NCBI GenBank assembly: GCA_026393575.1
Contig: JAPKZX010000071.1
Coordinates: 1-64,000, forward strand
Direction: 5' to 3'
Length of the DNA stretch: 64,000 nt
Origin: Actinomycetota bacterium
Lineage (GTDB): Bacteria > Actinomycetota > Acidimicrobiia > Acidimicrobiales > Ilumatobacteraceae
Shown here: one piece after another, positions 1 through 64,000 of the stretch
How the letters are laid out: each line of letters starts with the position of its first letter
How positions within the stretch are numbered: position 1 is the stretch's first letter
Notes under the pieces: model-generated
What the model saw: the letters and a program-made list of their open reading frames with translations, nothing else
Databases searched by the model: none
What the model was told of the DNA's origin: nothing
Made by a program: the position numbers and the translations under genes

Positions 1-811
1 CACTGCGATACACAACGCGAATTGGCGTGTTTGGCATGGTAAGAGTCTGGCCAATCAATGTGTCATCGACAGTGACTGAACCCAATGAAACGGCTCCAAC
101 TTTTACTGCGTAAGAAGCACCCTTTGAGTAAGCAACCGACTTGGTCATTGTGCCAGTGATAGCAGCAGAGGCAACTGATGTTGTCTTCTTTGCTGCATCT
201 GTACGAGTGATCACAATCTTCTTGCCCTTGAATCGCTTCAATGCGGCAGCAGTTGCCGTCACTTTCAAGTTGACCTTATTGCCAGACTTTGCGATTGTGG
301 CGACGACACCATGCTTAGTGGCTTTCTTCACTGCTTTGATTGTTGTCACGGTGTTGTCGGCAACAATTGCTGGGTCATTCCAAGCTGTGATTGTTCCAGC
401 AAAAATTTTCGCAACGGTTTCAGACTTGAGTTGCACCGTTGAACCAGCTGGCAAAACACCGTCGAGACGGTATCCAATAGAAATAGGGCCGGCGATGAGT
501 GGAACGTAAACCAAATCGGCAGGTTTTGCCGCTGAAGCTGAATATGCAGACTCTGATCCACCAAACTTGTAAGTGCCAGCTTGGTATCCGGTCTTTCCGC
601 TGCCTGAACCGACCGACGCGTAAGATACGACATGCTTGTCAGGGTTGTAGTTCGTGGTGCGGTTGAACTGTGCGGCACAAATGTCCATCATGTTTGCCAT
701 GAAAGATGCACCGCCACCATTCAAGGTAATTGCGTTAGCAGGAATTGCTCCAGCTGCGGTAACCGCTGCGATTGTTGCAAGTGAAATTGCAATCTTCCGA
801 CGTAGTTTCAT
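1..811 (-). CDS. pstS: Phosphate ABC transporter substrate-binding protein PstS, C-terminus cut by window edge; contains a Lys-rich insertion
   Basis: Translated by hand from ATG at 811: MKLRRKIAISLATIAAVTAAGAIPANAITLNGGGASFMANMMDICAAQF...VSYASVGSGSGKTGYQAGTYKFGGSESAYSA...LVYVPLIAGPISIGYRLDG...VAKIFAGTITAWNDPAIVADN...MPNTPIRVVYRS, open to position 1. Missing from the ORF track because it runs off the window. Confidence 0.92.
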   Translation of the reverse strand, partial: MKLRRKIAISLATIAAVTAAGAIPANAITLNGGGASFMANMMDICAAQFNRTTNYNPDKHVVSYASVGSGSGKTGYQAGTYKFGGSESAYSASAAKPADLVYVPLIAGPISIGYRLDGVLPAGSTVQLKSETVAKIFAGTITAWNDPAIVADNTVTTIKAVKKATKHGVVATIAKSGNKVNLKVTATAAALKRFKGKKIVITRTDAAKKTTSVASAAITGTMTKSVAYSKGASYAVKVGAVSLGSVTVDDTLIGQTLTMPNTPIRVVYRS

Positions 812-906
812 TTTTGTTTTTCCTCCGGGGTTTATGTGTTGTCCCATGAGAAATATATGTCGGCAGGTTTGCGCCAAAGCCACAGACAACTGAACACGAA
901 AGGAGT

Positions 907-928
907 GCTAGGTGAACACTCGGTTAAC
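907..928 (-). promoter_or_regulatory. Putative PHO box (PhoP site) upstream of pstS
   Basis: Minus strand reads GTTAACCGAGT|GTTCACCTAGC, two 11-nt units of GTTCACC type; a weaker in-phase unit GTTCAGTTGTC lies at 885-895. Confidence 0.6.
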
Positions 929-933
929 GAGAT

Positions 934-1821
934 TCAGCCGAAACGACCCTGGACATAGTCAGCCGTTCGCTGATCTCCAGGGTTCGAAAAGATATTGGTG
1001 GTGAGATCAGCCTCAACCAGCTGACCAGGTCCGCCATCAGACAAGAAGAACGCACAATAATCAGACACACGAGCTGCCTGCTGCATGTTGTGAGTCACAA
1101 TCACAATGGTCATTGTCTGCGACAGTTGAACAATCGTTTCTTCCACACGAAGCGTGGAACCAGGGTCAAGTGCCGAGCAAGGCTCATCAAGCAGAAGCGC
1201 TTCAGGATTTAGTGCCAAGGCACGCGCAATGCAGAGTCTCTGCTGTTGTCCACCAGAAAGCGAAGAACCAGAAGCTTTCAGGCGATCCTTGACTTCTTTC
1301 CAGAGTCCAGCACGAGTGAGGCAATCTTCAAGAAGTTCGTCCTTGTTTTCAACTTTTACTTTTGCCAACTTAGGACCAGCCAAAACATTTTCTGCGATCG
1401 TCATCGATGGAAATGGGTTCGGCTTTTGAAAAACCATACCGATTCTCTTACGGATCTCTGTGGGGTCCACCTCAGGCGAATAGATGTCCTCTCCGTTAAA
1501 GAGAACCTCGCCTGCCATTGCTGCTTTCGGAATGAACTCGTGCATTCTGTTGAGAAGACGCAAGAACGTCGACTTTCCACAACCAGATGGCCCGATAAGA
1601 CCGGTAACCGTGTTCTGGGGGAAGTGAAGTGATACATCTGCAAGAGCGTGGTGCTTATTGAACCACGCATGCACGTTACGAACCTCTAACCCTGTGGATC
1701 CATTCACTTGCAGATTGTCTGCATTGCGGTTTGTATGGTCTTCAGTAGCCATGGTTACTCCTTGTTGAATACCGGGCAGAATCATTTCTGACTCTGTTTT
1801 CTGTATAGAACTTTCATTCAT
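934..1821 (-). CDS. pstB: Phosphate ABC transporter ATP-binding protein PstB
   Basis: Walker [20 protein letters not shown], signature [41 protein letters not shown] junction with pstA. Confidence 0.95.
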
Positions 1822-2888
1822 TAGTGCCTGCTCTTTGTATTACGACCACCAAGTAGTCGTGCTGTTACGAACAAAATAAAGACGATGCTCATCAACACTG
1901 CCGAGCCACCCCACGCACGAGCAACGGAAGTGTCTGACCCCGCGCCGAGGTTCGCAAAGATATAAGTGGGTAACGAAGCCATTGGCCCGTCCAAAATATT
2001 TGTCGTTAATTGTACGAAATACTGTGAAGTCAATAGCAAAGGCGCCGTCTCTCCTGCCACACGAGCAACACCCAGGATTGATGCAGTCACTAATCCTGAA
2101 CGAACTGTGGGAAGAACAATTCTAAAAACAGTAGAAAATTGACTTGCACCCATTGCGTACGAAGCTGCGCGCAGATCATCGGGAACAAGTTTCAGTACTT
2201 CCTCTGCCGTTCGGGCAACAGTGGGCAACATCAAAATAGCAAGAGCCAAACCACCAGCTAGAGCATTAAAACGATTAAACACAACAACAACGATGGTTGT
2301 ATAGATAAAGAGTCCCGCCACAATTGAAGGGACACCACTCATGGCCTGGGTAAAGAACCTCGCATATGAGGCGAATCTGCCTTTGACTTCGACAATATAA
2401 ATTGCCGTGATGATTCCTAGAGGAATAGCAACCATCGACGCAATGAAAATGAGAATGAGAGTTCCCACAATTGCGTGCGACAGTCCACCCATATTCAGCG
2501 GCTGATCTGAGGAGTTCACCAACATATCTGTTGTTAAGAAACCACTGTAGAAGGCTTCACGGCCTCGATTGAAAACAGTGAAGAGAATGGACATCCATGG
2601 CATGAATGCCGTGCCAAAAGCTAAACAGATAATGGCGCTCGCCATCTTGTCTTGTCCGGCTTTCTTGCCATATTTCATAGATGCAAGAAACGCAACTACT
2701 GGAAACACCAAAGCAAAAGCTACATAAGAACCAATTACACCGGCCAAACCAGTCACCTGCATTAACAAAGTTGCGCCAACTACAGAAACGACCAACATAA
2801 CTATTGCTTGACGCCATGCGCGCTTAGCTTGACGCCAAGGTCGTTGAGGTTGAGGAATGCTCGTCGCTTCAATGCTGGAAGTACTCAT
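1821..2888 (-). CDS. pstA: Phosphate ABC transporter permease PstA
   Basis: Multi-TM permease with [10 protein letters not shown] and [16 protein letters not shown]...[15 protein letters not shown]; located between pstB and pstC. Confidence 0.92.
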
Positions 2889-3856
2889 GCTGTGTTCCTA
2901 GCGCGATTAACAATCAAGGTGGCGGTTGCATTGACCGCTAAGGTCACGAGGAAGAGAACTAATCCGGCAGCCATCAGCCCCTTAAGTTCGTATGGAGTAG
3001 CTTCACTGAAACGTGTTGCGATGAGAGATGCAACGTTGCCACCCGCTGAAGCAAGAATTTGCAAATTGATTTTGAAGACAAGGTTCAGTACTAGATATAC
3101 GGCGACAGTTTCACCCAATGCGCGCCCAAGGCCGAGCATTGCACCGCCAACAAGCCCACTTCGACCAAAGGGCATGACAACGGAGCGAATAGCACCCCAT
3201 TTTGTTCCACCCAAACCGTATGCCGCATCGATCTGGTCGCGTGGCGCTTGGCTGTACACCTCGCGCGCCACCGAAGTTGTGATTGGCAAAATCATAAGGG
3301 CGAGAAGAAGCCCGGCAATAAAGGGGGAACGCGTAAAGATTGGTGCGGGGACCTTAAAGAACCAAATCCAATCGAACCATGAATTCAGTGACTTAGCCCA
3401 TCCGGCGGCAAGATTATTCAAAATCGTGTAACCCCAGATGCCATAAATGACTGATGGAATCGCTGCCACGAGGTCTAGCACCGCAGTAAGTGGTTTACGA
3501 ATGAAACTTGGTGCGTAGTACTCGAGAAACAATGCAACACAGATTGCAAATGGCAACGCAACAGTGATGGCAATGATTGCTGTAACGACCGAGCCAACAA
3601 GCATGGCTGCAATACCGAAACTGGCCGGAGTAACGCCATCGGCACTCCCGCTATCCCACTTAGCGCTCGTAATAAATGAGAAGCCAAAGTCTCTAAACAC
3701 TTCAAAGCCGCGAAAGAGCAAAAAAGATGCAATGAGAGCTAGCAATGAGAGAGATAGAATTGCTCCGGTCGCCATTGCACGCCTGAAGATACGATCAGCC
3801 AAACCTCGGCGAATCACAATCTCACGTTGTTTGAGGTCAGTACTTTCCACCCGCAA
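2885..3856 (-). CDS. pstC: Phosphate ABC transporter permease PstC
   Basis: VAAIPSVIYGIWGYTIL; SVAREVYSQAPRDQIDAAYGLGGTKWGAIRSVVMPFGRSGLVGGAMLGLGRALGETVAV. Confidence 0.93.
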   Translation of the reverse strand: MRVESTDLKQREIVIRRGLADRIFRRAMATGAILSLSLLALIASFLLFRGFEVFRDFGFSFITSAKWDSGSADGVTPASFGIAAMLVGSVVTAIIAITVALPFAICVALFLEYYAPSFIRKPLTAVLDLVAAIPSVIYGIWGYTILNNLAAGWAKSLNSWFDWIWFFKVPAPIFTRSPFIAGLLLALMILPITTSVAREVYSQAPRDQIDAAYGLGGTKWGAIRSVVMPFGRSGLVGGAMLGLGRALGETVAVYLVLNLVFKINLQILASAGGNVASLIATRFSEATPYELKGLMAAGLVLFLVTLAVNATATLIVNRARNTA

Positions 3857-3889
3857 AGTCTCTCAATGCCAGTTGTCTCGCAACCGACG

Positions 3890-3911
3890 GCAAGGTGAAC
3901 GCAAGGTGAAC
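3890..3911 (-). promoter_or_regulatory. PHO box upstream of pstC: perfect tandem 11-bp repeat
   Basis: Minus strand GTTCACCTTGC GTTCACCTTGC, two identical units 34 bp upstream of the pstC start; same form as the actinobacterial PhoP direct-repeat units. Confidence 0.82.
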
Positions 3912-3940
3912 CCCACCAAGTTTTTTGGGGCTTTTCTTGG
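3911..3940. repeat. Two interlocked 5-bp inverted repeats between modC and pstC
   Basis: CCCCA CCAAG TTTTT TGGGG CTTTT CTTGG: CCCCA pairs TGGGG, CCAAG pairs CTTGG, interleaved. Confidence 0.6.
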
Positions 3941-3943
3941 GCT

Positions 3944-4576
3944 CTAACCGAAAGCGAGGATGTTGGTGGCCAGGGCCTGGACATCCTCAGGGTCATGGGA
4001 GACAAGGACAACAGAGCCTTGGTAGCCCTGCACCAATGAGGGCAGCAGGTCTCGCAGGCCCTGGCGGGACGAGACGTCAACTGATGCAAATGGCTCGTCG
4101 AGAAGTAGGACCGGCGGTCGCAGGACAAGCGCGCGAGCAAGGGCTACCCGTTGGCGCTCCCCGCCGCTGACCTGCCCGGGTTTTCTATCCGCCAACTCAT
4201 CGAGTCCAACAAGCGTCAACTCTTCTGCAGCTCGTGCGTGTGCCTCTTGTTTTGATAACCCAGTTGCACGCAGGCCATACGCAACATTTGCAATGAGTGA
4301 CAGGTGAGGAAATAGTCGCAGGTCTTGAAAGACAACACCGCAGTGCCTATCTTGCGCAGGAGTAAAGATCTTTGTGATTGGCTCATCCCACACCACATTG
4401 TCAAATGACAATCGCCCACTCTTCAATGCTGCAATGCCGGCGATGGTTTGCAACACAGTTGATTTTCCAGAACCGTTTGCGCCAACGATGGCCAAAATCT
4501 CTCCGTGTTGCACTGTGACGTCAACTTCGCGAGAGAACTCTCCCCTGCCCACTTGGCCCTGCAACACCAAACTCAT
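3944..4576 (-). CDS. modC: Molybdate-type ABC transporter ATP-binding protein lacking a C-terminal TOBE/Mop domain
   Basis: GANGSGKSTVLQTIAG, VSGGERQRVALARALVLRPPVLLLDEPFASVD; only 210 aa; overlaps the ModB-like permease gene. Confidence 0.78.
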   Translation of the reverse strand: MSLVLQGQVGRGEFSREVDVTVQHGEILAIVGANGSGKSTVLQTIAGIAALKSGRLSFDNVVWDEPITKIFTPAQDRHCGVVFQDLRLFPHLSLIANVAYGLRATGLSKQEAHARAAEELTLVGLDELADRKPGQVSGGERQRVALARALVLRPPVLLLDEPFASVDVSSRQGLRDLLPSLVQGYQGSVVLVSHDPEDVQALATNILAFG

Positions 4577-5361
4577 TGTTCATCTCCAGACATCCAGCGA
4601 TCTCGCAGACCGACCAACACTGCCACTGAGATTGCAACCATCAACAGCGACAACACGAGCGAGAGTTGATAATCGACTGAAACAAGTTCATACACAGCCA
4701 TCGGCAATGTTTGAGTTTTACTCGGAAAACTTCCGGCGAAGGTAATCGATGCTCCGAACTCACCTAGAGAGCGAGCCCACGACAATGCAAAACCAGCGAT
4801 GATGGCGGGGCGAGCCAGTGGCAGTGCAACTGTGAGAAACACGCGCAACGGACTTGCACCCAATGTTTCTGCAGCTTCTTCGAGATGACGATCATTTTGC
4901 CGAAATGCTGCTTCTACTGCGAGAACAAAAAATGGCAATGCCACAAACACTTGCGCCATTACTACTGCAGTGCGTGTGAACGGAAGCGAAACACCCCACC
5001 AGTCATAGAGATACTGCCCTACTACGCCCCGCCTGCCAAACGCAGCGAGTAATGCAATGCCGCCCACAACCGGAGGCAAAACAATGGGAACGATGCTGAT
5101 GGTGCGTAGAACTGATATTCCTCGACCTGATGAGCGTGCAAGAACCCACGACAATGGAATACCGATAATGCTGGCAATACATGCAGCAATGACAGAGGTT
5201 TGAAGTGACACAAGGAGCGCATCTCTTGTTGTTTTTTGGGCCACGATGTCCCAGGCATCAGACCACGGAGCCCTCACAAGAATCGCCAAAATTGGAAGCG
5301 CTATAAACGCAACAGCAATTGCGGCCATCGCAAGAACAACTGGAGAGAACCTTTGCTTCAT
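4573..5361 (-). CDS. modB: Molybdate ABC transporter permease ModB
   Basis: IPIVLPPVVGGIALLAAFGRRG...LEEAAETLGASPLRVFLTVALPLARPAIIAGFALSWARSLGEFGASITFAGSFP. Confidence 0.88.
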   Translation of the reverse strand: MKQRFSPVVLAMAAIAVAFIALPILAILVRAPWSDAWDIVAQKTTRDALLVSLQTSVIAACIASIIGIPLSWVLARSSGRGISVLRTISIVPIVLPPVVGGIALLAAFGRRGVVGQYLYDWWGVSLPFTRTAVVMAQVFVALPFFVLAVEAAFRQNDRHLEEAAETLGASPLRVFLTVALPLARPAIIAGFALSWARSLGEFGASITFAGSFPSKTQTLPMAVYELVSVDYQLSLVLSLLMVAISVAVLVGLRDRWMSGDEQ

Positions 5362-6209
5362 TACGGTGCGCTAAATCCGTGCTTGGACTGAAGAATTGAC
5401 TGAAATGCGGAAGAAGCAATGAACTGCGAGAACTCTCGAGAGTTTGCCTTGGCGTTGATTGCACCCACGTAATACTCATTAGCAAGGTTAAGTGCTTTGC
5501 CATTATGCATGTCCGGGATCTCAACGCACCCACTGCTCTTCTTACGTGTTGCAGAAAAGTGACAATCGCTTTCATAGACGATTCCAGCATCAAGTTCACC
5601 TATCTCTATTTTTGAGATAAGATCTTCTACTGATGGAGATTCCGTATCGGCTATTTCATCACGGTTCAAGGATTGATTACCGTACGCCTCCATTACATTT
5701 TTCAACACCGAATCTGCAAGTGAGCCACAAGGCGCAGTCTCTACACAGAGACCTACTTTTATGTTTGGGTTTTTACTATCAAGAAGACTGAGGAGCGAAG
5801 TGATGCTTTCATTGAAATTCGAATTTTTGTAAAACATAATGGCGGCATAGTTCTTCGCAAATCGAGATGGCGTGGAGATGACTCCTGCACTCGTCACAGT
5901 GTCCATCGTCGATTTACTTGCTGAAACAAAAACGTCTCCCGGGAAACCATTCACAATTTGTGCTGCAAGAGTGGCTGAGGAACCAAAGCTAAAAACTAAG
6001 TCGGTTACACACGGATGATCTGCGAGATATTCAGGCTGAATCTCCTGAAGAACATTCGACATGGAACTTGCTGCAAGTACGACTATCTTGCCTTGGTCTT
6101 CTGGCGCCGGGCATGAAATGGAAGTTGAGTCAGTTGAAGAGGAAGTTGAACTCACGCAACCCGTCAAGCACAGTGCCCCCACCAGCAACGTTCCCAAAAA
6201 TCTCACCAC
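5361..6209 (-). CDS. modA: Molybdate ABC transporter substrate-binding lipoprotein ModA
   Basis: Lipobox CLTGC; VLAASSMSNVLQEI...FSFGSSATLAAQIVNGFPGDVFVSAS; overlaps modB by one base. Confidence 0.87.
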   Translation of the reverse strand: MVRFLGTLLVGALCLTGCVSSTSSSTDSTSISCPAPEDQGKIVVLAASSMSNVLQEIQPEYLADHPCVTDLVFSFGSSATLAAQIVNGFPGDVFVSASKSTMDTVTSAGVISTPSRFAKNYAAIMFYKNSNFNESITSLLSLLDSKNPNIKVGLCVETAPCGSLADSVLKNVMEAYGNQSLNRDEIADTESPSVEDLISKIEIGELDAGIVYESDCHFSATRKKSSGCVEIPDMHNGKALNLANEYYVGAINAKANSREFSQFIASSAFQSILQSKHGFSAP

Positions 6210-6214
6210 GTCAG

Positions 6215-6235
6215 AGTAGTAACTTTTTGACTACT
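6215..6235. promoter_or_regulatory. Inverted repeat, candidate operator in the modA / padR-like intergenic region
   Basis: AGTAGT-N9-ACTACT, 6-bp arms, centred between divergent modA (start 6209) and the regulator (start 6261). Confidence 0.45.
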
Positions 6236-6260
6236 TTCACAACAGGACTATGGTATTCAT

Positions 6261-6770
6261 ATGGCCCGGCAAGATGCACAACTAGCAAGAGATGTTGTAT
6301 TGGCGCTTGTTGTACTTACCCCTCGCCATGGCTGGGCTGTGCATGAAGAGCTTGCACCTAGCGGCACCATAGGTCGTGCATGGACGTTGTCTCGCCAATT
6401 GGTGTACCGCGCCATAGATACTTTGGTGGCTGATGGACTAGTGAAGCGTGCAACACCCAAAGATGGTGGCGGCGCCGACAAAGTGATCATCTCCCCTACC
6501 GCTGCTGGTAAACGTCATGCAGAGATGTGGCTCAATACTCCTGTTTTACATCTTCGTGATGTGCGTACAGAACTTGTTGTAAAAGTAATGCTGCGCGAAC
6601 AGTTTCAATTGCCACTGCAACCCTTCGTTACCAAACAACGACAAGTCTTTGAGCCACTGATTGATGCGATCAACAAGAGTTCGTCTCAGTCGCCAGTCGA
6701 AATGTGGCGCCGCGAAAGTGCAAGCGCAGTAAAGCGCTACTTAACGCGATTAGAAAAATACGGGAATTAA
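6261..6770 (+). CDS. PadR-like transcriptional regulator
   Basis: VVLALVVLTPRHGWAVHEEL...LSRQLVYRAIDTLVADGLVKR...ISPTAAGKRHAEMWL, PadR-type winged helix. Confidence 0.72.
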   Translation: MARQDAQLARDVVLALVVLTPRHGWAVHEELAPSGTIGRAWTLSRQLVYRAIDTLVADGLVKRATPKDGGGADKVIISPTAAGKRHAEMWLNTPVLHLRDVRTELVVKVMLREQFQLPLQPFVTKQRQVFEPLIDAINKSSSQSPVEMWRRESASAVKRYLTRLEKYGN

Positions 6771-7504
6771 CCGCCGAGGTATGCAGCGCGTACTGCAGGA
6801 TCTACAAGCAGATCTGCCCCAGTACCTGTCTTCATTACGTACCCAGTCTCGAGTACATACCCACGGTGCGCAGTCTTCAATGCTTGCGTAGCGTTTTGCT
6901 CCACCATGAGGACTGAAATGCCTTCAGAGTTGATTTGCTTCACGATGCTGAAGATCTGTGCAATCAACATTGGTGCAAGACCCATCGATGGTTCATCGAG
7001 CAACATAAGACGCGGACGGCTCATGAGCGCTCGACCAATAGCGAGCATCTGCTGCTCTCCACCAGACAATGTGCCACCCATTTGAGAAATGCGCTCGCCG
7101 AGGCGTGGGAACAAACTGATGACATGTTCCATGTCTGCGGCTTTCGTTGCGCTCTTATAGCCACGGATATAGGTACCCATGTCTAAGTTCTCACGCACTG
7201 TCATGCCGGGGAAAATTCCGCGACCTTCTGGAGCCTGACAAATACCGAGCTTCACGCGGTCGTGCGGCGCCATGTTGGTGATGTCTTGTCCTTCGAACAG
7301 AATGCGACCTTGAGCAACAGGGCGCACACCAGAGATGGTTCGCATTGTTGTTGTCTTGCCGGCGCCGTTTGCACCGATAAGGGAAACAATCTCGCCTTCA
7401 TTCACATTGAAAGAGATGCCTTTAATGGCTTCAATCTTTCCGTAGAAAACATGTAGGTCTTGTACCTCAAGCAGCATCGTCTGGTACTCCCAAATAGGCA
7501 GCAA
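6767..7504 (-). CDS. livF: Branched-chain amino acid-type ABC transporter ATP-binding protein LivF
   Basis: LEVQDLHVFYGKIEAIKGISFNVNEGEIVSLIGANGAGKTTTMRTISG; LSGGEQQMLAIGRALMSRPRLMLLDEPSMGLAP. Internal M at residue 10 is the likely start. Confidence 0.93.
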   Translation of the reverse strand: MLPIWEYQTMLLEVQDLHVFYGKIEAIKGISFNVNEGEIVSLIGANGAGKTTTMRTISGVRPVAQGRILFEGQDITNMAPHDRVKLGICQAPEGRGIFPGMTVRENLDMGTYIRGYKSATKAADMEHVISLFPRLGERISQMGGTLSGGEQQMLAIGRALMSRPRLMLLDEPSMGLAPMLIAQIFSIVKQINSEGISVLMVEQNATQALKTAHRGYVLETGYVMKTGTGADLLVDPAVRAAYLGG

Positions 7505-8243
7505 TCACATCGGGGTTATTGCGCATTTCTTCTGGCAAGCCTTCTGCAATTTTCTTTCCGAAGTCGAGTACTGCAATACGGTCAGAAATCTTCATCACAA
7601 CGTTCATGTCGTGCTCAATCAAAAGCACTGTGTAGCCCTGTGCACGAATCTTCAAAATCAGTTCGTTCAGTTCCTGCTTCTCTGCAGGGTTGAAACCGGC
7701 CGCTGGCTCATCGAGGCAGAGCAACTGTGGATTTGTGCCCAATGCACGAGCAATCTCTAATCGACGCTGGTGACCGTATGGCAAGTTACGGGCAGCGACT
7801 TCGGCATATTCATCAATTCCGATGAACTTCAAAAGTTCATGCGCCCGTTCGCGACTTTCACGCTCTTCGCGCTTGCTACGTGGAATTCCAAGGACAGCAC
7901 CAACCACACTGGTTTTACTGTGTGCATCAATACCCACCATGACGTTCTCTACTGCAGACATATCAGGGAACAATCGAATGTTTTGGAACGTACGTGCAAT
8001 TCCACGCTTGGTGATTTGATAACGCTTCAATCCGAGCAATGACTTGTTATCGAAACTGACGAAACCTTTTGTTGGTGCGTACACGCCAGTAATGACGTTG
8101 AAGCATGTTGTCTTGCCTGCGCCGTTGGGGCCGATGAGCCCGAGGATCTCGCCCTTATTGATATGCAATGAAACATTGTCGAGAGCGGTGACACCGCCAA
8201 ATTGCATTGTGACCGCGTCGACGCTGAGAAGAACTTCACTCAT
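7467..8243 (-). CDS. livG: Branched-chain amino acid-type ABC transporter ATP-binding protein LivG
   Basis: MQFGGVTALDNVSLHINKGEILGLIGPNGAGKTTCFNVITGVYAPTKG; YGHQRRLEIARALGTNPQLLCLDEPAAGFNP. Confidence 0.93.
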   Translation of the reverse strand: MSEVLLSVDAVTMQFGGVTALDNVSLHINKGEILGLIGPNGAGKTTCFNVITGVYAPTKGFVSFDNKSLLGLKRYQITKRGIARTFQNIRLFPDMSAVENVMVGIDAHSKTSVVGAVLGIPRSKREERESRERAHELLKFIGIDEYAEVAARNLPYGHQRRLEIARALGTNPQLLCLDEPAAGFNPAEKQELNELILKIRAQGYTVLLIEHDMNVVMKISDRIAVLDFGKKIAEGLPEEMRNNPDVIAAYLGVPDDAA

Positions 8244-9307
8244 TCCGATTCCTCCTTGCCGGAGATACCCGCTGCGGCAGTACGCCGAGGAATGATTCCC
8301 TGCGGCCTAAAGACCATGACGAGAACTAGTACAACACCAAAGACAAAGTAGCGACGGGTATCGAACCCACGGAAACGCTCAGGTATCCACGCAACCAAAA
8401 TGCCACCCATGATGACGCCATACATGCTTCCGGTACCACCAAGCACTACAGCTGCCAAGAACAAAATAGAGAGTTGCAATTGGAAGTTGTCTGGGTTGAC
8501 GAAACCAACTTTGCTGGCATACAAAGCGCCAGCCAAACCACCGATGGCTGCACCAATTGCGAATGCCCACAGTTTGAACTTGAAAGTATTGACACCCATC
8601 AGTTCTGCTGCATCTTCGTCTTCACGAACAGCGGCCCATGCGCGACCGACTCGACTGTTCTCAAGTCGAGTCAATACGAAGATGACAATGAGAATGACTG
8701 TAAATCCGAGATACCAATATGGCTTTGCGTTCAGTACGGAGAATTCAAAAGGCCCAAAGCTTGGCGGACGCGCAATCTTGTTGATGCCGCGGGGTCCGCC
8801 CAACCAATCAGAGTTGTTCGCTGTGATGCGGATGATTTCACCAAACCCGAGCGTCACGATTGCGAGATAATCACCACGCAATCGCAGTGTGGGAGTGCCG
8901 AGTACGACGCCTGCAATCATGGCCATCAGAATAGAAAGTGGCATTGCAGCAATCCATGGCCACGAAAACTGACCCGATGTCATCACTGCGGTTGTGTACG
9001 CGCCAACTGCATAGAAGCCTACGTAACCAAGATCTAACAGACCTGCGAAACCGACAACCACGTTCAAACCGAGTGCTACGAGGATGAACATCATGATCTG
9101 GTCGGTGAGAACATTCTCGAAGCTGGTACCTGGAGTATCTACGATCCAGCCGAGCACAGGCACGTCGGGCCAGTAAGGCGTGAAGTAACAGGCAGCAATA
9201 ATGATCGCACCGATTGACCAACGAGCCGATTTAGGTAGTGAACGAAACTTGTTGCCCACATGTAACTGCGGAGCAGTGCGGCGACGGAAAGATTCAGTAA
9301 GGCTCAT
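8240..9307 (-). CDS. livM: Branched-chain amino acid-type ABC transporter permease LivM
   Basis: LGLNVVVGFAGLLDLGYVGFYAVGAYTTAV; LRLRGDYLAIVTLGFGEIIRI. Confidence 0.93.
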   Translation of the reverse strand: MSLTESFRRRTAPQLHVGNKFRSLPKSARWSIGAIIIAACYFTPYWPDVPVLGWIVDTPGTSFENVLTDQIMMFILVALGLNVVVGFAGLLDLGYVGFYAVGAYTTAVMTSGQFSWPWIAAMPLSILMAMIAGVVLGTPTLRLRGDYLAIVTLGFGEIIRITANNSDWLGGPRGINKIARPPSFGPFEFSVLNAKPYWYLGFTVILIVIFVLTRLENSRVGRAWAAVREDEDAAELMGVNTFKFKLWAFAIGAAIGGLAGALYASKVGFVNPDNFQLQLSILFLAAVVLGGTGSMYGVIMGGILVAWIPERFRGFDTRRYFVFGVVLVLVMVFRPQGIIPRRTAAAGISGKEESE

Positions 9308-10428
9308 ACTCGTGCCTTTCCAAGAGACTCACCCAGAATGCCTGTAGGGCGGAACATGAGAACTACTAGCAACACTATGAAAGCGATGACGTCTTTCCAT
9401 TGGCCACCAAAAATAGATGAGCCGTAGTTTTCGGCAAGACCCAAGACAATGCCACCAAGAAGTGCACCTTTGATATTGCCGATACCACCTAGTACAGCTG
9501 CAGTGAAACTCTTGACGCCAAGCAAGAACCCAATGTTGAAACGAGTCTGGTCGTAGACCAACGTAAACATCATTGCTGCGCCACCGGCCATTGCTCCACC
9601 AAGAAGGAACGTGACAAGGATGACGGAGTTCACGTTCACCCCAAGAATGCGAGCCGTTTCTGCATCTTGTGCCACTGCACGAATACCGCGACCCAAGCGG
9701 GTGCGATTGACGAACAACAAGAGCGCAGTCATCATCAAAATTGCGCCAAAAGCAACGATGACATAGTCGATGCGAACGTCAGCGCCGAAGAAGTTGAAAA
9801 GTACTTTCTTTTCTAGAACGCGTGGCGTTTTATAGACAACGCGCTCATCGGGGCCCCATGTAGCAACAGCCTCAGCCATTGCCATAGATGCGCCGATGGC
9901 AGAAATAAGGAAGGCAAGACGTGGAGCTTGGCGACCTTTACGAAAGATGCGCACGTACACAACTGCGAGTGGGCCAGTGATGACTGCCGCAATCATGAGA
10001 TTGGTCATCATGGAATCGGTAAACAAGAAAGAAGCAATTAAGCCCGTGAGAAATGCAAGAACTACGGCGCCAAAAGTGTCGCCCGCTCCGCGCAATGGGC
10101 GATACGCCGTGCGTTCCAAGACAACTGCACCTGCGCCAGAGACAACCATGGCCGCAACTGTGCTTCCCAAGAGAATAAGAACAAGAACAATGCCACTGCG
10201 ATATGGGTACTCACCATCTTCGAAAAGATTGATACCAAATACCTGAGTGAGCGAGATGAGCACGCCGAACGTACCCACCATGAAGATTTCGGAATGTGCA
10301 AAGTTGATGAGACGCAGAACGCCGTACACCATGGTGTAACCGAGCGCGACAAGGGCATAAATGAGCCCAAGTGCAACTCCAGACACCGTGAGGTCCCAGA
10401 AAGTTCTATAAATCAGCCAGTCGCGCAT
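9304..10428 (-). CDS. livH: Branched-chain amino acid-type ABC transporter permease LivH
   Basis: SGVALGLIYALVALGYTMVYGVLRLINFAHSEIFMVG; VAQDAETARILGVNVN. Confidence 0.93.
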   Translation of the reverse strand: MRDWLIYRTFWDLTVSGVALGLIYALVALGYTMVYGVLRLINFAHSEIFMVGTFGVLISLTQVFGINLFEDGEYPYRSGIVLVLILLGSTVAAMVVSGAGAVVLERTAYRPLRGAGDTFGAVVLAFLTGLIASFLFTDSMMTNLMIAAVITGPLAVVYVRIFRKGRQAPRLAFLISAIGASMAMAEAVATWGPDERVVYKTPRVLEKKVLFNFFGADVRIDYVIVAFGAILMMTALLLFVNRTRLGRGIRAVAQDAETARILGVNVNSVILVTFLLGGAMAGGAAMMFTLVYDQTRFNIGFLLGVKSFTAAVLGGIGNIKGALLGGIVLGLAENYGSSIFGGQWKDVIAFIVLLVVLMFRPTGILGESLGKARV

Positions 10429-10463
10429 ACATTCCTACGATTGATGTGTCCCACATTATTGCA

Positions 10464-10495
10464 GTGGCGGTTGGGAATAAATTCCCAACCGCCAC
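10464..10495. terminator. Long perfect stem-loop in the livK-livH intergenic region (attenuator or mRNA-stabilising element)
   Basis: GTGGCGGTTGGGAA-TAAA-TTCCCAACCGCCAC: 14-bp perfect arms, 4-nt loop, no U-tract on the transcribed strand. Confidence 0.75.
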
Positions 10496-10532
10496 GAACA
10501 ACAATTTTTAGATCGGATTTACCGACCTACTA

Positions 10533-11687
10533 TCACTTGATGTCAGCGACGTAGGTGATCTTTCCGTCTGTGACCTTGTACATGTAAATGGTTGATGCTT
10601 CAGTAGCTTCGCCATTTGCAGTGAACTTGATCTGCTTGGTGATACCAGGAGCGTCGTATGCCTTTACAGCTGCGAGCACTGCTGCACGATCCTTCGCGCC
10701 AGCCTTGATGATGTTCAAGAGAACGTTTGCTGCGTCGTAATACTCAGCACCATAGGTTCCAGGAACTTCATTGTTGGCTGCTTGCCATGCTGCTGCGAAG
10801 TCGGCGCTGCCGTCTTTACATGGGCATGCAATAAGTGCACCTTCAGCAGCTGGGCCTGCAGCGTCTGCATAGCCAGCCTGATCCTTAACACCGTCACCGA
10901 ACACGAGTGTTGATTCAACACCTGCGTCACGAAGCTGTGTGGAAAGCTTTGCTGCTTCACCGTAGTAACCACCGAAGAAAATTACTTCTGGGTTTGCGTC
11001 CTTCATCTTCGAAACAGCAGCTGAGAAGTCTGCAGCCTTTGGATCGATTGAATCGGTTGCAACAACTGACTTGCCAGCAGCAGCCTTAACTGCGTCTGCA
11101 AGACCCTTGCCGTAGTCCGAAGCGTCGTCGATGATGCCAACAGATGCTGGCTTCAATGTTTCTGCGATGTACTTAGCAACTGCTGGACCCTGAACGGCGT
11201 CGTTAGCAAGAATGCGGTGGAAGACTTTGAAGCCCTGGTCCTGGATGGTTGCGTTTGTTGCAGAACCGGTGATTGTTGCGAGGCCAGCCTCGTCGTACAA
11301 CGGAAGTGCAGCAAGTGACTCACCAGAGAATCCAGGTCCGATAAGACCAAGAATTGTTGCATCGTCAATTACTGACTGAGCAACACCAGGTGCCTTTGCA
11401 GGGTCACCCTGGGTGTCAAATGTCTTGAGAGTTACACAAGCGTCTGGGTTAGCAGCGTTGAACTCATTGATTGCAAGTGTTGCACCCTTGAGCATTGGTG
11501 CACCAAGGTTTGCAGCGTCACCGGTCTCGGGGAACTGCAAAGCGATGCTTGCAACAGGGCTTTCACATGTAGTGGCGGCTGGGGCTGTGGTGTCGCTTGC
11601 TGCATCATCACTGCCACCGCAAGCGGTGACTACGAATGAAAGGCTCACGAGAACCGCACCAGCACGAAGCAGGTTTGATTTCTTCAT
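10533..11687 (-). CDS. livK: Branched-chain amino acid-type ABC transporter substrate-binding lipoprotein
   Basis: Start moved to MKKSNLLRAGAVLVSLSFVVTACGGS (lipobox VTAC); Peripla_BP_6-like IALQFPETGDAANLGAPMLKGATLAINEFN. Confidence 0.9.
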   Translation of the reverse strand: MKKSNLLRAGAVLVSLSFVVTACGGSDDAASDTTAPAATTCESPVASIALQFPETGDAANLGAPMLKGATLAINEFNAANPDACVTLKTFDTQGDPAKAPGVAQSVIDDATILGLIGPGFSGESLAALPLYDEAGLATITGSATNATIQDQGFKVFHRILANDAVQGPAVAKYIAETLKPASVGIIDDASDYGKGLADAVKAAAGKSVVATDSIDPKAADFSAAVSKMKDANPEVIFFGGYYGEAAKLSTQLRDAGVESTLVFGDGVKDQAGYADAAGPAAEGALIACPCKDGSADFAAAWQAANNEVPGTYGAEYYDAANVLLNIIKAGAKDRAAVLAAVKAYDAPGITKQIKFTANGEATEASTIYMYKVTDGKITYVADIK

Positions 11688-11762
11688 TTGGTTTTCTCCC
11701 TTAGAGAAGGTGGTGGCAGATGCCACCGTTACTGGGTAGTAGAGCCAAGTTACAGGGCTTCT

Positions 11763-12953
11763 TTACAAAAGGTCAATGGGAGAGAGCCGTTTTGCCAGTT
11801 CAAGAGCATCCCTATGGGTGTTATAGAGAGCCGAAAAACCCACACGGATGAGGTCTGGGGGGCGAAAATCAGCCAAAATCCCTTGTGCCGTAAGGGTTTC
11901 AAGCAGAGCCTTCCCATCGGCATACCCCAGGGCTACGTGGCTACCCCGATTCTTGGCATCTCGGGGTGACCGTAAGGAAAATCCCTGTTCGGCAAGGAAT
12001 TCATCGTAGATTTCGACAAAAAACGAGGTCAACGATTGGTTTTTGGCTCGAATGTCAGACATGGGAACCGAATCAAAGACCTCGAGGGCAGCTTCGAGCG
12101 ATTTCATGCTGAGAACATTGGCTGTACCCGTGAGAAAACGCGAGATGCCGTCAGCTGGTCGGTATGCCAACTCAAATTCAAATGGCAACGCATGACCCCA
12201 CCACCCCTGCAAAGGCTGACTAGCTGATTCCAACAGCCGCGGAGCGACATATATAAAGGCAGGAGCTCCTGGTCCACCATTGAGATATTTGTACCCACAC
12301 CCCACTGCAAAATCGATATCCAACTCCGATGCGTTGAATGGCACAGCGCCAGTCGTATGAGCAAGATCCCACACCATGAGTGCGCCGTGTTGGTGCGCAG
12401 TTTGTGTGATGGTTGCAGCGTCGAGAATGTTTGCCGATCGATAATCAACGTGAGTAGCCGTAACGACTGCAGTGCGTTCACTGATGGCGCTAGCAATTTC
12501 TTCTGCCGGAACTGCAACTAAATGCAGACCATGCTGATCGGCCACACTTTGTGCGATGTAGATGTCGGTCGGAAAGTTATTGATATCAATCACTATTTCG
12601 GTACGGCCGGGTCGTAATGCCACTGCAGCCATTAATGCTTTGTGCAGATTGATCGATGTGTTGTCACACGCAATGACTGTGTCAGGAGCTGCACCAATAA
12701 TCGGCGCGATTTTGTTACCAATACGCAAAGGCATTGCGAGCCAGTCTTCGTTCCATGAACGAATCAGACGCTCACGCCATTCGACGTTGATTGTGTGGTC
12801 GAGGACTTCACGAGATCGAATAGTCATTGGCCCAAGAGAGTTACCATCGAAATACACAACGTCTTTGGGAATATCGAACAGCAATCGAATGGGAGCCAAC
12901 GAGTCAGCAGCATCTAAAGCAGCAGCGCGATCTGCAAATGTTGACCAACTCAT
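11763..12953 (-). CDS. kynU: Kynureninase
   Basis: DVVYFDGNSLGPM; NNFPTDIYIAQ; MVWDLAHTTGAVPF; VGCGYKYLNGGPGAPAFIYV (PLP lysine); GWWGH. Confidence 0.92.
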   Translation of the reverse strand: MSWSTFADRAAALDAADSLAPIRLLFDIPKDVVYFDGNSLGPMTIRSREVLDHTINVEWRERLIRSWNEDWLAMPLRIGNKIAPIIGAAPDTVIACDNTSINLHKALMAAVALRPGRTEIVIDINNFPTDIYIAQSVADQHGLHLVAVPAEEIASAISERTAVVTATHVDYRSANILDAATITQTAHQHGALMVWDLAHTTGAVPFNASELDIDFAVGCGYKYLNGGPGAPAFIYVAPRLLESASQPLQGWWGHALPFEFELAYRPADGISRFLTGTANVLSMKSLEAALEVFDSVPMSDIRAKNQSLTSFFVEIYDEFLAEQGFSLRSPRDAKNRGSHVALGYADGKALLETLTAQGILADFRPPDLIRVGFSALYNTHRDALELAKRLSPIDLL

Positions 12954-13738
12954 ACAGATACCTTTCCTAAAGCCTTAAGAACCCATTGTCCCACTTTTGT
13001 GTCTTCGCGCAGCAAGTCATACGGCAAATTGAAATGGTCACGGTGTTCCACCACCTCAACCTGCACATCTGCTCCCGTGGTTGCCAACAATTCTGCGTAC
13101 TCATTATTTTGACGAATGAATTCAGAGGGCTCATGCTTGCCAACGGCCAATAAGGCACGTGAGACGAAGCTTGGAGGCAACAATTGCGGGCTCACTTCTG
13201 CTGCAGATTCATCAGTGAGAAAAAGTGGATCATTTGTGGGTGTTCGCACTATTGGTCGCACGTCGTACACGCCGCTTAACAGGGCGGCCCCATTTAGTTC
13301 TTTTCCAATACGTTCATCGCGAGCACACATGGCAGCCAGATGTGCGCCCGCACTACAGCCGGCGAGAACGACGTGGGACGGTTGCATTTCTCTCATCACA
13401 GACAGAACATCAGCAATACATTCCTCAATTATCTGAGGAATTCGTGCGTGTGGAGCAAGTGTGTACTCCACCGCATGCAGTGACACTCCATGACGAAGTG
13501 CATCAGGTGCATTGAACAATGAATCAGCAGCGGATAGCCGTTGCCAATATCCGCCGTGAATGTAGATCAATAGAGGTTGGCCATTTTTTCGCAAGGCCCG
13601 AGCATCGTGGCCCTGGCTCAACCGATGGTATTCATCAAGGTATTCAGCCAGGGGCTTCAACGCATGCAGCGACGGTGAATACTCATAATCCACTTCAGCA
13701 TCGGTTGCAGTGTGCCAATCAAATGCCATGGGAGTCAC
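12950..13738 (-). CDS. Alpha/beta hydrolase, kynurenine formamidase-like
   Basis: HGGYWQ oxyanion motif, GCSAG nucleophile elbow, EHRDHFNLPYDL near the C-terminus; overlaps kynU by 4 bp. Confidence 0.78.
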   Translation of the reverse strand: MTPMAFDWHTATDAEVDYEYSPSLHALKPLAEYLDEYHRLSQGHDARALRKNGQPLLIYIHGGYWQRLSAADSLFNAPDALRHGVSLHAVEYTLAPHARIPQIIEECIADVLSVMREMQPSHVVLAGCSAGAHLAAMCARDERIGKELNGAALLSGVYDVRPIVRTPTNDPLFLTDESAAEVSPQLLPPSFVSRALLAVGKHEPSEFIRQNNEYAELLATTGADVQVEVVEHRDHFNLPYDLLREDTKVGQWVLKALGKVSV

Positions 13739-13746
13739 AACCAGAA

Positions 13747-14589
13747 TTACGCAACAGGGCGCTCACCACGAACAGTGGTGCGATGTAGTTCTCTTCGGAA
13801 CCCTGCGTAATCATTAAGCGCATTGTGTTGCGTAGAACGGTTATCCCAAATTGCTACATCACCTACAGACCATTTGTGGCGAACAGTGAACTTTGCATCT
13901 GTTGTATGAAGGTGCAGCCAATCCATCAAGCGAAGTTTTTCAATCTCATCAGCCATCCCTAATAGGTCACGCACATACGCACGGTTATAGAAGAGCACCT
14001 TCTTGCCAGTTTCGGCGTGCGTAGTGATGAGTGGATGAATCTCCGTGTTATTCGCCGACTCATCGCACACAATGTTCATGCTCGACAAACCTGAATGCAG
14101 TGGCTGCATCTTTGGGGAGTATGCATCACGCGCAGTGTGCACTGCCGAAAGGGGCGCCAGTTGTTCTTGATGTTGTGGCGACAACGCCCTATACGCCGCT
14201 GTCATTGAAGACCACAATGTGTCGCCACCATATGGAGGTATATCCAAGGCGTGCAACACGGTGAACGACGGTGGTGTTGTTTGAAAACTGAAATCGCTGT
14301 GCCATGCTCCTCCAAAATTGAACGCATTGCCGTCACTCGCCTCTTTCAATACCTTGATGACTTCAGGATGATCAGGGCTTGGTTCAATAAATGGTGAATC
14401 GGCTGCAGGTCCAAGTCGTCGAGAGAAATCCACTTGTTCAAGCGGGGTTAATGATTGCCCAGGAAGAATGATGACCTCGTGTTCACACGCAAGTGCTCGA
14501 AGTTCGGCGAGTTCATCAACTGATAGTTCTTGTAGCGGCCCAACATGTACTCGCGCCCCTAAAACCCCTGTTAATCGCTCTACATGCAT
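13747..14589 (-). CDS. TauD/TfdA-family Fe(II)/2-oxoglutarate dioxygenase
   Basis: GGAWHSDFSFQTTPPSFTVLHALDIPPYGGDTLW (HxD), DVAIWDNRSTQHNALNDY; start moved to MHVERLTGV. Confidence 0.85.
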   Translation of the reverse strand: MHVERLTGVLGARVHVGPLQELSVDELAELRALACEHEVIILPGQSLTPLEQVDFSRRLGPAADSPFIEPSPDHPEVIKVLKEASDGNAFNFGGAWHSDFSFQTTPPSFTVLHALDIPPYGGDTLWSSMTAAYRALSPQHQEQLAPLSAVHTARDAYSPKMQPLHSGLSSMNIVCDESANNTEIHPLITTHAETGKKVLFYNRAYVRDLLGMADEIEKLRLMDWLHLHTTDAKFTVRHKWSVGDVAIWDNRSTQHNALNDYAGFRRELHRTTVRGERPVA

Positions 14590-14654
14590 CTCCCCACCGT
14601 AGAGCACGAACGCCAATAGGGATTTCATCAGGGCATTTGTGCGAACATAAAGAT

Positions 14655-15131
14655 GTGGCAACAAGAGATGGTGACGGATGGGTGCTGTGCACAAAGTGTC
14701 AATCTCGCCACTGGGGGCTGCACGGTGCGGCCGGATTACTCCTTGTACGCACAGACATTGAACCTGCTTCAGTTCTGTTGCAACTTCGTGCGGCATGGAC
14801 ACACGGCGGAGGCACATGGGCCCTACCAGGCGGCGCACTCGATTCGCATGAAGAGCCATGGATGGGAGCGGCGCGTGAAGCATGGGAAGAAACTGGAATT
14901 GACCGAGAACACATAGAGTTCAAAATGCAGTTCACAGATGATCATGGCAATTGGCGCTACGACACTTTGATTGCTCACACCTCAGTAGATGTTGGCGCAT
15001 ACGAAGCCAACGCTGAATCTGACGACCTACGTTGGGTGCCCATTGACGAAGTTGGACTTTTTGATTTGCACCCTGGCCTACGGAATACATGGCCAACTCT
15101 TATAGAGCACGTCAAGACGTCTCTTCAATAG
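14655..15131 (+). CDS. NUDIX hydrolase (GTG start approximate)
   Basis: Nudix box GGALDSHEEPWMGAAREAWEETGI; upstream part of the 14493 ORF overlaps the dioxygenase on the other strand. Confidence 0.85.
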   Translation: MATRDGDGWVLCTKCQSRHWGLHGAAGLLLVRTDIEPASVLLQLRAAWTHGGGTWALPGGALDSHEEPWMGAAREAWEETGIDREHIEFKMQFTDDHGNWRYDTLIAHTSVDVGAYEANAESDDLRWVPIDEVGLFDLHPGLRNTWPTLIEHVKTSLQ

Positions 15132-15140
15132 CCGGCGAAT

Positions 15141-16319
15141 ATGCGCAAAAGAACTTTGTATTTGCTGCAGGCCGCCACGGCACTGGGGGCCATGAGCTAC
15201 GGCGTGATGTTTACGGTGTTAGATGACTTCCGCGACGAATTCAACATTGCCGAATCAAAGTTGGGAATCATCGTCGGTATTGGTTTCTTAACAGGATTTC
15301 TTTCCCAAATCTTTTTTGCACCTCTCGCAGACAAGGGCCACTCAAAAAAGCTCGTCATAACCGGCATCGTCATCGAGATAGTTGGCACATTGTTCATGGC
15401 ATTCGGCCATGCATTTCTGCCATTACTTATCGGCCGACTACTTACAGGTTTCGGAGTAGGGATATCCGAGCCAGCACTACGGCGCATCTTGATACTTTCT
15501 GATCCCGAGCGAATGGGAAGAAATCTCGGTCTCATCGTGAGTGCAAGTGTTGCTGGGTTTACTGCTGGGCCGATTGTGTCTGCACTGACTGCTGACACTT
15601 TAGGACTCAGTGCACCATTCCTAATCGTGGCCGCGTGCTTGTTGCCAGTTATGTATGGATTGTCTCGCTTGAAATTTCAAGAGGCGAACATCGAAGACGC
15701 TCCGACACAGCGCTTGGCATTCGACATGCTGCGCATTCGTCCGCTTGCAGGAGCAATCGTTATTGGTCTTGCATTGTTTGCGATGATCGGCACGTTTGAT
15801 GCGATCTGGTCAGTGATGATGGACGACATGAGTGCGCCAACTTGGGTTGCAAACTTAGGAATCAGTCTGTTTGCGTTTCCAATGATTTTTCTGGCACCAA
15901 TCGGTGGTCGCATGACTCAGAAGGTAGGCCCCTTTAAGGCAAGCATCGGCGGACTAAGCATCGCGTCGCTATTCATGGTGATGTACGGAGTTTTGTGGTC
16001 GCCGTATCCCATGTTGGTCATTGGTATTTTGCACGGAGTCGTGGACGGTCTCACAATTACAGGAGGGTCTGCAGCGGTAGCAATCGTTGCCCCTCGCGAC
16101 CGTCTTGCTTCAGCACAAGGTTTGTTCGGAGGACTCCAAACATTGACGGGCGGCATTGCGGCGGTTGCTGCTGGCACTGCTTACGGAATAATCGGTCGCA
16201 GCACTTTTGTTTGGTGCGCAATCATGATGCTTATTTTCATCGCTATAGGTGCTTGGTTAGCGAAGGACAGTCTGAGAATCACCGGCAAAGACGTTGCTAT
16301 TGAAACTGCACCTGCGTAA
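15141..16319 (+). CDS. MFS transporter
   Basis: Multi-TM protein; FFAPLADKGHSKKLVITGIV loop, GRLLTGFGVGISEPALRRI. Confidence 0.85.
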   Translation: MRKRTLYLLQAATALGAMSYGVMFTVLDDFRDEFNIAESKLGIIVGIGFLTGFLSQIFFAPLADKGHSKKLVITGIVIEIVGTLFMAFGHAFLPLLIGRLLTGFGVGISEPALRRILILSDPERMGRNLGLIVSASVAGFTAGPIVSALTADTLGLSAPFLIVAACLLPVMYGLSRLKFQEANIEDAPTQRLAFDMLRIRPLAGAIVIGLALFAMIGTFDAIWSVMMDDMSAPTWVANLGISLFAFPMIFLAPIGGRMTQKVGPFKASIGGLSIASLFMVMYGVLWSPYPMLVIGILHGVVDGLTITGGSAAVAIVAPRDRLASAQGLFGGLQTLTGGIAAVAAGTAYGIIGRSTFVWCAIMMLIFIAIGAWLAKDSLRITGKDVAIETAPA

Positions 16320-16339
16320 CAGTGTGCTATTTGCTGTAA

Positions 16340-18592
16340 CTATTTCTGCACAGACTGAATTGCGCTCCACACATTAAACGCCGTACAAGGCATATCAATA
16401 TGGGTAACACCTAAGTGACTCACAGCATCGATCACCGCGTTGTGTACGGCCGGAGTTGCACCAATGGTGCCTGCTTCGCCAATACCTTTTGCACCAAGTG
16501 GGTTACGAGGAGTTGGAGTTTCCATTGGCACGCGCTCAAAACTTGGTAATTCTGCTGCTGAGATAAAACCGTAATCAGCAAGGTTTGAAGTGATGGGGTT
16601 GCCATCAGGGTCGTACGCGACTACTTCAAGCAACGCTTGCGCAATTCCTTGCGCTACCCCACCGTGCACTTGGCCATCGACCAAGAGTGGGTTAATGATT
16701 GTTCCTGCATCGTCACAAGCAATATGTCGCACAACGCCGACCGAACCAGTTTCGATATCCACCTCTACAACGCACACGTGAGTTCCGAATGGGAAGGTTG
16801 CTCCTTCTGGGACAAAGTCAATCTCAGCTTCTAAAGGCGCGTCGACTGCAACCATGAGATCGGCCCACGTACGCACTGGCGTTGGTGACCCTTTCACGTG
16901 GAAACCTCCACGCACCGTGTCGATAACAATGTCTTCTACAGCGGCTTCAAGAAGATCCGCTGCACGTTGACGCGCCTTTTCGATGACAGCATCGGCGGCC
17001 AATTTTGCAGCACTTCCACCTACTTGAAGTGAACGTGAACCACCTGTTCCGCCACCGTGATCAATGTCGTCTGTGTCACCGAATCGGAATTCAATTTTGT
17101 TCATTGGAATGCCAGTGGACTGAGACACAATCATTGACCAAGCCGTGTGGTGGCCTTGACCGTGCGAAGAAGAGCCGGTGCGAATGATTGCTCCACCATC
17201 AGCTGTGATTTCGACAGCGCCGTAATCTCCAGATCCCATTGGATTAGTTGTCTCCACATACGAGGCCAAACCAATACCCAGCTGCACTGGACTATTTGAT
17301 GCGCGACGAGCAGCTTGATCTCTACGAAGTTCTTCATACCCAGCAGCATTCAATGCAAGTTCAAGTGCTGCTGCATACTCGCCTGAGTCATACTTGGCAC
17401 CCATAGATGTGGTGAGCGGAAATGCCGCTGGTGCAATGTAATTTTTGCGGCGAACTTCTGCAGGGTCTATTCCACATACGCGCGCAAACTCGTCAATCGT
17501 TCGTTCGATTGCTGCAGTTGCTTCTGGTCGACCTGCGCCACGATACGCAACGGTAGGAGTTGTATTAGTTACAACAGAGTGTGATTCGAATTGAACGTTT
17601 GCAATGTCGTAGACACCGCCAGCCATCATGCGAGTCATGAATGGAAGCACTGCACCTGCACGCGCATACGCACCAGCGTCTTGCAACAAGTCCAATCGAT
17701 ACGCAGTGATGCGACCATCGCGAGTACCACCCATGCGAGTACGTTGACGCTGCGCACGACCATGACCCATGGAAACCATGTTCTCGGTACGAGTTTCTGT
17801 CCATCGCACTGGAACGCCCAATTTACGAGTGGCCCAGCCCACAAGAATTTCTTCTGGATACACGCCGGACTTTGCACCAAAGCCGCCACCGACATCTGGC
17901 GTGATGACACGCACATTGGCTTTATCAATACCCAAAATTTCAGCAAGGCCGTCGCGTGCGCCATGCGCACCTTGGCTACATGCCCACTGTGTGAGACGTG
18001 AACCATCCCACGACGCAACACAAGCGCGAACTTCCATTGGTGCGGGAGCAACACGCTGATTCTCAATGGTGAGATCAACAACTACTTCACAATCGGCAAA
18101 AATATCGTCGTTGCTAGCTGCTGCAAATGTGAGAACAATGTTTGACTCTGCATCTGGGTGCAACAAGTTTTCGTTTTTTACTGATTCATCCATGTCGAGC
18201 AACACGGGCAATGGTTCGTAGTCCACAATGACTGTCTCAGCGGCGTCTGTTCCGGTGGTCTTGTCATCACTGACAACAACAGCCACAAGGTCACCCACGT
18301 AACGCACGGTGTCAATTGCAAGATAAGGAAAGACAATCCCCTTGTTCATGAATCCGTGTGCAGGTGGTGCAGGGGGAAGATCTATATCTGCGGCAGTCCA
18401 TACCGCGCGAACGCCAGGCATAGATAATGCTTCGCTCGCATCGAACCCAGTGATGCGCGCATGCGCAATCGGTGAACGAACGAATGTGAGGTGTAGTGCA
18501 CCTTCCATCGGAAGGTTGCCAATGTAAGTTCCTTCACCTTTGAGAAAACGTGGGTCTTCAATTCGGACAACTCGTGTACCGAGAATGCTCAT
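16340..18592 (-). CDS. CoxL/xanthine-dehydrogenase-type molybdopterin-binding large subunit, form II
   Basis: RVVRIEDPRFLKGEGTYIGNL; GGGFGAKSGVYPEEILVGWA; AYRGAGRPEA (form II motif at about 17528-17548); GEAGTIGATPAVHNAVIDA. Confidence 0.9.
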   Translation of the reverse strand: MSILGTRVVRIEDPRFLKGEGTYIGNLPMEGALHLTFVRSPIAHARITGFDASEALSMPGVRAVWTAADIDLPPAPPAHGFMNKGIVFPYLAIDTVRYVGDLVAVVVSDDKTTGTDAAETVIVDYEPLPVLLDMDESVKNENLLHPDAESNIVLTFAAASNDDIFADCEVVVDLTIENQRVAPAPMEVRACVASWDGSRLTQWACSQGAHGARDGLAEILGIDKANVRVITPDVGGGFGAKSGVYPEEILVGWATRKLGVPVRWTETRTENMVSMGHGRAQRQRTRMGGTRDGRITAYRLDLLQDAGAYARAGAVLPFMTRMMAGGVYDIANVQFESHSVVTNTTPTVAYRGAGRPEATAAIERTIDEFARVCGIDPAEVRRKNYIAPAAFPLTTSMGAKYDSGEYAAALELALNAAGYEELRRDQAARRASNSPVQLGIGLASYVETTNPMGSGDYGAVEITADGGAIIRTGSSSHGQGHHTAWSMIVSQSTGIPMNKIEFRFGDTDDIDHGGGTGGSRSLQVGGSAAKLAADAVIEKARQRAADLLEAAVEDIVIDTVRGGFHVKGSPTPVRTWADLMVAVDAPLEAEIDFVPEGATFPFGTHVCVVEVDIETGSVGVVRHIACDDAGTIINPLLVDGQVHGGVAQGIAQALLEVVAYDPDGNPITSNLADYGFISAAELPSFERVPMETPTPRNPLGAKGIGEAGTIGATPAVHNAVIDAVSHLGVTHIDMPCTAFNVWSAIQSVQK

Positions 18593-19347
18593 GCTGACCA
18601 ACCGCCGTCAACCACAAATTCAGAACCAGTTGAATATGCACTGTCGTCACTACCCAAGTACAACGCAAGTCGTGCGACATGAATCGGTTCTGCTTCATAA
18701 CCAAGTGGAATACGCGTGCGAACCATTTCGCGCACACCTTCACCTGCTTCGTCAAATGTTTGGAGCATTGGAGTATCGATGATGCCAGGGTGAATGGAGT
18801 TAACGCGAATACCAAATGGTGCAAGTTCTTTCGCCACACCTTTGGTCATACCGCGCACTGCCCACTTACTTGCACCGTATGCAAGAAATCCTGGAGTGCC
18901 ATCGAGACCAGCGACTGACGAGATGTTGATGATGCTTCCCTTGCCGCGGCTCACCATGTGCGGTGCAACTGCTTTCATTCCCAGGAACACTCCGGTGACA
19001 TTGATATCCATCGTGCGGCTGAATGCAGGAAGTGTGGTGTCGAGCACTGAACCACGTTCGAAGATGCCGGCGTTGTTGACAAGTATGTCGAGTTGACCAT
19101 GTGTCTTGATGACTGACTCCACTACTGATGCCCAATCATCTTCTTTCGTTACATCGTGATGAATGAATGTGCATACAGAACCATCGGGAGATAAACGTTT
19201 TGCTGTTTCTTGGCCTACAGAGTCGAGGACATCAGAGATAACAACTTTTGCCCCTTCATCGATAAAGAGCTGTGCTTCTGATGCACCCATGCCACGTGCG
19301 CCACCAGTAATTAGCGCAACTTTTCCTTCAAGACGTGATTTTCCCAT
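18589..19347 (-). CDS. SDR family oxidoreductase
   Basis: KVALITGGARGMGASEAQ, LVNNAGIF, YGASKWAVRGMTKGVAKEL; stop overlaps the CoxL-like start (ATGA). Confidence 0.92.
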   Translation of the reverse strand: MGKSRLEGKVALITGGARGMGASEAQLFIDEGAKVVISDVLDSVGQETAKRLSPDGSVCTFIHHDVTKEDDWASVVESVIKTHGQLDILVNNAGIFERGSVLDTTLPAFSRTMDINVTGVFLGMKAVAPHMVSRGKGSIINISSVAGLDGTPGFLAYGASKWAVRGMTKGVAKELAPFGIRVNSIHPGIIDTPMLQTFDEAGEGVREMVRTRIPLGYEAEPIHVARLALYLGSDDSAYSTGSEFVVDGGWSA

Positions 19348-19372
19348 GGAGTTGTTCTACTCCATTTGAGGA

Positions 19373-20215
19373 TTAATGAACGACCCCAGCCTTATCGTCG
19401 GCTCGTATCTGCAGGAGTAGTCGGACAGCCACGATGATGAGAAGGCTTGCAAACAAGACATTTGACAGCGTGTCTGACATGCGTGCAGAAATCCATCCGC
19501 CGGCCATGGCCGAGAAAATGCCACCCAGTCCCAAGATTCCTGCGGCCCGAAGATCCACATTCTTCTTTGAGCGATTGCGAAAGGTGCCCATGATCGAAGT
19601 GGGAATGATGACTGCAACCGAAGTTCCTTTTGCCATGGCAGACGGCATGTGCAAGAGCATCATCATGGCTGGCACCATCACCACGCCGCCGCCAACCCCA
19701 AGTAGCCCAGCCAAGATTCCAGTTGCAACACCGATTGCTACAAGAGCAGCGATGTGACCTACTGAGAGAACGGCGCGTGTGGGTTCGGATGTAAGAGGTA
19801 GGAAAAGTCGCACAGCAGTAACGACAAGTAGCCCGGCGAAACCAATTGCCAGTGCCCGATGTGGCAAGACGTTAAGTAACCGCGTGCCAAGCACAGCGCC
19901 AGCGAGTGCGCCCACAGCAAGACATGCCCCAACGCGCCAATCCACGTGATCGTGAGCCCAGTACGACAATAAAGAGGATGCCGAGATTGGCAACACAGCA
20001 GCCAATGAGGTGCCGTGCGCAATTCGCTGATCCATCTTTGCAACCAGAACTAGGCCAGGGACAATAAGGATGCCTCCACCGACTCCGAATAGCCCAGAGA
20101 GAAAGCCTGCTGCTACTCCAACAAGGACAATCGTGACAATGCTTCCCTGGTACTTACCCGCTGACGAAGAATCAATGGCATCGGGCGTAGAACTCATGAC
20201 CCTATGTTTCCACAA
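19373..20215 (-). CDS. TauE/SafE-family sulfite/anion exporter-like membrane protein
   Basis: GVAAGFLSGLFGVGGGILIVPGLVL and GILAGLLGVGGGVVMVPAMMML repeats. Confidence 0.9.
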   Translation of the reverse strand: MWKHRVMSSTPDAIDSSSAGKYQGSIVTIVLVGVAAGFLSGLFGVGGGILIVPGLVLVAKMDQRIAHGTSLAAVLPISASSLLSYWAHDHVDWRVGACLAVGALAGAVLGTRLLNVLPHRALAIGFAGLLVVTAVRLFLPLTSEPTRAVLSVGHIAALVAIGVATGILAGLLGVGGGVVMVPAMMMLLHMPSAMAKGTSVAVIIPTSIMGTFRNRSKKNVDLRAAGILGLGGIFSAMAGGWISARMSDTLSNVLFASLLIIVAVRLLLQIRADDKAGVVH

Positions 20216-20244
20216 TCGCTGAGAGTTCCGTATCTTTAGGAACT

Positions 20245-21897
20245 ATGGGTCGCTTTGTGTGGAGATTCATTGGTGTTGCGTCTCTCATACTGTTGACCTC
20301 CTGCTCAAACACGAAGACACCTGCAACTCAGCAAACAACTGATTTCAGTTCTCTCGTGCAGCGAGTGGCAAGTAACTGCACCGATGCCCCTGTTCCGCGA
20401 TTGGGCCAAGGAAATTTCTGCATTGATAGTGGTTTTACATTTTCGAAAGATGATTTCTCTTTTGCTAACTGGGGAAGATCGCAAAAAGCTGACGAAAACA
20501 TCACCATCCAAACTCTCATTGATCTCTTTGGCCATAACTCTGTATGTCTAAGTGGAAACGAGAAAACATGTACGGCTCGCCCCATCACAACCCAAAAACT
20601 CATTGAGTGGAATAGCGCACTTGCAGGGGGTCGGTGTGAAGGCATCGCTACATTGAGTGCACGGCTGCACATGGGAATTGATGACCCATCACAGTTCAAT
20701 CAGTCCGTCACTGTGAATTCAATTCGCAAGAACAACAGACAACTAAACCAAGCACTTGTGTATTGGTGGGCGACACAACTACTACCGGAAGTTGCGAATC
20801 GGGCGGAGGAATCACGCTTGCATTCACCGTTGGAACTTCTTGATGACCTCATGAATGGCTTCATCAATAATGATGGCTACACCGTCGGCATGTATTTCAA
20901 CAATGCTGGTCACTCAGTGATGCCATTTGCAGTTACAGAGCGCGCCAAAACTTTTGTCATCCATGTATACGACAACAATTATCCGGGCGAGCGACGAGAA
21001 ATAGAGATAGACAAATCATTAAATACGTGGTCGTACAACAACGCACTGCAGCGAGGTGATGGCACGTTTGTCGATTGGCGCGGCGGCACTGGCAGTTTGG
21101 AATTGACCCCCATTGCCTCGCGCGAAGGACCGTTTCAATGTCCCTTCTGTCTTGACATCGAGGACGTAAAGAAAACAACCCTCACTGTGTCATCACAGGA
21201 TCCAAAGAATCCGGTGTACGTTCGCTTGAACAGTCGTCGCGGTGACATCACAACAACTTCAGATTCGACTACAAACACCATTGATGGGGCGACAATTGAA
21301 ACATCAAAGAATGGCATCAACGGGCTACTGACAATCACACTTCCAGCAGATATTGGCGACTTTGATGTGAATTTCCAGAGCAACAACAACGTCTCGATGA
21401 CCGGTGATGCAGTCGCCACCCTTGTCCGTCCCAATATGGCAAGTATTCAGATTGCGGGAAACATCGCACTTCAATCCACAAAGAACTCTGAATCGTCCGT
21501 CATTTCTGCCAGAAAAGAGTCAACTCAAATTCAGGCACCAAGAGATCGAATTCTGCGGGTGTCACTCGCGGCACGAAATCAAATCACACACAGCACGTTG
21601 CGGGGTGGCACGTCGCTCATTGCATACCGACTCACAGACAATTCAATTGAGGTCTCGCTAAAGGGAGCCAACGGCAAGAACAGTTCTCCATCACGTTTTT
21701 CTATGCAGCCTGGTTCATTCGTATCTAGCAGCACACTCAGTATGAACAACGAAGGTTCAGTTGTCGTGACCGAATCACGTGTTGATGCGATGCCCGTACT
21801 GCCTCAGAGAAAACAGAACTTCACGCCGCAAACAAGAACTTCGACAACTACTGCTGTGGAATCGCCACCAAGCATTGTGATCTACGAGCCGGATTAA
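20245..21897 (+). CDS. Secreted lipoprotein of unrecognised family with Cys131/His223/Asp243 pattern and CPFC; paralog of 46075-48021
   Basis: Lipobox LLTSC; GRCEGIATLSAR, AGHSVMPFAV, IHVYDNNYPGERREIEID, GPFQCPFCLDIE; collinear with the second copy. Confidence 0.8.
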   Translation: MGRFVWRFIGVASLILLTSCSNTKTPATQQTTDFSSLVQRVASNCTDAPVPRLGQGNFCIDSGFTFSKDDFSFANWGRSQKADENITIQTLIDLFGHNSVCLSGNEKTCTARPITTQKLIEWNSALAGGRCEGIATLSARLHMGIDDPSQFNQSVTVNSIRKNNRQLNQALVYWWATQLLPEVANRAEESRLHSPLELLDDLMNGFINNDGYTVGMYFNNAGHSVMPFAVTERAKTFVIHVYDNNYPGERREIEIDKSLNTWSYNNALQRGDGTFVDWRGGTGSLELTPIASREGPFQCPFCLDIEDVKKTTLTVSSQDPKNPVYVRLNSRRGDITTTSDSTTNTIDGATIETSKNGINGLLTITLPADIGDFDVNFQSNNNVSMTGDAVATLVRPNMASIQIAGNIALQSTKNSESSVISARKESTQIQAPRDRILRVSLAARNQITHSTLRGGTSLIAYRLTDNSIEVSLKGANGKNSSPSRFSMQPGSFVSSSTLSMNNEGSVVVTESRVDAMPVLPQRKQNFTPQTRTSTTTAVESPPSIVIYEPD

Positions 21898-21917
21898 CGA
21901 CTCGCACTGATTACGAC

Positions 21918-22829
21918 TTAACGGAAGTGAACTGCTACTTCGTTCCAGAATGTTGCATACGAGTCAAGACGTTCCGATGCAGAATTCCCCAGTGTGAAGT
22001 CAGGAACGCAGATTTCGTCAAAACCAAGTTCTTTGTACTGACCTACTGCATCAACGATTTGAGATGGAGTTCCCAGAACAGAACGATCTGCCGGAACCAA
22101 TGGACGCAATTTTTCAACTGCTTCATCTGAAGCACAAAGAAAGAAAAGCGGTTGCACCGATGTGCGAACAGTCGCAGGATCACGACCTTCTTTTTCACAT
22201 GCAATTCGCAACTTCTGAATGACGTCGCCAGCTACTTCTGGTGTGCCCCACGTGTTCCACTCTTCAGCGAAACGCGCAGTGAGACGCAGCATTCGTGCTC
22301 CACCCGTGCCAACCAAGATTGGCAATGGTGATTGCACAGGCTTTGGTTCACATGGTGCGTTCGTAATCTGAAAGTGCTCGCCATTGAATGTTGTTCGTTC
22401 TTGGCTTAGCAAGCTCTTCACGATTTCAATTGCTTCGGCAAAGCGATCAACGCGCGGTTTTGCGTCGAATAACTCGATGCCATATGCCTTGTGCTCGTTG
22501 ATTTGCCAGCCCGCACCCATACCAAGGACAAAGCGACCATTACTGATTTGGTCAATGGTGGCTGAACGATTGGCAATGAGTGCCGGATGATTCACTGTTG
22601 TTGGGGTTACGAGTGAACCCAACCGCATACGCGACGTGGTAGCTGCCAATGCAGACAGAACACTGAAACACTCGTTGAAGTTGCCGGCGATGGGTTCACC
22701 ATCAGGAGTATTTGGCATGTAGTGGTCGGCATACCAGAAGCCATCCCACCCCATGTTTTCTACAGCTGTTGCAAAATCCCGTACTTCAGTCCATGGGTGG
22801 GCACTGTTAGCCCAAGCAGAAAAATACAT
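21918..22829 (-). CDS. LLM class F420-dependent-type oxidoreductase
   Basis: ATAVENMGWDGFWYADHYMP; RLGSLVTPTTVNHPALIANRSATIDQISNGRFVLGMGAGW. Confidence 0.88.
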   Translation of the reverse strand: MYFSAWANSAHPWTEVRDFATAVENMGWDGFWYADHYMPNTPDGEPIAGNFNECFSVLSALAATTSRMRLGSLVTPTTVNHPALIANRSATIDQISNGRFVLGMGAGWQINEHKAYGIELFDAKPRVDRFAEAIEIVKSLLSQERTTFNGEHFQITNAPCEPKPVQSPLPILVGTGGARMLRLTARFAEEWNTWGTPEVAGDVIQKLRIACEKEGRDPATVRTSVQPLFFLCASDEAVEKLRPLVPADRSVLGTPSQIVDAVGQYKELGFDEICVPDFTLGNSASERLDSYATFWNEVAVHFR

Positions 22830-22835
22830 TGTGAA

Positions 22836-24155
22836 TCAGCTTGGACCGCTGAACATACCGCGGTACACCTGTGGCTTCAGCGGTGATGCTTCGCCTTCGT
22901 AGCGGTTGATTTCAGCTCGTGCAACAACACCCCAGTGCACTTCGTCTGGGCCGTCGGCCAAACGAAGCGTGCGCTGGCTTGCGTACATACGGGCAAGTGG
23001 CGTCCACTGTGAAACACCTGTTGCGCCGTGCATCTGAATTGCTTCGTCGATGATTGCGCAAATACGAATGGGCACCATTGCTTTAATAGCGCTGACCCAA
23101 ATACGAGCTTCTGCGTTACCCATGGTGTCCATTGCTTTTGCAGCACGCAATACCATGAGACGACATGCCTCGATCTCGATACGAGCTTTTGCAATAACTT
23201 CTGGGTTCTTTCCCAACCGCACGATTGGGCGACCAAATGCTTCACGAGTAAGACCACGACGGATCATCAACTCAAGAGCGCGCTCGCCCGCACCGATTGC
23301 ACGCATGCAGTGGTGAATACGTCCTGGCCCGAGACGAACTTGAGAAATTTCGAAACCACGTCCTTCACCAAGCAAGAGGTTCTCTTTTGGAACACGCACG
23401 TTGTTGAAACGAAGGTGCATGTGGCCGTGTGGAGCATCGTCTTCGCCGAATACTTCCATTGGACCAACAATCTGCACTCCGGGTGTATCCATTGGTACAA
23501 GAATTTGTGAGTGCTTGCGGCTTGGTGGACCATCGGGGCTGGTGAGCAACATGACAATCAAAATCTTGCAACGTGGATCGCCGGCACCTGATGCGTAGTA
23601 CTTGTCGCCGTTGATGACCCATTCGTCACCGTCGAGAACTGCCAAGCACTGAAGGTTCTTTGCGTCAGATGATGCGACGTCTGGTTCGGTCATGACATAG
23701 GCAGAACGAATCTCACCATTCATGAGTGGCTTCAACCATTTTTCTTTTTGCTCTGGTGTACCGACACGCTCAAGAACTTCCATGTTGCCTGTGTCGGGTG
23801 CTGAACAGTTGAGGCTCTCAGATGCAAGTGGGCTCTTACCTAGTTCAACCGCGATGTATGCGTAGTCAAGGTTTGACAAGCCTTCGCCAGTTTCTGCATT
23901 TGGCAAGAAGAAGTTCCACAGACCTTGCTTCTTTGCTTTTGACTTAACTTCTTCCAACAGTTCAAGTTGACCTGGCGCGTACTGCCAGCGGTCTTCACGA
24001 TTTTCTCCGAGTGCGTAGAACTTCTCTGCCATTGGTTCTACTTCTTCAGCGATGAATTTCTTCACTGCGTTGAACAGCGGCTGTGCCTTCTCTGACATCG
24101 CGAGATTCAGAACGTCGTCTGTCTCTAATCCTGAGTGCATTCCTGGCTTGGGCAT
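22836..24155 (-). CDS. Acyl-CoA dehydrogenase
   Basis: YVMTEPDVASSDAKNLQ; GPGRIHHCMRAIGAGERALELMIRRGLTREAFGRPI; QMHGATGVSQWTPLARMYASQRTLRLADGPDEVH. Confidence 0.93.
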   Translation of the reverse strand: MPKPGMHSGLETDDVLNLAMSEKAQPLFNAVKKFIAEEVEPMAEKFYALGENREDRWQYAPGQLELLEEVKSKAKKQGLWNFFLPNAETGEGLSNLDYAYIAVELGKSPLASESLNCSAPDTGNMEVLERVGTPEQKEKWLKPLMNGEIRSAYVMTEPDVASSDAKNLQCLAVLDGDEWVINGDKYYASGAGDPRCKILIVMLLTSPDGPPSRKHSQILVPMDTPGVQIVGPMEVFGEDDAPHGHMHLRFNNVRVPKENLLLGEGRGFEISQVRLGPGRIHHCMRAIGAGERALELMIRRGLTREAFGRPIVRLGKNPEVIAKARIEIEACRLMVLRAAKAMDTMGNAEARIWVSAIKAMVPIRICAIIDEAIQMHGATGVSQWTPLARMYASQRTLRLADGPDEVHWGVVARAEINRYEGEASPLKPQVYRGMFSGPS

Positions 24156-24311
24156 AAGGGCCTCCTGTAGAAAATCCTCAAATGAGGTAATGACTTGACC
24201 TTAGTTCCCACGGGGCAAGAATCTCCGAGGCGAACGAAGCCGTCAGGTACACCTCATTAATGACCCCACTGGTATGCCTAGTAATCTCGCATTGACCCAG
24301 AAAGGCCCACC

Positions 24312-26213
24312 ATGGCAAGCACCGAGCAACCAAAACCAGCGTCGACTCACACCAAATCGAGGAACGCTGCTGTCTCCACCCCGATGGATGATGGGGATTT
24401 TGAACGCGCCACTCGTGGATTCATCGCCTCATATCCCGGCGGACGCATCGACGATCCATCTGGACGAATGGTGACCGACACCAATCGATATGACTTCATT
24501 CGCCAATCCCCCGAGGCACCAGACACCGTGAACCCCAGCTTGTGGCGTCATGCTCGCTTGAACGCCAACCACGGATTGTTTGAAGTAGCCGACGGAGTGT
24601 GGCAAGTACGCGGTTACGACATCTCGAACATCACATTCATCAAGGGCACTGAAGGTTGGGTTGTTATTGACCCACTCACCACCGAGGCCACCGCACGGGC
24701 CAGCTACGAACTCATCACTAGCCACCTTGGGCATCGCCCCGTGACAGGTGTGATTTACACGCACTCACATGCAGACCACTTTGGAGGCGTGCTCGGAGTG
24801 ACCACCCAGGCAGAGGTTGACGCAGGCCGTTGCCGTGTGATTGCGCCCGTAGGTTTCTTGCACGAAACAGTGGGAGAAAATGTGATTGCTGGTCCGGCGA
24901 TGAATCGTCGTTCCACTTATCAATTTGGTCCACTACTTCCTGCTGGCCCTACTGGCCATGTGGATTGCGGTCTTGGAAATTCTGTGCCGCTTGGGCCTCC
25001 CGGACTAATTGCGCCAACAGAAGACATCACGTTTACGGGCGAAGAGTTAGTTGTCGATGGTGTCCGCATTGTCTTCCAACTAACTCCCGAGACCGAAGCT
25101 CCTGCAGAGATGAACTTCTTCTTCCCGGACTTCGGTTGGCTGTGCATGGCAGAAAATTGCTCGCACACAATGCACAACTTGGTTCCTATTCGAGGTGCAC
25201 TAGTGCGCAACTCATTGAAGTGGACAAAGTACATCAACGAAGCGATGGAGTTGTTCGGCAAAGACACCAAGATTCTCTTTACATCTCATAACTGGCCGCG
25301 CTGGGGAAACGAAGATCTGCTTGAGTTCCTCACGTTGCAACGCGACGTATACAGATGGATGCACGACCAAACAATGAGACTCGCAAACAAGGGCTACACA
25401 GGCATTGAAATTGCAAACATGCTGCAACTCCCCGATGAGTTCTTAGCTAATGATCACACTCGTGGGTACTACGGAGACCTCATCCACAACTCGAAGGCTG
25501 TCTACCAGCGCTACCTCAGTTGGTATGACGCAAACCCCGCAAACCTCAACAAGTACGCACCAACTGAAGCAGGCAAACGATATGTGGAACTAGCTGGCGG
25601 CGCAGATGCGTTGTTGAAGAATGCAAGAGTTGCATTTGACGCAGGCGACTACAGATGGGTCACCGAAATTGTGAACCACTTGGTGTTTGCAGACCCAACA
25701 AATACTGATGCAAGAAACTTGCAAGCAGATGCTTTGGAGCAACTCGGTTACCAGGCTGAATCGTCGACATTTCGTAACGCATATCTCATGGGTGCACAAG
25801 AACTACGAAAAGGACCACCAAAACCATCATCTAGTGCGGTTCGTGGGCGCGGCCTACTACTGGCAATGACAGTGGAACAGGTATTCGACTCGCTTGCTGT
25901 ACGAATGAAGCAGGAAGAACTTGGCGGCCTCACCACATGTATCAACTGGAACTTCACAGATACTAAGGAACTGTGGATTATGGGGATCTCTAATCGAACT
26001 TTGTATTACACACCGGGTCGTCAGTCAGACAATGCAGATGCCACGGTGACACTGGCTCGCACAACCTTGATTGATGTAGTCACGCAATCCACCACATTCA
26101 TGGATCAGATTCAAGCGGGCAACATCACCATTGATGGTGATGGCGGTGCGCTTCTGACTGTGTTCGGCAACATTGACATCTTTGAAATGGGTTTCGCAAT
26201 AGTCGAACCATAA
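24312..26213 (+). CDS. Linear alkylsulfatase (SdsA1-like MBL fold with C-terminal SCP2-like domain)
   Basis: THSHADHFGGVLGV; MAENCSHTMHNLVPIRGALVRNSLKWTKYINEA; SHNWPRWG; AGGADALLKNARVAFDAGDYRWVTEIVNHLVFADP. Confidence 0.9.
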   Translation: MASTEQPKPASTHTKSRNAAVSTPMDDGDFERATRGFIASYPGGRIDDPSGRMVTDTNRYDFIRQSPEAPDTVNPSLWRHARLNANHGLFEVADGVWQVRGYDISNITFIKGTEGWVVIDPLTTEATARASYELITSHLGHRPVTGVIYTHSHADHFGGVLGVTTQAEVDAGRCRVIAPVGFLHETVGENVIAGPAMNRRSTYQFGPLLPAGPTGHVDCGLGNSVPLGPPGLIAPTEDITFTGEELVVDGVRIVFQLTPETEAPAEMNFFFPDFGWLCMAENCSHTMHNLVPIRGALVRNSLKWTKYINEAMELFGKDTKILFTSHNWPRWGNEDLLEFLTLQRDVYRWMHDQTMRLANKGYTGIEIANMLQLPDEFLANDHTRGYYGDLIHNSKAVYQRYLSWYDANPANLNKYAPTEAGKRYVELAGGADALLKNARVAFDAGDYRWVTEIVNHLVFADPTNTDARNLQADALEQLGYQAESSTFRNAYLMGAQELRKGPPKPSSSAVRGRGLLLAMTVEQVFDSLAVRMKQEELGGLTTCINWNFTDTKELWIMGISNRTLYYTPGRQSDNADATVTLARTTLIDVVTQSTTFMDQIQAGNITIDGDGGALLTVFGNIDIFEMGFAIVEP

Positions 26214-26242
26214 AGATTCAACATTTTGAACGGGGGTACAAA

Positions 26243-27634
26243 ATGACAACAGAACCATGGTCACTTGAAGGAGTCGAAGTCGCCCGACTCATTAAATCAA
26301 AAGAGCTCAGCGCCGCCGAGGTTGCAGAGTCGCATATCAATCGCATCAACGACGTAAACAAGAAACTCAATGCAGTTGTAGTGCGCACGGACGTAGAGGC
26401 ACGAGCACGCGCCCAAGAAGTCGACGCGGGCAATGTTCATGGCCCACTTGCTGGCGTAGCGATTACCACCAAGATCAACACTGACCATCTTCCGTATCCG
26501 ATGGACAACGGAATTCGCGCACTGAAAGACAATCCATCTGCGTCTACTCACGCAAGTATTCAGGGTCTGCTCAATGATGGTGCGGTGATGCTGGGGCGCA
26601 CAAACTCCCCCGCGTTTGCACTGCGCTCCCATACAGGCAATGACCTTCACGGCGAGACTCATAATCCATACGGCCAACATCTCACCCCTGGTGGTTCTAG
26701 CGGTGGTGCCGGCGCTGCGGTAGCCACTGGCATGTGCGCAATTGCTCAGGGGAACGATGTCGCAGGTTCTGTGCGTTGGCCTGCGTTTTGCAATGGTGTC
26801 ATCGGCTTACGACCAACAATCGGTCGAATGCCAAGTGGCGGATCTAACCCAAACCCTCGCGGACTATCAGCGATGATGATGTCCACGCAAGGCCCATTGG
26901 CGCGCACAATGGCAGATCTTCGCCTTGGGTATTCAGCAATGCAGTTTCCAAATTGGAATGATCCATTCTGGGTGCCAATGCAAAACGATTTTCCCGAAAC
27001 GAAAGCACCATTACGTGTTGCGCTGCTTGTTGAAGATGGCAGAGACATGCATGAGTCGACACGTCTCGCTATTCGAAAAGTTGGTGTACTTCTAGAAGAT
27101 GCGGGATACGAAGTGGAAGAGATCTCACCTCCTATGTTGGAAATTCTCTTTGGAATGTGGCTCCGTCTTGGCACACTCGACGTTCAATTAGGGCTCGTTC
27201 CTCAACTAGAACTTTTGAATGACTCTGGACTAACTCAAGCAATCCAGGGAATGCTTCCCGCATTTCCCCCGCCAACACCGCAAGTCATTATGCAAGCACT
27301 GGCGGATCGGGATCTTCTCTTTAGGGCGTGGAATGTTTTCTTTGAGCAGTATCCACTTCTCGTCATGCCGGTACTCGCGAAACCTTTTATGCGCATGAAC
27401 GAAGACCTCGAAGGCCCAGAACACATGGCCGACTTGTGGAGCGACCTGCGCTACACCGTCAATCTTGCAGCGCTTGCAATTCCATCTCTTGCTTTTCCTG
27501 TCGGACACGAAAATGGCATCCCATTGGGCGTGCAGATTGCAACGCACGCATGGCGAGAAGACCGGCTTCTTGCAGTAGGCGACGCACTAGAAGAACGACT
27601 CGGCAAAGTTGCTGTGGTCGACCCCGTGTGGTGA
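26243..27634 (+). CDS. Amidase-signature family hydrolase
   Basis: GVAITTKIN, TPGGSSGGAGAAVATGM, GNDVAGSVRWPAFCNGVIGLRPTIGRMPSGG. Confidence 0.9.
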   Translation: MTTEPWSLEGVEVARLIKSKELSAAEVAESHINRINDVNKKLNAVVVRTDVEARARAQEVDAGNVHGPLAGVAITTKINTDHLPYPMDNGIRALKDNPSASTHASIQGLLNDGAVMLGRTNSPAFALRSHTGNDLHGETHNPYGQHLTPGGSSGGAGAAVATGMCAIAQGNDVAGSVRWPAFCNGVIGLRPTIGRMPSGGSNPNPRGLSAMMMSTQGPLARTMADLRLGYSAMQFPNWNDPFWVPMQNDFPETKAPLRVALLVEDGRDMHESTRLAIRKVGVLLEDAGYEVEEISPPMLEILFGMWLRLGTLDVQLGLVPQLELLNDSGLTQAIQGMLPAFPPPTPQVIMQALADRDLLFRAWNVFFEQYPLLVMPVLAKPFMRMNEDLEGPEHMADLWSDLRYTVNLAALAIPSLAFPVGHENGIPLGVQIATHAWREDRLLAVGDALEERLGKVAVVDPVW

Positions 27635-27664
27635 TACCGAGTTCAAAACTCGTATTGTTTAGGC

Positions 27665-28141
27665 ATGGCCCTTACATCTGATATTCCTCGCGTCAACACA
27701 CCCGCTGGAGGTTGGCACGGAGAAATGCCCGGCCCATTTCTTTCTGAATGTAGCGAGCCACTCAGCGCCGATGCACCTGACCTACGTGGCACGTGGCGAC
27801 CAATCGAAGTAACCATGAATGGCGAACCAGCACCGAAAGAGTTACCTCTCTGGAATCATGTTGAGCGCATCGAACAGGCCGGCCGACGCGTCATCGTGAC
27901 AGCAGGTCATGTGATTCATGATTTCCTCGCCGTAGATGGAACGCACGAAAATGGGTGCCACGATGTGTTTGAGATGGACCTCACAACACCACTGATTGTG
28001 GCTGCGTCCTATGAAGACGGAGTATTGGTGCTACGACCAAAGGATCTGGAAGGAATCGAAGTGCGCCGTCAACGCGATGGAGAATTTCTTCTGTGGCAGT
28101 ACCACACCGCTTTCACAATGAAGATGGAACGCATAATCTAA
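27665..28141 (+). CDS. Hypothetical protein, possibly small lipocalin-like
   Basis: Intact 158-aa ORF collinear with the amidase and GH38 genes; LRGTWRPIEVTMNG pattern. Confidence 0.55.
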   Translation: MALTSDIPRVNTPAGGWHGEMPGPFLSECSEPLSADAPDLRGTWRPIEVTMNGEPAPKELPLWNHVERIEQAGRRVIVTAGHVIHDFLAVDGTHENGCHDVFEMDLTTPLIVAASYEDGVLVLRPKDLEGIEVRRQRDGEFLLWQYHTAFTMKMERII

Positions 28142-28166
28142 ACCCCTAGGCACAAAAGGGAACTTC

Positions 28167-31100
28167 ATGGCGCACAAAGTAACAGCACCTGCAATGCAGC
28201 GTGCTCAAAGACTTCTCGAACAACGCGTCACTCCGTTTATCACGCAACGACCACTGAACTTCACGATCACTGCAACCGAAGAGTGGTTTGAATCCCCGAG
28301 CTACGACACGGCCACATCTTCTCCAGTTCAACCATTTGCAATCGGGAGCAAATGGGGACGCGCGTGGCACACAAGATGGTTTCATCTTCAGGCAGTGGTT
28401 CCAGAAGAACTCAGCAACGTTCCTCTTGTTGCATACATGGACCTTGGCTTCGTTGGACGCGGCGATGGTTTTCAAGTTGAAGCTGTTGCCTGGCGTAACG
28501 GTGAAATACTGCACGCCATACAGCCAGACCGTCGCCTCATTCATTTAGGAACTCAAACAGCTGGCACGGAAGTTGACATCTGGGTGGAAGCAGCAGCGAC
28601 TCCCATCATTGCTGGCCACGAATACGGTTACGGCCCCACCACTTTCGGAGACCCAGCGACAGCACCGACCACACCTATATATTCATTGCGTGCTGCGCAC
28701 ATCGCGACCTTCAACTCTGAAGTGAATGATCTGGCGATTGCACTTCATGCAGTCATAGACCTTGCGGTTGACCTTCCCGACAACTCACCACAACGTGCAC
28801 GCATTTTCTCTGCTCTAGAAAAATGTGACTTGGCACTTGATGTTGCTCATGTAATTGAGACTGCGAGTACCGCACGCCAAGCTCTTGATGCAGTTCTCAC
28901 AGTCGGAAACGGACCATCCGCACATCGCATCACGGCAACAGGTCATGCACACCTTGATACTGCGTGGTTGTGGCCAATTCGAGAGACGCGCCGCAAAGCC
29001 GTGCGCACTTTTGCAAACGCTGTGCATCTCCTTGAACAAAATCCAGATGCCGTGTACTGCCATAGTCAAGCGCAGCATTATTCATGGGTTGCTGAAGATG
29101 CACCAGATATTTTCGCCAAAGTTGTCAAGTTTGTTCAGGAAGGACGATGGGAACCAGTGGGTGGAATGTGGGTCGAGACCGATCTCAACTTGCCCGACGG
29201 TGAAAGCTTGTTGCGACAAGTCGTTCAAGGCCAACGTGCGTTCAGTGACTGGTTCGGCCGTACATGCAACGGTGCATTCCTTCCCGATGACTTTGGTTAT
29301 CCCGGTGGATTGCCACAAATAGTTGCTCATGGCGGATGCAAATGGTTCTTCACGCAAAAACTCAGTTGGAATGAAACCAACAAGTTTCCTCACCACACGT
29401 TCTGGTGGGAAGGCATCGACGGAACTTCGGTGTTCACTCACTTCAGCCCCGTTGATACATACAACGCGATCATGACGCCATCTCAATTGCGTTTTGCTGA
29501 GCGCAACTATCGCGACCACGTTGGTTCTCACACGTCCTTAGTTCTCTATGGACACGGCGACGGTGGCGGCGGACCTACTCAAACAATGATCGAGCGAGGC
29601 CGCTTAGCCGCAAACCTTGAAGGCGTCCCCCAAGTGTCATTTGGAACTGTCAGCGGATTCTTCGCTGAGGCTGAACAGGAATACGGCACCACTGCTCCGC
29701 GGTGGGTGGGAGAAATGTATTTCGAAAAGCATCGCGGTACATACTCCACCCAAGTTGGCACAAAGCAGGGAAATCGCAATAGCGAACGTCTCTTGCACGA
29801 ACTTGAACTGTGGTCTGTTCTTCGTGGCGTGCGGCCAACAGGTATTGACACTTTGTGGCAGCGCGTCTTGACACAGCAATTCCACGACATCATTCCTGGA
29901 TCATCCATTGCATGGGTGCACGATGATGCAGAGGCCGAGCATGCCGCAATTGCGGATGAAATTGAAAACCATCTTGCAAAGATAATTCCAGTGCGTGGCA
30001 CCGAAGTTCACGTTATGAATCCAGCGCCAGTTGCGCTTCATGGCGTTGTCGATATTGATGCACAACCAATGTGGATTGATGCACCCGCATTTGGTTCAGC
30101 CGCACCAACTAGCGAGCTACTCGGTGGTCATGCACCTGTAACAGTGAGTGTCACTGACGGCATCATCACACTTTCAAATGGGTTGTTTTCAGTGTCTGTA
30201 AACACAAATGGTGCAATCACATCGATTCGAAATAGTGAGCGAAACCTTTTCGCATCTGGCGACTTTGCGCATTTCACACTTCGTCAAGACACTCCTGCTG
30301 AGTACGACGCATGGGACATAGACATGACAGATGCAAATGCGCCTGCTTTGTTACTCGTTGCAGATTCAGTTCCAGTGGTTGTCGAATCTTCGCCACTACG
30401 TGCCACAGTCGAATGTCTCTTCGCTACCGAATCTTCACGATTAGTTGTGCGCTATTCACTGTGTGCGGCTGCAGAACAACTAGATGTGTCACTAGAAGCT
30501 GATTGGCATGAGCAGGAACGTCGTCTGCAGTGGACACTTCCCACCGACCTTCGATCACTTGAGGCAACATGTGGAACACAATTTGGTCATGTGCGCAGAG
30601 CACGTCATTCGAACACGAGTTGGGACATTGCTCGCTTCGAAGTGTGTGCGCATCGATACGTAGCTGTAAGTGAACCTGCATTTGGCGCTGCAATCCTGGC
30701 CGACGGACCACGTGGCTACGACATTCGTGGAAACTCATTGCGTCTTACCGTGCTTCGCTCCCCTCGCTTTCCAGACCCCGAGGCAGATCTTGGTGCTCAA
30801 CGATTGACATGGGCAGTCATGCTCACACCTGGCGACGCAATTACTAATGGCATCGAGGAAACTGCAGCACGTATTGCGTATCCGCACCGCATTGTTGACG
30901 GAACTCCTGGTTTGCCGGATGCAAATTTGGTGATGAATGTTCCTGGAGCACTAGTGAGCGCCATGAAACCTGCAGATGATGACAGCGGCGACATCATCAT
31001 TCGTTTGTGGGAGACGCGTGGTGCACGCACGAGCGGCACAATCACAATTACTCAGACAGACGATCAGTTACACATGTTCCGATGCGATGCCCTAGAGAAT

Positions 31101-31190
31101 GCTGAGAAGAATTCATTGCCATCGACGGGTAATGAATTCAGTATCACCCTTCGGCCATTTGAAATAACTACATTGCGCGTAACGCAATGA
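28167..31190 (+). CDS. Alpha-mannosidase, GH38 family
   Basis: TGHAHLDTAWLWPIRETRRK; GRWEPVGGMWVETDLNLPDGESLLRQ; FLPDDFGYPGGLPQI; GHGDGGGGPT. Confidence 0.92.
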   Translation: MAHKVTAPAMQRAQRLLEQRVTPFITQRPLNFTITATEEWFESPSYDTATSSPVQPFAIGSKWGRAWHTRWFHLQAVVPEELSNVPLVAYMDLGFVGRGDGFQVEAVAWRNGEILHAIQPDRRLIHLGTQTAGTEVDIWVEAAATPIIAGHEYGYGPTTFGDPATAPTTPIYSLRAAHIATFNSEVNDLAIALHAVIDLAVDLPDNSPQRARIFSALEKCDLALDVAHVIETASTARQALDAVLTVGNGPSAHRITATGHAHLDTAWLWPIRETRRKAVRTFANAVHLLEQNPDAVYCHSQAQHYSWVAEDAPDIFAKVVKFVQEGRWEPVGGMWVETDLNLPDGESLLRQVVQGQRAFSDWFGRTCNGAFLPDDFGYPGGLPQIVAHGGCKWFFTQKLSWNETNKFPHHTFWWEGIDGTSVFTHFSPVDTYNAIMTPSQLRFAERNYRDHVGSHTSLVLYGHGDGGGGPTQTMIERGRLAANLEGVPQVSFGTVSGFFAEAEQEYGTTAPRWVGEMYFEKHRGTYSTQVGTKQGNRNSERLLHELELWSVLRGVRPTGIDTLWQRVLTQQFHDIIPGSSIAWVHDDAEAEHAAIADEIENHLAKIIPVRGTEVHVMNPAPVALHGVVDIDAQPMWIDAPAFGSAAPTSELLGGHAPVTVSVTDGIITLSNGLFSVSVNTNGAITSIRNSERNLFASGDFAHFTLRQDTPAEYDAWDIDMTDANAPALLLVADSVPVVVESSPLRATVECLFATESSRLVVRYSLCAAAEQLDVSLEADWHEQERRLQWTLPTDLRSLEATCGTQFGHVRRARHSNTSWDIARFEVCAHRYVAVSEPAFGAAILADGPRGYDIRGNSLRLTVLRSPRFPDPEADLGAQRLTWAVMLTPGDAITNGIEETAARIAYPHRIVDGTPGLPDANLVMNVPGALVSAMKPADDDSGDIIIRLWETRGARTSGTITITQTDDQLHMFRCDALENAEKNSLPSTGNEFSITLRPFEITTLRVTQ

Positions 31191-31197
31191 CATTTGT

Positions 31198-32328
31198 TTA
31201 GGCGATTGCTCCGAACAACGCCATGAGTGGGCCGGCGGCGCGCATGTCGCCCACCGTGCCGTTACCCATGCGATTCATTACATATGCATAGGTGAGCTCA
31301 GCATCTAGATCGTTCACGACGAGTGAACCACCCCAACCGCCCCAGAAGCACGCACGTGGGTTCGGGCTCAACGGTGAATGTTCAGAGTTAAGGCCATAAC
31401 CCATACCGAACTTCATGGGCACTCCGAGTACTACGTCCATTCCATTTGACTGCTCGGTAAAGAGTGCATTCACTCCTTCGGCAGAAAGGAACCGCTTGCC
31501 ACCAACTTCGCCATTATGCGAAATGATGGATTGCAATTGCGCAACTGAACGCGCATTGCCATGACCATTGGCGGCAGGGCTTTCACAGCGACGCCATTCT
31601 TTTGTCCATGACATACGAGCATCCATCATTGGATTCATATACGTGCGCATCGCGATGCTGTTGGGATCTACTTCTGCTGGCAAACCTTGCTCTGCGGGAA
31701 TGACCAAGGAAATTCGGTCATCGTGTTCAGCGCCAGTGCCAATATGGAAGTCGGCACCAAGTGGTTCGGCAAAGTTCTCACGAAAGAAATTGCCAAGCGA
31801 CTGACCGGTCACACGCTTCACTACTTCACCAATGAGGTAACCCTGCGAGATTGCGTGATAACCAGATTGTGACCCCGGCTTCCACCATGTGGCCTGCGCA
31901 GCAGAGGCGGCAGCACACTTGTCATGATCGTAAAGGTCTTCTGCAGACAACTTCTGGTCCCATCCGGAGAGACCGGCGGTGTGTGCCATGAGATGACGAA
32001 TTTCTACGTCTTCTTTGCCATTGGCTTTGAACTCTGGCCAGTACTTGTACACGGGATCTGTGAGTGAGAGTTCTCCGCGATCGGCAAGTGTGAGCAATGT
32101 GAGAAACATCATTGTCTTTGTGGTTGACCACACATTGATAATGGTGTCGCTTTCCCATTCAGTTGTGCGTTCCATCTCGCGGTGACCCGCCCAGATGTCG
32201 ACAACCATCTCACCTTTGTGCATGACTGCGAGAGATGCACCTACTTCAAAATCATCATTGAAATTTGCGGCGAACGCATCTTTGACACCTTCATATCCTG
32301 AAGACACTGAACCGTTAACTGACACCAT
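31198..32328 (-). CDS. Serine hydrolase of the beta-lactamase (class C) / esterase family
   Basis: WSTTKTM (SxxK), LMAHTAGLSGWDQ, YHAISQGYLIGEVV. Confidence 0.9.
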   Translation of the reverse strand: MVSVNGSVSSGYEGVKDAFAANFNDDFEVGASLAVMHKGEMVVDIWAGHREMERTTEWESDTIINVWSTTKTMMFLTLLTLADRGELSLTDPVYKYWPEFKANGKEDVEIRHLMAHTAGLSGWDQKLSAEDLYDHDKCAAASAAQATWWKPGSQSGYHAISQGYLIGEVVKRVTGQSLGNFFRENFAEPLGADFHIGTGAEHDDRISLVIPAEQGLPAEVDPNSIAMRTYMNPMMDARMSWTKEWRRCESPAANGHGNARSVAQLQSIISHNGEVGGKRFLSAEGVNALFTEQSNGMDVVLGVPMKFGMGYGLNSEHSPLSPNPRACFWGGWGGSLVVNDLDAELTYAYVMNRMGNGTVGDMRAAGPLMALFGAIA

Positions 32329-32352
32329 GAGGACCCCCTGTTTGGGGCAACC

Positions 32353-33069
32353 TTACTTCGGCAGGCGTAGACAGGCGATACGGGACCAAGAGTCGAAAGT
32401 GACAACAGTGTTGTAGCGAGAATCTGGCCAACATCCAAAGGTAGGAGCTTTCAGTTTGGCCGAATCCAAGTCGCCCGAAGTTCGGTCGAGTGGCCATTCG
32501 CCTGCAAGGTCGGCTGCGGTGAGTTTCCGACTGAGTTGTGCAGGGGTGATGGTGCCGGTGTATGTGCCGTCATCGCTAATTTTCGTGAGTTTCGTTTTCA
32601 CTTGTGTGACCGCTGAAGAAACCTCTTCGACTGTTGTTGCAACGTCATCTGCTTTTGATGAAGCATCTTCGGCTGCAGTCACTGCTTTCTTTGCTTGTGA
32701 CAAAGCACTGGTGGCATCGGTTTGTGCATCGGCAAGACCAGTCTCTGCGGCCGTGATGCGCTTCACTGCTGCGTCGAGTTCTTCGACACTTTGATTAACG
32801 ACATCGGATAAATCATCAATCTGTTCAGACAAGCTTGCGACCAACTGCGTCAGTTCCGAATTGTCCAATGGAGTGCCAGGTTCGATAACAATATTGTCGC
32901 CGTCATTCGGCACCGAGTCGTCTGTTGGCATTGTGGTGTCACTGGCGGAGATAGTGCCCTCGGGGTTACGCAATGCAGATGAACCTGCCCAAGCCACCCC
33001 CACAACCACAGTGGATAAGGCCAATGCAAAGATTGAGGTGCCGACAATGTTGGATGAGATCCGTTTCAT
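32353..33069 (-). CDS. Membrane-anchored/secreted coiled-coil protein, hypothetical
   Basis: Start moved to MKRISSNIVGTSIFALALSTVVVGVAWAG; long heptad-like stretch VASLSEQIDDLSDVVNQSVEELDAAVKRITAAETGL...; C-terminal FGCWPDSRYNTVVTFDSWSRIACLRLPK. Confidence 0.6.
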   Translation of the reverse strand: MKRISSNIVGTSIFALALSTVVVGVAWAGSSALRNPEGTISASDTTMPTDDSVPNDGDNIVIEPGTPLDNSELTQLVASLSEQIDDLSDVVNQSVEELDAAVKRITAAETGLADAQTDATSALSQAKKAVTAAEDASSKADDVATTVEEVSSAVTQVKTKLTKISDDGTYTGTITPAQLSRKLTAADLAGEWPLDRTSGDLDSAKLKAPTFGCWPDSRYNTVVTFDSWSRIACLRLPK

Positions 33070-33170
33070 ACCTTCACCGTACGCAATGGGTGGTCCGAAA
33101 TGACCAAAGGGTCCTATTCCTACTACTGTCACACGTGTTGCAGAGCGCAACTCTTTTCCGAGGGGGAACA

Positions 33171-34142
33171 ATGGCAGAGCGATTCGAAAACGGGTACAAG
33201 GGACATGTCGCGGTAGTAACCGGTGGCGGTACAGGTATGGGTCGCGAATTAGTGCGTCAGCTCACGGCACAAGGATGTGACGTTGCGACGTGTGACGTCA
33301 TCGTTGACAACCTCGCAGAAACTGTCGACATATGCGTGAAAGACGGTAACCCTGGCGCAATCCTCACGCACATGGCAGATGTTTCTGACGAAGCACAAGT
33401 ACTTTCATTCCGTGATGCAGTTGCCGCATGGCGCCCTCATGTAAACGTGGTTTTCAACAACGCTGGTATCGGCGGTGGCGGAAGCATCGTCGAAAGCGAC
33501 CGCACCGAATGGGAAAAGACATTTGGAGTGTGCTGGTACGGCGTGTACTACAACACTCGTGCGTTTCTTCCTCTTCTTCTGAAAGCACCGTTTGGACACG
33601 TAGTGAATACAAGTTCTGTCAATGGTTTTTGGGCATCGCTCGGACCCAACACCGCACACACTGCGTACAGCGCAGCAAAGTTTGCTGTCAAAGGTTTCAC
33701 TGAAGCTCTTATTACAGATTTCCGTATGAACGCACCCACACTTCGCGCATCAGTTGTTATGCCAGGCCACATTGGAACATCAATTGCTATTAACTCTGGA
33801 AAGTTGCTTGGCAACGACCCTAAAGAAATGAGCGCAGAAAAGTTAGAGAAGGCACGCGAACGCATGGCCAAGGGTGGCATCGACACAAGCGCATTCAGCG
33901 ACGAGGACTTGCGAGTACTCATGATTGCTGGTGGCGAATCTTTCAGAGATAACGCGCCGATGTCTGCAGCCGAAGCAGCAACGTTCATTTTGGACAGTGT
34001 GCAACAGGGCGATTGGCGCATTCTTGTTGGTGACGACGCAGTCATCCTCGATGAGATGGTGCGTCTGACTCCCAAAGATGCGTACTTGCCAGACTTCATG
34101 GACAGGGTGCGCGAACGTGGCGCCTTCGGCTTCACCCGATAG
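33171..34142 (+). CDS. SDR family oxidoreductase
   Basis: HVAVVTGGGTGMGRELVRQL, VFNNAGIGGG, YSAAKFAVKGFTEALI; start moved to MAERFENGY. Confidence 0.9.
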   Translation: MAERFENGYKGHVAVVTGGGTGMGRELVRQLTAQGCDVATCDVIVDNLAETVDICVKDGNPGAILTHMADVSDEAQVLSFRDAVAAWRPHVNVVFNNAGIGGGGSIVESDRTEWEKTFGVCWYGVYYNTRAFLPLLLKAPFGHVVNTSSVNGFWASLGPNTAHTAYSAAKFAVKGFTEALITDFRMNAPTLRASVVMPGHIGTSIAINSGKLLGNDPKEMSAEKLEKARERMAKGGIDTSAFSDEDLRVLMIAGGESFRDNAPMSAAEAATFILDSVQQGDWRILVGDDAVILDEMVRLTPKDAYLPDFMDRVRERGAFGFTR

Positions 34143-34234
34143 TCATCGGCGGCCCCCCTACGCTTCTTTGAATAGTCAACTCGTGTTGGCGTGTAATTCA
34201 CCTTCACGAAAGGTTGCTGCGAGACGATAGATAC

Positions 34235-34495
34235 ATGAAGCAACCTTCACGAATCGCAATCGCTCTTCAGGCTCTTTTCTCATATCTCGTAGCTGGCGGG
34301 TTAGGCCTTTACCTTGCAGCCGCATACGAGCCAATGCCTACAAAGATCTTGTTCTTTGTCATCCCAGTAGGGGCCATGTTTATTGCTCGTTACCGCACTC
34401 AGCCAGCGTCATCTAAGGTGACTAAATGGCAAAAAATATTTCGCTCGGGTACACGGCTGGCTACTGGGGAAGTGGCCCGCCTGCAGGCGCACTAG
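34235..34495 (+). CDS. Small membrane protein, hypothetical
   Basis: MKQPSRIAIALQALFSYLVAGGLGLYLAAAYEPMPTKILFFVIPVGAMFIARYR; 3' end overlaps the next gene by about 70 bp. Confidence 0.45.
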   Translation: MKQPSRIAIALQALFSYLVAGGLGLYLAAAYEPMPTKILFFVIPVGAMFIARYRTQPASSKVTKWQKIFRSGTRLATGEVARLQAH

Positions 34496-35466
34496 AAGCA
34501 ATTAAAGAAGCCGACAAGCTCGGCTTCGACAGTGTGTGGACTGCAGAGGCCTACGGTTCTGATGCTCTCTCCCCTCTTGCATGGTGGGGTTCGCATACAA
34601 AAAACATTCGGCTAGGCACTTCCATCATGCAGATGAGTGCCCGCACACCGGCAACAACTGCAATGGCAGCGATGACTATGGACCACCTCAGTGGCGGTCG
34701 ATTCATTCTTGGACTCGGTGCGTCTGGACCACAAGTTGCCGAAGGTTGGTACGGCCAGCCCTATCCACGTCCGCTTGCGCGCACACGTGAATACATAGAA
34801 ATCATCCGCGAAATTGTTCGTCGTGAACAACCAGTGAATTACCACGGCGCCCATTACGACATGCCATACAAAGGCGGCACTGGTCTTGGCAAACCGCTCA
34901 AGAGCACCATTCATCCGTTCCGCCCCAACATTCCAATCTTTCTTGGAGCAGAGGGTCCGAAGAACGTTGCGCTCTCTGCAGAGATTTGCGATGGATGGCT
35001 TCCATTGTTCTTCTCGCCGAAAGAAGACGGTTTCTACAGACAATGCCTTAATGAAGGGTTCGCCAAAAGTGGTGAGGCAAACAAGGCTGACCGATTCGAG
35101 ATTGCAGCAACCGTCACCATCGTTCCTGGTGAAGATGTAGAGAAGTGCGCAGACATGGTGCGACCGTTCCTTGCCCTGTATGCGGGTGGAATGGGTGCAC
35201 GTGGTGCCAACTTCCACTTCGAGGTTTTCGCACGCATGGGATACGAAGACGTTGCACTAAAAGTGCAAGATCTGTACTTGGCCGGCAAGAAACAGGAAGC
35301 CGCAGCAATAATTCCACTTCAAATGGTGGAAGATGTCGCACTCGTTGGCCCCATGGACAAAATCAAAGATGATTTAGCAAAGTGGCGCGAGTCGTGCATC
35401 ACCACATTCCTGGTGGGCGGCCCAGCAAACCTTTTGCCCCTCTACGCCGAAATGATTGCCGGATAA
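34426..35466 (+). CDS. LLM class F420-dependent-type oxidoreductase
   Basis: GYTAGYWGSGPPAGALEAIKEADKLGFDSVWTAEAYGSDALSPLAWWGSHT; FILGLGASGPQVAEGWYGQPY. Confidence 0.93.
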   Translation: MAKNISLGYTAGYWGSGPPAGALEAIKEADKLGFDSVWTAEAYGSDALSPLAWWGSHTKNIRLGTSIMQMSARTPATTAMAAMTMDHLSGGRFILGLGASGPQVAEGWYGQPYPRPLARTREYIEIIREIVRREQPVNYHGAHYDMPYKGGTGLGKPLKSTIHPFRPNIPIFLGAEGPKNVALSAEICDGWLPLFFSPKEDGFYRQCLNEGFAKSGEANKADRFEIAATVTIVPGEDVEKCADMVRPFLALYAGGMGARGANFHFEVFARMGYEDVALKVQDLYLAGKKQEAAAIIPLQMVEDVALVGPMDKIKDDLAKWRESCITTFLVGGPANLLPLYAEMIAG

Positions 35467-35511
35467 GGGCAACCTCAAAGTCCGTTACACGGGCATGAAA
35501 GAATAAGAACA

Positions 35512-36291
35512 ATGTTTACTCCACCGGATTATCTGTCACCATCTTCTATTCGTCTGTACCAAGACTGCCCACAGAAATTCAAGATCAATAAGTTCGACAA
35601 CATCAAAGAGCCACCGTCATGGGCTACTGAGCTTGGAACCTTCACACACGAAGTTCTCGAGCACTTGTACTTGCTCGATCCCTCCGAGCGCACCCACGAT
35701 TCCGTGAAGACATTGGCTGGCCAATTATGGGCCGACAACGGTTGGGAAGAAAAAGTCCTGTCGCTTGACGAGCCAAAAGGCGACATTAAGAAGTTCAAGC
35801 AAACTGCATTTTCAAACATGATCAATCTCTGGAATCTTGAGAATCCACAAGAAACCTTCATCGATGAAATGGAACTCGAAGTTGAAAGCGAAGTCGAGGG
35901 TGTTCGCATGCGCGGCTTTATCGACCGTCTTTTCATCAGCGACGACGAGACTGCCATCATCTCCGATTACAAGACCGGCAAAGTTCCAAATCCGCGATAC
36001 AACACGCCGGATAAGCAGTTCTTTCAGCTTCTTGCATATGCACTCATGCTTGAGTCTGCAAACGACGTTCAAACTTCACAGCTCGATCTTCTGTATCTCA
36101 CCGAATCAACAAAGAAGACTCTTGAAGTCACCCCTGCCCTACTAGCTACGGCAATGGGAACAATCGTTGAAACAAAAGAAGCTCTCGATAACGCGTGCAA
36201 CACAGGCGAATTTCATTGCAAGGTCACCAATTTGTGCGACTGGTGCCACTACAAAAAGACTGGACTCTGTCCGGCATTTGCAAACAAGTAA
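35512..36291 (+). CDS. PD-(D/E)XK nuclease, RecB/Cas4-like, with putative Fe-S cysteines
   Basis: SPSSIRLYQDCPQKFKI, GTFTHEVLEHLY, GFIDRLF..AIISDYKTGKVP, QLLAYALML, C-terminal CKVTNLCDWCHYKKTGLCPAF. Confidence 0.87.
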   Translation: MFTPPDYLSPSSIRLYQDCPQKFKINKFDNIKEPPSWATELGTFTHEVLEHLYLLDPSERTHDSVKTLAGQLWADNGWEEKVLSLDEPKGDIKKFKQTAFSNMINLWNLENPQETFIDEMELEVESEVEGVRMRGFIDRLFISDDETAIISDYKTGKVPNPRYNTPDKQFFQLLAYALMLESANDVQTSQLDLLYLTESTKKTLEVTPALLATAMGTIVETKEALDNACNTGEFHCKVTNLCDWCHYKKTGLCPAFANK

Positions 36292-37794
36292 CTACTTGAA
36301 AATCAAGCAACCATCGTCAAGGTCAACCGCTGGCAAAACTTTGCATTCCAGCGAATAGTTCTGATCGTGTTTCCACTCTTGCTTGTCACCAGATTTTGGC
36401 ATCAGGTGTTGACTACGCATGAGGTAATTCGGATTGAAGTTGTTCGGATCCATCCAAGGCCCGATTGTCATGTCCGCATCTTCAGGTCGTAGTTGCGGCG
36501 TAACGCTACGAACACCTTTAGCATCCATGTGTTTGAACAAGCGTGTGATGAAGTCACCCATGATGTCGACACGTAATGTCCAGCTTGCGCGGAAGTAGCC
36601 GAACACCCACGCCAGGTTAGGAATACCCGTAAACATCATTCCGCGATACGTCACTGTTTCCGACCAATCAACAGGGTTACCATCAAGATCGAATGGGATA
36701 TCGCCTAAAACACTGAGATGGAAACCAGTAGCGGTCACAACAATGTCTGCGTCAATGACTGTTCCATCTTTAGTGACAACACCAGTTTCGGTAAATGTCT
36801 CAATTTCATCAGTCACCATGCTGGCCTTGCCAGCCTTGATGCCTGCAAATAAATCACCTTCAGGAACAAATGCAATGCGTTGCTGCCATGGTCGATACTT
36901 CGGTGTGAAGTGTTTAGCGATGTCGTAACCCTCTGGGAGGAGCGGCCTGATTCCTTCAAGAAGCGCATCTTTCACCATGTCGGGGTATTGGAAAGCCATA
37001 TCAGTTACCTGTTGACCATCAAACAAAATCTTTCGGCGCACTATCTCGTGAATCCACTCTTCATCTACTTCGAGTTGGCGCAGAGTGTCGGCTAGTTCAT
37101 TCGCATTACGACCCGGTATGAAATACGTCGGTGAACGTTGCAGCACGGTGACGTGTTCACATTCAGCAGCCATTGCGGGAACCAAAGTGGCAGTAGTTGC
37201 ACCAGAACCGATAACAAGAACCTTTTTGCCTTTGTAGTCCAAGTCCTTTGGCCATGTTTGTGGATGCACAATGCGGCCCTTGTAATTCTGCATGCCGGGC
37301 CATTCGGGGGTGTAGCCCTCGGAGTGCTTGTAATAGCCCTGACACATCCACAAGAAATTTGCGGTCATCTGGAACGAGTCACCTTTAGCAAGGTTTGTCA
37401 CGGTGACAGTCCAGCGTTGTTCAAGGCTGTTCCATGACGCTGCCGTGATTTCATGGCGATAACGAATGTGTTCGTCGATGTTGTTCTCAGAAATTACCGC
37501 GGCCATGTATTTCTTAATTTCATCAGCACTTGCAATTGGTGCAGATGTCCACGGCTTGAATCGATACCCAAATGTGTAGAGGTCGCTATCGGAGCGAACA
37601 CCTGGGTACGTATGCATGTGCCACGTTCCCCCAAAGGTCTCATACTTTTCGAGAATGACATACGACCTGTCTGGAGCCTGATCTTGGAGGTGATACGCAG
37701 ACCCGACTCCTGAGATTCCGGCTCCGACAATCAGAACATCAAAATGTTCAGTTTTCTGAGAATTTGATGTCTTGGCATTGTCTGTCATTGTCAT
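36292..37794 (-). CDS. Flavin-containing (Baeyer-Villiger-type) monooxygenase
   Basis: VLIVGAGISGVGSAYHL; YEKTFGGTW-like KYETFGGTWHMHTYPGVRSDSDLYTFGYRF; VLVIGSGATTATLVPAM. Confidence 0.9.
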   Translation of the reverse strand: MTMTDNAKTSNSQKTEHFDVLIVGAGISGVGSAYHLQDQAPDRSYVILEKYETFGGTWHMHTYPGVRSDSDLYTFGYRFKPWTSAPIASADEIKKYMAAVISENNIDEHIRYRHEITAASWNSLEQRWTVTVTNLAKGDSFQMTANFLWMCQGYYKHSEGYTPEWPGMQNYKGRIVHPQTWPKDLDYKGKKVLVIGSGATTATLVPAMAAECEHVTVLQRSPTYFIPGRNANELADTLRQLEVDEEWIHEIVRRKILFDGQQVTDMAFQYPDMVKDALLEGIRPLLPEGYDIAKHFTPKYRPWQQRIAFVPEGDLFAGIKAGKASMVTDEIETFTETGVVTKDGTVIDADIVVTATGFHLSVLGDIPFDLDGNPVDWSETVTYRGMMFTGIPNLAWVFGYFRASWTLRVDIMGDFITRLFKHMDAKGVRSVTPQLRPEDADMTIGPWMDPNNFNPNYLMRSQHLMPKSGDKQEWKHDQNYSLECKVLPAVDLDDGCLIFK

Positions 37795-37969
37795 CGCACA
37801 CCTCCAACATGTTCACCCTCGATACTAGATAGGAACAGTGCAATCTCTAGGTGTCGTGCGGACTATCCCGATGCATCCAGATTGTTCGGTTGCCCTATCA
37901 AATTTGTCGTTCAACCCTTTCTTGCCCGAGAGGTACTCACTACACTCGCTAATAGAGAAGGGGGTTCTC

Positions 37970-39715
37970 ATGTTTGATCTCATTATTCGCGGGGGCACAG
38001 TTGTCGATGGCACGGGAGCACCGGCATTTACTGCCGATGTTGCTGTCAAAGACGGAGTCATCGCACAGGTTGCGTCCACAATTGTTGGTGAAGCAGCAGA
38101 AGAAATTGATGCCACCGGAAAACTTGTCACTCCAGGCTTTATCGATATTCACACTCACTACGACGGCCAGGTGAGTTGGGACACACTGCTTGAACCTTCA
38201 AGCGGCCACGGTGTCACCACTGTTGTTGTTGGTAACTGCGGAGTTGGTTTTGCACCTGTACGCCCAGGACGCGAGGAATGGCTTGTGCAGTTAATGGAAG
38301 GCGTGGAAGATATTCCTGGCACAGCTCTTCATGAAGGCATTAAGTGGGAATGGGAAACATTTCCCGAATACCTTGACGCGATTGATCGTCGCCGTTACTC
38401 CATGGATATCGCCGCTTATGTTCCTCATGGTGCCGTTCGTGGTTATGTCATGGGCGACAGAGGGGCACGTAACGAAGACGCCACTGCTGAAGACATTGCC
38501 GAGATGGCTCGCATCGTGCGCGAAGCACGCGAAGCCGGTGCAGTTGGTTTTTCCACCAGTCGAACAATGGGTCACAAAGCAAAAGACGGCGAACCAGTTC
38601 CGGGAACATTTGCCAGTAGCGAGGAACTCAATGCGATTGCCGATGCACTGACTGCAGGCGGTGGCGGAATTTTTGAAATCGCTCCCGAAGTACTTCCAGA
38701 CGGCGGTGATCAACCAACTATGGGAATGACAGAAGAACTTCAGTGGATGGGAGACCTTGCACTTCGTACAGATCTAAAAGTCACGTACTTGCTTCTGCAA
38801 TACGCGACGATGCCAGACACATGGAAGCAAGCGCTCGACTATTCATCAATGATTCTTGAAAAGGGTGGGTACTTACGACCACAAGTTGCCGCAAGACCAT
38901 TCGGCATGATGGTGTGCTGGGCTGGGTATCACCCATTCGCAAAGCGTCCAACATTTATTTCGTTAGCAGCTTCGCACTCACTTGCTGATCTGCGCACCGA
39001 GTTGGCAAAGCCTTCAGTACGCGCGCAGATTTTGTCTGAGCCAGATGAACCAGTGAACTCTGCAGTGCAGTTTGATGGACTCGGGCCAGCACTTGGCATG
39101 ATTCCGCATCTCATGTACGCCATGGGCGACAACGTGGACTACGAACCAACCCCTGCAATGTCTGTGAAGGCACTTGCAGATAAGGCTGGGGTTAGCACTT
39201 TTGAAATGGCCTATGACTTGTTGAATGAAAACGGTGGCACTGCATCGCTTATGTTCCCCACTTTGAACTATGTAGGCGAAAATCACGACGTCATCTACGA
39301 GATGCTTACCCACCCAGCCGCTATCAATGGCCTGAGTGATGGTGGTGCTCACGTGCGCATGATTTGTGATGCTTCAATTCCTACCTACCTATTGACCCAC
39401 TGGGCACGCGATCGTGCACGTGGACCAAAATTGAGTATTGAAGAGGCAGTGCGCATGCAAACCACCGCAACAGCAGCAGTCATGGGACTCTCTGATCGCG
39501 GCGAAGTTGCTGAAGGCAAGCGTGCCGACATCAATGTCATTGACTTTCAGAACCTACGTCTGAACGCACCACACGCGGAGAACGATCTACCAGCGGGTGG
39601 CCGTCGCATTCTGCAATCAGCAGACGGATACGTAGCCACAATTGTTAATGGTGCAATCACTCGTCGAAATGGTGTCGATACAGGCGCTCGCCCTGGTCGA
39701 CTCGTTCGCGCTTAG
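37970..39715 (+). CDS. Amidohydrolase, N-acyl-D-amino-acid deacylase-like
   Basis: [89 protein letters not shown]. Confidence 0.93.
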
Positions 39716-40971
39716 GCGTGGTCTTCGTGAGTCACCGCTTTTAGGTGACGCACCTCAGATGAAGCCAATGGCAACAAGGCCGCGATAAACACCACCAGTC
39801 CCACTGCAATCAGTGCTGTTCGTGCACCGACTAAATGTGTAAACGGGCCAGCCAAGAACAGTCCGAGTGGTGCAAACGCAAGCGAACCAAATGCGTCGTA
39901 TGAACCAACTCGTGATAACGCCTCTTGAGGAACATTGGTTTGAATCGTGGTCATCCAATTGGCATACATGAGATCGAGTGCAATTCCACCTGCCATTGCC
40001 ATCAGGAACAACACCCAGATCGGCATAGGCACAGCGAGAGACAAAATCCATAAACCAACAATTGGGCAAACACCCACTGCGAGAACGAGTGGACGTTGCG
40101 GTCGCAATTTCAAAGCCAACGCTGTGCCACTAACTGCACCCACGCCGAACCCAAACATCATGATTCCCATGTCTTTTGCCCCACCTAGTGCTTCTTTCAT
40201 CTGTACCGGAGCAAGCACACCAAGGAACCCTTCAAAGCCCATGTGGAAGAAAGCGAAACATACGACGACAATGACTATCCAGCGACGCGACGAGAACTCG
40301 TACCAACCTCCGCGCAATTGCGCAAATATGGTTTCCCTCGCCTCGCCCTCTTCAGGCTGAGCATTACGAGGCAACTTCATACGCAGTACCAAGATGCCTG
40401 CAACGAGAAAAGAAAAAGCATCAACCAAAAGACCCCACCCTGAACCGGCAGTGGAAACAAGTACACCCGCGATGCTTGCCCCCACAGTGAATCCTGCATT
40501 TGCCGCGAGGCCCACAGTGGAATTTGCTGCTTGTAATAATTTGGCCGGAACAATGATCGGCATGATTCCGCTGAAAGCTGGGTACCACAACGCATTGAGC
40601 ATCCCAAATATGAACCCGTTAAAACACAAAAGCGGAATAGATGCATGGCTAGTCAAAAAAGACAGCGCACTGATGCCAACAAAGATGCTTCCAACAATGT
40701 CTGTAATGCCCACCAATTGTGAACGGCCAAATCGATCGGCCGCTACTCCCCCAACAAGCATGAATAACACGAGAGGAATCATCTGAGCCGTTGTGACATA
40801 ACTGAGTGAGCCAGCATCAGCACCGGGGATGGAAAGGACGCCGAACGCAAGCGCAATAGGAGTAATCCCGTTTCCAATATTGCTGACGACGCGAGCAATC
40901 AGGAGACGCCGAAATGCAGTTATTTTCCACAGTTCTGAGACTTCGCCCATCATCGTTCCAGTTTTTGCCAC
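39712..40971 (-). CDS. MFS transporter
   Basis: LWKITAFRRLLIARVVSNIGNGITPIALAFGVL; VGGVAADRFGRSQLVGITDIV. Confidence 0.88.
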   Translation of the reverse strand: MAKTGTMMGEVSELWKITAFRRLLIARVVSNIGNGITPIALAFGVLSIPGADAGSLSYVTTAQMIPLVLFMLVGGVAADRFGRSQLVGITDIVGSIFVGISALSFLTSHASIPLLCFNGFIFGMLNALWYPAFSGIMPIIVPAKLLQAANSTVGLAANAGFTVGASIAGVLVSTAGSGWGLLVDAFSFLVAGILVLRMKLPRNAQPEEGEARETIFAQLRGGWYEFSSRRWIVIVVVCFAFFHMGFEGFLGVLAPVQMKEALGGAKDMGIMMFGFGVGAVSGTALALKLRPQRPLVLAVGVCPIVGLWILSLAVPMPIWVLFLMAMAGGIALDLMYANWMTTIQTNVPQEALSRVGSYDAFGSLAFAPLGLFLAGPFTHLVGARTALIAVGLVVFIAALLPLASSEVRHLKAVTHEDHA

Positions 40972-40997
40972 TCATGCAGAGTAGTGGAAGAAGAATG

Positions 40998-41678
40998 CTA
41001 AGAGTTTTGTATTTCGCGATACTTCAAGAAGCGACCAACGAATTCGTCTGTTTGCTCATCAGACCACTCCACTGCTTGCCAGCCAGTCAGTGATTTCATT
41101 TGCTCCCTGTGTTGCTCTACTGAGTCTGGAAGTGTTGCCGTCATCCCAAGTCTTTGCAGTCCAGACCATCGCGTGTACACCCCAGCCATAATCGCTTCAG
41201 CCAATGTCGGTGCATCTCCTGCAAGCCACGAAGAAGTAAGCAACCACGAATTCACCGTTTCCATGGCCTTTCCAAATGCCGCACTTGCTTCAGTGATCTT
41301 CTCTGGGTCTGTTCCGTAATACACGCCAATCATGGGGCGATACACGTACTTATTTAGCCAAGCCACGCGCTCCATCATTAATGCATGCTGCGCGTCGTCA
41401 GTAGGCGCCAAAGAATGTGAAGGGAAAAGTTCTTCTAACCACTGCAATATTGGAATGGAATCTGCCAGATACGTCTCGCCAACTCGCACCATTGGAACTT
41501 CTAATTTTGGGCTGTGCGCGATGAACTCTTCGGGTACCACGAATCCTTTGGGTCGCACCGCGCGTGGTGGGACATCTACAACGGAATACGTAATTGCTTT
41601 CTGAGCGAGCGCAAACTCGACTCTCACAGAAAATGGACAAATCCAATGTCCAAAAAGCACAACATCAGTTGAACTCAT
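40998..41678 (-). CDS. Glutathione S-transferase-like protein
   Basis: LFGHWICPFSVRVEFALAQKAITYSVVDV, KLEVPMVRVGETYLADSIPILQWLEELFP. Confidence 0.82.
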   Translation of the reverse strand: MSSTDVVLFGHWICPFSVRVEFALAQKAITYSVVDVPPRAVRPKGFVVPEEFIAHSPKLEVPMVRVGETYLADSIPILQWLEELFPSHSLAPTDDAQHALMMERVAWLNKYVYRPMIGVYYGTDPEKITEASAAFGKAMETVNSWLLTSSWLAGDAPTLAEAIMAGVYTRWSGLQRLGMTATLPDSVEQHREQMKSLTGWQAVEWSDEQTDEFVGRFLKYREIQNS

Positions 41679-42709
41679 GCCGTAAACAAGATCTCACAGC
41701 CAGTGCCTGCCAATAAGGCATCCACGTCACGGCGATCATTAGCCGAAAGTTTTGCGTACTCTTCACGAATCCACTTCAAGCACTTGCGCTGATACACAAA
41801 CGTTCCTTGGCTATATGGGTGGCCATCAATTACGCAGGAGAAGGTTTCTGCGCCAACTTCCATTGCTGCTTCATTCGCCAACAAGAAGGGTGCATACGTG
41901 CGGCCAATCTCTGGCAGTAACGCAAGAACTGTGGGTTGAATTGCGTCGTGAGTAACCCAACCTTCATCGCCTTCTACATCCCACCAAGACAAATCGTCTA
42001 CACGTTCGACCCAGTTCACCATTCGTGGCGCACGCTCAATGCCGATGCGCACAGACTCTGGATCCCAGCGCAAGAGTTCAATCATTTGCCCGAACAGACC
42101 GAAGTCTCCTCGACCCGGGCGCTGGCCCAACAAAAAGGGGTGATGTTCGAGATGCCTTTGCATGATGTCGAGAACTCTCTTGAATGAATCTTCGATAGGT
42201 GCGCGATTCTGCTCGGTAGAACCTACTAACGCACGGCGACCAATCTGTCGTTCTGAAATATAACGCTGCGAAGCTTGCCACTTATTTTCAGACATCTGCT
42301 GATCACCATCAAGCGGCAACAATTTTCTTGCGCGATCAATCGCATCGTCGTAATACCACCGATAGTGATACATCATTTTTGTTACCCATTCATCGGCAAA
42401 GTCCTCTAGGAGAAAATCTATGAATGCAACAACTGCATCTGTAGGTACAACGCTGCGCTCAGAGTATTCACGTTCAAGGCGTGCAATGAGTGGACTGGAG
42501 TCAATCATCGTGTCTCCCCCACTGCCATTCACTTCTGGAAAAGAGATGGCAGGGATGAGAGGGAACGGTGGAAGGTCATCCCATTTAGAGCCTTGAGGAA
42601 CCCATTGAAAAGGAATGCGTCGATAGCGCAGCACAGCACGCATCTTCAAAGAGTATGGGGAACCGTAGTTGCCCCGAATTCGTAACGGTTCTCCTGGACG
42701 ATTCAACAT
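41675..42709 (-). CDS. Glutathione S-transferase-like protein, longer
   Basis: NYGSPYSLKMRAVLRYRRIPFQWV; MIDSSPLIARLEREYS; FLLGQRPGRGDFGLFGQM; start moved to MLNRPGEP. Confidence 0.78.
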   Translation of the reverse strand: MLNRPGEPLRIRGNYGSPYSLKMRAVLRYRRIPFQWVPQGSKWDDLPPFPLIPAISFPEVNGSGGDTMIDSSPLIARLEREYSERSVVPTDAVVAFIDFLLEDFADEWVTKMMYHYRWYYDDAIDRARKLLPLDGDQQMSENKWQASQRYISERQIGRRALVGSTEQNRAPIEDSFKRVLDIMQRHLEHHPFLLGQRPGRGDFGLFGQMIELLRWDPESVRIGIERAPRMVNWVERVDDLSWWDVEGDEGWVTHDAIQPTVLALLPEIGRTYAPFLLANEAAMEVGAETFSCVIDGHPYSQGTFVYQRKCLKWIREEYAKLSANDRRDVDALLAGTGCEILFTA

Positions 42710-42788
42710 GTTGCCCCCTTCAATTCTTGAAGTGTAGGACACTTTCCACGCAGGAAATTTGTGCAGAACGAATGGATTATGTTCGTCG

Positions 42789-43469
42789 TTATTCGAGTGC
42801 GCCTAGCAACACTCCGATGAGTTCTTCAGGGTCTTTTGCAACTACATGTGCCCCGGCGGATTGCAATTCTTCTTTTGACCCAAAGCCCCACAAAACACCC
42901 ATGGCATTAGTGCCTACGTTGACTCCAGCTTCAACATCATGATGCCGATCACCAATCATCCAGCACCGTTGCAGGGGTGGTTCGTCCCCGAGCGAAGTAA
43001 TAACTTCGCTCAATGCACGCTGCAGCAACAAAGTCTTTGGATGAGGCTGGTCATTCTCTGGACCAACAATGGTGACGAACATGTCTGTAATGCCAAGCGC
43101 TTCTATCGCTACGAGTGCTTGCGGTTCAGGTTTAGCTGTAACGACTGCCAAGTAATAGTGATCATGAAGAATTTCTAAAGCATCCTTCATCCCATTGTTG
43201 AATTGAGTGCGTGGAAGGTGGTGTGCCTTATATATGGCTCGATACTCATGAATAAAGGTGTCAACAAGTTCATGCGAAATTCCTCGTGGAGCAAAAAGTG
43301 TCGGAAGCGACTCCTGTAGAGGTGGCCCAATAACCGTGTGCAGTTCCTCGATGCTCAACGGCTCAGAATTGTGGGACTCAAATACTTCGTTTAAAGAAGC
43401 ATGAATGCCGGCGCCTGAATCAGCGATGGTGCCATCAAGATCAAAAAAGAGAACGCCTCGTGTTGCCAT
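42789..43469 (-). CDS. HAD hydrolase, phosphoglycolate phosphatase-like
   Basis: GVLFFDLDGTIADSGAGIHASLNEVF; AVVTAKPEPQA; CWMIGDRHHDVEAGVNVGTNAMGVLWGFG. Confidence 0.9.
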   Translation of the reverse strand: MATRGVLFFDLDGTIADSGAGIHASLNEVFESHNSEPLSIEELHTVIGPPLQESLPTLFAPRGISHELVDTFIHEYRAIYKAHHLPRTQFNNGMKDALEILHDHYYLAVVTAKPEPQALVAIEALGITDMFVTIVGPENDQPHPKTLLLQRALSEVITSLGDEPPLQRCWMIGDRHHDVEAGVNVGTNAMGVLWGFGSKEELQSAGAHVVAKDPEELIGVLLGALE

Positions 43470-43479
43470 GATGTCTTAG

Positions 43480-44778
43480 TTAATGACTTGGCGCGCCCAT
43501 TTGTGCACCGGGAACGCTGCTCACAAATTTGGGTTTGAACATTAGGAGAAACAAGAATCCTCCAAGCGCAATACAGACTGACGCCACTATCAATGGCTGG
43601 CTAGAGGTAACACTAGTAGTGATGTAGCCAACAAGAATTGACGCAGGGACCTGAGCAAGGCTCTGCACACTGGAATAGATGCCCATGGCTTGACCCTGCC
43701 GACCAGGTTCTGCCGAACGACTAATCAGGCTTGTCATATTTGCCATAGTGAGCCCGTTAAAGGCCGTAAAGAGTGGAATCACGAAATACAGACCCAGAGG
43801 GAATGACGTTGGCACTGCAAAGTAGAACAACATCATGATTGCATTACCAAACAAACTGAACCGCAACACCTTGAAGTCCACCAATTTTTTTGCAACTCGC
43901 GCAACAAGTACAGCCTGTGAAAAGGCAATAAATAATCCAACGATGGCGAAGTAATCACCAGTCTTAGATGCAGAGAAGTCGAAATTGTTCTTTAGATAAA
44001 TTCCGAAGAATGTAGTGAAGAATGTAAAGCCTGAGCTAAAGAGGAATCCTGCTATCAGTACAACTCGAAGGCGTTCCGAACGAAAACCTTGAACAACATT
44101 CTGAATAGATTGAGTGGCATTGACGCGACCGGCGTGGAACTTTTCTTTGATGGTCTCAGGGAACGTTGTTAGAACTGCAACGCAGTTGAACATTGCAATA
44201 ATCGCTGCGAACCAAAATGGTGTAGTGGCACCAAACCAACTCGGAGTATCAAATAGGCCATAGAAACTGACACCCGGCGAACTGAGTTTTCCTCCGAGGT
44301 ATGGCCCAACGATGAACCCCATTCCAAAAGCCGCTCCGAGGAACCCGAAGTTCTTAGCTCTGTTTTCGTTAGTACTGATATCGCCGATTGCAGCATTGGC
44401 AACCGCAAGGTTGCCACCTGTAAATCCATCAAGCGCACGGGCAGCAAAAAGAAGTGGAAGATTCGCAGTGCTGATACCGATTGCGAACAAGACGTACCCA
44501 ATTGATGTTCCAAAAATGGATACCGCAAGAATTGGTCGACGTCCAAAGCGATCTGACAATTGCCCAAGAATCGGCGAAGCGATAAATGTACAGAATGGGT
44601 ATATGGCCTGAAGCCAACCCAACATGATGAGACCTTGTGTGAATGACCAGCCATCAGGAGTCACTCGAAATGGTGATTGCTCGGCAATAAGAAGAGGAAA
44701 GACTGGGATAAGGATGCCGAATCCGACTAAGTCGATGAATACCGTAGTGAAGATCGCTAGGAGTGGGTTTTTGCGCAT
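43480..44778 (-). CDS. MFS transporter (TetA-like)
   Basis: IFTTVFIDLVGFGILIPVFPLLI; GQLSDRFGRRPILAVSIFGTSIGY; AARALDGFTGGNLAVANAAIGD. Confidence 0.9.
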   Translation of the reverse strand: MRKNPLLAIFTTVFIDLVGFGILIPVFPLLIAEQSPFRVTPDGWSFTQGLIMLGWLQAIYPFCTFIASPILGQLSDRFGRRPILAVSIFGTSIGYVLFAIGISTANLPLLFAARALDGFTGGNLAVANAAIGDISTNENRAKNFGFLGAAFGMGFIVGPYLGGKLSSPGVSFYGLFDTPSWFGATTPFWFAAIIAMFNCVAVLTTFPETIKEKFHAGRVNATQSIQNVVQGFRSERLRVVLIAGFLFSSGFTFFTTFFGIYLKNNFDFSASKTGDYFAIVGLFIAFSQAVLVARVAKKLVDFKVLRFSLFGNAIMMLFYFAVPTSFPLGLYFVIPLFTAFNGLTMANMTSLISRSAEPGRQGQAMGIYSSVQSLAQVPASILVGYITTSVTSSQPLIVASVCIALGGFLFLLMFKPKFVSSVPGAQMGAPSH

Positions 44779-44825
44779 CCAACAACTGTACTCATGCGAA
44801 GAACTGTATTGCTTCTATTGATAGA

Positions 44826-45236
44826 TCAAGCGATCTGAAGAAACTCCACAAGGTTTCCATCGGGGTCTTCAACAATTGAGATGGTAATTCCCGCACGAAG
44901 TTCACGTGGCTTCACTGCCACCTTGTGGCCAGCTGATTCGCATGCTGACGTGATCTCTTCAATATTGCTGACGCTGATTGTGAAGTAGCGATAACCACAT
45001 GCCCCAGTGATTCCTCCACCTGCTGCTCGTGCAGGATCATCATTAGCCTTCACTAGTTTCAACAAGGTGGTGCCGCATAGAAGGCGGTACATGGTGCCGC
45101 CACCTGGCATTGGCATCTCACCTTGAAATTCGAAACCAAGGAGATCTCGATAAAAGGCGAGTGATTTGTCAGCATCGCAAACAACAATGCCGAGGTCTAT
45201 TGAATCTTTAGTGAGTTGTGCTCGAGTCATGAGCAC
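44826..45236 (-). CDS. VOC/glyoxalase family protein
   Basis: LGIVVCDADKSLAFYRDLLGFEFQGEMPMPGGGTMYRLL; VEDPDGNLVEFLQ. Confidence 0.87.
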   Translation of the reverse strand: MLMTRAQLTKDSIDLGIVVCDADKSLAFYRDLLGFEFQGEMPMPGGGTMYRLLCGTTLLKLVKANDDPARAAGGGITGACGYRYFTISVSNIEEITSACESAGHKVAVKPRELRAGITISIVEDPDGNLVEFLQIA

Positions 45237-45263
45237 ACCCTAATCAAGAGTAAAGACTCCGAA

Positions 45264-46001
45264 TTACTTGAACGCGCGAACTGGTCGAACAAAGAAGGAC
45301 GATGTTCGGAAGTTTGTTCCCTGAGTGCCGTCCGACATGAGTTCTGCCCATGCACGTGTGTCACTTGATGAGGTGGAACTCCAATACACACCGTTAGATA
45401 ACCCAGCAAGTGAGTTGTCCGCAAGGTTATTAAACAACAACTTCAACTCGTCTTTTGATGGCAAGAACCAATCAGATTTCCCAGCACCCGCATAAGCACT
45501 TGCTTTAGCTGCAGCGCCATTAGCGCATGTACTTGCCGCGCTGGAGTTCTCAGCGCCTGCTCCTATTGCATTCTTTGAAGCAGAAATCTTTGTTGTCATA
45601 TTGGAACACCAGGCAACCGATGGATCGCCATCCTTGCCATTCCAATCGGCAGGAGCTGCTTCCAAGTAATCAAAATCTGGAAATGCATTTTCAGCATCGA
45701 TGAAAAACACCACGCCGCCACCGGGACCAGTGTCTCCCACGGCGTATTCACCAGTTGTAGGGGGAAGAGTTGAACCAGACGATGCAACTGTTGTGCTGGT
45801 TTCGGTTTCAGATGGAAGTGTTGTATCCGAAGGTTCCACCGGCACTGTGGAGTCCGTACCAACGCCATCAGGAAGCGTGGTGAAAGCCGTGTTGCGCTGC
45901 CTATCTCCAGACCCACCGCAACTGGCCACTATTCCTGCCACCAAAACGGTGGCCACTAGGGCTCTGCCAGCCTTCATCATGATTTTGCGTTGTGCGTGCA
46001 C
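45264..46001 (-). CDS. Secreted lipoprotein with DUF1566-like domain
   Basis: Lipobox VASC; Thr/Ser/Pro linker; VGDTGPGGGVVFF...SDWFLPSKDELKLLFNNL...GVYWSSTSSSDTRAWAELMSDGTQ. Confidence 0.75.
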   Translation of the reverse strand: MHAQRKIMMKAGRALVATVLVAGIVASCGGSGDRQRNTAFTTLPDGVGTDSTVPVEPSDTTLPSETETSTTVASSGSTLPPTTGEYAVGDTGPGGGVVFFIDAENAFPDFDYLEAAPADWNGKDGDPSVAWCSNMTTKISASKNAIGAGAENSSAASTCANGAAAKASAYAGAGKSDWFLPSKDELKLLFNNLADNSLAGLSNGVYWSSTSSSDTRAWAELMSDGTQGTNFRTSSFFVRPVRAFK

Positions 46002-46074
46002 GCTGACTTCCTCTCACCCATGTAATTGGATAACTTGTCTAATAATACTCTCATTCTGCCCTAAGGTCTTCACC

Positions 46075-48021
46075 GTGAACAGTCACCTCAAACCCACACT
46101 CCTCATCGGCCTCGTCGTTGCCATACTCAGCGCATGCAGTGGTGGCGGTGCCTCCACATCTGTTTCTGTCCCCCCTCTTGATGCAACGCCAGTTGCCAGT
46201 GGACTCAACCCCAGCCCCGACGGCTTTTCTTTCGCCAACTTCGCATCTACTGCGTCAACTGAAGAGTTCAACGCGGACGACATGGTGGCCATGTTTGGCA
46301 ACGGGGCGGAAATCTGCACATCTACCTCTTCTCCATGCACTCTTACTGCCGAAGCAGCAGCGTGGGCGCGCATGGTGAACCAAGCTCGTTCATCTGGGCA
46401 TTGCGAAGGCCTCGCCGTGATGTCAGCATCTCGTTTCCAAGAAAAGAGCACTCCAGCAACTTTCAGTCTTCAGAACTCTGGCGATACAACACACGCAATC
46501 ATTCGTGCATTTGCAACTCAATTCCTGAATGAGACAACGAATGCCACAAAAGCATGGGCGAAGCAGTCACCGTCGGACATTGTTGCGGCACTCTCTGCAT
46601 CACTAAAGACTGGCAAGCCTGAATTCAGTTTGGGTGTGTATACAGATGGAGGCGGACACGCAATCCTTCCGTACGCAGTGGAATGGCCGTCTGAAAAAGT
46701 TGCCAAGGTAAAGGTGTACGACTCGAACTGGCCAGGCGGCGATCGATACGTCACAGTCGACCTTGAATCACAGGAGTGGACATTTTCATTCTCCGGAAAA
46801 GATCCCGCTAATGATCCAAATATCTGGAAAGGCGGGAAAGGTGACATCGACATCACGCCACTTTCTTCACGCGTAACTGGAACTTGTCCATTCTGCGGAG
46901 AAAAGAGTGGAGTGCAAAAAACACTTCTCCTTATTCGGTCTGCTTCTTCTGACTGGGAAGTAGAGACTCCTGATGGCACCGTCTCTGCTACCAACAGCAG
47001 CGCCGGTGAAACAACAGCACAACCTTTACGCTCAGCTTCAACAACGCCAGGCGCGCCAGTTGATTACTTGGTCTATGGAACAACTGGAAAGACAAAAATC
47101 ACTTCAAAGTCTGTTGTTGCTGTTGCTGGATTCACCGGCTCTGTTGGATTTCAATACACCACTTCAGGCAAGAACGACACAACCGTAGATATTTCAGCAT
47201 CAGGTATTTCAACAGACGACCCAACAGTCACAGCAACACTTGCTGATGGAAACATCGTTGCAACTGCTTCTGGAGAGAACACTTCTCTTACTTCGACTGG
47301 TGAACAGATCGCCGTAGTTACAGAAACTGAAAGCGGACTAAAAGTTGAGGCCACTGCTACCGCAGACACTGGTGCAATTGCAGTTGATGCTTCACCAGAT
47401 AAATCAGGAGTTGGTTACACCATCACGACGCAGTCTGCGCCAAACGAAATCACTGTGAAGTCAGTGGATGACGCAGGAAACGAAACTGAAGTCACTAAGA
47501 AAGGTCAACTGGATAGCACCAAAACATCCAATGAACTTCCACAAGGTCTTGAAGCACCCGCAGTAAAGCCTGGACTCCCATCAGTCGCGGTACGTATCGC
47601 AGCAGCAAAAGTTTCAGCACGTAGCAACAATGCAGTTTCTACGCGGGGTAACGCAGATATTTCATTCGATACGTCCGGTTGGACCATCGCAAAGACAGCA
47701 AGTGGCTCAAAAGGCTTTCAAGCAAATCTCGTAGTGAACGATGGCAGCGGATCTTCAATCCCTGCTTGCACAGATATCTCATGTGTGAAGGGAATGTCGA
47801 CAAGTATCCTCACCTCAGGTACCGATGCAAAGACTCAGAAGTCAACCACGACATCGATGACGTTCACAATGGCAAACGTAAAAACTGCGTTCTCCGTGAA
47901 ATGTGGTGATGCACCATGGCAAGTGGCGACACAGTCTGGTTCCACTTACGCGGCGTATTGCGATGCGGCAGACATCACGTCTGATCTCACCATCTATATA
48001 AGTAACTCAGTCAAGAACTGA
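46075..48021 (+). CDS. Secreted lipoprotein of unrecognised family with Cys110/His195/Asp216 pattern, CPFC and a long beta-rich C-terminus; paralog of 20245-21897
   Basis: In-frame GTG at 46075 gives VNSHLKPTLLIGLVVAILSAC (lipobox LSAC); GHCEGLAVMSAS, GGHAILPYAVEW, VKVYDSNWPGGDRYVTVD, GTCPFCGEKSG. Confidence 0.8.
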   Translation: MNSHLKPTLLIGLVVAILSACSGGGASTSVSVPPLDATPVASGLNPSPDGFSFANFASTASTEEFNADDMVAMFGNGAEICTSTSSPCTLTAEAAAWARMVNQARSSGHCEGLAVMSASRFQEKSTPATFSLQNSGDTTHAIIRAFATQFLNETTNATKAWAKQSPSDIVAALSASLKTGKPEFSLGVYTDGGGHAILPYAVEWPSEKVAKVKVYDSNWPGGDRYVTVDLESQEWTFSFSGKDPANDPNIWKGGKGDIDITPLSSRVTGTCPFCGEKSGVQKTLLLIRSASSDWEVETPDGTVSATNSSAGETTAQPLRSASTTPGAPVDYLVYGTTGKTKITSKSVVAVAGFTGSVGFQYTTSGKNDTTVDISASGISTDDPTVTATLADGNIVATASGENTSLTSTGEQIAVVTETESGLKVEATATADTGAIAVDASPDKSGVGYTITTQSAPNEITVKSVDDAGNETEVTKKGQLDSTKTSNELPQGLEAPAVKPGLPSVAVRIAAAKVSARSNNAVSTRGNADISFDTSGWTIAKTASGSKGFQANLVVNDGSGSSIPACTDISCVKGMSTSILTSGTDAKTQKSTTTSMTFTMANVKTAFSVKCGDAPWQVATQSGSTYAAYCDAADITSDLTIYISNSVKN

Positions 48022-48035
48022 GAACAAGGTCGCAG

Positions 48036-48779
48036 TTAGCGTCCCTTCCATTCAGGCGCACGCTTTTCTGCAAAGGCTCTTGGGCCTTCCTTGGCGTCTT
48101 CGCTGGTAAACACTTTTCTCTGCAACTCACCCATGAGTTGAGGATTGCCATCACCAATTTCATCGAGCATCAATTGCTTCGTTGCCTGCACAGCAAGCGG
48201 ACCGTTCACAGTGATACGTGCAGCCAATGCGAGAGCGGCGTCACGTAATTCTGCTGCGGGTGCAACTTGGTTAATGAGGCCAAGTTCTTTGGCTCGCACT
48301 GCATCGATTGGATCGCCAGTAAGACCCATTTCCATCGCGACTGCAAGTGGAATACGCGCCGGAAGACGAACTCCGCCACCCGCTGCGAACAAACCACGCT
48401 TTACTTCTGGAATTCCAAACTTTGCAGATTCGACAGAAACAATGAGGTCACACATCATGACCACTTCAAAACCACCAGCTAACGCATGACCATTCACAGC
48501 AGCGATGAGTGGCTTTGAACATTTCCGTAATGCCGTGAAACCCATTCCTATTTTTGCAATGTCTTCACCGGCAGCGAATGCCTTCAAATCCATGCCAGCA
48601 CAAAAGATCTTTTCTCCAGCACCCGTAACGACAATGGCGCGTACCTCAGGATTCGTTTCTGCATCAGTCAATGCGTTCGACAAACCTTCACTTAGCGCGC
48701 CATTCAATGCATTACCTGCATCTGGACGGTTCAAAGTGATGACCAAAATGTTGTTTGTGATTTCTGTAAGAATTTCCAT
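48036..48779 (-). CDS. Enoyl-CoA hydratase/isomerase
   Basis: ITLNRPDAGNALNGALSEGLSNAL; FCAGMDLKAFAAG; AAVNGHALAGGFEVVMMCDLIV; start moved to MEILTEITN. Confidence 0.92.
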   Translation of the reverse strand: MEILTEITNNILVITLNRPDAGNALNGALSEGLSNALTDAETNPEVRAIVVTGAGEKIFCAGMDLKAFAAGEDIAKIGMGFTALRKCSKPLIAAVNGHALAGGFEVVMMCDLIVSVESAKFGIPEVKRGLFAAGGGVRLPARIPLAVAMEMGLTGDPIDAVRAKELGLINQVAPAAELRDAALALAARITVNGPLAVQATKQLMLDEIGDGNPQLMGELQRKVFTSEDAKEGPRAFAEKRAPEWKGR

Positions 48780-48806
48780 GAGGTACCTCCGGTTGGAACC
48801 TAAGCC

Positions 48807-50216
48807 TTGCATAGCTTTGTACAGCGAATCTATTCCGACAACTTGAACACGAAATCATTGGACTACCGTAAGGTCGTGGGGCAATTCACATCAGACCTTG
48901 AGTCTTTACAATCGCATCAGATTCCGCAATGGTACGACGGTGCAAAGTTCGGCATATTTGTCCATTGGTTTGTATCTACCATTCCGGCATTTGCCCCCGT
49001 ATCTGATGACCCGTTCACCCTGGCTGCCGAGAAGGGTGAACGCGAAGCATTCACAGAAAGCCCTTACTCGGAGTGGTACTGGAACTCACTACAAACTCCT
49101 GGCTCTCCTGCAGCATTGCACCACGCAGAAAAATACGGCGACCAACCATACGAAGATTTTGTTCCACAGTTTTTTGAAGCATCACAGGGCTGGCAGCCTG
49201 AACGCTGGGGTGCTCTATTTGCTGCTTCAGGTGCGAAATATTGCGTGATGGGAACCAAGCACCACGATGGTGTTCTGTTGTGGCCAAGTAAAACACCGAA
49301 CCCACACAAAGGTTCACAGTGGACTTCGACTCGCGACATTGTGGGTGAATGCGCTGAAGCAGTTCGATCACACGGTTTGCGGTTAGGGCTGTATTACTCC
49401 GGCGGAATTGATTGGACATTCCAAGGCCTCGGCATTGATGGCTGGGCTTCGTTATACAAGGCGATTCCACAAGATGACGTGTACCACGCATATGTTGAGG
49501 CGCATTACCGAGAACTCATCAGCCGATATGCCCCTGACGTTTTGTGGAACGACATTGGGTATCCAGGTTTTGGTGCAGGCGCAGCAGACCTCTTTGCACA
49601 TTTTTATAACACAAACCCGGAAGGCGTTGTAAACGATCGTTTTGATTTTCTTGGCGTAATGCAAGGCACTGCACATGCTGATTTTGTGACACCTGAGTAC
49701 ACCACTACTCCGCCTCTCGAAGGAAAGAAATTTGAAGTGTGTCGCGGTATCGGCACCAGCTTTGGTTACAACGAACAAGAAGATGACTCGTCATACGCAT
49801 CGTCGTCTGAACTAATTCATATGCTCATCAATATCGTTGCGGCAGGCGGAAACTTCTTGCTCAATGTTGGCCCCATGGCATCGGGCGAAATTCCCTGGAT
49901 ACAACAAGAACGCTTACTTGCAATTGGCCAATGGCTACAGGTCAATGGTGCTGCGATTTATGCCTCTCAACCGCATGAGGTCACACAGCTTTCAACTGCA
50001 GAAGGTGACACTGTCCGACTCACACGCGGTGCCGACGGATTCACATACGCAATGGTCCTTGGTCGTCCGGATTCAAAAGTTGTCAACATTGCTGGGCTAC
50101 CCACAGGCGACACATATTTGCTGGGGTATGACCACCAACTCTCACGCATTGGTGACGACGTAATTCTTCCCTACCGGCCCGACTCGTCTCCCGCGTTTAC
50201 TTTACGGATTGCATAA
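48807..50216 (+). CDS. Alpha-L-fucosidase, GH29 family (start could be GTG 48876)
   Basis: QWYDGAKFGIFVHWFVSTIPAFAP; AKYCVMGTKHHDGVLLWPSKTPNP; APDVLWNDIGYPGFG; NFLLNVGPMASGEIP. Confidence 0.92.
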   Translation: MHSFVQRIYSDNLNTKSLDYRKVVGQFTSDLESLQSHQIPQWYDGAKFGIFVHWFVSTIPAFAPVSDDPFTLAAEKGEREAFTESPYSEWYWNSLQTPGSPAALHHAEKYGDQPYEDFVPQFFEASQGWQPERWGALFAASGAKYCVMGTKHHDGVLLWPSKTPNPHKGSQWTSTRDIVGECAEAVRSHGLRLGLYYSGGIDWTFQGLGIDGWASLYKAIPQDDVYHAYVEAHYRELISRYAPDVLWNDIGYPGFGAGAADLFAHFYNTNPEGVVNDRFDFLGVMQGTAHADFVTPEYTTTPPLEGKKFEVCRGIGTSFGYNEQEDDSSYASSSELIHMLINIVAAGGNFLLNVGPMASGEIPWIQQERLLAIGQWLQVNGAAIYASQPHEVTQLSTAEGDTVRLTRGADGFTYAMVLGRPDSKVVNIAGLPTGDTYLLGYDHQLSRIGDDVILPYRPDSSPAFTLRIA

Positions 50217-50225
50217 GAAACGAAA

Positions 50226-50690
50226 TCAGCCAACTGATGCTGCGGCAGCAGCAAGATTGTTGAGCGTGACTTCCATGTTTGCTTTGTTGTGGATGCCACG
50301 ATCAGCAACACCGCTCACCCACTTGCCCAGCTTGTTGGCAAATTTGCTTCGGTGATCTACCCAGCTATGAGTGACACGAGTTCCAGATGCAGTTGGCTCT
50401 AATTCGTAGACCCAGTCACACCAGTTCTTGCTTCCCACCATGAGCCCGAAAGAAAACTTACGTGGAGCATCGCATGCATTCACTTCCACCGAAGTGGACC
50501 ATGAGCGCTTCCCACTTTTGTTATGACCCTTGAATCGGGCTCCAACAGCGGGGCCGGTTGCACCTTTTACCCATTCTCCGCCTTGATTTTCGGGGGACCA
50601 CTCGCCCATACGGGGCAGGTCGGTCACCATGGCCCAGACCACATCGACAGGGGCGGATACTTCTTTAACAACTGAAACAGTGGAACTCAT
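50226..50690 (-). CDS. SRPBCC family protein
   Basis: STVSVVKEVSAPVDVVWAMVTDLPRMGEWSPENQGGEWVKGATGPAVGARFKGHN. Confidence 0.85.
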   Translation of the reverse strand: MSSTVSVVKEVSAPVDVVWAMVTDLPRMGEWSPENQGGEWVKGATGPAVGARFKGHNKSGKRSWSTSVEVNACDAPRKFSFGLMVGSKNWCDWVYELEPTASGTRVTHSWVDHRSKFANKLGKWVSGVADRGIHNKANMEVTLNNLAAAAASVG

Positions 50691-50775
50691 CTGCCCATTC
50701 TGGCACGACAGCCACTCATCATTGCCAGCCGTGGCCGCTGTACACGGACCCACTTCGAGCGACTACATTTTCCGC

Positions 50776-52344
50776 ATGGCTAAAGACATAACCACCCTTG
50801 CTGACATCGTTCGTACCCACGGAGTTTCTCGTGCTTCCGATAACTCGCTGATTGAAGGTGACCGTACGCGCACATGGGGCGAACTGTACGAACGTTCCAT
50901 CCGTGTGGCCAACGCATTGCAAGCAGCTGGCGTCGGCGTGCAAGACAGAGTTGCATTCCTCGATAAGAACAGCATCGAACACTTTGAGGTTTTCTACGGT
51001 TGTGCACTCATCAATGCAGTATCGGTCGACATCAACTGGCGTCTTGCTCCACCAGAAGTGGAATTCATTGTTAATGACGCTGCCGCCAAAGTTTTGGTTG
51101 TGCATGCCGACTTCTGGCCAGTTGTGGAAGCGATTCGAGCCAACCTCACCACCACACAGCTCATCGTGGTAATTGGCGGAACCGGTGGCGACATTGATTA
51201 CGAAACGTGGGTGAATAGCGGAGCCGCTACAGACCCCGCAGTGGTGTCAGCATCAGAAGACGTTGCGTTCCAGCTGTACTCAAGTGGAACTACTGGTCGG
51301 CCAAAGGGCGTCATGCTCACTAACAACAACTTCTTCGTGATGTTGCCAGGTGCTCGCACATTCTGGAAGTTAAGCGACGACATGATCAACCTTGTCGCTA
51401 TGCCTCTCTTCCACATTGGTGGCGGCGGTTGGGCAACTGCAGGTCAGTTTGTTGGATCTTCATCAATCATTGTGAGAGAGATGGATCCCAATGCAGTTAT
51501 TCAACTGATTGAGAAGCACAAAATTACTCACGGCTTCCTCGTTCCTGCAGTGCTGCAATTCATGTTGATGATGCCAAGCGTTAAAGAGGCAGATTTTTCA
51601 AGTTTGCAACTCATGGTCTACGGAGCATCTCCTATTTCTCTTGAAGTGCTCACCAACAGTGTGGAAACATTCAAGTGCGATTTCATGCAGGTATACGGTC
51701 TCACCGAAACAACAGGTGCTACTACCCTTCTCCCATCAGAAGATCATGATCCAAAGGGACCAAACGCACATCGACTGCGCTCATGTGGCGTGCCTGCTCC
51801 CGGAGTAGAGATTCGCATCATTGATAACGCAACTGGGAAGGAACTTCCTGCGCGCGAAGTAGGAGAGATTTGGTGCAAGTCGCCACAGGTGATGAAGGGC
51901 TACTGGAATAACCCCAAGGCAACAGCCGAATCGATTACCCCCGACGGCTGGTTCAAAACTGGTGACGCCGGTTATCGAGATGAAGACGGTTACATCTATA
52001 TCCATGACCGTGTGAAGGACATGATTGTCTCCGGCGGCGAAAACGTGTACCCCGCAGAAGTAGAGAGTGCTCTCATGAGCCATCCTGCAATTGCAGACGT
52101 CGCAGTCATTGGTGTTCCTCATGAAAAGTGGGGCGAGACCGTGAAAGCAATCGTGGTGAAGAAAGCAGACGTCGCAGTGACCGAAGCAGAGATCATCGAG
52201 TTCTCAAAGGGATTGCTGGCTCGATTCAAATGCCCAACAAGTGTTGACTGGATTGATGCATTGCCACGTAACCCGAGCGGAAAAATCCTGAAGAAGGATT
52301 TGCGTGCCCCGTACTGGGAAGGCCGTGAAAGAATGGTGAACTAG
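50776..52344 (+). CDS. AMP-dependent acyl-CoA synthetase
   Basis: YSSGTTGRPKGVMLT; YGLTETTGATT; GWFKTGDAGYRDEDGYIYIHDRVKDMIVSGGENVYPAEVE; PRNPSGKILKKDLR; start moved to MAKDITT. Confidence 0.94.
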   Translation: MAKDITTLADIVRTHGVSRASDNSLIEGDRTRTWGELYERSIRVANALQAAGVGVQDRVAFLDKNSIEHFEVFYGCALINAVSVDINWRLAPPEVEFIVNDAAAKVLVVHADFWPVVEAIRANLTTTQLIVVIGGTGGDIDYETWVNSGAATDPAVVSASEDVAFQLYSSGTTGRPKGVMLTNNNFFVMLPGARTFWKLSDDMINLVAMPLFHIGGGGWATAGQFVGSSSIIVREMDPNAVIQLIEKHKITHGFLVPAVLQFMLMMPSVKEADFSSLQLMVYGASPISLEVLTNSVETFKCDFMQVYGLTETTGATTLLPSEDHDPKGPNAHRLRSCGVPAPGVEIRIIDNATGKELPAREVGEIWCKSPQVMKGYWNNPKATAESITPDGWFKTGDAGYRDEDGYIYIHDRVKDMIVSGGENVYPAEVESALMSHPAIADVAVIGVPHEKWGETVKAIVVKKADVAVTEAEIIEFSKGLLARFKCPTSVDWIDALPRNPSGKILKKDLRAPYWEGRERMVN

Positions 52345-52353
52345 CGCAAAACG

Positions 52354-53217
52354 CTAGGGCTTACGAGCCACGATGATTTGAGAACGTGGCACTAAGTAAT
52401 CCAACATATCTTTCATCTCGCGACCTTCTGGGCAATCAAGCATCTCGTTCCACATACGTGCCCACTTCAAGAGGAATTCATCCTCAGCTTTGAGATCAGG
52501 TTCACCTTTTGAATTTATATGCCCACGCATCATCAGCATTGCCAAGCGAAATGTGCTGATAAAGCCGCTGTAGTCATGCTTCAAAATCTCTAACCCCGCG
52601 CCTCGCACCAGGTTCTCAAATTGATCACGTTCAATCACGCGAATATGGTTTGGTTTTTCGAAGTAGCTAGGAGGCGCAACTCCTCCGATAATGCGCTCTG
52701 CAATTGCGTCAGGCACTGTCAATAAGTACAACGCTCCGCTTTGGCCAACGCGGAACATTTCCGAGAGTGAGTACTCCGGATCATCTACATGCTCAAGTAC
52801 TTCCATACACACGACACGAGTTGCGTAGTTATCTGGTAGTGGAATCTCTTGTGTGGGCGCTAAAACAAAATCGACTATGCCACCTTGGCTTGCAACAGCA
52901 TCACGAGCAACCGAGATGGCTTCCTCGCTTACATCAATTGCTGTCACCCGTGCGCCACGCGTACTAAGAAACTGAAGTGGGCCGCCTGAACCACAACCAA
53001 CATCAACAACAATGTCATCCGCAGTAATCGATACTCCTGTGAACACCTCGCCTGTTTCATTGTTGTAAAAACCACGCAGCACGTCGTCGCGTAATCCCAC
53101 GCGCTCAGTCTCATTCATATGTGCGAGGCCAAGTTCTTCAAGAGACGGCGCGGCTAATTCTTCAACAATGACTGGTGATGCACTCAACACTCGTTGCATG
53201 CGACGAATAACTCTCAC
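52354..53217 (-). CDS. Class I SAM-dependent methyltransferase
   Basis: DIVVDVGCGSGGPLQFLSTRGARVTAIDVSEEAISVAR; VVCMEVLEHVDDPEYSLSEMFRV. Confidence 0.9.
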   Translation of the reverse strand: MRVIRRMQRVLSASPVIVEELAAPSLEELGLAHMNETERVGLRDDVLRGFYNNETGEVFTGVSITADDIVVDVGCGSGGPLQFLSTRGARVTAIDVSEEAISVARDAVASQGGIVDFVLAPTQEIPLPDNYATRVVCMEVLEHVDDPEYSLSEMFRVGQSGALYLLTVPDAIAERIIGGVAPPSYFEKPNHIRVIERDQFENLVRGAGLEILKHDYSGFISTFRLAMLMMRGHINSKGEPDLKAEDEFLLKWARMWNEMLDCPEGREMKDMLDYLVPRSQIIVARKP

Positions 53218-53377
53218 AACTGTCTCCTACGTATGTGCACTATCAAACTTTCAGCTACGTATTGGGCTTCTGGAAGTTCTCTAGTAATGAAGTTGCCTAA
53301 GGAAACCTACTAGATTTTTCGTTATCAATAGTGTAACGCAACCAACTACTTCACTTCTTGTTTCGCGCGACTCAGTC

Positions 53378-54913
53378 GTGTTCAACAGCGATGACTTCAG
53401 TGGTGGGAACATCTCAAAGAAAGAAGATGAGTTCCTTGATCGTCTGCCCACTCAACCCTGGGATGGTCGACGTTCTACTTTCATGGAAGTTCTTGACTCC
53501 CCTAACGCCTTATTGGCGCTCGGCTTTTATGAGTTAGAAGAATGGGGAGTGTGGAGCCGCACGGAGAATCCAAAACTCGTACTTCCGTACTTTGTTCACG
53601 GGGAAGTGTTCATCGAGATTGAGACTGTTGGTTTTGGACCAAACATTGGGCAAGACATCCATATGTCCATTGGTGGCGCTTCCTCCACTATCAACTTGGT
53701 CCAACAACCCCAAACTTCAATTCATTTCTTTAATGTCGCATCGCCAAGTCGAACCATTGAGTTCAGCAACATCATTCCGTCACGCCTCGATGAGGTGGAT
53801 GATCCCCGAACCATGGCAATTGGTGTCTCGAAAATATCCGTCGCGGCCCCCGGTCTTAGCAATGCAGTCTGGGATGGCACGCCAACTTTTATTGACCTAG
53901 CGAACCCAGCTCATCATCAACTCGACTTTGTTGGTTTCCATTCTCGTGAGTCTTGGGGTATCTGGTCAGAGACAGACCCCTGTCATGTGATTCTGCCGTT
54001 CTCAGTTCACGGCGATTGCGAGATTCAATTCTTTGCGCAGGGTTTTGGCGAAAACAACGGAACTCCCCTGACGGTCTCTTTGGGGCAAAACTCGGCACAG
54101 TTTGTTTTAGAACAAGAACCACAACAATTCATCTTTCGTTTCAAAACGGAGGAACCCACTCACCTTCTCCGCATCTCGGGCTTTACTTCAAACTCAACTA
54201 GGTCCCGTTCTGGCACACGAAGTATGGGAATTGGCATCCACCGTCTGCAAGTCACTCTTCCCCCAGATGGTGCACTTGTTGCTGCAAAGACTAAAAAACG
54301 TCGAGCCATTGTCAATGCGCTTGTACCTAAGCAACGCAAACAAAACACACCTCGAGTTGTGAAAACACCGTCAATAGAGACACGCGGATTTACAACTGTT
54401 GCCGTGTTTAATGAGGCCTCTAATTCCAATCAGTGGAGAGATGTGCTCTCGGCTTTCCTCTGGACGTTTAGAGAGAACTCCGAGGCAACTCTGGTGATTC
54501 AGAACTCCAATGTTTCAGGAGCTTCTTTCTTCTCTGAACTTCTGTTCCTCTTTTTTCGCGTTGGCGACATTAAATGTCGGGTGATTGCGATTCACACACA
54601 CGACACATACAGATACGCACCTTCTCTCTTGGCTGCAGCCGATACGTATGTTCATGTTGACTCATCTATCACTTTGAATCACGTTGCACCTCATACAGAT
54701 AAGCGCTCCACACAGTTCATCATCTCAAGCCCAGATGACCTTCAACTTGAGGCCGACAACATCGCCCGCATCACCCCGCTTCGTCAACCAATAAAAACAC
54801 CTGGATATCTTCACCGTGTCGAACGCGAATTAGAAAATGTGCTTGATTGGGTGCGTCTTTGCGAACAAATGAAACAAGCGCACACTCAATGGCAGGAGCG
54901 GACCAATGACTAA
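53378..54913 (+). CDS. Protein with two tandem approx. 108-aa beta-rich domains (DUF7024-like) plus a degenerate GT-like C-terminus
   Basis: Repeat 1 GFYELEEWGVWSRTENPKLVLPYFVHGEVFIEIETVGFGPNIG...DPRTMAIGVSKISV, repeat 2 GFHSRESWGIWSETDPCHVILPFSVHGDCEIQFFAQGFGENNG...GTRSMGIGIHRLQV; overlaps next ORF by 8 bp. Confidence 0.72.
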   Translation: MFNSDDFSGGNISKKEDEFLDRLPTQPWDGRRSTFMEVLDSPNALLALGFYELEEWGVWSRTENPKLVLPYFVHGEVFIEIETVGFGPNIGQDIHMSIGGASSTINLVQQPQTSIHFFNVASPSRTIEFSNIIPSRLDEVDDPRTMAIGVSKISVAAPGLSNAVWDGTPTFIDLANPAHHQLDFVGFHSRESWGIWSETDPCHVILPFSVHGDCEIQFFAQGFGENNGTPLTVSLGQNSAQFVLEQEPQQFIFRFKTEEPTHLLRISGFTSNSTRSRSGTRSMGIGIHRLQVTLPPDGALVAAKTKKRRAIVNALVPKQRKQNTPRVVKTPSIETRGFTTVAVFNEASNSNQWRDVLSAFLWTFRENSEATLVIQNSNVSGASFFSELLFLFFRVGDIKCRVIAIHTHDTYRYAPSLLAAADTYVHVDSSITLNHVAPHTDKRSTQFIISSPDDLQLEADNIARITPLRQPIKTPGYLHRVERELENVLDWVRLCEQMKQAHTQWQERTND

Positions 54914-56117
54914 GTTTCGTTTGTATGCAACACACAATGAAGGCAATGTTCGCGACAAGCTAGGAAAGAGTGACTACAGCTATTGGTTCGTACTCAAGTA
55001 CTTCGAATCGTTGATGCCACATCTGGGAGAAACTGAAGTGCTCACAGAAGCACCAGTGCGTCCCGCTTATCTTGATTTAGCGGAGGAAATATTGCTTGCG
55101 TTTACTCCTCCACATAAAGTCCCGAACGAAGCGCTTCACTATGCAATTCCCGTATTCGCTTGGGAGTTTGACACCATCCCAAATGAATCATGGCAGGACG
55201 ATGACCGAAACAATTGGTATCACGTTTTTCGCAATAGTCCAGGAAGTATCACTCATTGCCAGTTCTCGGCAGAGCAGGTAAAGAATGAGATCGGTCAGGA
55301 CTACCCCATCGCTGTTATCCCCGCACCTCTCTGGGATAAATACGCCCCATTGGCAACTAGACCTCGCATGGACAATTGGACTTTGTCCTTCGATGGGTAC
55401 GTTGCTGATTCATGGAATCCGCCGGCAGATGCCGAGCACATTGAGAAGACTGCCTCAAACATAGATTTCAACGGGGTCGTCTATACATTTGTTTTTAACC
55501 CCAACGATGGCCGCAAACAATGGACTGAGGCAGTTTCCGCATTTATTGCTGCGCACGAGAACAATGCAAACGCAACATTGATTTTGAAGTTGATCCAATC
55601 AGACCCTGTTCTAGGAGTGAATGCAGTGTGGGATGTAATCGATCATCTTGGAGAATTTGATTGCCGCATCGTTGCCATACAAAGTCACCTTGAAAAAGAC
55701 GCCTACGACCAGTTAATTGCAGGCACCACGTTTGCACTGAATGCTTCAAGTGGTGAAGGACAATGTTTGCCTTTGCTCGAATTCATGAGCGCTGGAACCC
55801 CTGCTGTTGCACCATGTCATACGGCAATGACTGATTACATTTTCCCCAACACTTCGTTCATCGTGGAAAATACGAAGTCATGGCATAGTTGGCCACATGA
55901 CCCACGAATGTTGTTGCGTTGCTTTCGATTTCCTGTGGTGTGGGACTCGCTTCGCAATGCAATTCTAGATAGTTACAAGGTGGCTACCGAAGATTCAGTG
56001 CGTTACGAGGAAATGTCACAGAATGCGACGAAGTTTATGAAGGACTTCTGTTCTGAAGAAGTGCTTCTTAAAAAACTCGACACATTTATCGCCCAAGTAA
56101 AGTCCTACAACTCTTAG
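54906..56117 (+). CDS. Glycosyltransferase (GT4-like)
   Basis: VYTFVFNPNDGRKQWTEAVSAFIAAHENNANATLILK...ALNASSGEGQCLPLLEFMSAGTPAVAPCHTAMTDYI. Confidence 0.82.
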   Translation: MTKFRLYATHNEGNVRDKLGKSDYSYWFVLKYFESLMPHLGETEVLTEAPVRPAYLDLAEEILLAFTPPHKVPNEALHYAIPVFAWEFDTIPNESWQDDDRNNWYHVFRNSPGSITHCQFSAEQVKNEIGQDYPIAVIPAPLWDKYAPLATRPRMDNWTLSFDGYVADSWNPPADAEHIEKTASNIDFNGVVYTFVFNPNDGRKQWTEAVSAFIAAHENNANATLILKLIQSDPVLGVNAVWDVIDHLGEFDCRIVAIQSHLEKDAYDQLIAGTTFALNASSGEGQCLPLLEFMSAGTPAVAPCHTAMTDYIFPNTSFIVENTKSWHSWPHDPRMLLRCFRFPVVWDSLRNAILDSYKVATEDSVRYEEMSQNATKFMKDFCSEEVLLKKLDTFIAQVKSYNS

Positions 56118-56126
56118 GTCCAGATA

Positions 56127-57296
56127 GTGGAAACTCAAACGAGTCACAGAAATCTAGCCCTCGACTCATTGAGAGGATTCTCCACAATTCTCATTGTCGT
56201 GTACCACACATCTTTTGTTTCCGGATACACCGTTGCGCACGCAGATTCAATTGGTGCCTACATTGATCGACTCAATATAGGTGTCGCTATCTTTTTTGTA
56301 CTAAGTGGATTTCTGATCTTTCGCCCATTTGCCCATTCGTTGATTCATGGTTCACCCCTGCCAAAAACGCGGAACTATTACCTAAAACGTGCAGCACGTA
56401 TTCTTCCTGGCTACTGGCTGGCGTTGTTTTTATTAGCCGGACTCGACGCCCTCACAATTGTGAACACATCTGGTTTCATCAGGAACGTTTTTATCGTTCA
56501 TTCATTTACTGAGCACAATGTTTTCACCGGCATACGCCAGGCTTGGACATTGGCCGTCGAGATGTCTTTCTATGTCGTTGTGCCTGCGTTTGCTTATGTT
56601 TTTGTACGCCAAACGAGACGACGAATCGCTTCGGTATCGGTGGCAACTCTCCTGAAAGCACTCAGTGCTCTCTTCCTCGGTGCCTACGCATTTCGGCTTT
56701 TTATACATCAAATAGATTTTTGGTTTCTCAATACGGCGCATATTTGGCTGCCATCTCATATGGACACTTTGGCACTTGGCATGGGTCTCGCTGTGTTGGT
56801 TGAGGCTCCTGCGTCAGCAAAGACGCTTTCGAAGCTGAAGAATTTCATTGCGAATCACACCGGATCGTTTGTTGTGTGTTCAGTTTTTGTATGGCTCATT
56901 AGCGCCAACATAAATATGGCGATTGGATTAAACAGAACAGAGTTCCACATTGACCTTCTCGGTCATTTTCTGTACGGCATTGCCTCTGTTTTACTTGTCG
57001 CTCCATTCTGTGTGGACTCTCAAGCGTTACTCGTGAAAGCCGTATCGTTTCGACTCTTCACCTGGCTGGGCACCATCTCATACGGCGTTTACCTGTGGCA
57101 CATGGCTTTTCTTGGTGGCAATTTTGCAGAAAAGTACATGCCGTACACCGAGAATGATGGTCAGGTCCTTCTTCGATTTCTCGTCGTACTCCCCGCAAGC
57201 ATCGCCATTGCATCGCTCAGTTACTACGTGCTTGAGCGGCCAATCATGCGCACCGTCAATAGACGCTTCACTCTTAACAAAGAATTGCGTCTCTAG
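56127..57296 (+). CDS. Acyltransferase 3 family (OafA/YrhL-like) membrane O-acyltransferase
   Basis: LALDSLRGFSTILIVVYHTSFVSGY; GVAIFFVLSGFLIFRPF; YYLKRAARILPGYWLAL; QAWTLAVEMSFYVVVP. Confidence 0.92.
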   Translation: METQTSHRNLALDSLRGFSTILIVVYHTSFVSGYTVAHADSIGAYIDRLNIGVAIFFVLSGFLIFRPFAHSLIHGSPLPKTRNYYLKRAARILPGYWLALFLLAGLDALTIVNTSGFIRNVFIVHSFTEHNVFTGIRQAWTLAVEMSFYVVVPAFAYVFVRQTRRRIASVSVATLLKALSALFLGAYAFRLFIHQIDFWFLNTAHIWLPSHMDTLALGMGLAVLVEAPASAKTLSKLKNFIANHTGSFVVCSVFVWLISANINMAIGLNRTEFHIDLLGHFLYGIASVLLVAPFCVDSQALLVKAVSFRLFTWLGTISYGVYLWHMAFLGGNFAEKYMPYTENDGQVLLRFLVVLPASIAIASLSYYVLERPIMRTVNRRFTLNKELRL

Positions 57297-58447
57297 CGAT
57301 TACCAGGAGCCATGTAGAACCAGACGGGAAACTTCGCGCCTGCATCTCTCATTGCCGTGCGAGCCTTCAAAACAGTTGCTCCCGCTTCTGTCTTTTCAAA
57401 GAACCAATTCTCCATGGCTCTTCCGCCTGGTGCCGGCCCGTCAATCAATTCGAGTGCGGCTTCTTCGTAGTACGTACGAATGTCATGACATAACGACATG
57501 ATGTTGCCACCAGGAATTTCCGCGGTGGTCCAATCTTGCCCATTCGCAATCGCATGAAGAACCGCTAACGCGTTCGGTACTTCATCTGCGGCAATACTGC
57601 GACCGACTGAAGTGACTCCCCTGCGTTCTAACGCGCGCACATAGGCCTTCTTGATTCCCCGAGCTTCGTCAACGCACGGTGGAAGCGACGCATCAAACCG
57701 AGGCGGAATCGCACAAGAGACTGGTTGCTCATCTGCTTCAATCACGACTGGGTGGTCAACGAGGACAGGGCCAGATGGTTCCGTCAACAGCGCGAAAGCT
57801 CTACGCAGTACATCCATTTGAAATTCAACATCATTTGGAATTCCTAATGGGCGCCCGAGCGGAAACTCACAATGCAATGCCCGTGGAGGTGCAACCTTTT
57901 GTGCAACTTCACGTACGGAAGACAACACAACTGTTGCAATTCCTGCAGCTTCAAAAATATGCGCAAGCACACTCACGGTGCGCGTACAAAGAGGTCAAAC
58001 AGGGGTCAAGATGACAACATCGACGCCATCTTGGCGGAGTTGTGCAGCTGCTGCCGGGCCAGTGTCTAAACGAATAGTTGAAACATCGTCTGGCTGATTT
58101 CCTGCAAAGGAAATATGCCTTGGCGCAACAGAACCAATTATTCCCTGTGCGGCTAATTCTTCAAGACGATCAATGGGATACACCACATTGAGATCCATCT
58201 TCACGCCCATCTGGTCAAAGTTGGGACTCCAGTGACCAAGCACTAAATCACGACGTTCGCGATCAATGATTCGGTAACCAGTGTCGACGGCAGAGAAGGC
58301 TTCGTCACCGGCTGCGTACAAAGCTGCCGACGTCACAATGGCAACCCGCGCGTTGGCTAACGCAACAGGGCTTACCCATGCAGGATTATCGAATTGTGGC
58401 GCGGGAAGCGTGGCTGAATGCGCCCTCATCATTTGATCACCGTTCAT
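57293..58447 (-). CDS. Putative selenoprotein, glycine/sarcosine/betaine/D-proline reductase (GrdB/PrdB) family, read through in-frame UGA at 57995-57997 (384 aa with Sec)
   Basis: ORFs 57995-58447 and 57293-57976 are on the same strand and frame; junction LRQDGVDVVILTPV-U-PLCTRTVSVLAHIFEAAGIATVVL; homology continues on both sides (DLNVVYPIDRLEELAAQGIIGSVAPRHISFAG ... CEFPLGRPLGIPND). Confidence 0.8.
57967..57983 (-). promoter_or_regulatory. Candidate bacterial SECIS hairpin
   Basis: mRNA GCGCAC-CGUGA-GUGUGC directly downstream of the UGA: 6-bp stem (one G-U), 5-nt loop with G at loop position 2, loop begins 17 nt after UGA. Confidence 0.6.
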
Positions 58448-58515
58448 CGGTCCCCCTCGATACGAAGAGTGTATGCCATCAAGGGCCAGCGAGAGTCACT
58501 GACTACGCTCGTGGA

Positions 58516-58917
58516 ATGACCTATATCGAAGCTAACGAAGCGGCCATCGATGCGATGCGGGCGCTTGATCCCAATGAATCAATCATCATGCTGAACCTAT
58601 TGAAGTTTCGCGACAAAGCACTAGAGGGCTTCGGCGTGGACGGTATGTCGGGTGGCGAGGCATTTCGTCGATACGGCGAACTGAACGACGAAGAGGATGT
58701 GAAGTTCGGCAGCGACCCAATCTGGGTGGGATTAGCCAAAAATACAGTCATTGGAGGCGAGGACTGGGATTTAGCGATTCTTGTGCGCTACCCCACGCGC
58801 CAACATTTCATCGACAAGCTGGATAATTCAAAGTACCGAGAGATTGCAAAAGTTCGACATGCTGCAATTCTCGATAGTCGAGCCATCGAACTCTCGCAAA
58901 TCATTCCCGCTGTATAA
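58516..58917 (+). CDS. DUF1330-like protein
   Basis: MTYIEANEAAIDAMRALDPNESIIMLNLLKFRDKA...YGELNDEE...ILVRYPTRQHFIDKLDNSKYREIAKVRHAAILDSRAIEL. Confidence 0.68.
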   Translation: MTYIEANEAAIDAMRALDPNESIIMLNLLKFRDKALEGFGVDGMSGGEAFRRYGELNDEEDVKFGSDPIWVGLAKNTVIGGEDWDLAILVRYPTRQHFIDKLDNSKYREIAKVRHAAILDSRAIELSQIIPAV

Positions 58918-58921
58918 CTCT

Positions 58922-60103
58922 CTATAAAGACACGGTGAGTGCGTCGTACTCGTAGACCCAATCAAGAATTGACATACCGGGTGGGCTGATGGAGAAAATC
59001 AGATCTCTATCTTTTTGTTCTTGACCATCCACCATGTGAAACAGATCTCGATTCATGAGCGACGACGTTTGAACTTGTGCCGTGCGACCCTGACGTGCAT
59101 CTTCATATCTGCGTAGTGCGATTGCAGCGTCGCTGGTATTCGCTTCCTTCAGGCAACGCGCAAGAACAATTGCATCTTCTATTGCTTGGCAGGAGCCTTG
59201 CGCCATAAAGGGAAGCATGGGGTGGCAAGCATCACCTAGCAACGTGGTCGTGCCCATTCCCCACTTCTCTAGTGGTTCACGGTCATACAACGCCCATCGA
59301 AAAATCGGTTCTTCTACTCGACCAAGAAGCGAGAGAAAATCTGGAGACCATCCTTCAAAACGTGAGTACAAATCTTCCTTTGTTCCTTGTTCGGTCCATG
59401 ATTCGGTTTCCCAGGAATCCTCAGGCGAGATGCACACAAGGTTGAGATGACTGCGATTGCGCCCAATGAAGTAACTCACAACATGACGGTCTGGCCCCAT
59501 GCGATTAGTTACGTCAATCGGTAGATCTTCCACTGCACTTCGCGGCACCAACGCGCGATACGCAGCCGAGCCACTAAATCGCGGTTTATCGACGCCGCCC
59601 ACACATGGACGAACTACTGAATGAATTCCATCTGCCCCAATCACAATGTCAAACGACTGCGACGAACCATCTGAGAACTGAACAATTGATGCCGAGTCAC
59701 CTGGTTCAACTGCAACAGCATGCGCAGAGAATTTCATAGCAATGTTTGAGCGAGCAGCGACTGCATCACCCAAAATTTCCACCAATTCATTACGCGCAAC
59801 GTTTGCTAGTGGTACGTGGTGTTGAGTGAAAAAATTCTCGTCAAGGTCAGTGGCGCGAATAATGGAATCATCTTCCCATCGACGAAGGACAACTCGATGT
59901 GGGTGTACCGAAATCTCTGAATATGCCGCACCGAGCCCTAATGAATGCAAAAGCCTTCCAGCGTTAGGGCTGATTTGTACTCCGGCACCGATTTCTCTAA
60001 TACCTGCCGAACGTTCGAAGACCGTGATGTCGTGTGTGCTTTCAGACAGCGCAAGAGCAGCGGTGAGCCCACCAATTCCTCCACCTACGATTGCAATCTT
60101 CAT
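58922..60103 (-). CDS. FAD-dependent monooxygenase, salicylate hydroxylase-like
   Basis: KIAIVGGGIGGLTAALALSESTHDITVFERS; ADGIHSVVRP; LLGDACHPMLPFMAQGSCQAIEDAIVLARCL. Confidence 0.9.
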   Translation of the reverse strand: MKIAIVGGGIGGLTAALALSESTHDITVFERSAGIREIGAGVQISPNAGRLLHSLGLGAAYSEISVHPHRVVLRRWEDDSIIRATDLDENFFTQHHVPLANVARNELVEILGDAVAARSNIAMKFSAHAVAVEPGDSASIVQFSDGSSQSFDIVIGADGIHSVVRPCVGGVDKPRFSGSAAYRALVPRSAVEDLPIDVTNRMGPDRHVVSYFIGRNRSHLNLVCISPEDSWETESWTEQGTKEDLYSRFEGWSPDFLSLLGRVEEPIFRWALYDREPLEKWGMGTTTLLGDACHPMLPFMAQGSCQAIEDAIVLARCLKEANTSDAAIALRRYEDARQGRTAQVQTSSLMNRDLFHMVDGQEQKDRDLIFSISPPGMSILDWVYEYDALTVSL

Positions 60104-61257
60104 TACTGGCCGTCAGTTAGCAAGACTGCGCCGTATTTATCAAGTGATTGATTTGTCGCAACGAGATGCTGGGCTGAACCTTGCGCGTCTCTAAAGCATC
60201 GCTGTAGCGGACTTGTGTTGAACAATGCACCAGCCCCAGCAAAACTCATCAGTCGTGAAATTGCCGACACTGCGGATTCCGTGCAATACGCGGTCATAGC
60301 AGTTACGCCAGCTTCATCTCTCGCGCTAAATCCACCACCATTTTCCATGGCTTCGTCAACCTCAGCAAGCGTGGCAAGTGCATGAGCTTGTGCAGCTTTC
60401 AGTTGTTGAGAACTGCGACCAAGTTCATATTGAAAGGCACCGCGATCGGCGAGTCGTCCATCAAAACCTCTTGATTTACCGCGTGCATACACAACTAGTT
60501 CGTCAATAAATCGTGTGCATGCACCAAACGTAAAGCCCAGGTTTTCACCGGCTACAAAGACTGGGTAGTTCAACCCAAAGATTGCTCCACCACGTTTAGG
60601 TGGTTCCATTGGATCAACGGTTAGTGCTGTAGGTACAAAGACATCTTTCGCGGTAATCGACACGCTGCCGGTTCCCTTTAATGCCATCACATTCCACTCG
60701 CCATGCACGTTGGCTTCTACTGTTCGAATGACAGCCAGTGTGACTGACGGCTGATCTGACGCTTCTATAGCAGTAAGCATGGCCCAATCTGCGTGGCGTA
60801 CACCACTTGCATAATTCCATGTGCCGTTCATTAACACTCCACCATCAACTTTGGTGAAGGTTCCAGATGGTGCAGCCACTGCCGCAAGAAACGGCGACGG
60901 ATCGGAGCCGAATAACAATTCAATTCCTTCATCGCTCAGACGAGATCCGGCGGCAGCAGCGGCACCCGCGTGGTTAAAACCAGTCCACGCTGCTGTTGCA
61001 TTTGAATAACTCAATGCTGTGAAGTAGCGACATTGGTTTGCTAACAACAGGCGATCACCACCAGCTTCAAGAGGCGCTTTAATCATCGGCACGCGAATCT
61101 GGCGCATGAGATCTACTAACGCTGGTGGAGCATCACCGATTTCTTCGGATTCAGCTGCAGTTGCATCAAATTGCGAATGCAACTCTGCAATCTCGCTGAC
61201 CAATTGCTCAATCGGTCGGGCTACATGACTACTTGCACGTGAACTTGTCATTGTCAT
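60103..61257 (-). CDS. Acyl-CoA-dehydrogenase-fold flavin monooxygenase (HsaA/DszC-like)
   Basis: IEQLVSEIAELHSQFDATAAESEEIGDAPPALVDLMRQIRVPMIKAPLEAGG; GVLMNGTWNYASGVRHADWAML; FRDAQGSAQHLVATNQSLDKYGAVLL. Confidence 0.82.
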   Translation of the reverse strand: MTMTSSRASSHVARPIEQLVSEIAELHSQFDATAAESEEIGDAPPALVDLMRQIRVPMIKAPLEAGGDRLLLANQCRYFTALSYSNATAAWTGFNHAGAAAAAGSRLSDEGIELLFGSDPSPFLAAVAAPSGTFTKVDGGVLMNGTWNYASGVRHADWAMLTAIEASDQPSVTLAVIRTVEANVHGEWNVMALKGTGSVSITAKDVFVPTALTVDPMEPPKRGGAIFGLNYPVFVAGENLGFTFGACTRFIDELVVYARGKSRGFDGRLADRGAFQYELGRSSQQLKAAQAHALATLAEVDEAMENGGGFSARDEAGVTAMTAYCTESAVSAISRLMSFAGAGALFNTSPLQRCFRDAQGSAQHLVATNQSLDKYGAVLLTDGQ

Positions 61258-62036
61258 CAGAAGACTCCTTCGTAACTGCCGCCATCGAGTTGCAGGTTTT
61301 GACCACTTATGTATCCGGCTTGCGCCGCACAGAGAAACGCGAACGCATCGCCAAATTCTTCAGGACGCCCAAGTCGACCCGCTTTGATTGAGGCAATCTG
61401 CTGTGCCCGTGCCTCCTCGTATGTGATGCTGAGAAACTTCATCGCAACGTGGGCCATTTGTTCCTGGCGTGCAGTATCAAAACGTTCAGGCAACAACTGG
61501 TTCACCGTGATGTTGAACTTTGCAAGATCTTTCGACAAGCCCTTCAAGACTCCTGTGAGGCCGAGCCGTGTTCCGTGCGACAAACTCATCAACGAGTTTG
61601 GTGATTTCACCATTGCAGAACTCACAGCGACTATGCGGCCGAACTGGCGCTCTTTCATTCCTGGCACGACTCGTTGCACAAGACCCAACGGCCCAGTGAG
61701 AGCCTGAACTATGGCGCTATTCCAATCCTCGATTTCAATATCAAGAAAGTTCTTCGGTGAAGGCCCTTGTCCGTTCAGCAAAACAATGTCTGGCTGCGGG
61801 CAAGCCGCCATCAGTTCATCTTGCACGCTCGACGTTGCCGAATCACCCATCACTCCAATCGCTTCTATTCCATAACGAGATGTGAGTTCTTCAACAGCGA
61901 CATCAATATCTGTTTGAGTGCGGCCATTGATAACCACATTGACGCCTTCTCGCGCAATGCTCTCTGCACATGCACGGCCCAATCCTCTACTTGAGCCAGC
62001 AAGAATTGCCCATCGGCCTTTGATTCCCAGATCCAT
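61257..62036 (-). CDS. SDR family oxidoreductase
   Basis: RWAILAGSSRGLGRACAESIAREGVNVVINGRTQ; LPERFDTARQEQ; YISGQNLQLDGGSYEGVF. Confidence 0.9.
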   Translation of the reverse strand: MDLGIKGRWAILAGSSRGLGRACAESIAREGVNVVINGRTQTDIDVAVEELTSRYGIEAIGVMGDSATSSVQDELMAACPQPDIVLLNGQGPSPKNFLDIEIEDWNSAIVQALTGPLGLVQRVVPGMKERQFGRIVAVSSAMVKSPNSLMSLSHGTRLGLTGVLKGLSKDLAKFNITVNQLLPERFDTARQEQMAHVAMKFLSITYEEARAQQIASIKAGRLGRPEEFGDAFAFLCAAQAGYISGQNLQLDGGSYEGVF

Positions 62037-62039
62037 TGG

Positions 62040-62996
62040 TTACTTCAATCCGTTTGCTTCGCGCGCAGCGGCAATAGAAGGGAGATCGGGTGGGCTAAAG
62101 AAAACTTCTGGCGGTTCATTCGGACCCCACACTGCAAATCCGGCGGGCCCATCTTCGCCTTCCCAATCGAGACGGCGATGGACGCGGTCCCAAACTTCTT
62201 CGTCGACAATCTGATCCATGTCAGAGAAGAACTCAAACATGTTTCCCGATGGATCTTGCAGGTACCAAAACACATTGGCTCCGAGATTGTGCCGTCCAAC
62301 ACCAATGATGCTCGAGACCCTTTCATCCTTCAACGCGTGTGAACCAGCAAGTCCTACAGCATCAATGTCATCTACTTCGACTGCGTAGTGATTCAAGTAC
62401 GAAGTAGGTCCAGGCTGAATCATCAAGTTGTGGTGGTCAGACTCAACGCGCATAAACGTTGCAAAGCCCTTCATGATTTGGTCTGAGATGCGATAGCCCA
62501 AGACATTGGAGTAGAAGTCAACTGCTTCTGCAAGATGCGGTGTACCAAGCACAACATGACCAACGCGACGCACGACTGGCATCTCTGTATGAAGCACAGC
62601 GTCTGCGCGGGTATTGACACGAGTGAGTTCACCTGGGCCGTTGAAGGCACGTTTTTGTGTTGGCGTCAGCGAATGCGGTGAACCGACATCAATCACGATT
62701 GCGTGGCCAAAGATGGGGTCGACACATCTCACGCTTGTGCTGTCAGATGTGGATGTGATTCCGGCATCGGTCAAGCGTTTTGCAATCGCGGCTATATCTG
62801 CCTCGGAGTCGCAACTGAGATGCATGGAAGAGAGGTGACGATAAGTTCCTTCCGCTATCTGCATCTGCACGGGGCGATCAGGCGTGCCAAGTACGCCATC
62901 TGCAGTTGCGCCCATTCCGTGCTGTAACCAGAAGTCGAATAACTCCTGGGGATTGGGAACCGCAATCTGAATATCTAGTAATCCGTTCAGTGCCAT
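62040..62996 (-). CDS. Extradiol ring-cleavage dioxygenase-like VOC protein (BphC-type)
   Basis: Duplicated VOC modules; putative metal ligands in VGHVVLGTPHLAEAVDFYSNVLGY, LNHYAVEVDDID, GNMFEFFSD; start moved to MALNGLLDI. Confidence 0.84.
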   Translation of the reverse strand: MALNGLLDIQIAVPNPQELFDFWLQHGMGATADGVLGTPDRPVQMQIAEGTYRHLSSMHLSCDSEADIAAIAKRLTDAGITSTSDSTSVRCVDPIFGHAIVIDVGSPHSLTPTQKRAFNGPGELTRVNTRADAVLHTEMPVVRRVGHVVLGTPHLAEAVDFYSNVLGYRISDQIMKGFATFMRVESDHHNLMIQPGPTSYLNHYAVEVDDIDAVGLAGSHALKDERVSSIIGVGRHNLGANVFWYLQDPSGNMFEFFSDMDQIVDEEVWDRVHRRLDWEGEDGPAGFAVWGPNEPPEVFFSPPDLPSIAAAREANGLK

Positions 62997-63068
62997 GTCT
63001 GAAACCTCCCTCGCCGCTGCCGCCATTGTCGGCATTGTTCCAATGGCCCTCGCCGAGCCAAGTAGAGA

Positions 63069-63090
63069 AATAGTACGGCATCAAACTATT
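63069..63090. promoter_or_regulatory. Inverted repeat, candidate MarR operator
   Basis: AATAGT-N10-ACTATT between divergent VOC dioxygenase and marR-like genes. Confidence 0.4.
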
Positions 63091-63121
63091 CGATGTCAAA
63101 GTATCTGTCTAGAATGGGGCT

Positions 63122-63631
63122 ATGGAAATTGGGAAATACGTAGATGAGACCGTTTCAGGCTGGCAAGAGCAAAGACCTGACCTTGATTTCGTTCCCATGG
63201 GCTACATGCTGCGGTTCCACGCCATGGCGGAAGCTGCGATGGACAAGATTCAGATCATTGCCAAGTCACATGGCTTAACTGTCGGTGAGTTCGACGTTTT
63301 GGCAACTCTTCGTCGCCATGGCGTCGCCAGCACTTTGTCTCCGTCATACATCGCTGAAGTAGCAATGGTGTCCCCTTCTGGTCTCACACACCGACTCACG
63401 CAGTTGGAACTGTCTGGTCACATCACACGAATCGCCGACGACGCAGACCGGCGTAGTTCGCTTGTTTCGATTACGAAGACTGGCGCTAAAACTGCAGACC
63501 TCATCATCGAACAGATTGCCGAGCAAAGTGCCCGAATGTACGACGCAATACCAGCGAAACATCTTGCGCAGTTCAATGAAGTTGTAGCTCATGTATCGGC
63601 ACAGTTGGAATCGGACGTACTTTCATTATGA
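63122..63631 (+). CDS. MarR family transcriptional regulator
   Basis: LTVGEFDVLATLRRHGVASTLSPSYIAEVAMVSPSGLTHRLTQLELSGHITRIADDADRRSSLVSITKTG. Confidence 0.9.
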   Translation: MEIGKYVDETVSGWQEQRPDLDFVPMGYMLRFHAMAEAAMDKIQIIAKSHGLTVGEFDVLATLRRHGVASTLSPSYIAEVAMVSPSGLTHRLTQLELSGHITRIADDADRRSSLVSITKTGAKTADLIIEQIAEQSARMYDAIPAKHLAQFNEVVAHVSAQLESDVLSL

Positions 63632-64000
63632 CAACGACAGTCACACTTACTGGCACTGGTTTACCCAACGTTGCACCAGGTCGCGCGGGCGCCGGCGTGT
63701 TCGTAAAACACAATGATGTTGTGGTGCAATTTGACGCAGGTCGAGCAACATGCAATCGACTGATTGAAGCCGGACTCAAATTGGCAGATCTTGATGCAGT
63801 GTTCATCACGCACATTCACAGCGACCATGTTTTTGGATTAGCTGAACTTGTTTTATCAAGATGGATTGAAACTCAGTTCGACAAAGTGGCTACTCCACTG
63901 CCGATATTTGCTCCTTCTGGGGGCGCAGCGCGTTTTGTGAAACGAATGCTTGAACCTTACGAAGAAGACACCCACATTCGCCGGGAGCACACAGGCTCAC
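63628..64000 (+). CDS. MBL-fold (RNase Z-like) hydrolase, truncated by window end
   Basis: ATGA overlap with marR; MTTTVTLTGTGLPNVAPGRAGAGVFVKHNDVVVQFDAGRATCNRLIEAGLKLADLDAVFITHIHSDHVFGLAEL. Confidence 0.86.
   Translation, partial: MTTTVTLTGTGLPNVAPGRAGAGVFVKHNDVVVQFDAGRATCNRLIEAGLKLADLDAVFITHIHSDHVFGLAELVLSRWIETQFDKVATPLPIFAPSGGAARFVKRMLEPYEEDTHIRREHTGS

Follow-up and report, generated by a model that had tools for sequence, protein, structure and literature searches.

A stretch of 64,000 nt of contig JAPKZX010000071.1 (GCA_026393575.1, Ilumatobacteraceae), here called the window and used for all window coordinates, carries a gene for a 550-aa lipoprotein, and this raises the question of what kind of protein it is and what it does at the cell surface. 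We consider it fairly likely that this product, the subfamily A product, belongs to an unnamed papain-like family and acts as a thiol hydrolase anchored at the cell surface; the members of the family are probably peptidases. The predicted fold type and the triad are of a known kind. Less expected are a two-gene cassette in phages and fusions to Lcl_C domains. The family adds an unnamed, putatively enzymatic extracellular group with conserved catalytic-type residues to a poorly understood set of actinobacteria, and the conserved triad clearly defines the residues to mutate.

The N-terminus of the protein, MGRFVWRFIGVASLILLTSC, is a signal peptide with the lipobox LLTSC. The lipobox ends at Cys20, and this cysteine is unchanged across six aligned family members. 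The sequence-only reading of this locus had pointed out the lipobox as well as Cys131, His223, Asp243 and a CPFC motif, and all are found at these positions in the 550-aa open reading frame. It also described an all-beta C-terminal half, with which the AlphaFold prediction agrees (Table 1). The protein would be exported by Sec, cleaved and lipidated at Cys20, and then retained as a lipoprotein on the outside of the cell membrane. In the N-terminal domain, Cys131 would serve as the nucleophile and His223 as the base, with Asp243 orienting the histidine, and the most likely chemistry may be the hydrolysis of peptide or isopeptide bonds outside the cell. Perhaps the beta-rich C-terminal part positions the enzyme on its target. 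This part varies by subfamily; it has ~240 residues here, and in some paralogs more than 1000 with Lcl_C domains.

Table 1. Features of the subfamily A locus, of the subfamily B locus in the same window, and of two phage cassettes (numbered within their own loci)
Feature	Position	Strand	Remarks
TauE/SafE permease, divergent upstream neighbour	19373..20215	-	PF01925, 197 bits
Subfamily A gene, 550-aa papain-like lipoprotein	20245..21897	+	ATG start; from ORF list
Signal peptide and lipobox	20245..20304	+	codon of Cys20 (predicted lipidation site), 20302-20304
Predicted catalytic (papain-like) domain, residues ~59-290	20419..21114	+	family-wide alignments A2 and A7; AlphaFold helix/strand order
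Cys131 (GGRCEG), predicted nucleophile	20635..20637	+	101/101; first residue of predicted helix 131-142
His223 (AGHSV), predicted general base	20911..20913	+	108/109; in predicted strand 221-233
Asp243-Asn244-Asn245 (D-x-N; VYDNNYPGERR)	20971..20979	+	Asp243 predicted third catalytic residue
CPFC motif, Cys299 and Cys302	21139..21150	+	Cys in 80/110 domain hits
All-beta C-terminal half, residues ~311-512	21175..21780	+	AlphaFold predicts strands only
LLM-class (F420-type) oxidoreductase-like gene, convergent downstream	21918..22829	-	class named from sequence reading
Lipoprotein with Lcl_C, beside subfamily B paralog	45264..46001	-	PF07603, 45.0 bits (cut-off 34.9)
Subfamily B paralog, ~658 aa	46045..48021	+	E 4.5e-28 to query
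Phage two-gene cassette, L176	9354-9785 and 9770-14503		overlapping genes
Phage two-gene cassette, L190	9240-9803 and 9698-13207		overlapping genes

Conservation of the putative active site was assessed with a profile built from 14 cores and run by hmmsearch against all open reading frames of the fetched loci, with no motif pre-filter. Cysteine is invariant at position 131 in the covering sequences, histidine is present at position 223 in all aligned sequences except one (Table 1), and Asp243, Asn245 and Pro247 are each found in 109/109, counts that include many close relatives and hence are not independent. The sole change at His223 is in L023, a subfamily B copy with three in-frame stops. 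The conservation of Cys131, His223 and Asp243 is far beyond chance. Two further positions stand out in the same alignment, Gln178 (101/102) and Asn123, which lies eight residues before Cys131 (90/101). In very distant relatives the only catalytic-type residues kept are G-x-C-x-G, H and D-x-N. The CPFC motif is not universal, as it is missing from several lineages, and some of the domain hits counted for Cys299 are partial; thus the motif lies outside the defining site and is accessory. Perhaps it forms a disulphide.

AlphaFold, run with 21 aligned sequences, gave a mean pLDDT of 66 and a pTM of 0.65, with middling confidence around the helix of Cys131 and the loop of Asp243. A model of the full protein from its single sequence had a pLDDT of 34 and was useless. 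In the former model, Cys131 starts its helix and a set of helices follows before the strand that carries His223; Asp243 comes immediately past strand 236-242. The arrangement that characterizes clan CA, i.e. a helix with Cys at its N-terminus, a strand with His and, at the next strand, Asp or Asn, is present in the predicted secondary structure, and the predicted order of the triad is that of a papain-like topology with a beta-rich region behind. Secretion, the Cys-His-Asp order and this predicted layout are shared with the thiol hydrolases of clan CA (Pfam CL0125), and to this extent the original suggestion of a papain-like hydrolase stands. It gained no papain-like match, however, from Foldseek, where the whole chain searched against PDB and BFVD gave nothing under E 0.001. 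The beta-rich half dominated that search, and the best matches are unrelated beta proteins.

The family has no name in any of the libraries searched. No family of Pfam, NCBIfam, PHROGs or PADLOC is matched above its curated cut-off, and a search of PDB sequences gave no match, in line with the earlier failure to recognise a named family by eye. Comparison of 52 family cores by hhalign gave probabilities of 1.7% with Peptidase_C1 (PF00112), 0.3% with Peptidase_C39_2 (PF13529) and 0.9% with 19 transglutaminase-core sequences (Transglut_core, PF01841); the control, C39_2 with C1, reached 86.6%, while C39_2 with transglutaminase gave just 0.2% and C1 with transglutaminase was also unjoined, so that the method has low power for distant kinship. 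The low scores therefore speak only against a close relationship of the family to C1, C39_2 or the transglutaminases. In Pfam, too, there is no C1 or C39_2 match. A forced alignment places the family histidine opposite that of C39, although the family lacks the Gln...Cys-Gly motif of C39_2. Also not found in the hmmsearch alignment is a papain-style Gln ~six residues before the Cys; Gln178 comes after Cys131. The upstream oxyanion-hole Gln is not kept by all members of clan CA, and its absence is thus more telling for C1-type membership than for membership of the superfamily. The family may also bear some likeness to the YopT-type C58 enzymes, which are injected effectors. A match to DUF7854 (E 0.0036, 4/14 cores), seen in a relaxed A2 scan of cores and not with the window protein, was set aside as chance or a motif-level echo. 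A reading as a defence system was likewise dropped, having found no support in PADLOC.

Other functions can be envisaged for such a protein. With the same fold and triad, a transglutaminase- or deamidase-like enzyme would cross-link or deamidate glutamine side chains on surface proteins. The GRCEGIA motif resembles GYCEQFA, the G-x-C-E motif of transglutaminase cores in same-order relatives, and the C-H-D order is common to both. The spacing between Cys and His differs, however, being 92 here and roughly 40 in the transglutaminase sequences compared; the cysteines are not superposed in a forced alignment, and PF01841 is unmatched by every family member. This alternative, which the sequence-only reading had entertained, found no support in the profile comparison and appears unlikely. 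It is similarly improbable that the papain-like domain cuts its own chain, so that the beta-rich C-terminal part is no longer tied to the lipid anchor. The layout would suit such autoprocessing, as the catalytic domain adjoins the lipobox and precedes a long variable beta-rich region in every subfamily (550-2819 aa); but no conserved cleavage-site motif was noticed downstream of the domain, and the stretch directly behind it is conserved between subfamily A and the phage members described below, with residues ~311-390 alignable.

An envelope location, the existence of phage versions and an endolysin close by in one phage type could point to a peptidoglycan amidase or endopeptidase resembling NlpC/P60 or CHAP enzymes, aided by surface anchoring. 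The third residue of the triad is nevertheless Asp in 109/109 and is followed by x-N-x-P, whereas NlpC/P60 enzymes have His at this place, the triad being given as C-H-H in a 2023 papain-like census (PMC10318531). The main text of that census describes no family of the present kind. In Pfam, NlpC_P60 and CHAP are unmatched, and where phage loci have an endolysin it is a separate gene; we regard a peptidoglycan enzyme as distinctly unlikely. Least probable, and indeed very doubtful, is a non-enzymatic surface protein that merely resembles a thiol hydrolase. The lack of a Foldseek structure match would agree with this, but the triad is invariant throughout the family, phage clade included. That a separate phage clade retains every catalytic residue argues that activity itself matters.

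The putative thiol hydrolase gene of subfamily A stands alone in its genomic setting. The TauE/SafE permease gene adjoins it at ~20 loci, and the LLM-class gene adjoins most subfamily A loci. With a lone gene and divergent or convergent flanks at ~20 orthologs, subfamily A does not belong to an operon, and no pathway is suggested by the genes beside it. The protein itself is under purifying selection, as indicated by a dN of 0.060 compared with a dS of 0.60 for the window gene and its 89%-identical ortholog in L001.

The sequence-only reading referred to the gene as a first member, but it is not alone: there are two paralogs in the same genome, i.e. the subfamily B gene of the window and one on contig C114, and dozens of relatives elsewhere. 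Orthologs with 41-89% identity are present in L001-L003, which are public metagenome-assembled Actinomycetota/Acidimicrobiaceae genomes. All surveyed genomes of the genus except one have a family member, a few as fragments only, and the compact subfamily A form is found in 21/32 genus genomes. Occurrence across other Actinomycetota is patchy, with matches in 15/296 genomes of the class (E 1e-10 or better) and in 16/397 genomes of the phylum (E 1e-3 or better, roughly half being weak). As to known enzyme families in the genus, transglutaminase-core matches are found in 0/25 genomes (G000-G024), though the papain-like family is kept there, and Peptidase_C39_2 in 1/25 of the same set.

A plasmid search found relatives on two Rhodococcus plasmids only, where they are annotated as hypothetical. 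The protein WP_241065042.1 of Rhodococcus qingshengii plasmid pLP337 belongs to the same family (25.7% identity, E 6e-16) and has the motifs GGHCYGFA, GGHAITPI and VYDNNFPG. It differs in being plasmid-borne and unnamed in its record, and in having GHCYG in place of GRCEG. Far relatives (L044/L213, with a 1327-aa frame, L048 and L049) have GLCFG(M/W) or GNCFGM, followed by (G/A)HAVV or PHCILP and then YDPN or MDPN. These motifs suggest a wider unnamed superfamily. In L049, LGFP-like repeats precede the domain.

The frames of subfamily B are between about 550 and 2819 codons long. The copy in the window has the motifs SGHCEGLAV, GGHAILPYAV, VYDSNWPG and CPFC. Its association with Lcl_C takes two forms. 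In an unbroken frame of 2819 codons (L214:3-8459, minus strand), three Lcl_C matches accompany the papain-like domain, and L216:3-2231 (minus strand) likewise combines a papain-like domain and an Lcl-like end in one frame; an Lcl-type gene is adjacent in the window, G009, G041 and G708. It should be pointed out that Lcl_C is scarce, with zero to six matches per genome examined. The domain takes its name from the collagen-like protein of Legionella, which binds glycosaminoglycans as an extracellular adhesin (PMC11162425). The fusions and adjacency, together with the role of the Legionella adhesin, thus support work at the surface by subfamily B. By analogy, the target of subfamily B, and of this subfamily as distinct from A, is perhaps glycans or matrix. 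In another subfamily B member (L021 in G019, a 1068-aa frame), the papain-like domain is followed by SBBP beta-propeller repeats. Copies with in-frame stops are present in G010:C14 (L023) and G007:C19 (L019), and these are apparently decaying.

Family members are also found in phages. IMG/VR scans revealed 37 metagenomic phage loci, a few of which derive from one same contig, with 28-37% identity to the query profiles (L174-L198, L082-L092 and L066). The products are predicted lipoproteins of roughly 1000-1650 aa, frequently truncated at contig ends. Among the neighbouring genes are those for the terminase large subunit, portal, major head protein and a nuclease, joined in one phage type by an endolysin gene; with such genes alongside, the notion that the hits are mislabelled chromosomes was dropped. 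Directly upstream of the lipoprotein gene, 37/37 phage loci encode a small membrane protein, a coiled-coil chain of 140-190 aa with a hydrophobic segment at its C-terminus. The two genes overlap in different frames, again in 37/37, and the two-gene cassette recurs in phages of differing gene order. In one case the small protein has a match to XhlA, below threshold, and no relative of it was found in the bacterial loci.

In a tree of 51 rows, those from phages group on a single branch (support 100/99), nested in bacterial diversity. With the Rhodococcus and other distant rows outside, this branch falls between subfamily A and the rows of group B; the root is a midpoint, so that the direction of transfer is an inference. 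The simplest reading of a single supported phage branch is one capture from Acidimicrobiia-type bacteria. A tblastn search of 50,697 isolate phage records with one distant and one phage member gave no match at the search sensitivity applied, and more viral scans with other seeds gave no relatives.

What would a phage gain from such a giant lipoprotein? The position behind the same small gene makes this a testable question. Tentatively, we propose that phages of Acidimicrobiia-type hosts captured the surface papain-like hydrolase family once and made of it a two-gene cassette, whose acidic lipoprotein enzyme of 1000-1650 aa might act on the surface of the infected cell, for instance by preventing superinfection or by helping lysis. 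Superinfection-exclusion lipoproteins are known from phages, e.g. Ltp of TP-J34 (PMC3952083) and a phage T5 lipoprotein (PMC9586334). The phage members described here are likewise predicted to be surface lipoproteins, and the likeness is one of kind only; they differ in their length and in having a catalytic-type domain. In several phages, a small ferredoxin-like gene (CTGDGLCEEICPSVF) is situated downstream of the giant lipoprotein gene (L181:14253-14570 and L176:16253-16561).

Follow-up and report, generated by a model that had tools for sequence, protein, structure and literature searches.

The 64,000-nt window, that is, the whole stretch of DNA that was analyzed, encodes two predicted lipoproteins that share an N-terminal domain (hereinafter, the head) followed by a divergent tail; all the features of these two genes are on the forward strand. 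The first of them, P0002 (46075..48021), starts with GTG and encodes a 648-aa protein. Its signal peptide (46075..46137) ends in the lipobox LSAC with Cys21, and the conserved head spans approximately residues 40 to 283 (46192..46923; boundaries from BLASTP and profile comparisons). The head contains, in this order, the pair Cys81 and Cys88 (46315..46338), Cys110 in the GHCEG motif (46402..46404), which is the presumed nucleophile, Gln149 in ATQF (46519..46521), His195 in GGH (46657..46659), Asp216 in YD-x-N-x-P (46720..46722) and a CPFC motif (46885..46896). The fast-evolving, Ser/Thr-rich tail (46924..48018) consists of a beta-rich module common to clade A, the branch of the family that includes P0002, and a variable part. 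The other gene, P0001 (20245..21897), encodes a 550-aa lipoprotein of clade B with the lipobox LTSC and Cys20; its head occupies 20422..21180, and Cys131 (20635..20637), His223 (20911..20913) and Asp243 (20971..20973) are the counterparts of Cys110, His195 and Asp216, respectively. P0002 is arranged head-to-head, over 73 nt, with a gene for an Lcl_C-domain lipoprotein on the reverse strand (45264..46001); a promoter scan of this divergent gap found nothing. An alpha-L-fucosidase gene (48807-50216) lies close downstream of P0002.

Aligned by BLASTP over 321 aa, P0001 and P0002 are 28% identical (E 6e-31), a similarity far beyond chance that confirms, at the sequence level, the real collinear N-terminal family proposed for the two genes in a preliminary description. 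The spacings quoted there are correct for P0001 and P0002, respectively (92 and 85 for Cys-His, 20 and 21 for His-Asp, 56 and 55 for Asp-CPFC). An extra Cys pair does precede the catalytic-like Cys in both proteins, as Cx6C in P0002 (C81-x6-C88) but as Cx7C in P0001 (C101-x7-C109), not the Cx8C originally given. The homology is limited to the first ~285 aa of P0002 and the first ~312 aa of P0001; compared separately, the two tails gave no match (best E 0.69), and their Ser/Thr content of 26% (P0001) and 29% (P0002), versus 15% and 20% in the heads, bears out the earlier account of a divergent, Ser/Thr-rich C-terminal half. A third copy, on another contig of the same assembly (G000:C114), is 48% identical to P0002 over ~500 residues.

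Distribution, history and genomic neighborhood

The paralog count suggested in the preliminary description gave 1 to 7 matches in each of the 64 head-bearing genomes among the 201 sampled from the same bacterial family, with as many as seven copies in a genome of ~2 Mb. Within the genus, 20 of 22 listed genomes carry the head; in the wider samples, which include some relatives already counted, it was found in 15 of 296 genomes at the class level and 20 of 398 at the phylum level. A phage origin was rejected, as phage records and viral contigs yielded no relative, and the only plasmid relatives are two Rhodococcus proteins annotated as hypothetical (tblastn). The soil isolate Rhodococcus qingshengii F2-2 has a homologous gene (WP_241065042.1).

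In the tree of 81 heads, clade A (51 rows, including P0002, the third copy and the giant proteins described below) is separated from clade B (30 rows, including P0001) with support of 100/94. Judging from this topology, P0001 and P0002 are ancient paralogs; a recent tandem-type duplication is ruled out by the placement of the window copies in two deep clades. The earlier designation of P0002 as a second, diverged copy is right in that the two genes are paralogs within one genome, but these are old paralogs of two clades rather than a copy and its derivative. The gene order SDR-TauE-P0001-luciferase is kept across the genus, in at least 7 other genomes, in which the neighbors of P0001 are 65-92% identical to those in the window, the P0001 head, 52-58%, and the tail, 32-35%; therefore, P0001 is an old gene that has been inherited vertically and evolves more rapidly than its neighbors. 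The location of P0002 is common only to the near-identical genome L004 and, partly, to L005.

The Lcl_C domain encoded next to P0002 is named after the Legionella collagen-like adhesin, a binder of glycosaminoglycans (PMC11162425), and is also fused to giant relatives of the head family. Up to 22 Lcl_C matches per genome occur in these genomes, and many of them are within frames of great length, up to 4865 aa. Because the domain is so common, its presence beside P0002 proves little by itself; most copies are located away from heads, and Lcl_C was rejected as a specific partner, the link consisting of the fusions in the giants and a few neighbors.

Conserved residues of the head

In the alignment of the 81 head sequences from the loci at hand, Cys110, His195, Asp216, Asn218, Pro220, Gly108, Gly112, Gly194 and Cys88 (P0002 numbering) are present in all rows, and Cys81, Asn55, Glu111 and Gln149 in 80 of the 81. 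After removal of rows with more than 80% identity, 58 rows were left, in which Cys110, His195 and Asp216 are among the nine zero-entropy columns of 301. Variation of Cys, His and Asp alongside conservation of other positions in a broader alignment, the outcome that the preliminary description had named as refuting its claim, did not occur. These three residues indeed define the family, as had been claimed, but Gln149 and D-x-N-x-P also belong to the core, whereas the CPFC motif is dispensable: both of its Cys are kept in 59 of the 81 heads and are missing together in the other 22, with Cys110, His195 and Asp216 retained. Because the two Cys are lost together, CPFC resembles a non-essential pair that forms a disulphide or binds a metal. 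The presence of CxxC at matched spacing in both window copies could suggest that CPFC is the active centre and the protein a thiol-disulfide oxidoreductase; this reading is largely refuted by the family alignment, which led us to reject CPFC as an active site, and, with no thioredoxin-family match in the Pfam search of the window proteins and 46 members, it is hardly tenable.

Elsewhere in the Actinomycetota, the head profile also picks up more remote proteins, of the types GHCYG...GGHAITP...YDNNYPG and GLCFGM...AHAVVPYR...YDPNYP. In a 21-row alignment at 18-52% identity to P0002, the invariant residues are G75, G108, C110, G112, Q149, H195, D216, N218 and P220 (columns G47, G80, C82, G84, Q121, H167, D188, N190 and P192 of alignment A4). 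As far as this alignment indicates, the core that survives down to 18% identity is G-C-G, Gln149, His195 and D-x-N-x-P; the flanking Cys pairs, including Cys81 and Cys88, which are absent in the distant relatives, and most hydrophobic positions are not kept. The profile of the 21-row alignment matches 36 of the 398 phylum genomes, a number that includes the rows that built it and match by construction, and many of the distant matches span only the region from GxC to YDxNxP. A further type, GMCGGM...NHQVLAY...YDNNYP, found in Paraburkholderia, Microvirga, Bradyrhizobium and the archaeon Haloferax, is tied to the head family by one weak profile match (E 2e-4; 3e-6 with the wider profile) and by shared motifs. 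Assignment of the head to a known family via its distant relatives failed, as their representatives equally showed no known-family match in the domain region. The GLCFGM-type proteins (L100-L107) are ~200-300 aa long, come mostly from one other actinobacterial family and lack an evident signal peptide; the member tested had no Pfam match.

This pattern of retention bears on the view that the head is not catalytic but binds a ligand or has a structural part, its conserved residues keeping the fold or a metal or ligand site. A structural role is conceivable for the conserved Gly, Trp, Asn and Pro and for the Cys pairs. Furthermore, at four loci of related genomes (L042:2419-4697, L043:1977-4249, L038:693-2965 and L046:16504-18776), a stand-alone 355-aa clade B head gene shares one base with the end of an SBP_bac_8 gene that encodes a Tat-type solute-binding lipoprotein, PotD-like by our reading. 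However, the persistence of Cys110, Gln149, His195 and Asp216 to an identity level at which the Cys pairs and most hydrophobic residues are gone is typical of an active site and renders the non-catalytic view unlikely.

Predicted lipid anchor and variable tails

By a simple sequence rule, a lipobox is found ahead of the head in 66 of the 81 proteins, and several of the others are near misses or truncated; the predicted lipobox supports the surface localization raised in the preliminary description. Going by the predicted lipidation, the head is the N-terminal, mostly lipid-anchored module of surface proteins. Among the 58 genes with a complete 3' end, the tail length ranges from 7 to 4160 aa: 8 tails are shorter than 40 aa, 41 are of 40-500 aa, one is of 500-1000 aa and 8 are of 1000 aa or more. 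The 8 stand-alone heads imply that the head works without a tail. Two of the giants contain RCC1 repeats and Big_2, PA14/GLEYA and Lcl_C domains, and one of these also laminin-G (LamG); distant members carry LGFP repeats, or SLH together with BspA-type LRR. The giants encoded at L036:1152-14465, L037:985-14376 and L038:6223-16590, in genomes of ~2 Mb, are 3456-4464 aa long, with RCC1, Big_2, PA14/GLEYA and Lcl_C.

Within clade A, the near-identical genome L004 (95% for the head, 92% for the tail) left aside, the heads are 52-68% identical to P0002 and the tails 23-39%. The clade A tails begin with a beta-type module containing motifs such as DWSxxT and DPxVxLTLA and continue as variable Thr-rich sequence. 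The gap between head and tail identity, along with the varied tail domains, indicates that a constant head is joined to tails that change freely. Between two head genes, L046:6195-16277 encodes a 3361-aa secreted protein without a head, in which PKD-type domains are the only ones recognized.

Possible activity and comparison with known systems

The Pfam-A search detected no convincing match, including to papain-clan families, for either window protein or any of the 46 members, and no match was obtained in NCBIfam, PHROGs, PADLOC or the PDB sequences; the head family is described in none of the libraries searched, despite its presence in 64 of 201 genomes. Peptidase_C39_2 produced just two matches in relatives, too few to make a profile. 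Homology to transglutaminases was rejected after the hhalign comparison with the transglutaminase core PF01841, for which the template consisted of only 5 sequences, turned out not to be significant (best P 0.18-0.35, probability under 1%). Two AlphaFold runs with a three-row input (the window sequences and one locus) yielded low-confidence models (mean pLDDT 39.6 and 44.7), for which Foldseek found no match at E <= 0.001. In both models, a helix begins right after the Cys, a strand opens with the His and the strand that follows it ends with the Asp, with more strands after; in the second run, the His and Asp strands reach pLDDT of ~55-77 and the Cys helix only ~30.

The papain-like core is defined by a Cys that starts the core helix and by a sheet of four to five antiparallel strands, of which strand 2 bears the His and strand 3 a polar residue (PMC10318531). 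The invariance of Cys, His and Asp in the head fits catalysis, and the motif order together with the weak AlphaFold models would fit a papain-like cysteine enzyme; membership of the head in this superfamily is plausible but unproven. Our main reading, with a probability of roughly one half, is that the head represents a new secreted family of papain-like cysteine hydrolases or transferases with an envelope or surface substrate, serving at the envelope as the constant base of variable surface proteins; the fold, the catalysis and, above all, the substrate are what we infer here. Under this mechanism, Cys110 at the helix start would attack a carbonyl, His195 on the following strand would act as the base, Asp216 would orient His195, and Gln149 and Asn218 would help shape the active site. 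The lipid anchor, being attached at the head end, would keep the catalytic part close to the membrane and the wall, with the tail pointing outwards. The bond that the head cleaves or transfers would probably be in a polypeptide of the envelope or the surface; judging from the architecture alone, the most economical substrate would be its own tail or neighboring surface proteins, which would be processed or anchored.

The predicted membrane-proximal position would also suit a peptidoglycan amidase or endopeptidase that remodels the cell wall, a task performed by the papain-like NlpC/P60 and CHAP enzymes (PMC10318531), and some distant relatives carry wall-binding LGFP or SLH repeats. Nevertheless, a wall hydrolase seems quite improbable: the 46 members show no match to Pfam NlpC/P60, CHAP or amidase families, and a gene that varies from 1 to 7 copies, is missing from many genomes and may carry a giant tail is unusual for wall housekeeping.

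The most interesting rival, although decidedly improbable, is a covalent adhesion domain in which an internal thioester between Cys110 and Gln149, formed with the help of His and Asp, would react with the amines of a target surface. Thioester domains are not known to need His and Asp, but in the head these residues are as invariant as Cys110 and Gln149, which speak for this alternative by their near-invariance and Cys-then-Gln order. Moreover, the giants do carry adhesin-type domains, but a lipid anchor on the head side would place the domain at the base rather than at the tip, the distant relatives without an evident signal peptide retain the same residues, and the Pfam thioester-domain families are absent from the matches of the 46 members up to E 10.

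A bolder version of the papain-like reading, which we consider rather unlikely, would make the head the membrane-anchored catalytic base of giant, fast-evolving adhesive fibres in small-genome actinobacteria, with a Cys-Gln-His-Asp centre that processes or cross-links the fibre or covalently attaches it to cell or target surfaces. If active, the head would enlarge the papain-like enzymes by one family and would show small-genome actinobacteria pairing a constant enzyme with freely chosen surface tails; even an inactive head is useful as a marker with which to detect giant surface proteins in metagenomes.

Compared with the papain-like superfamily (Pfam clan CL0125, SCOP d.3; PMC10318531), the head family has the same Cys-His-Asp order, invariant among its members, a secreted or surface setting and, in the weak models, the Cys before a helix and the His and Asp on successive strands; it differs in having no Pfam match and in its own motifs, GxC[EYF]G, GGH[AS] and YDxNxP. 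The conserved Gln of the head follows the Cys, between it and the His, whereas in papain it precedes the Cys. The transglutaminase core PF01841 shares with the head the Cys-His-Asp order and a GxCxx motif at the Cys, but the head lacks the HxW motif, and the best P in the profile comparison is 0.18. The Gram-positive thioester-domain adhesins, an established kind of adhesin (PMC4450167), similarly combine an N-terminal domain and conserved Cys and Gln with long surface proteins; the head adds the invariant His and Asp, and an N-terminal lipid anchor replaces the C-terminal wall anchor. Finally, giant bacterial surface proteins with variable repeat regions, such as the Giant proteins of Apilactobacillus kunkeei (PMC12863079), resemble the head family in being very long extracellular proteins encoded in small genomes; unlike those proteins, the members of the head family start with a conserved, enzyme-like, lipidated head that is found on short and giant tails alike.
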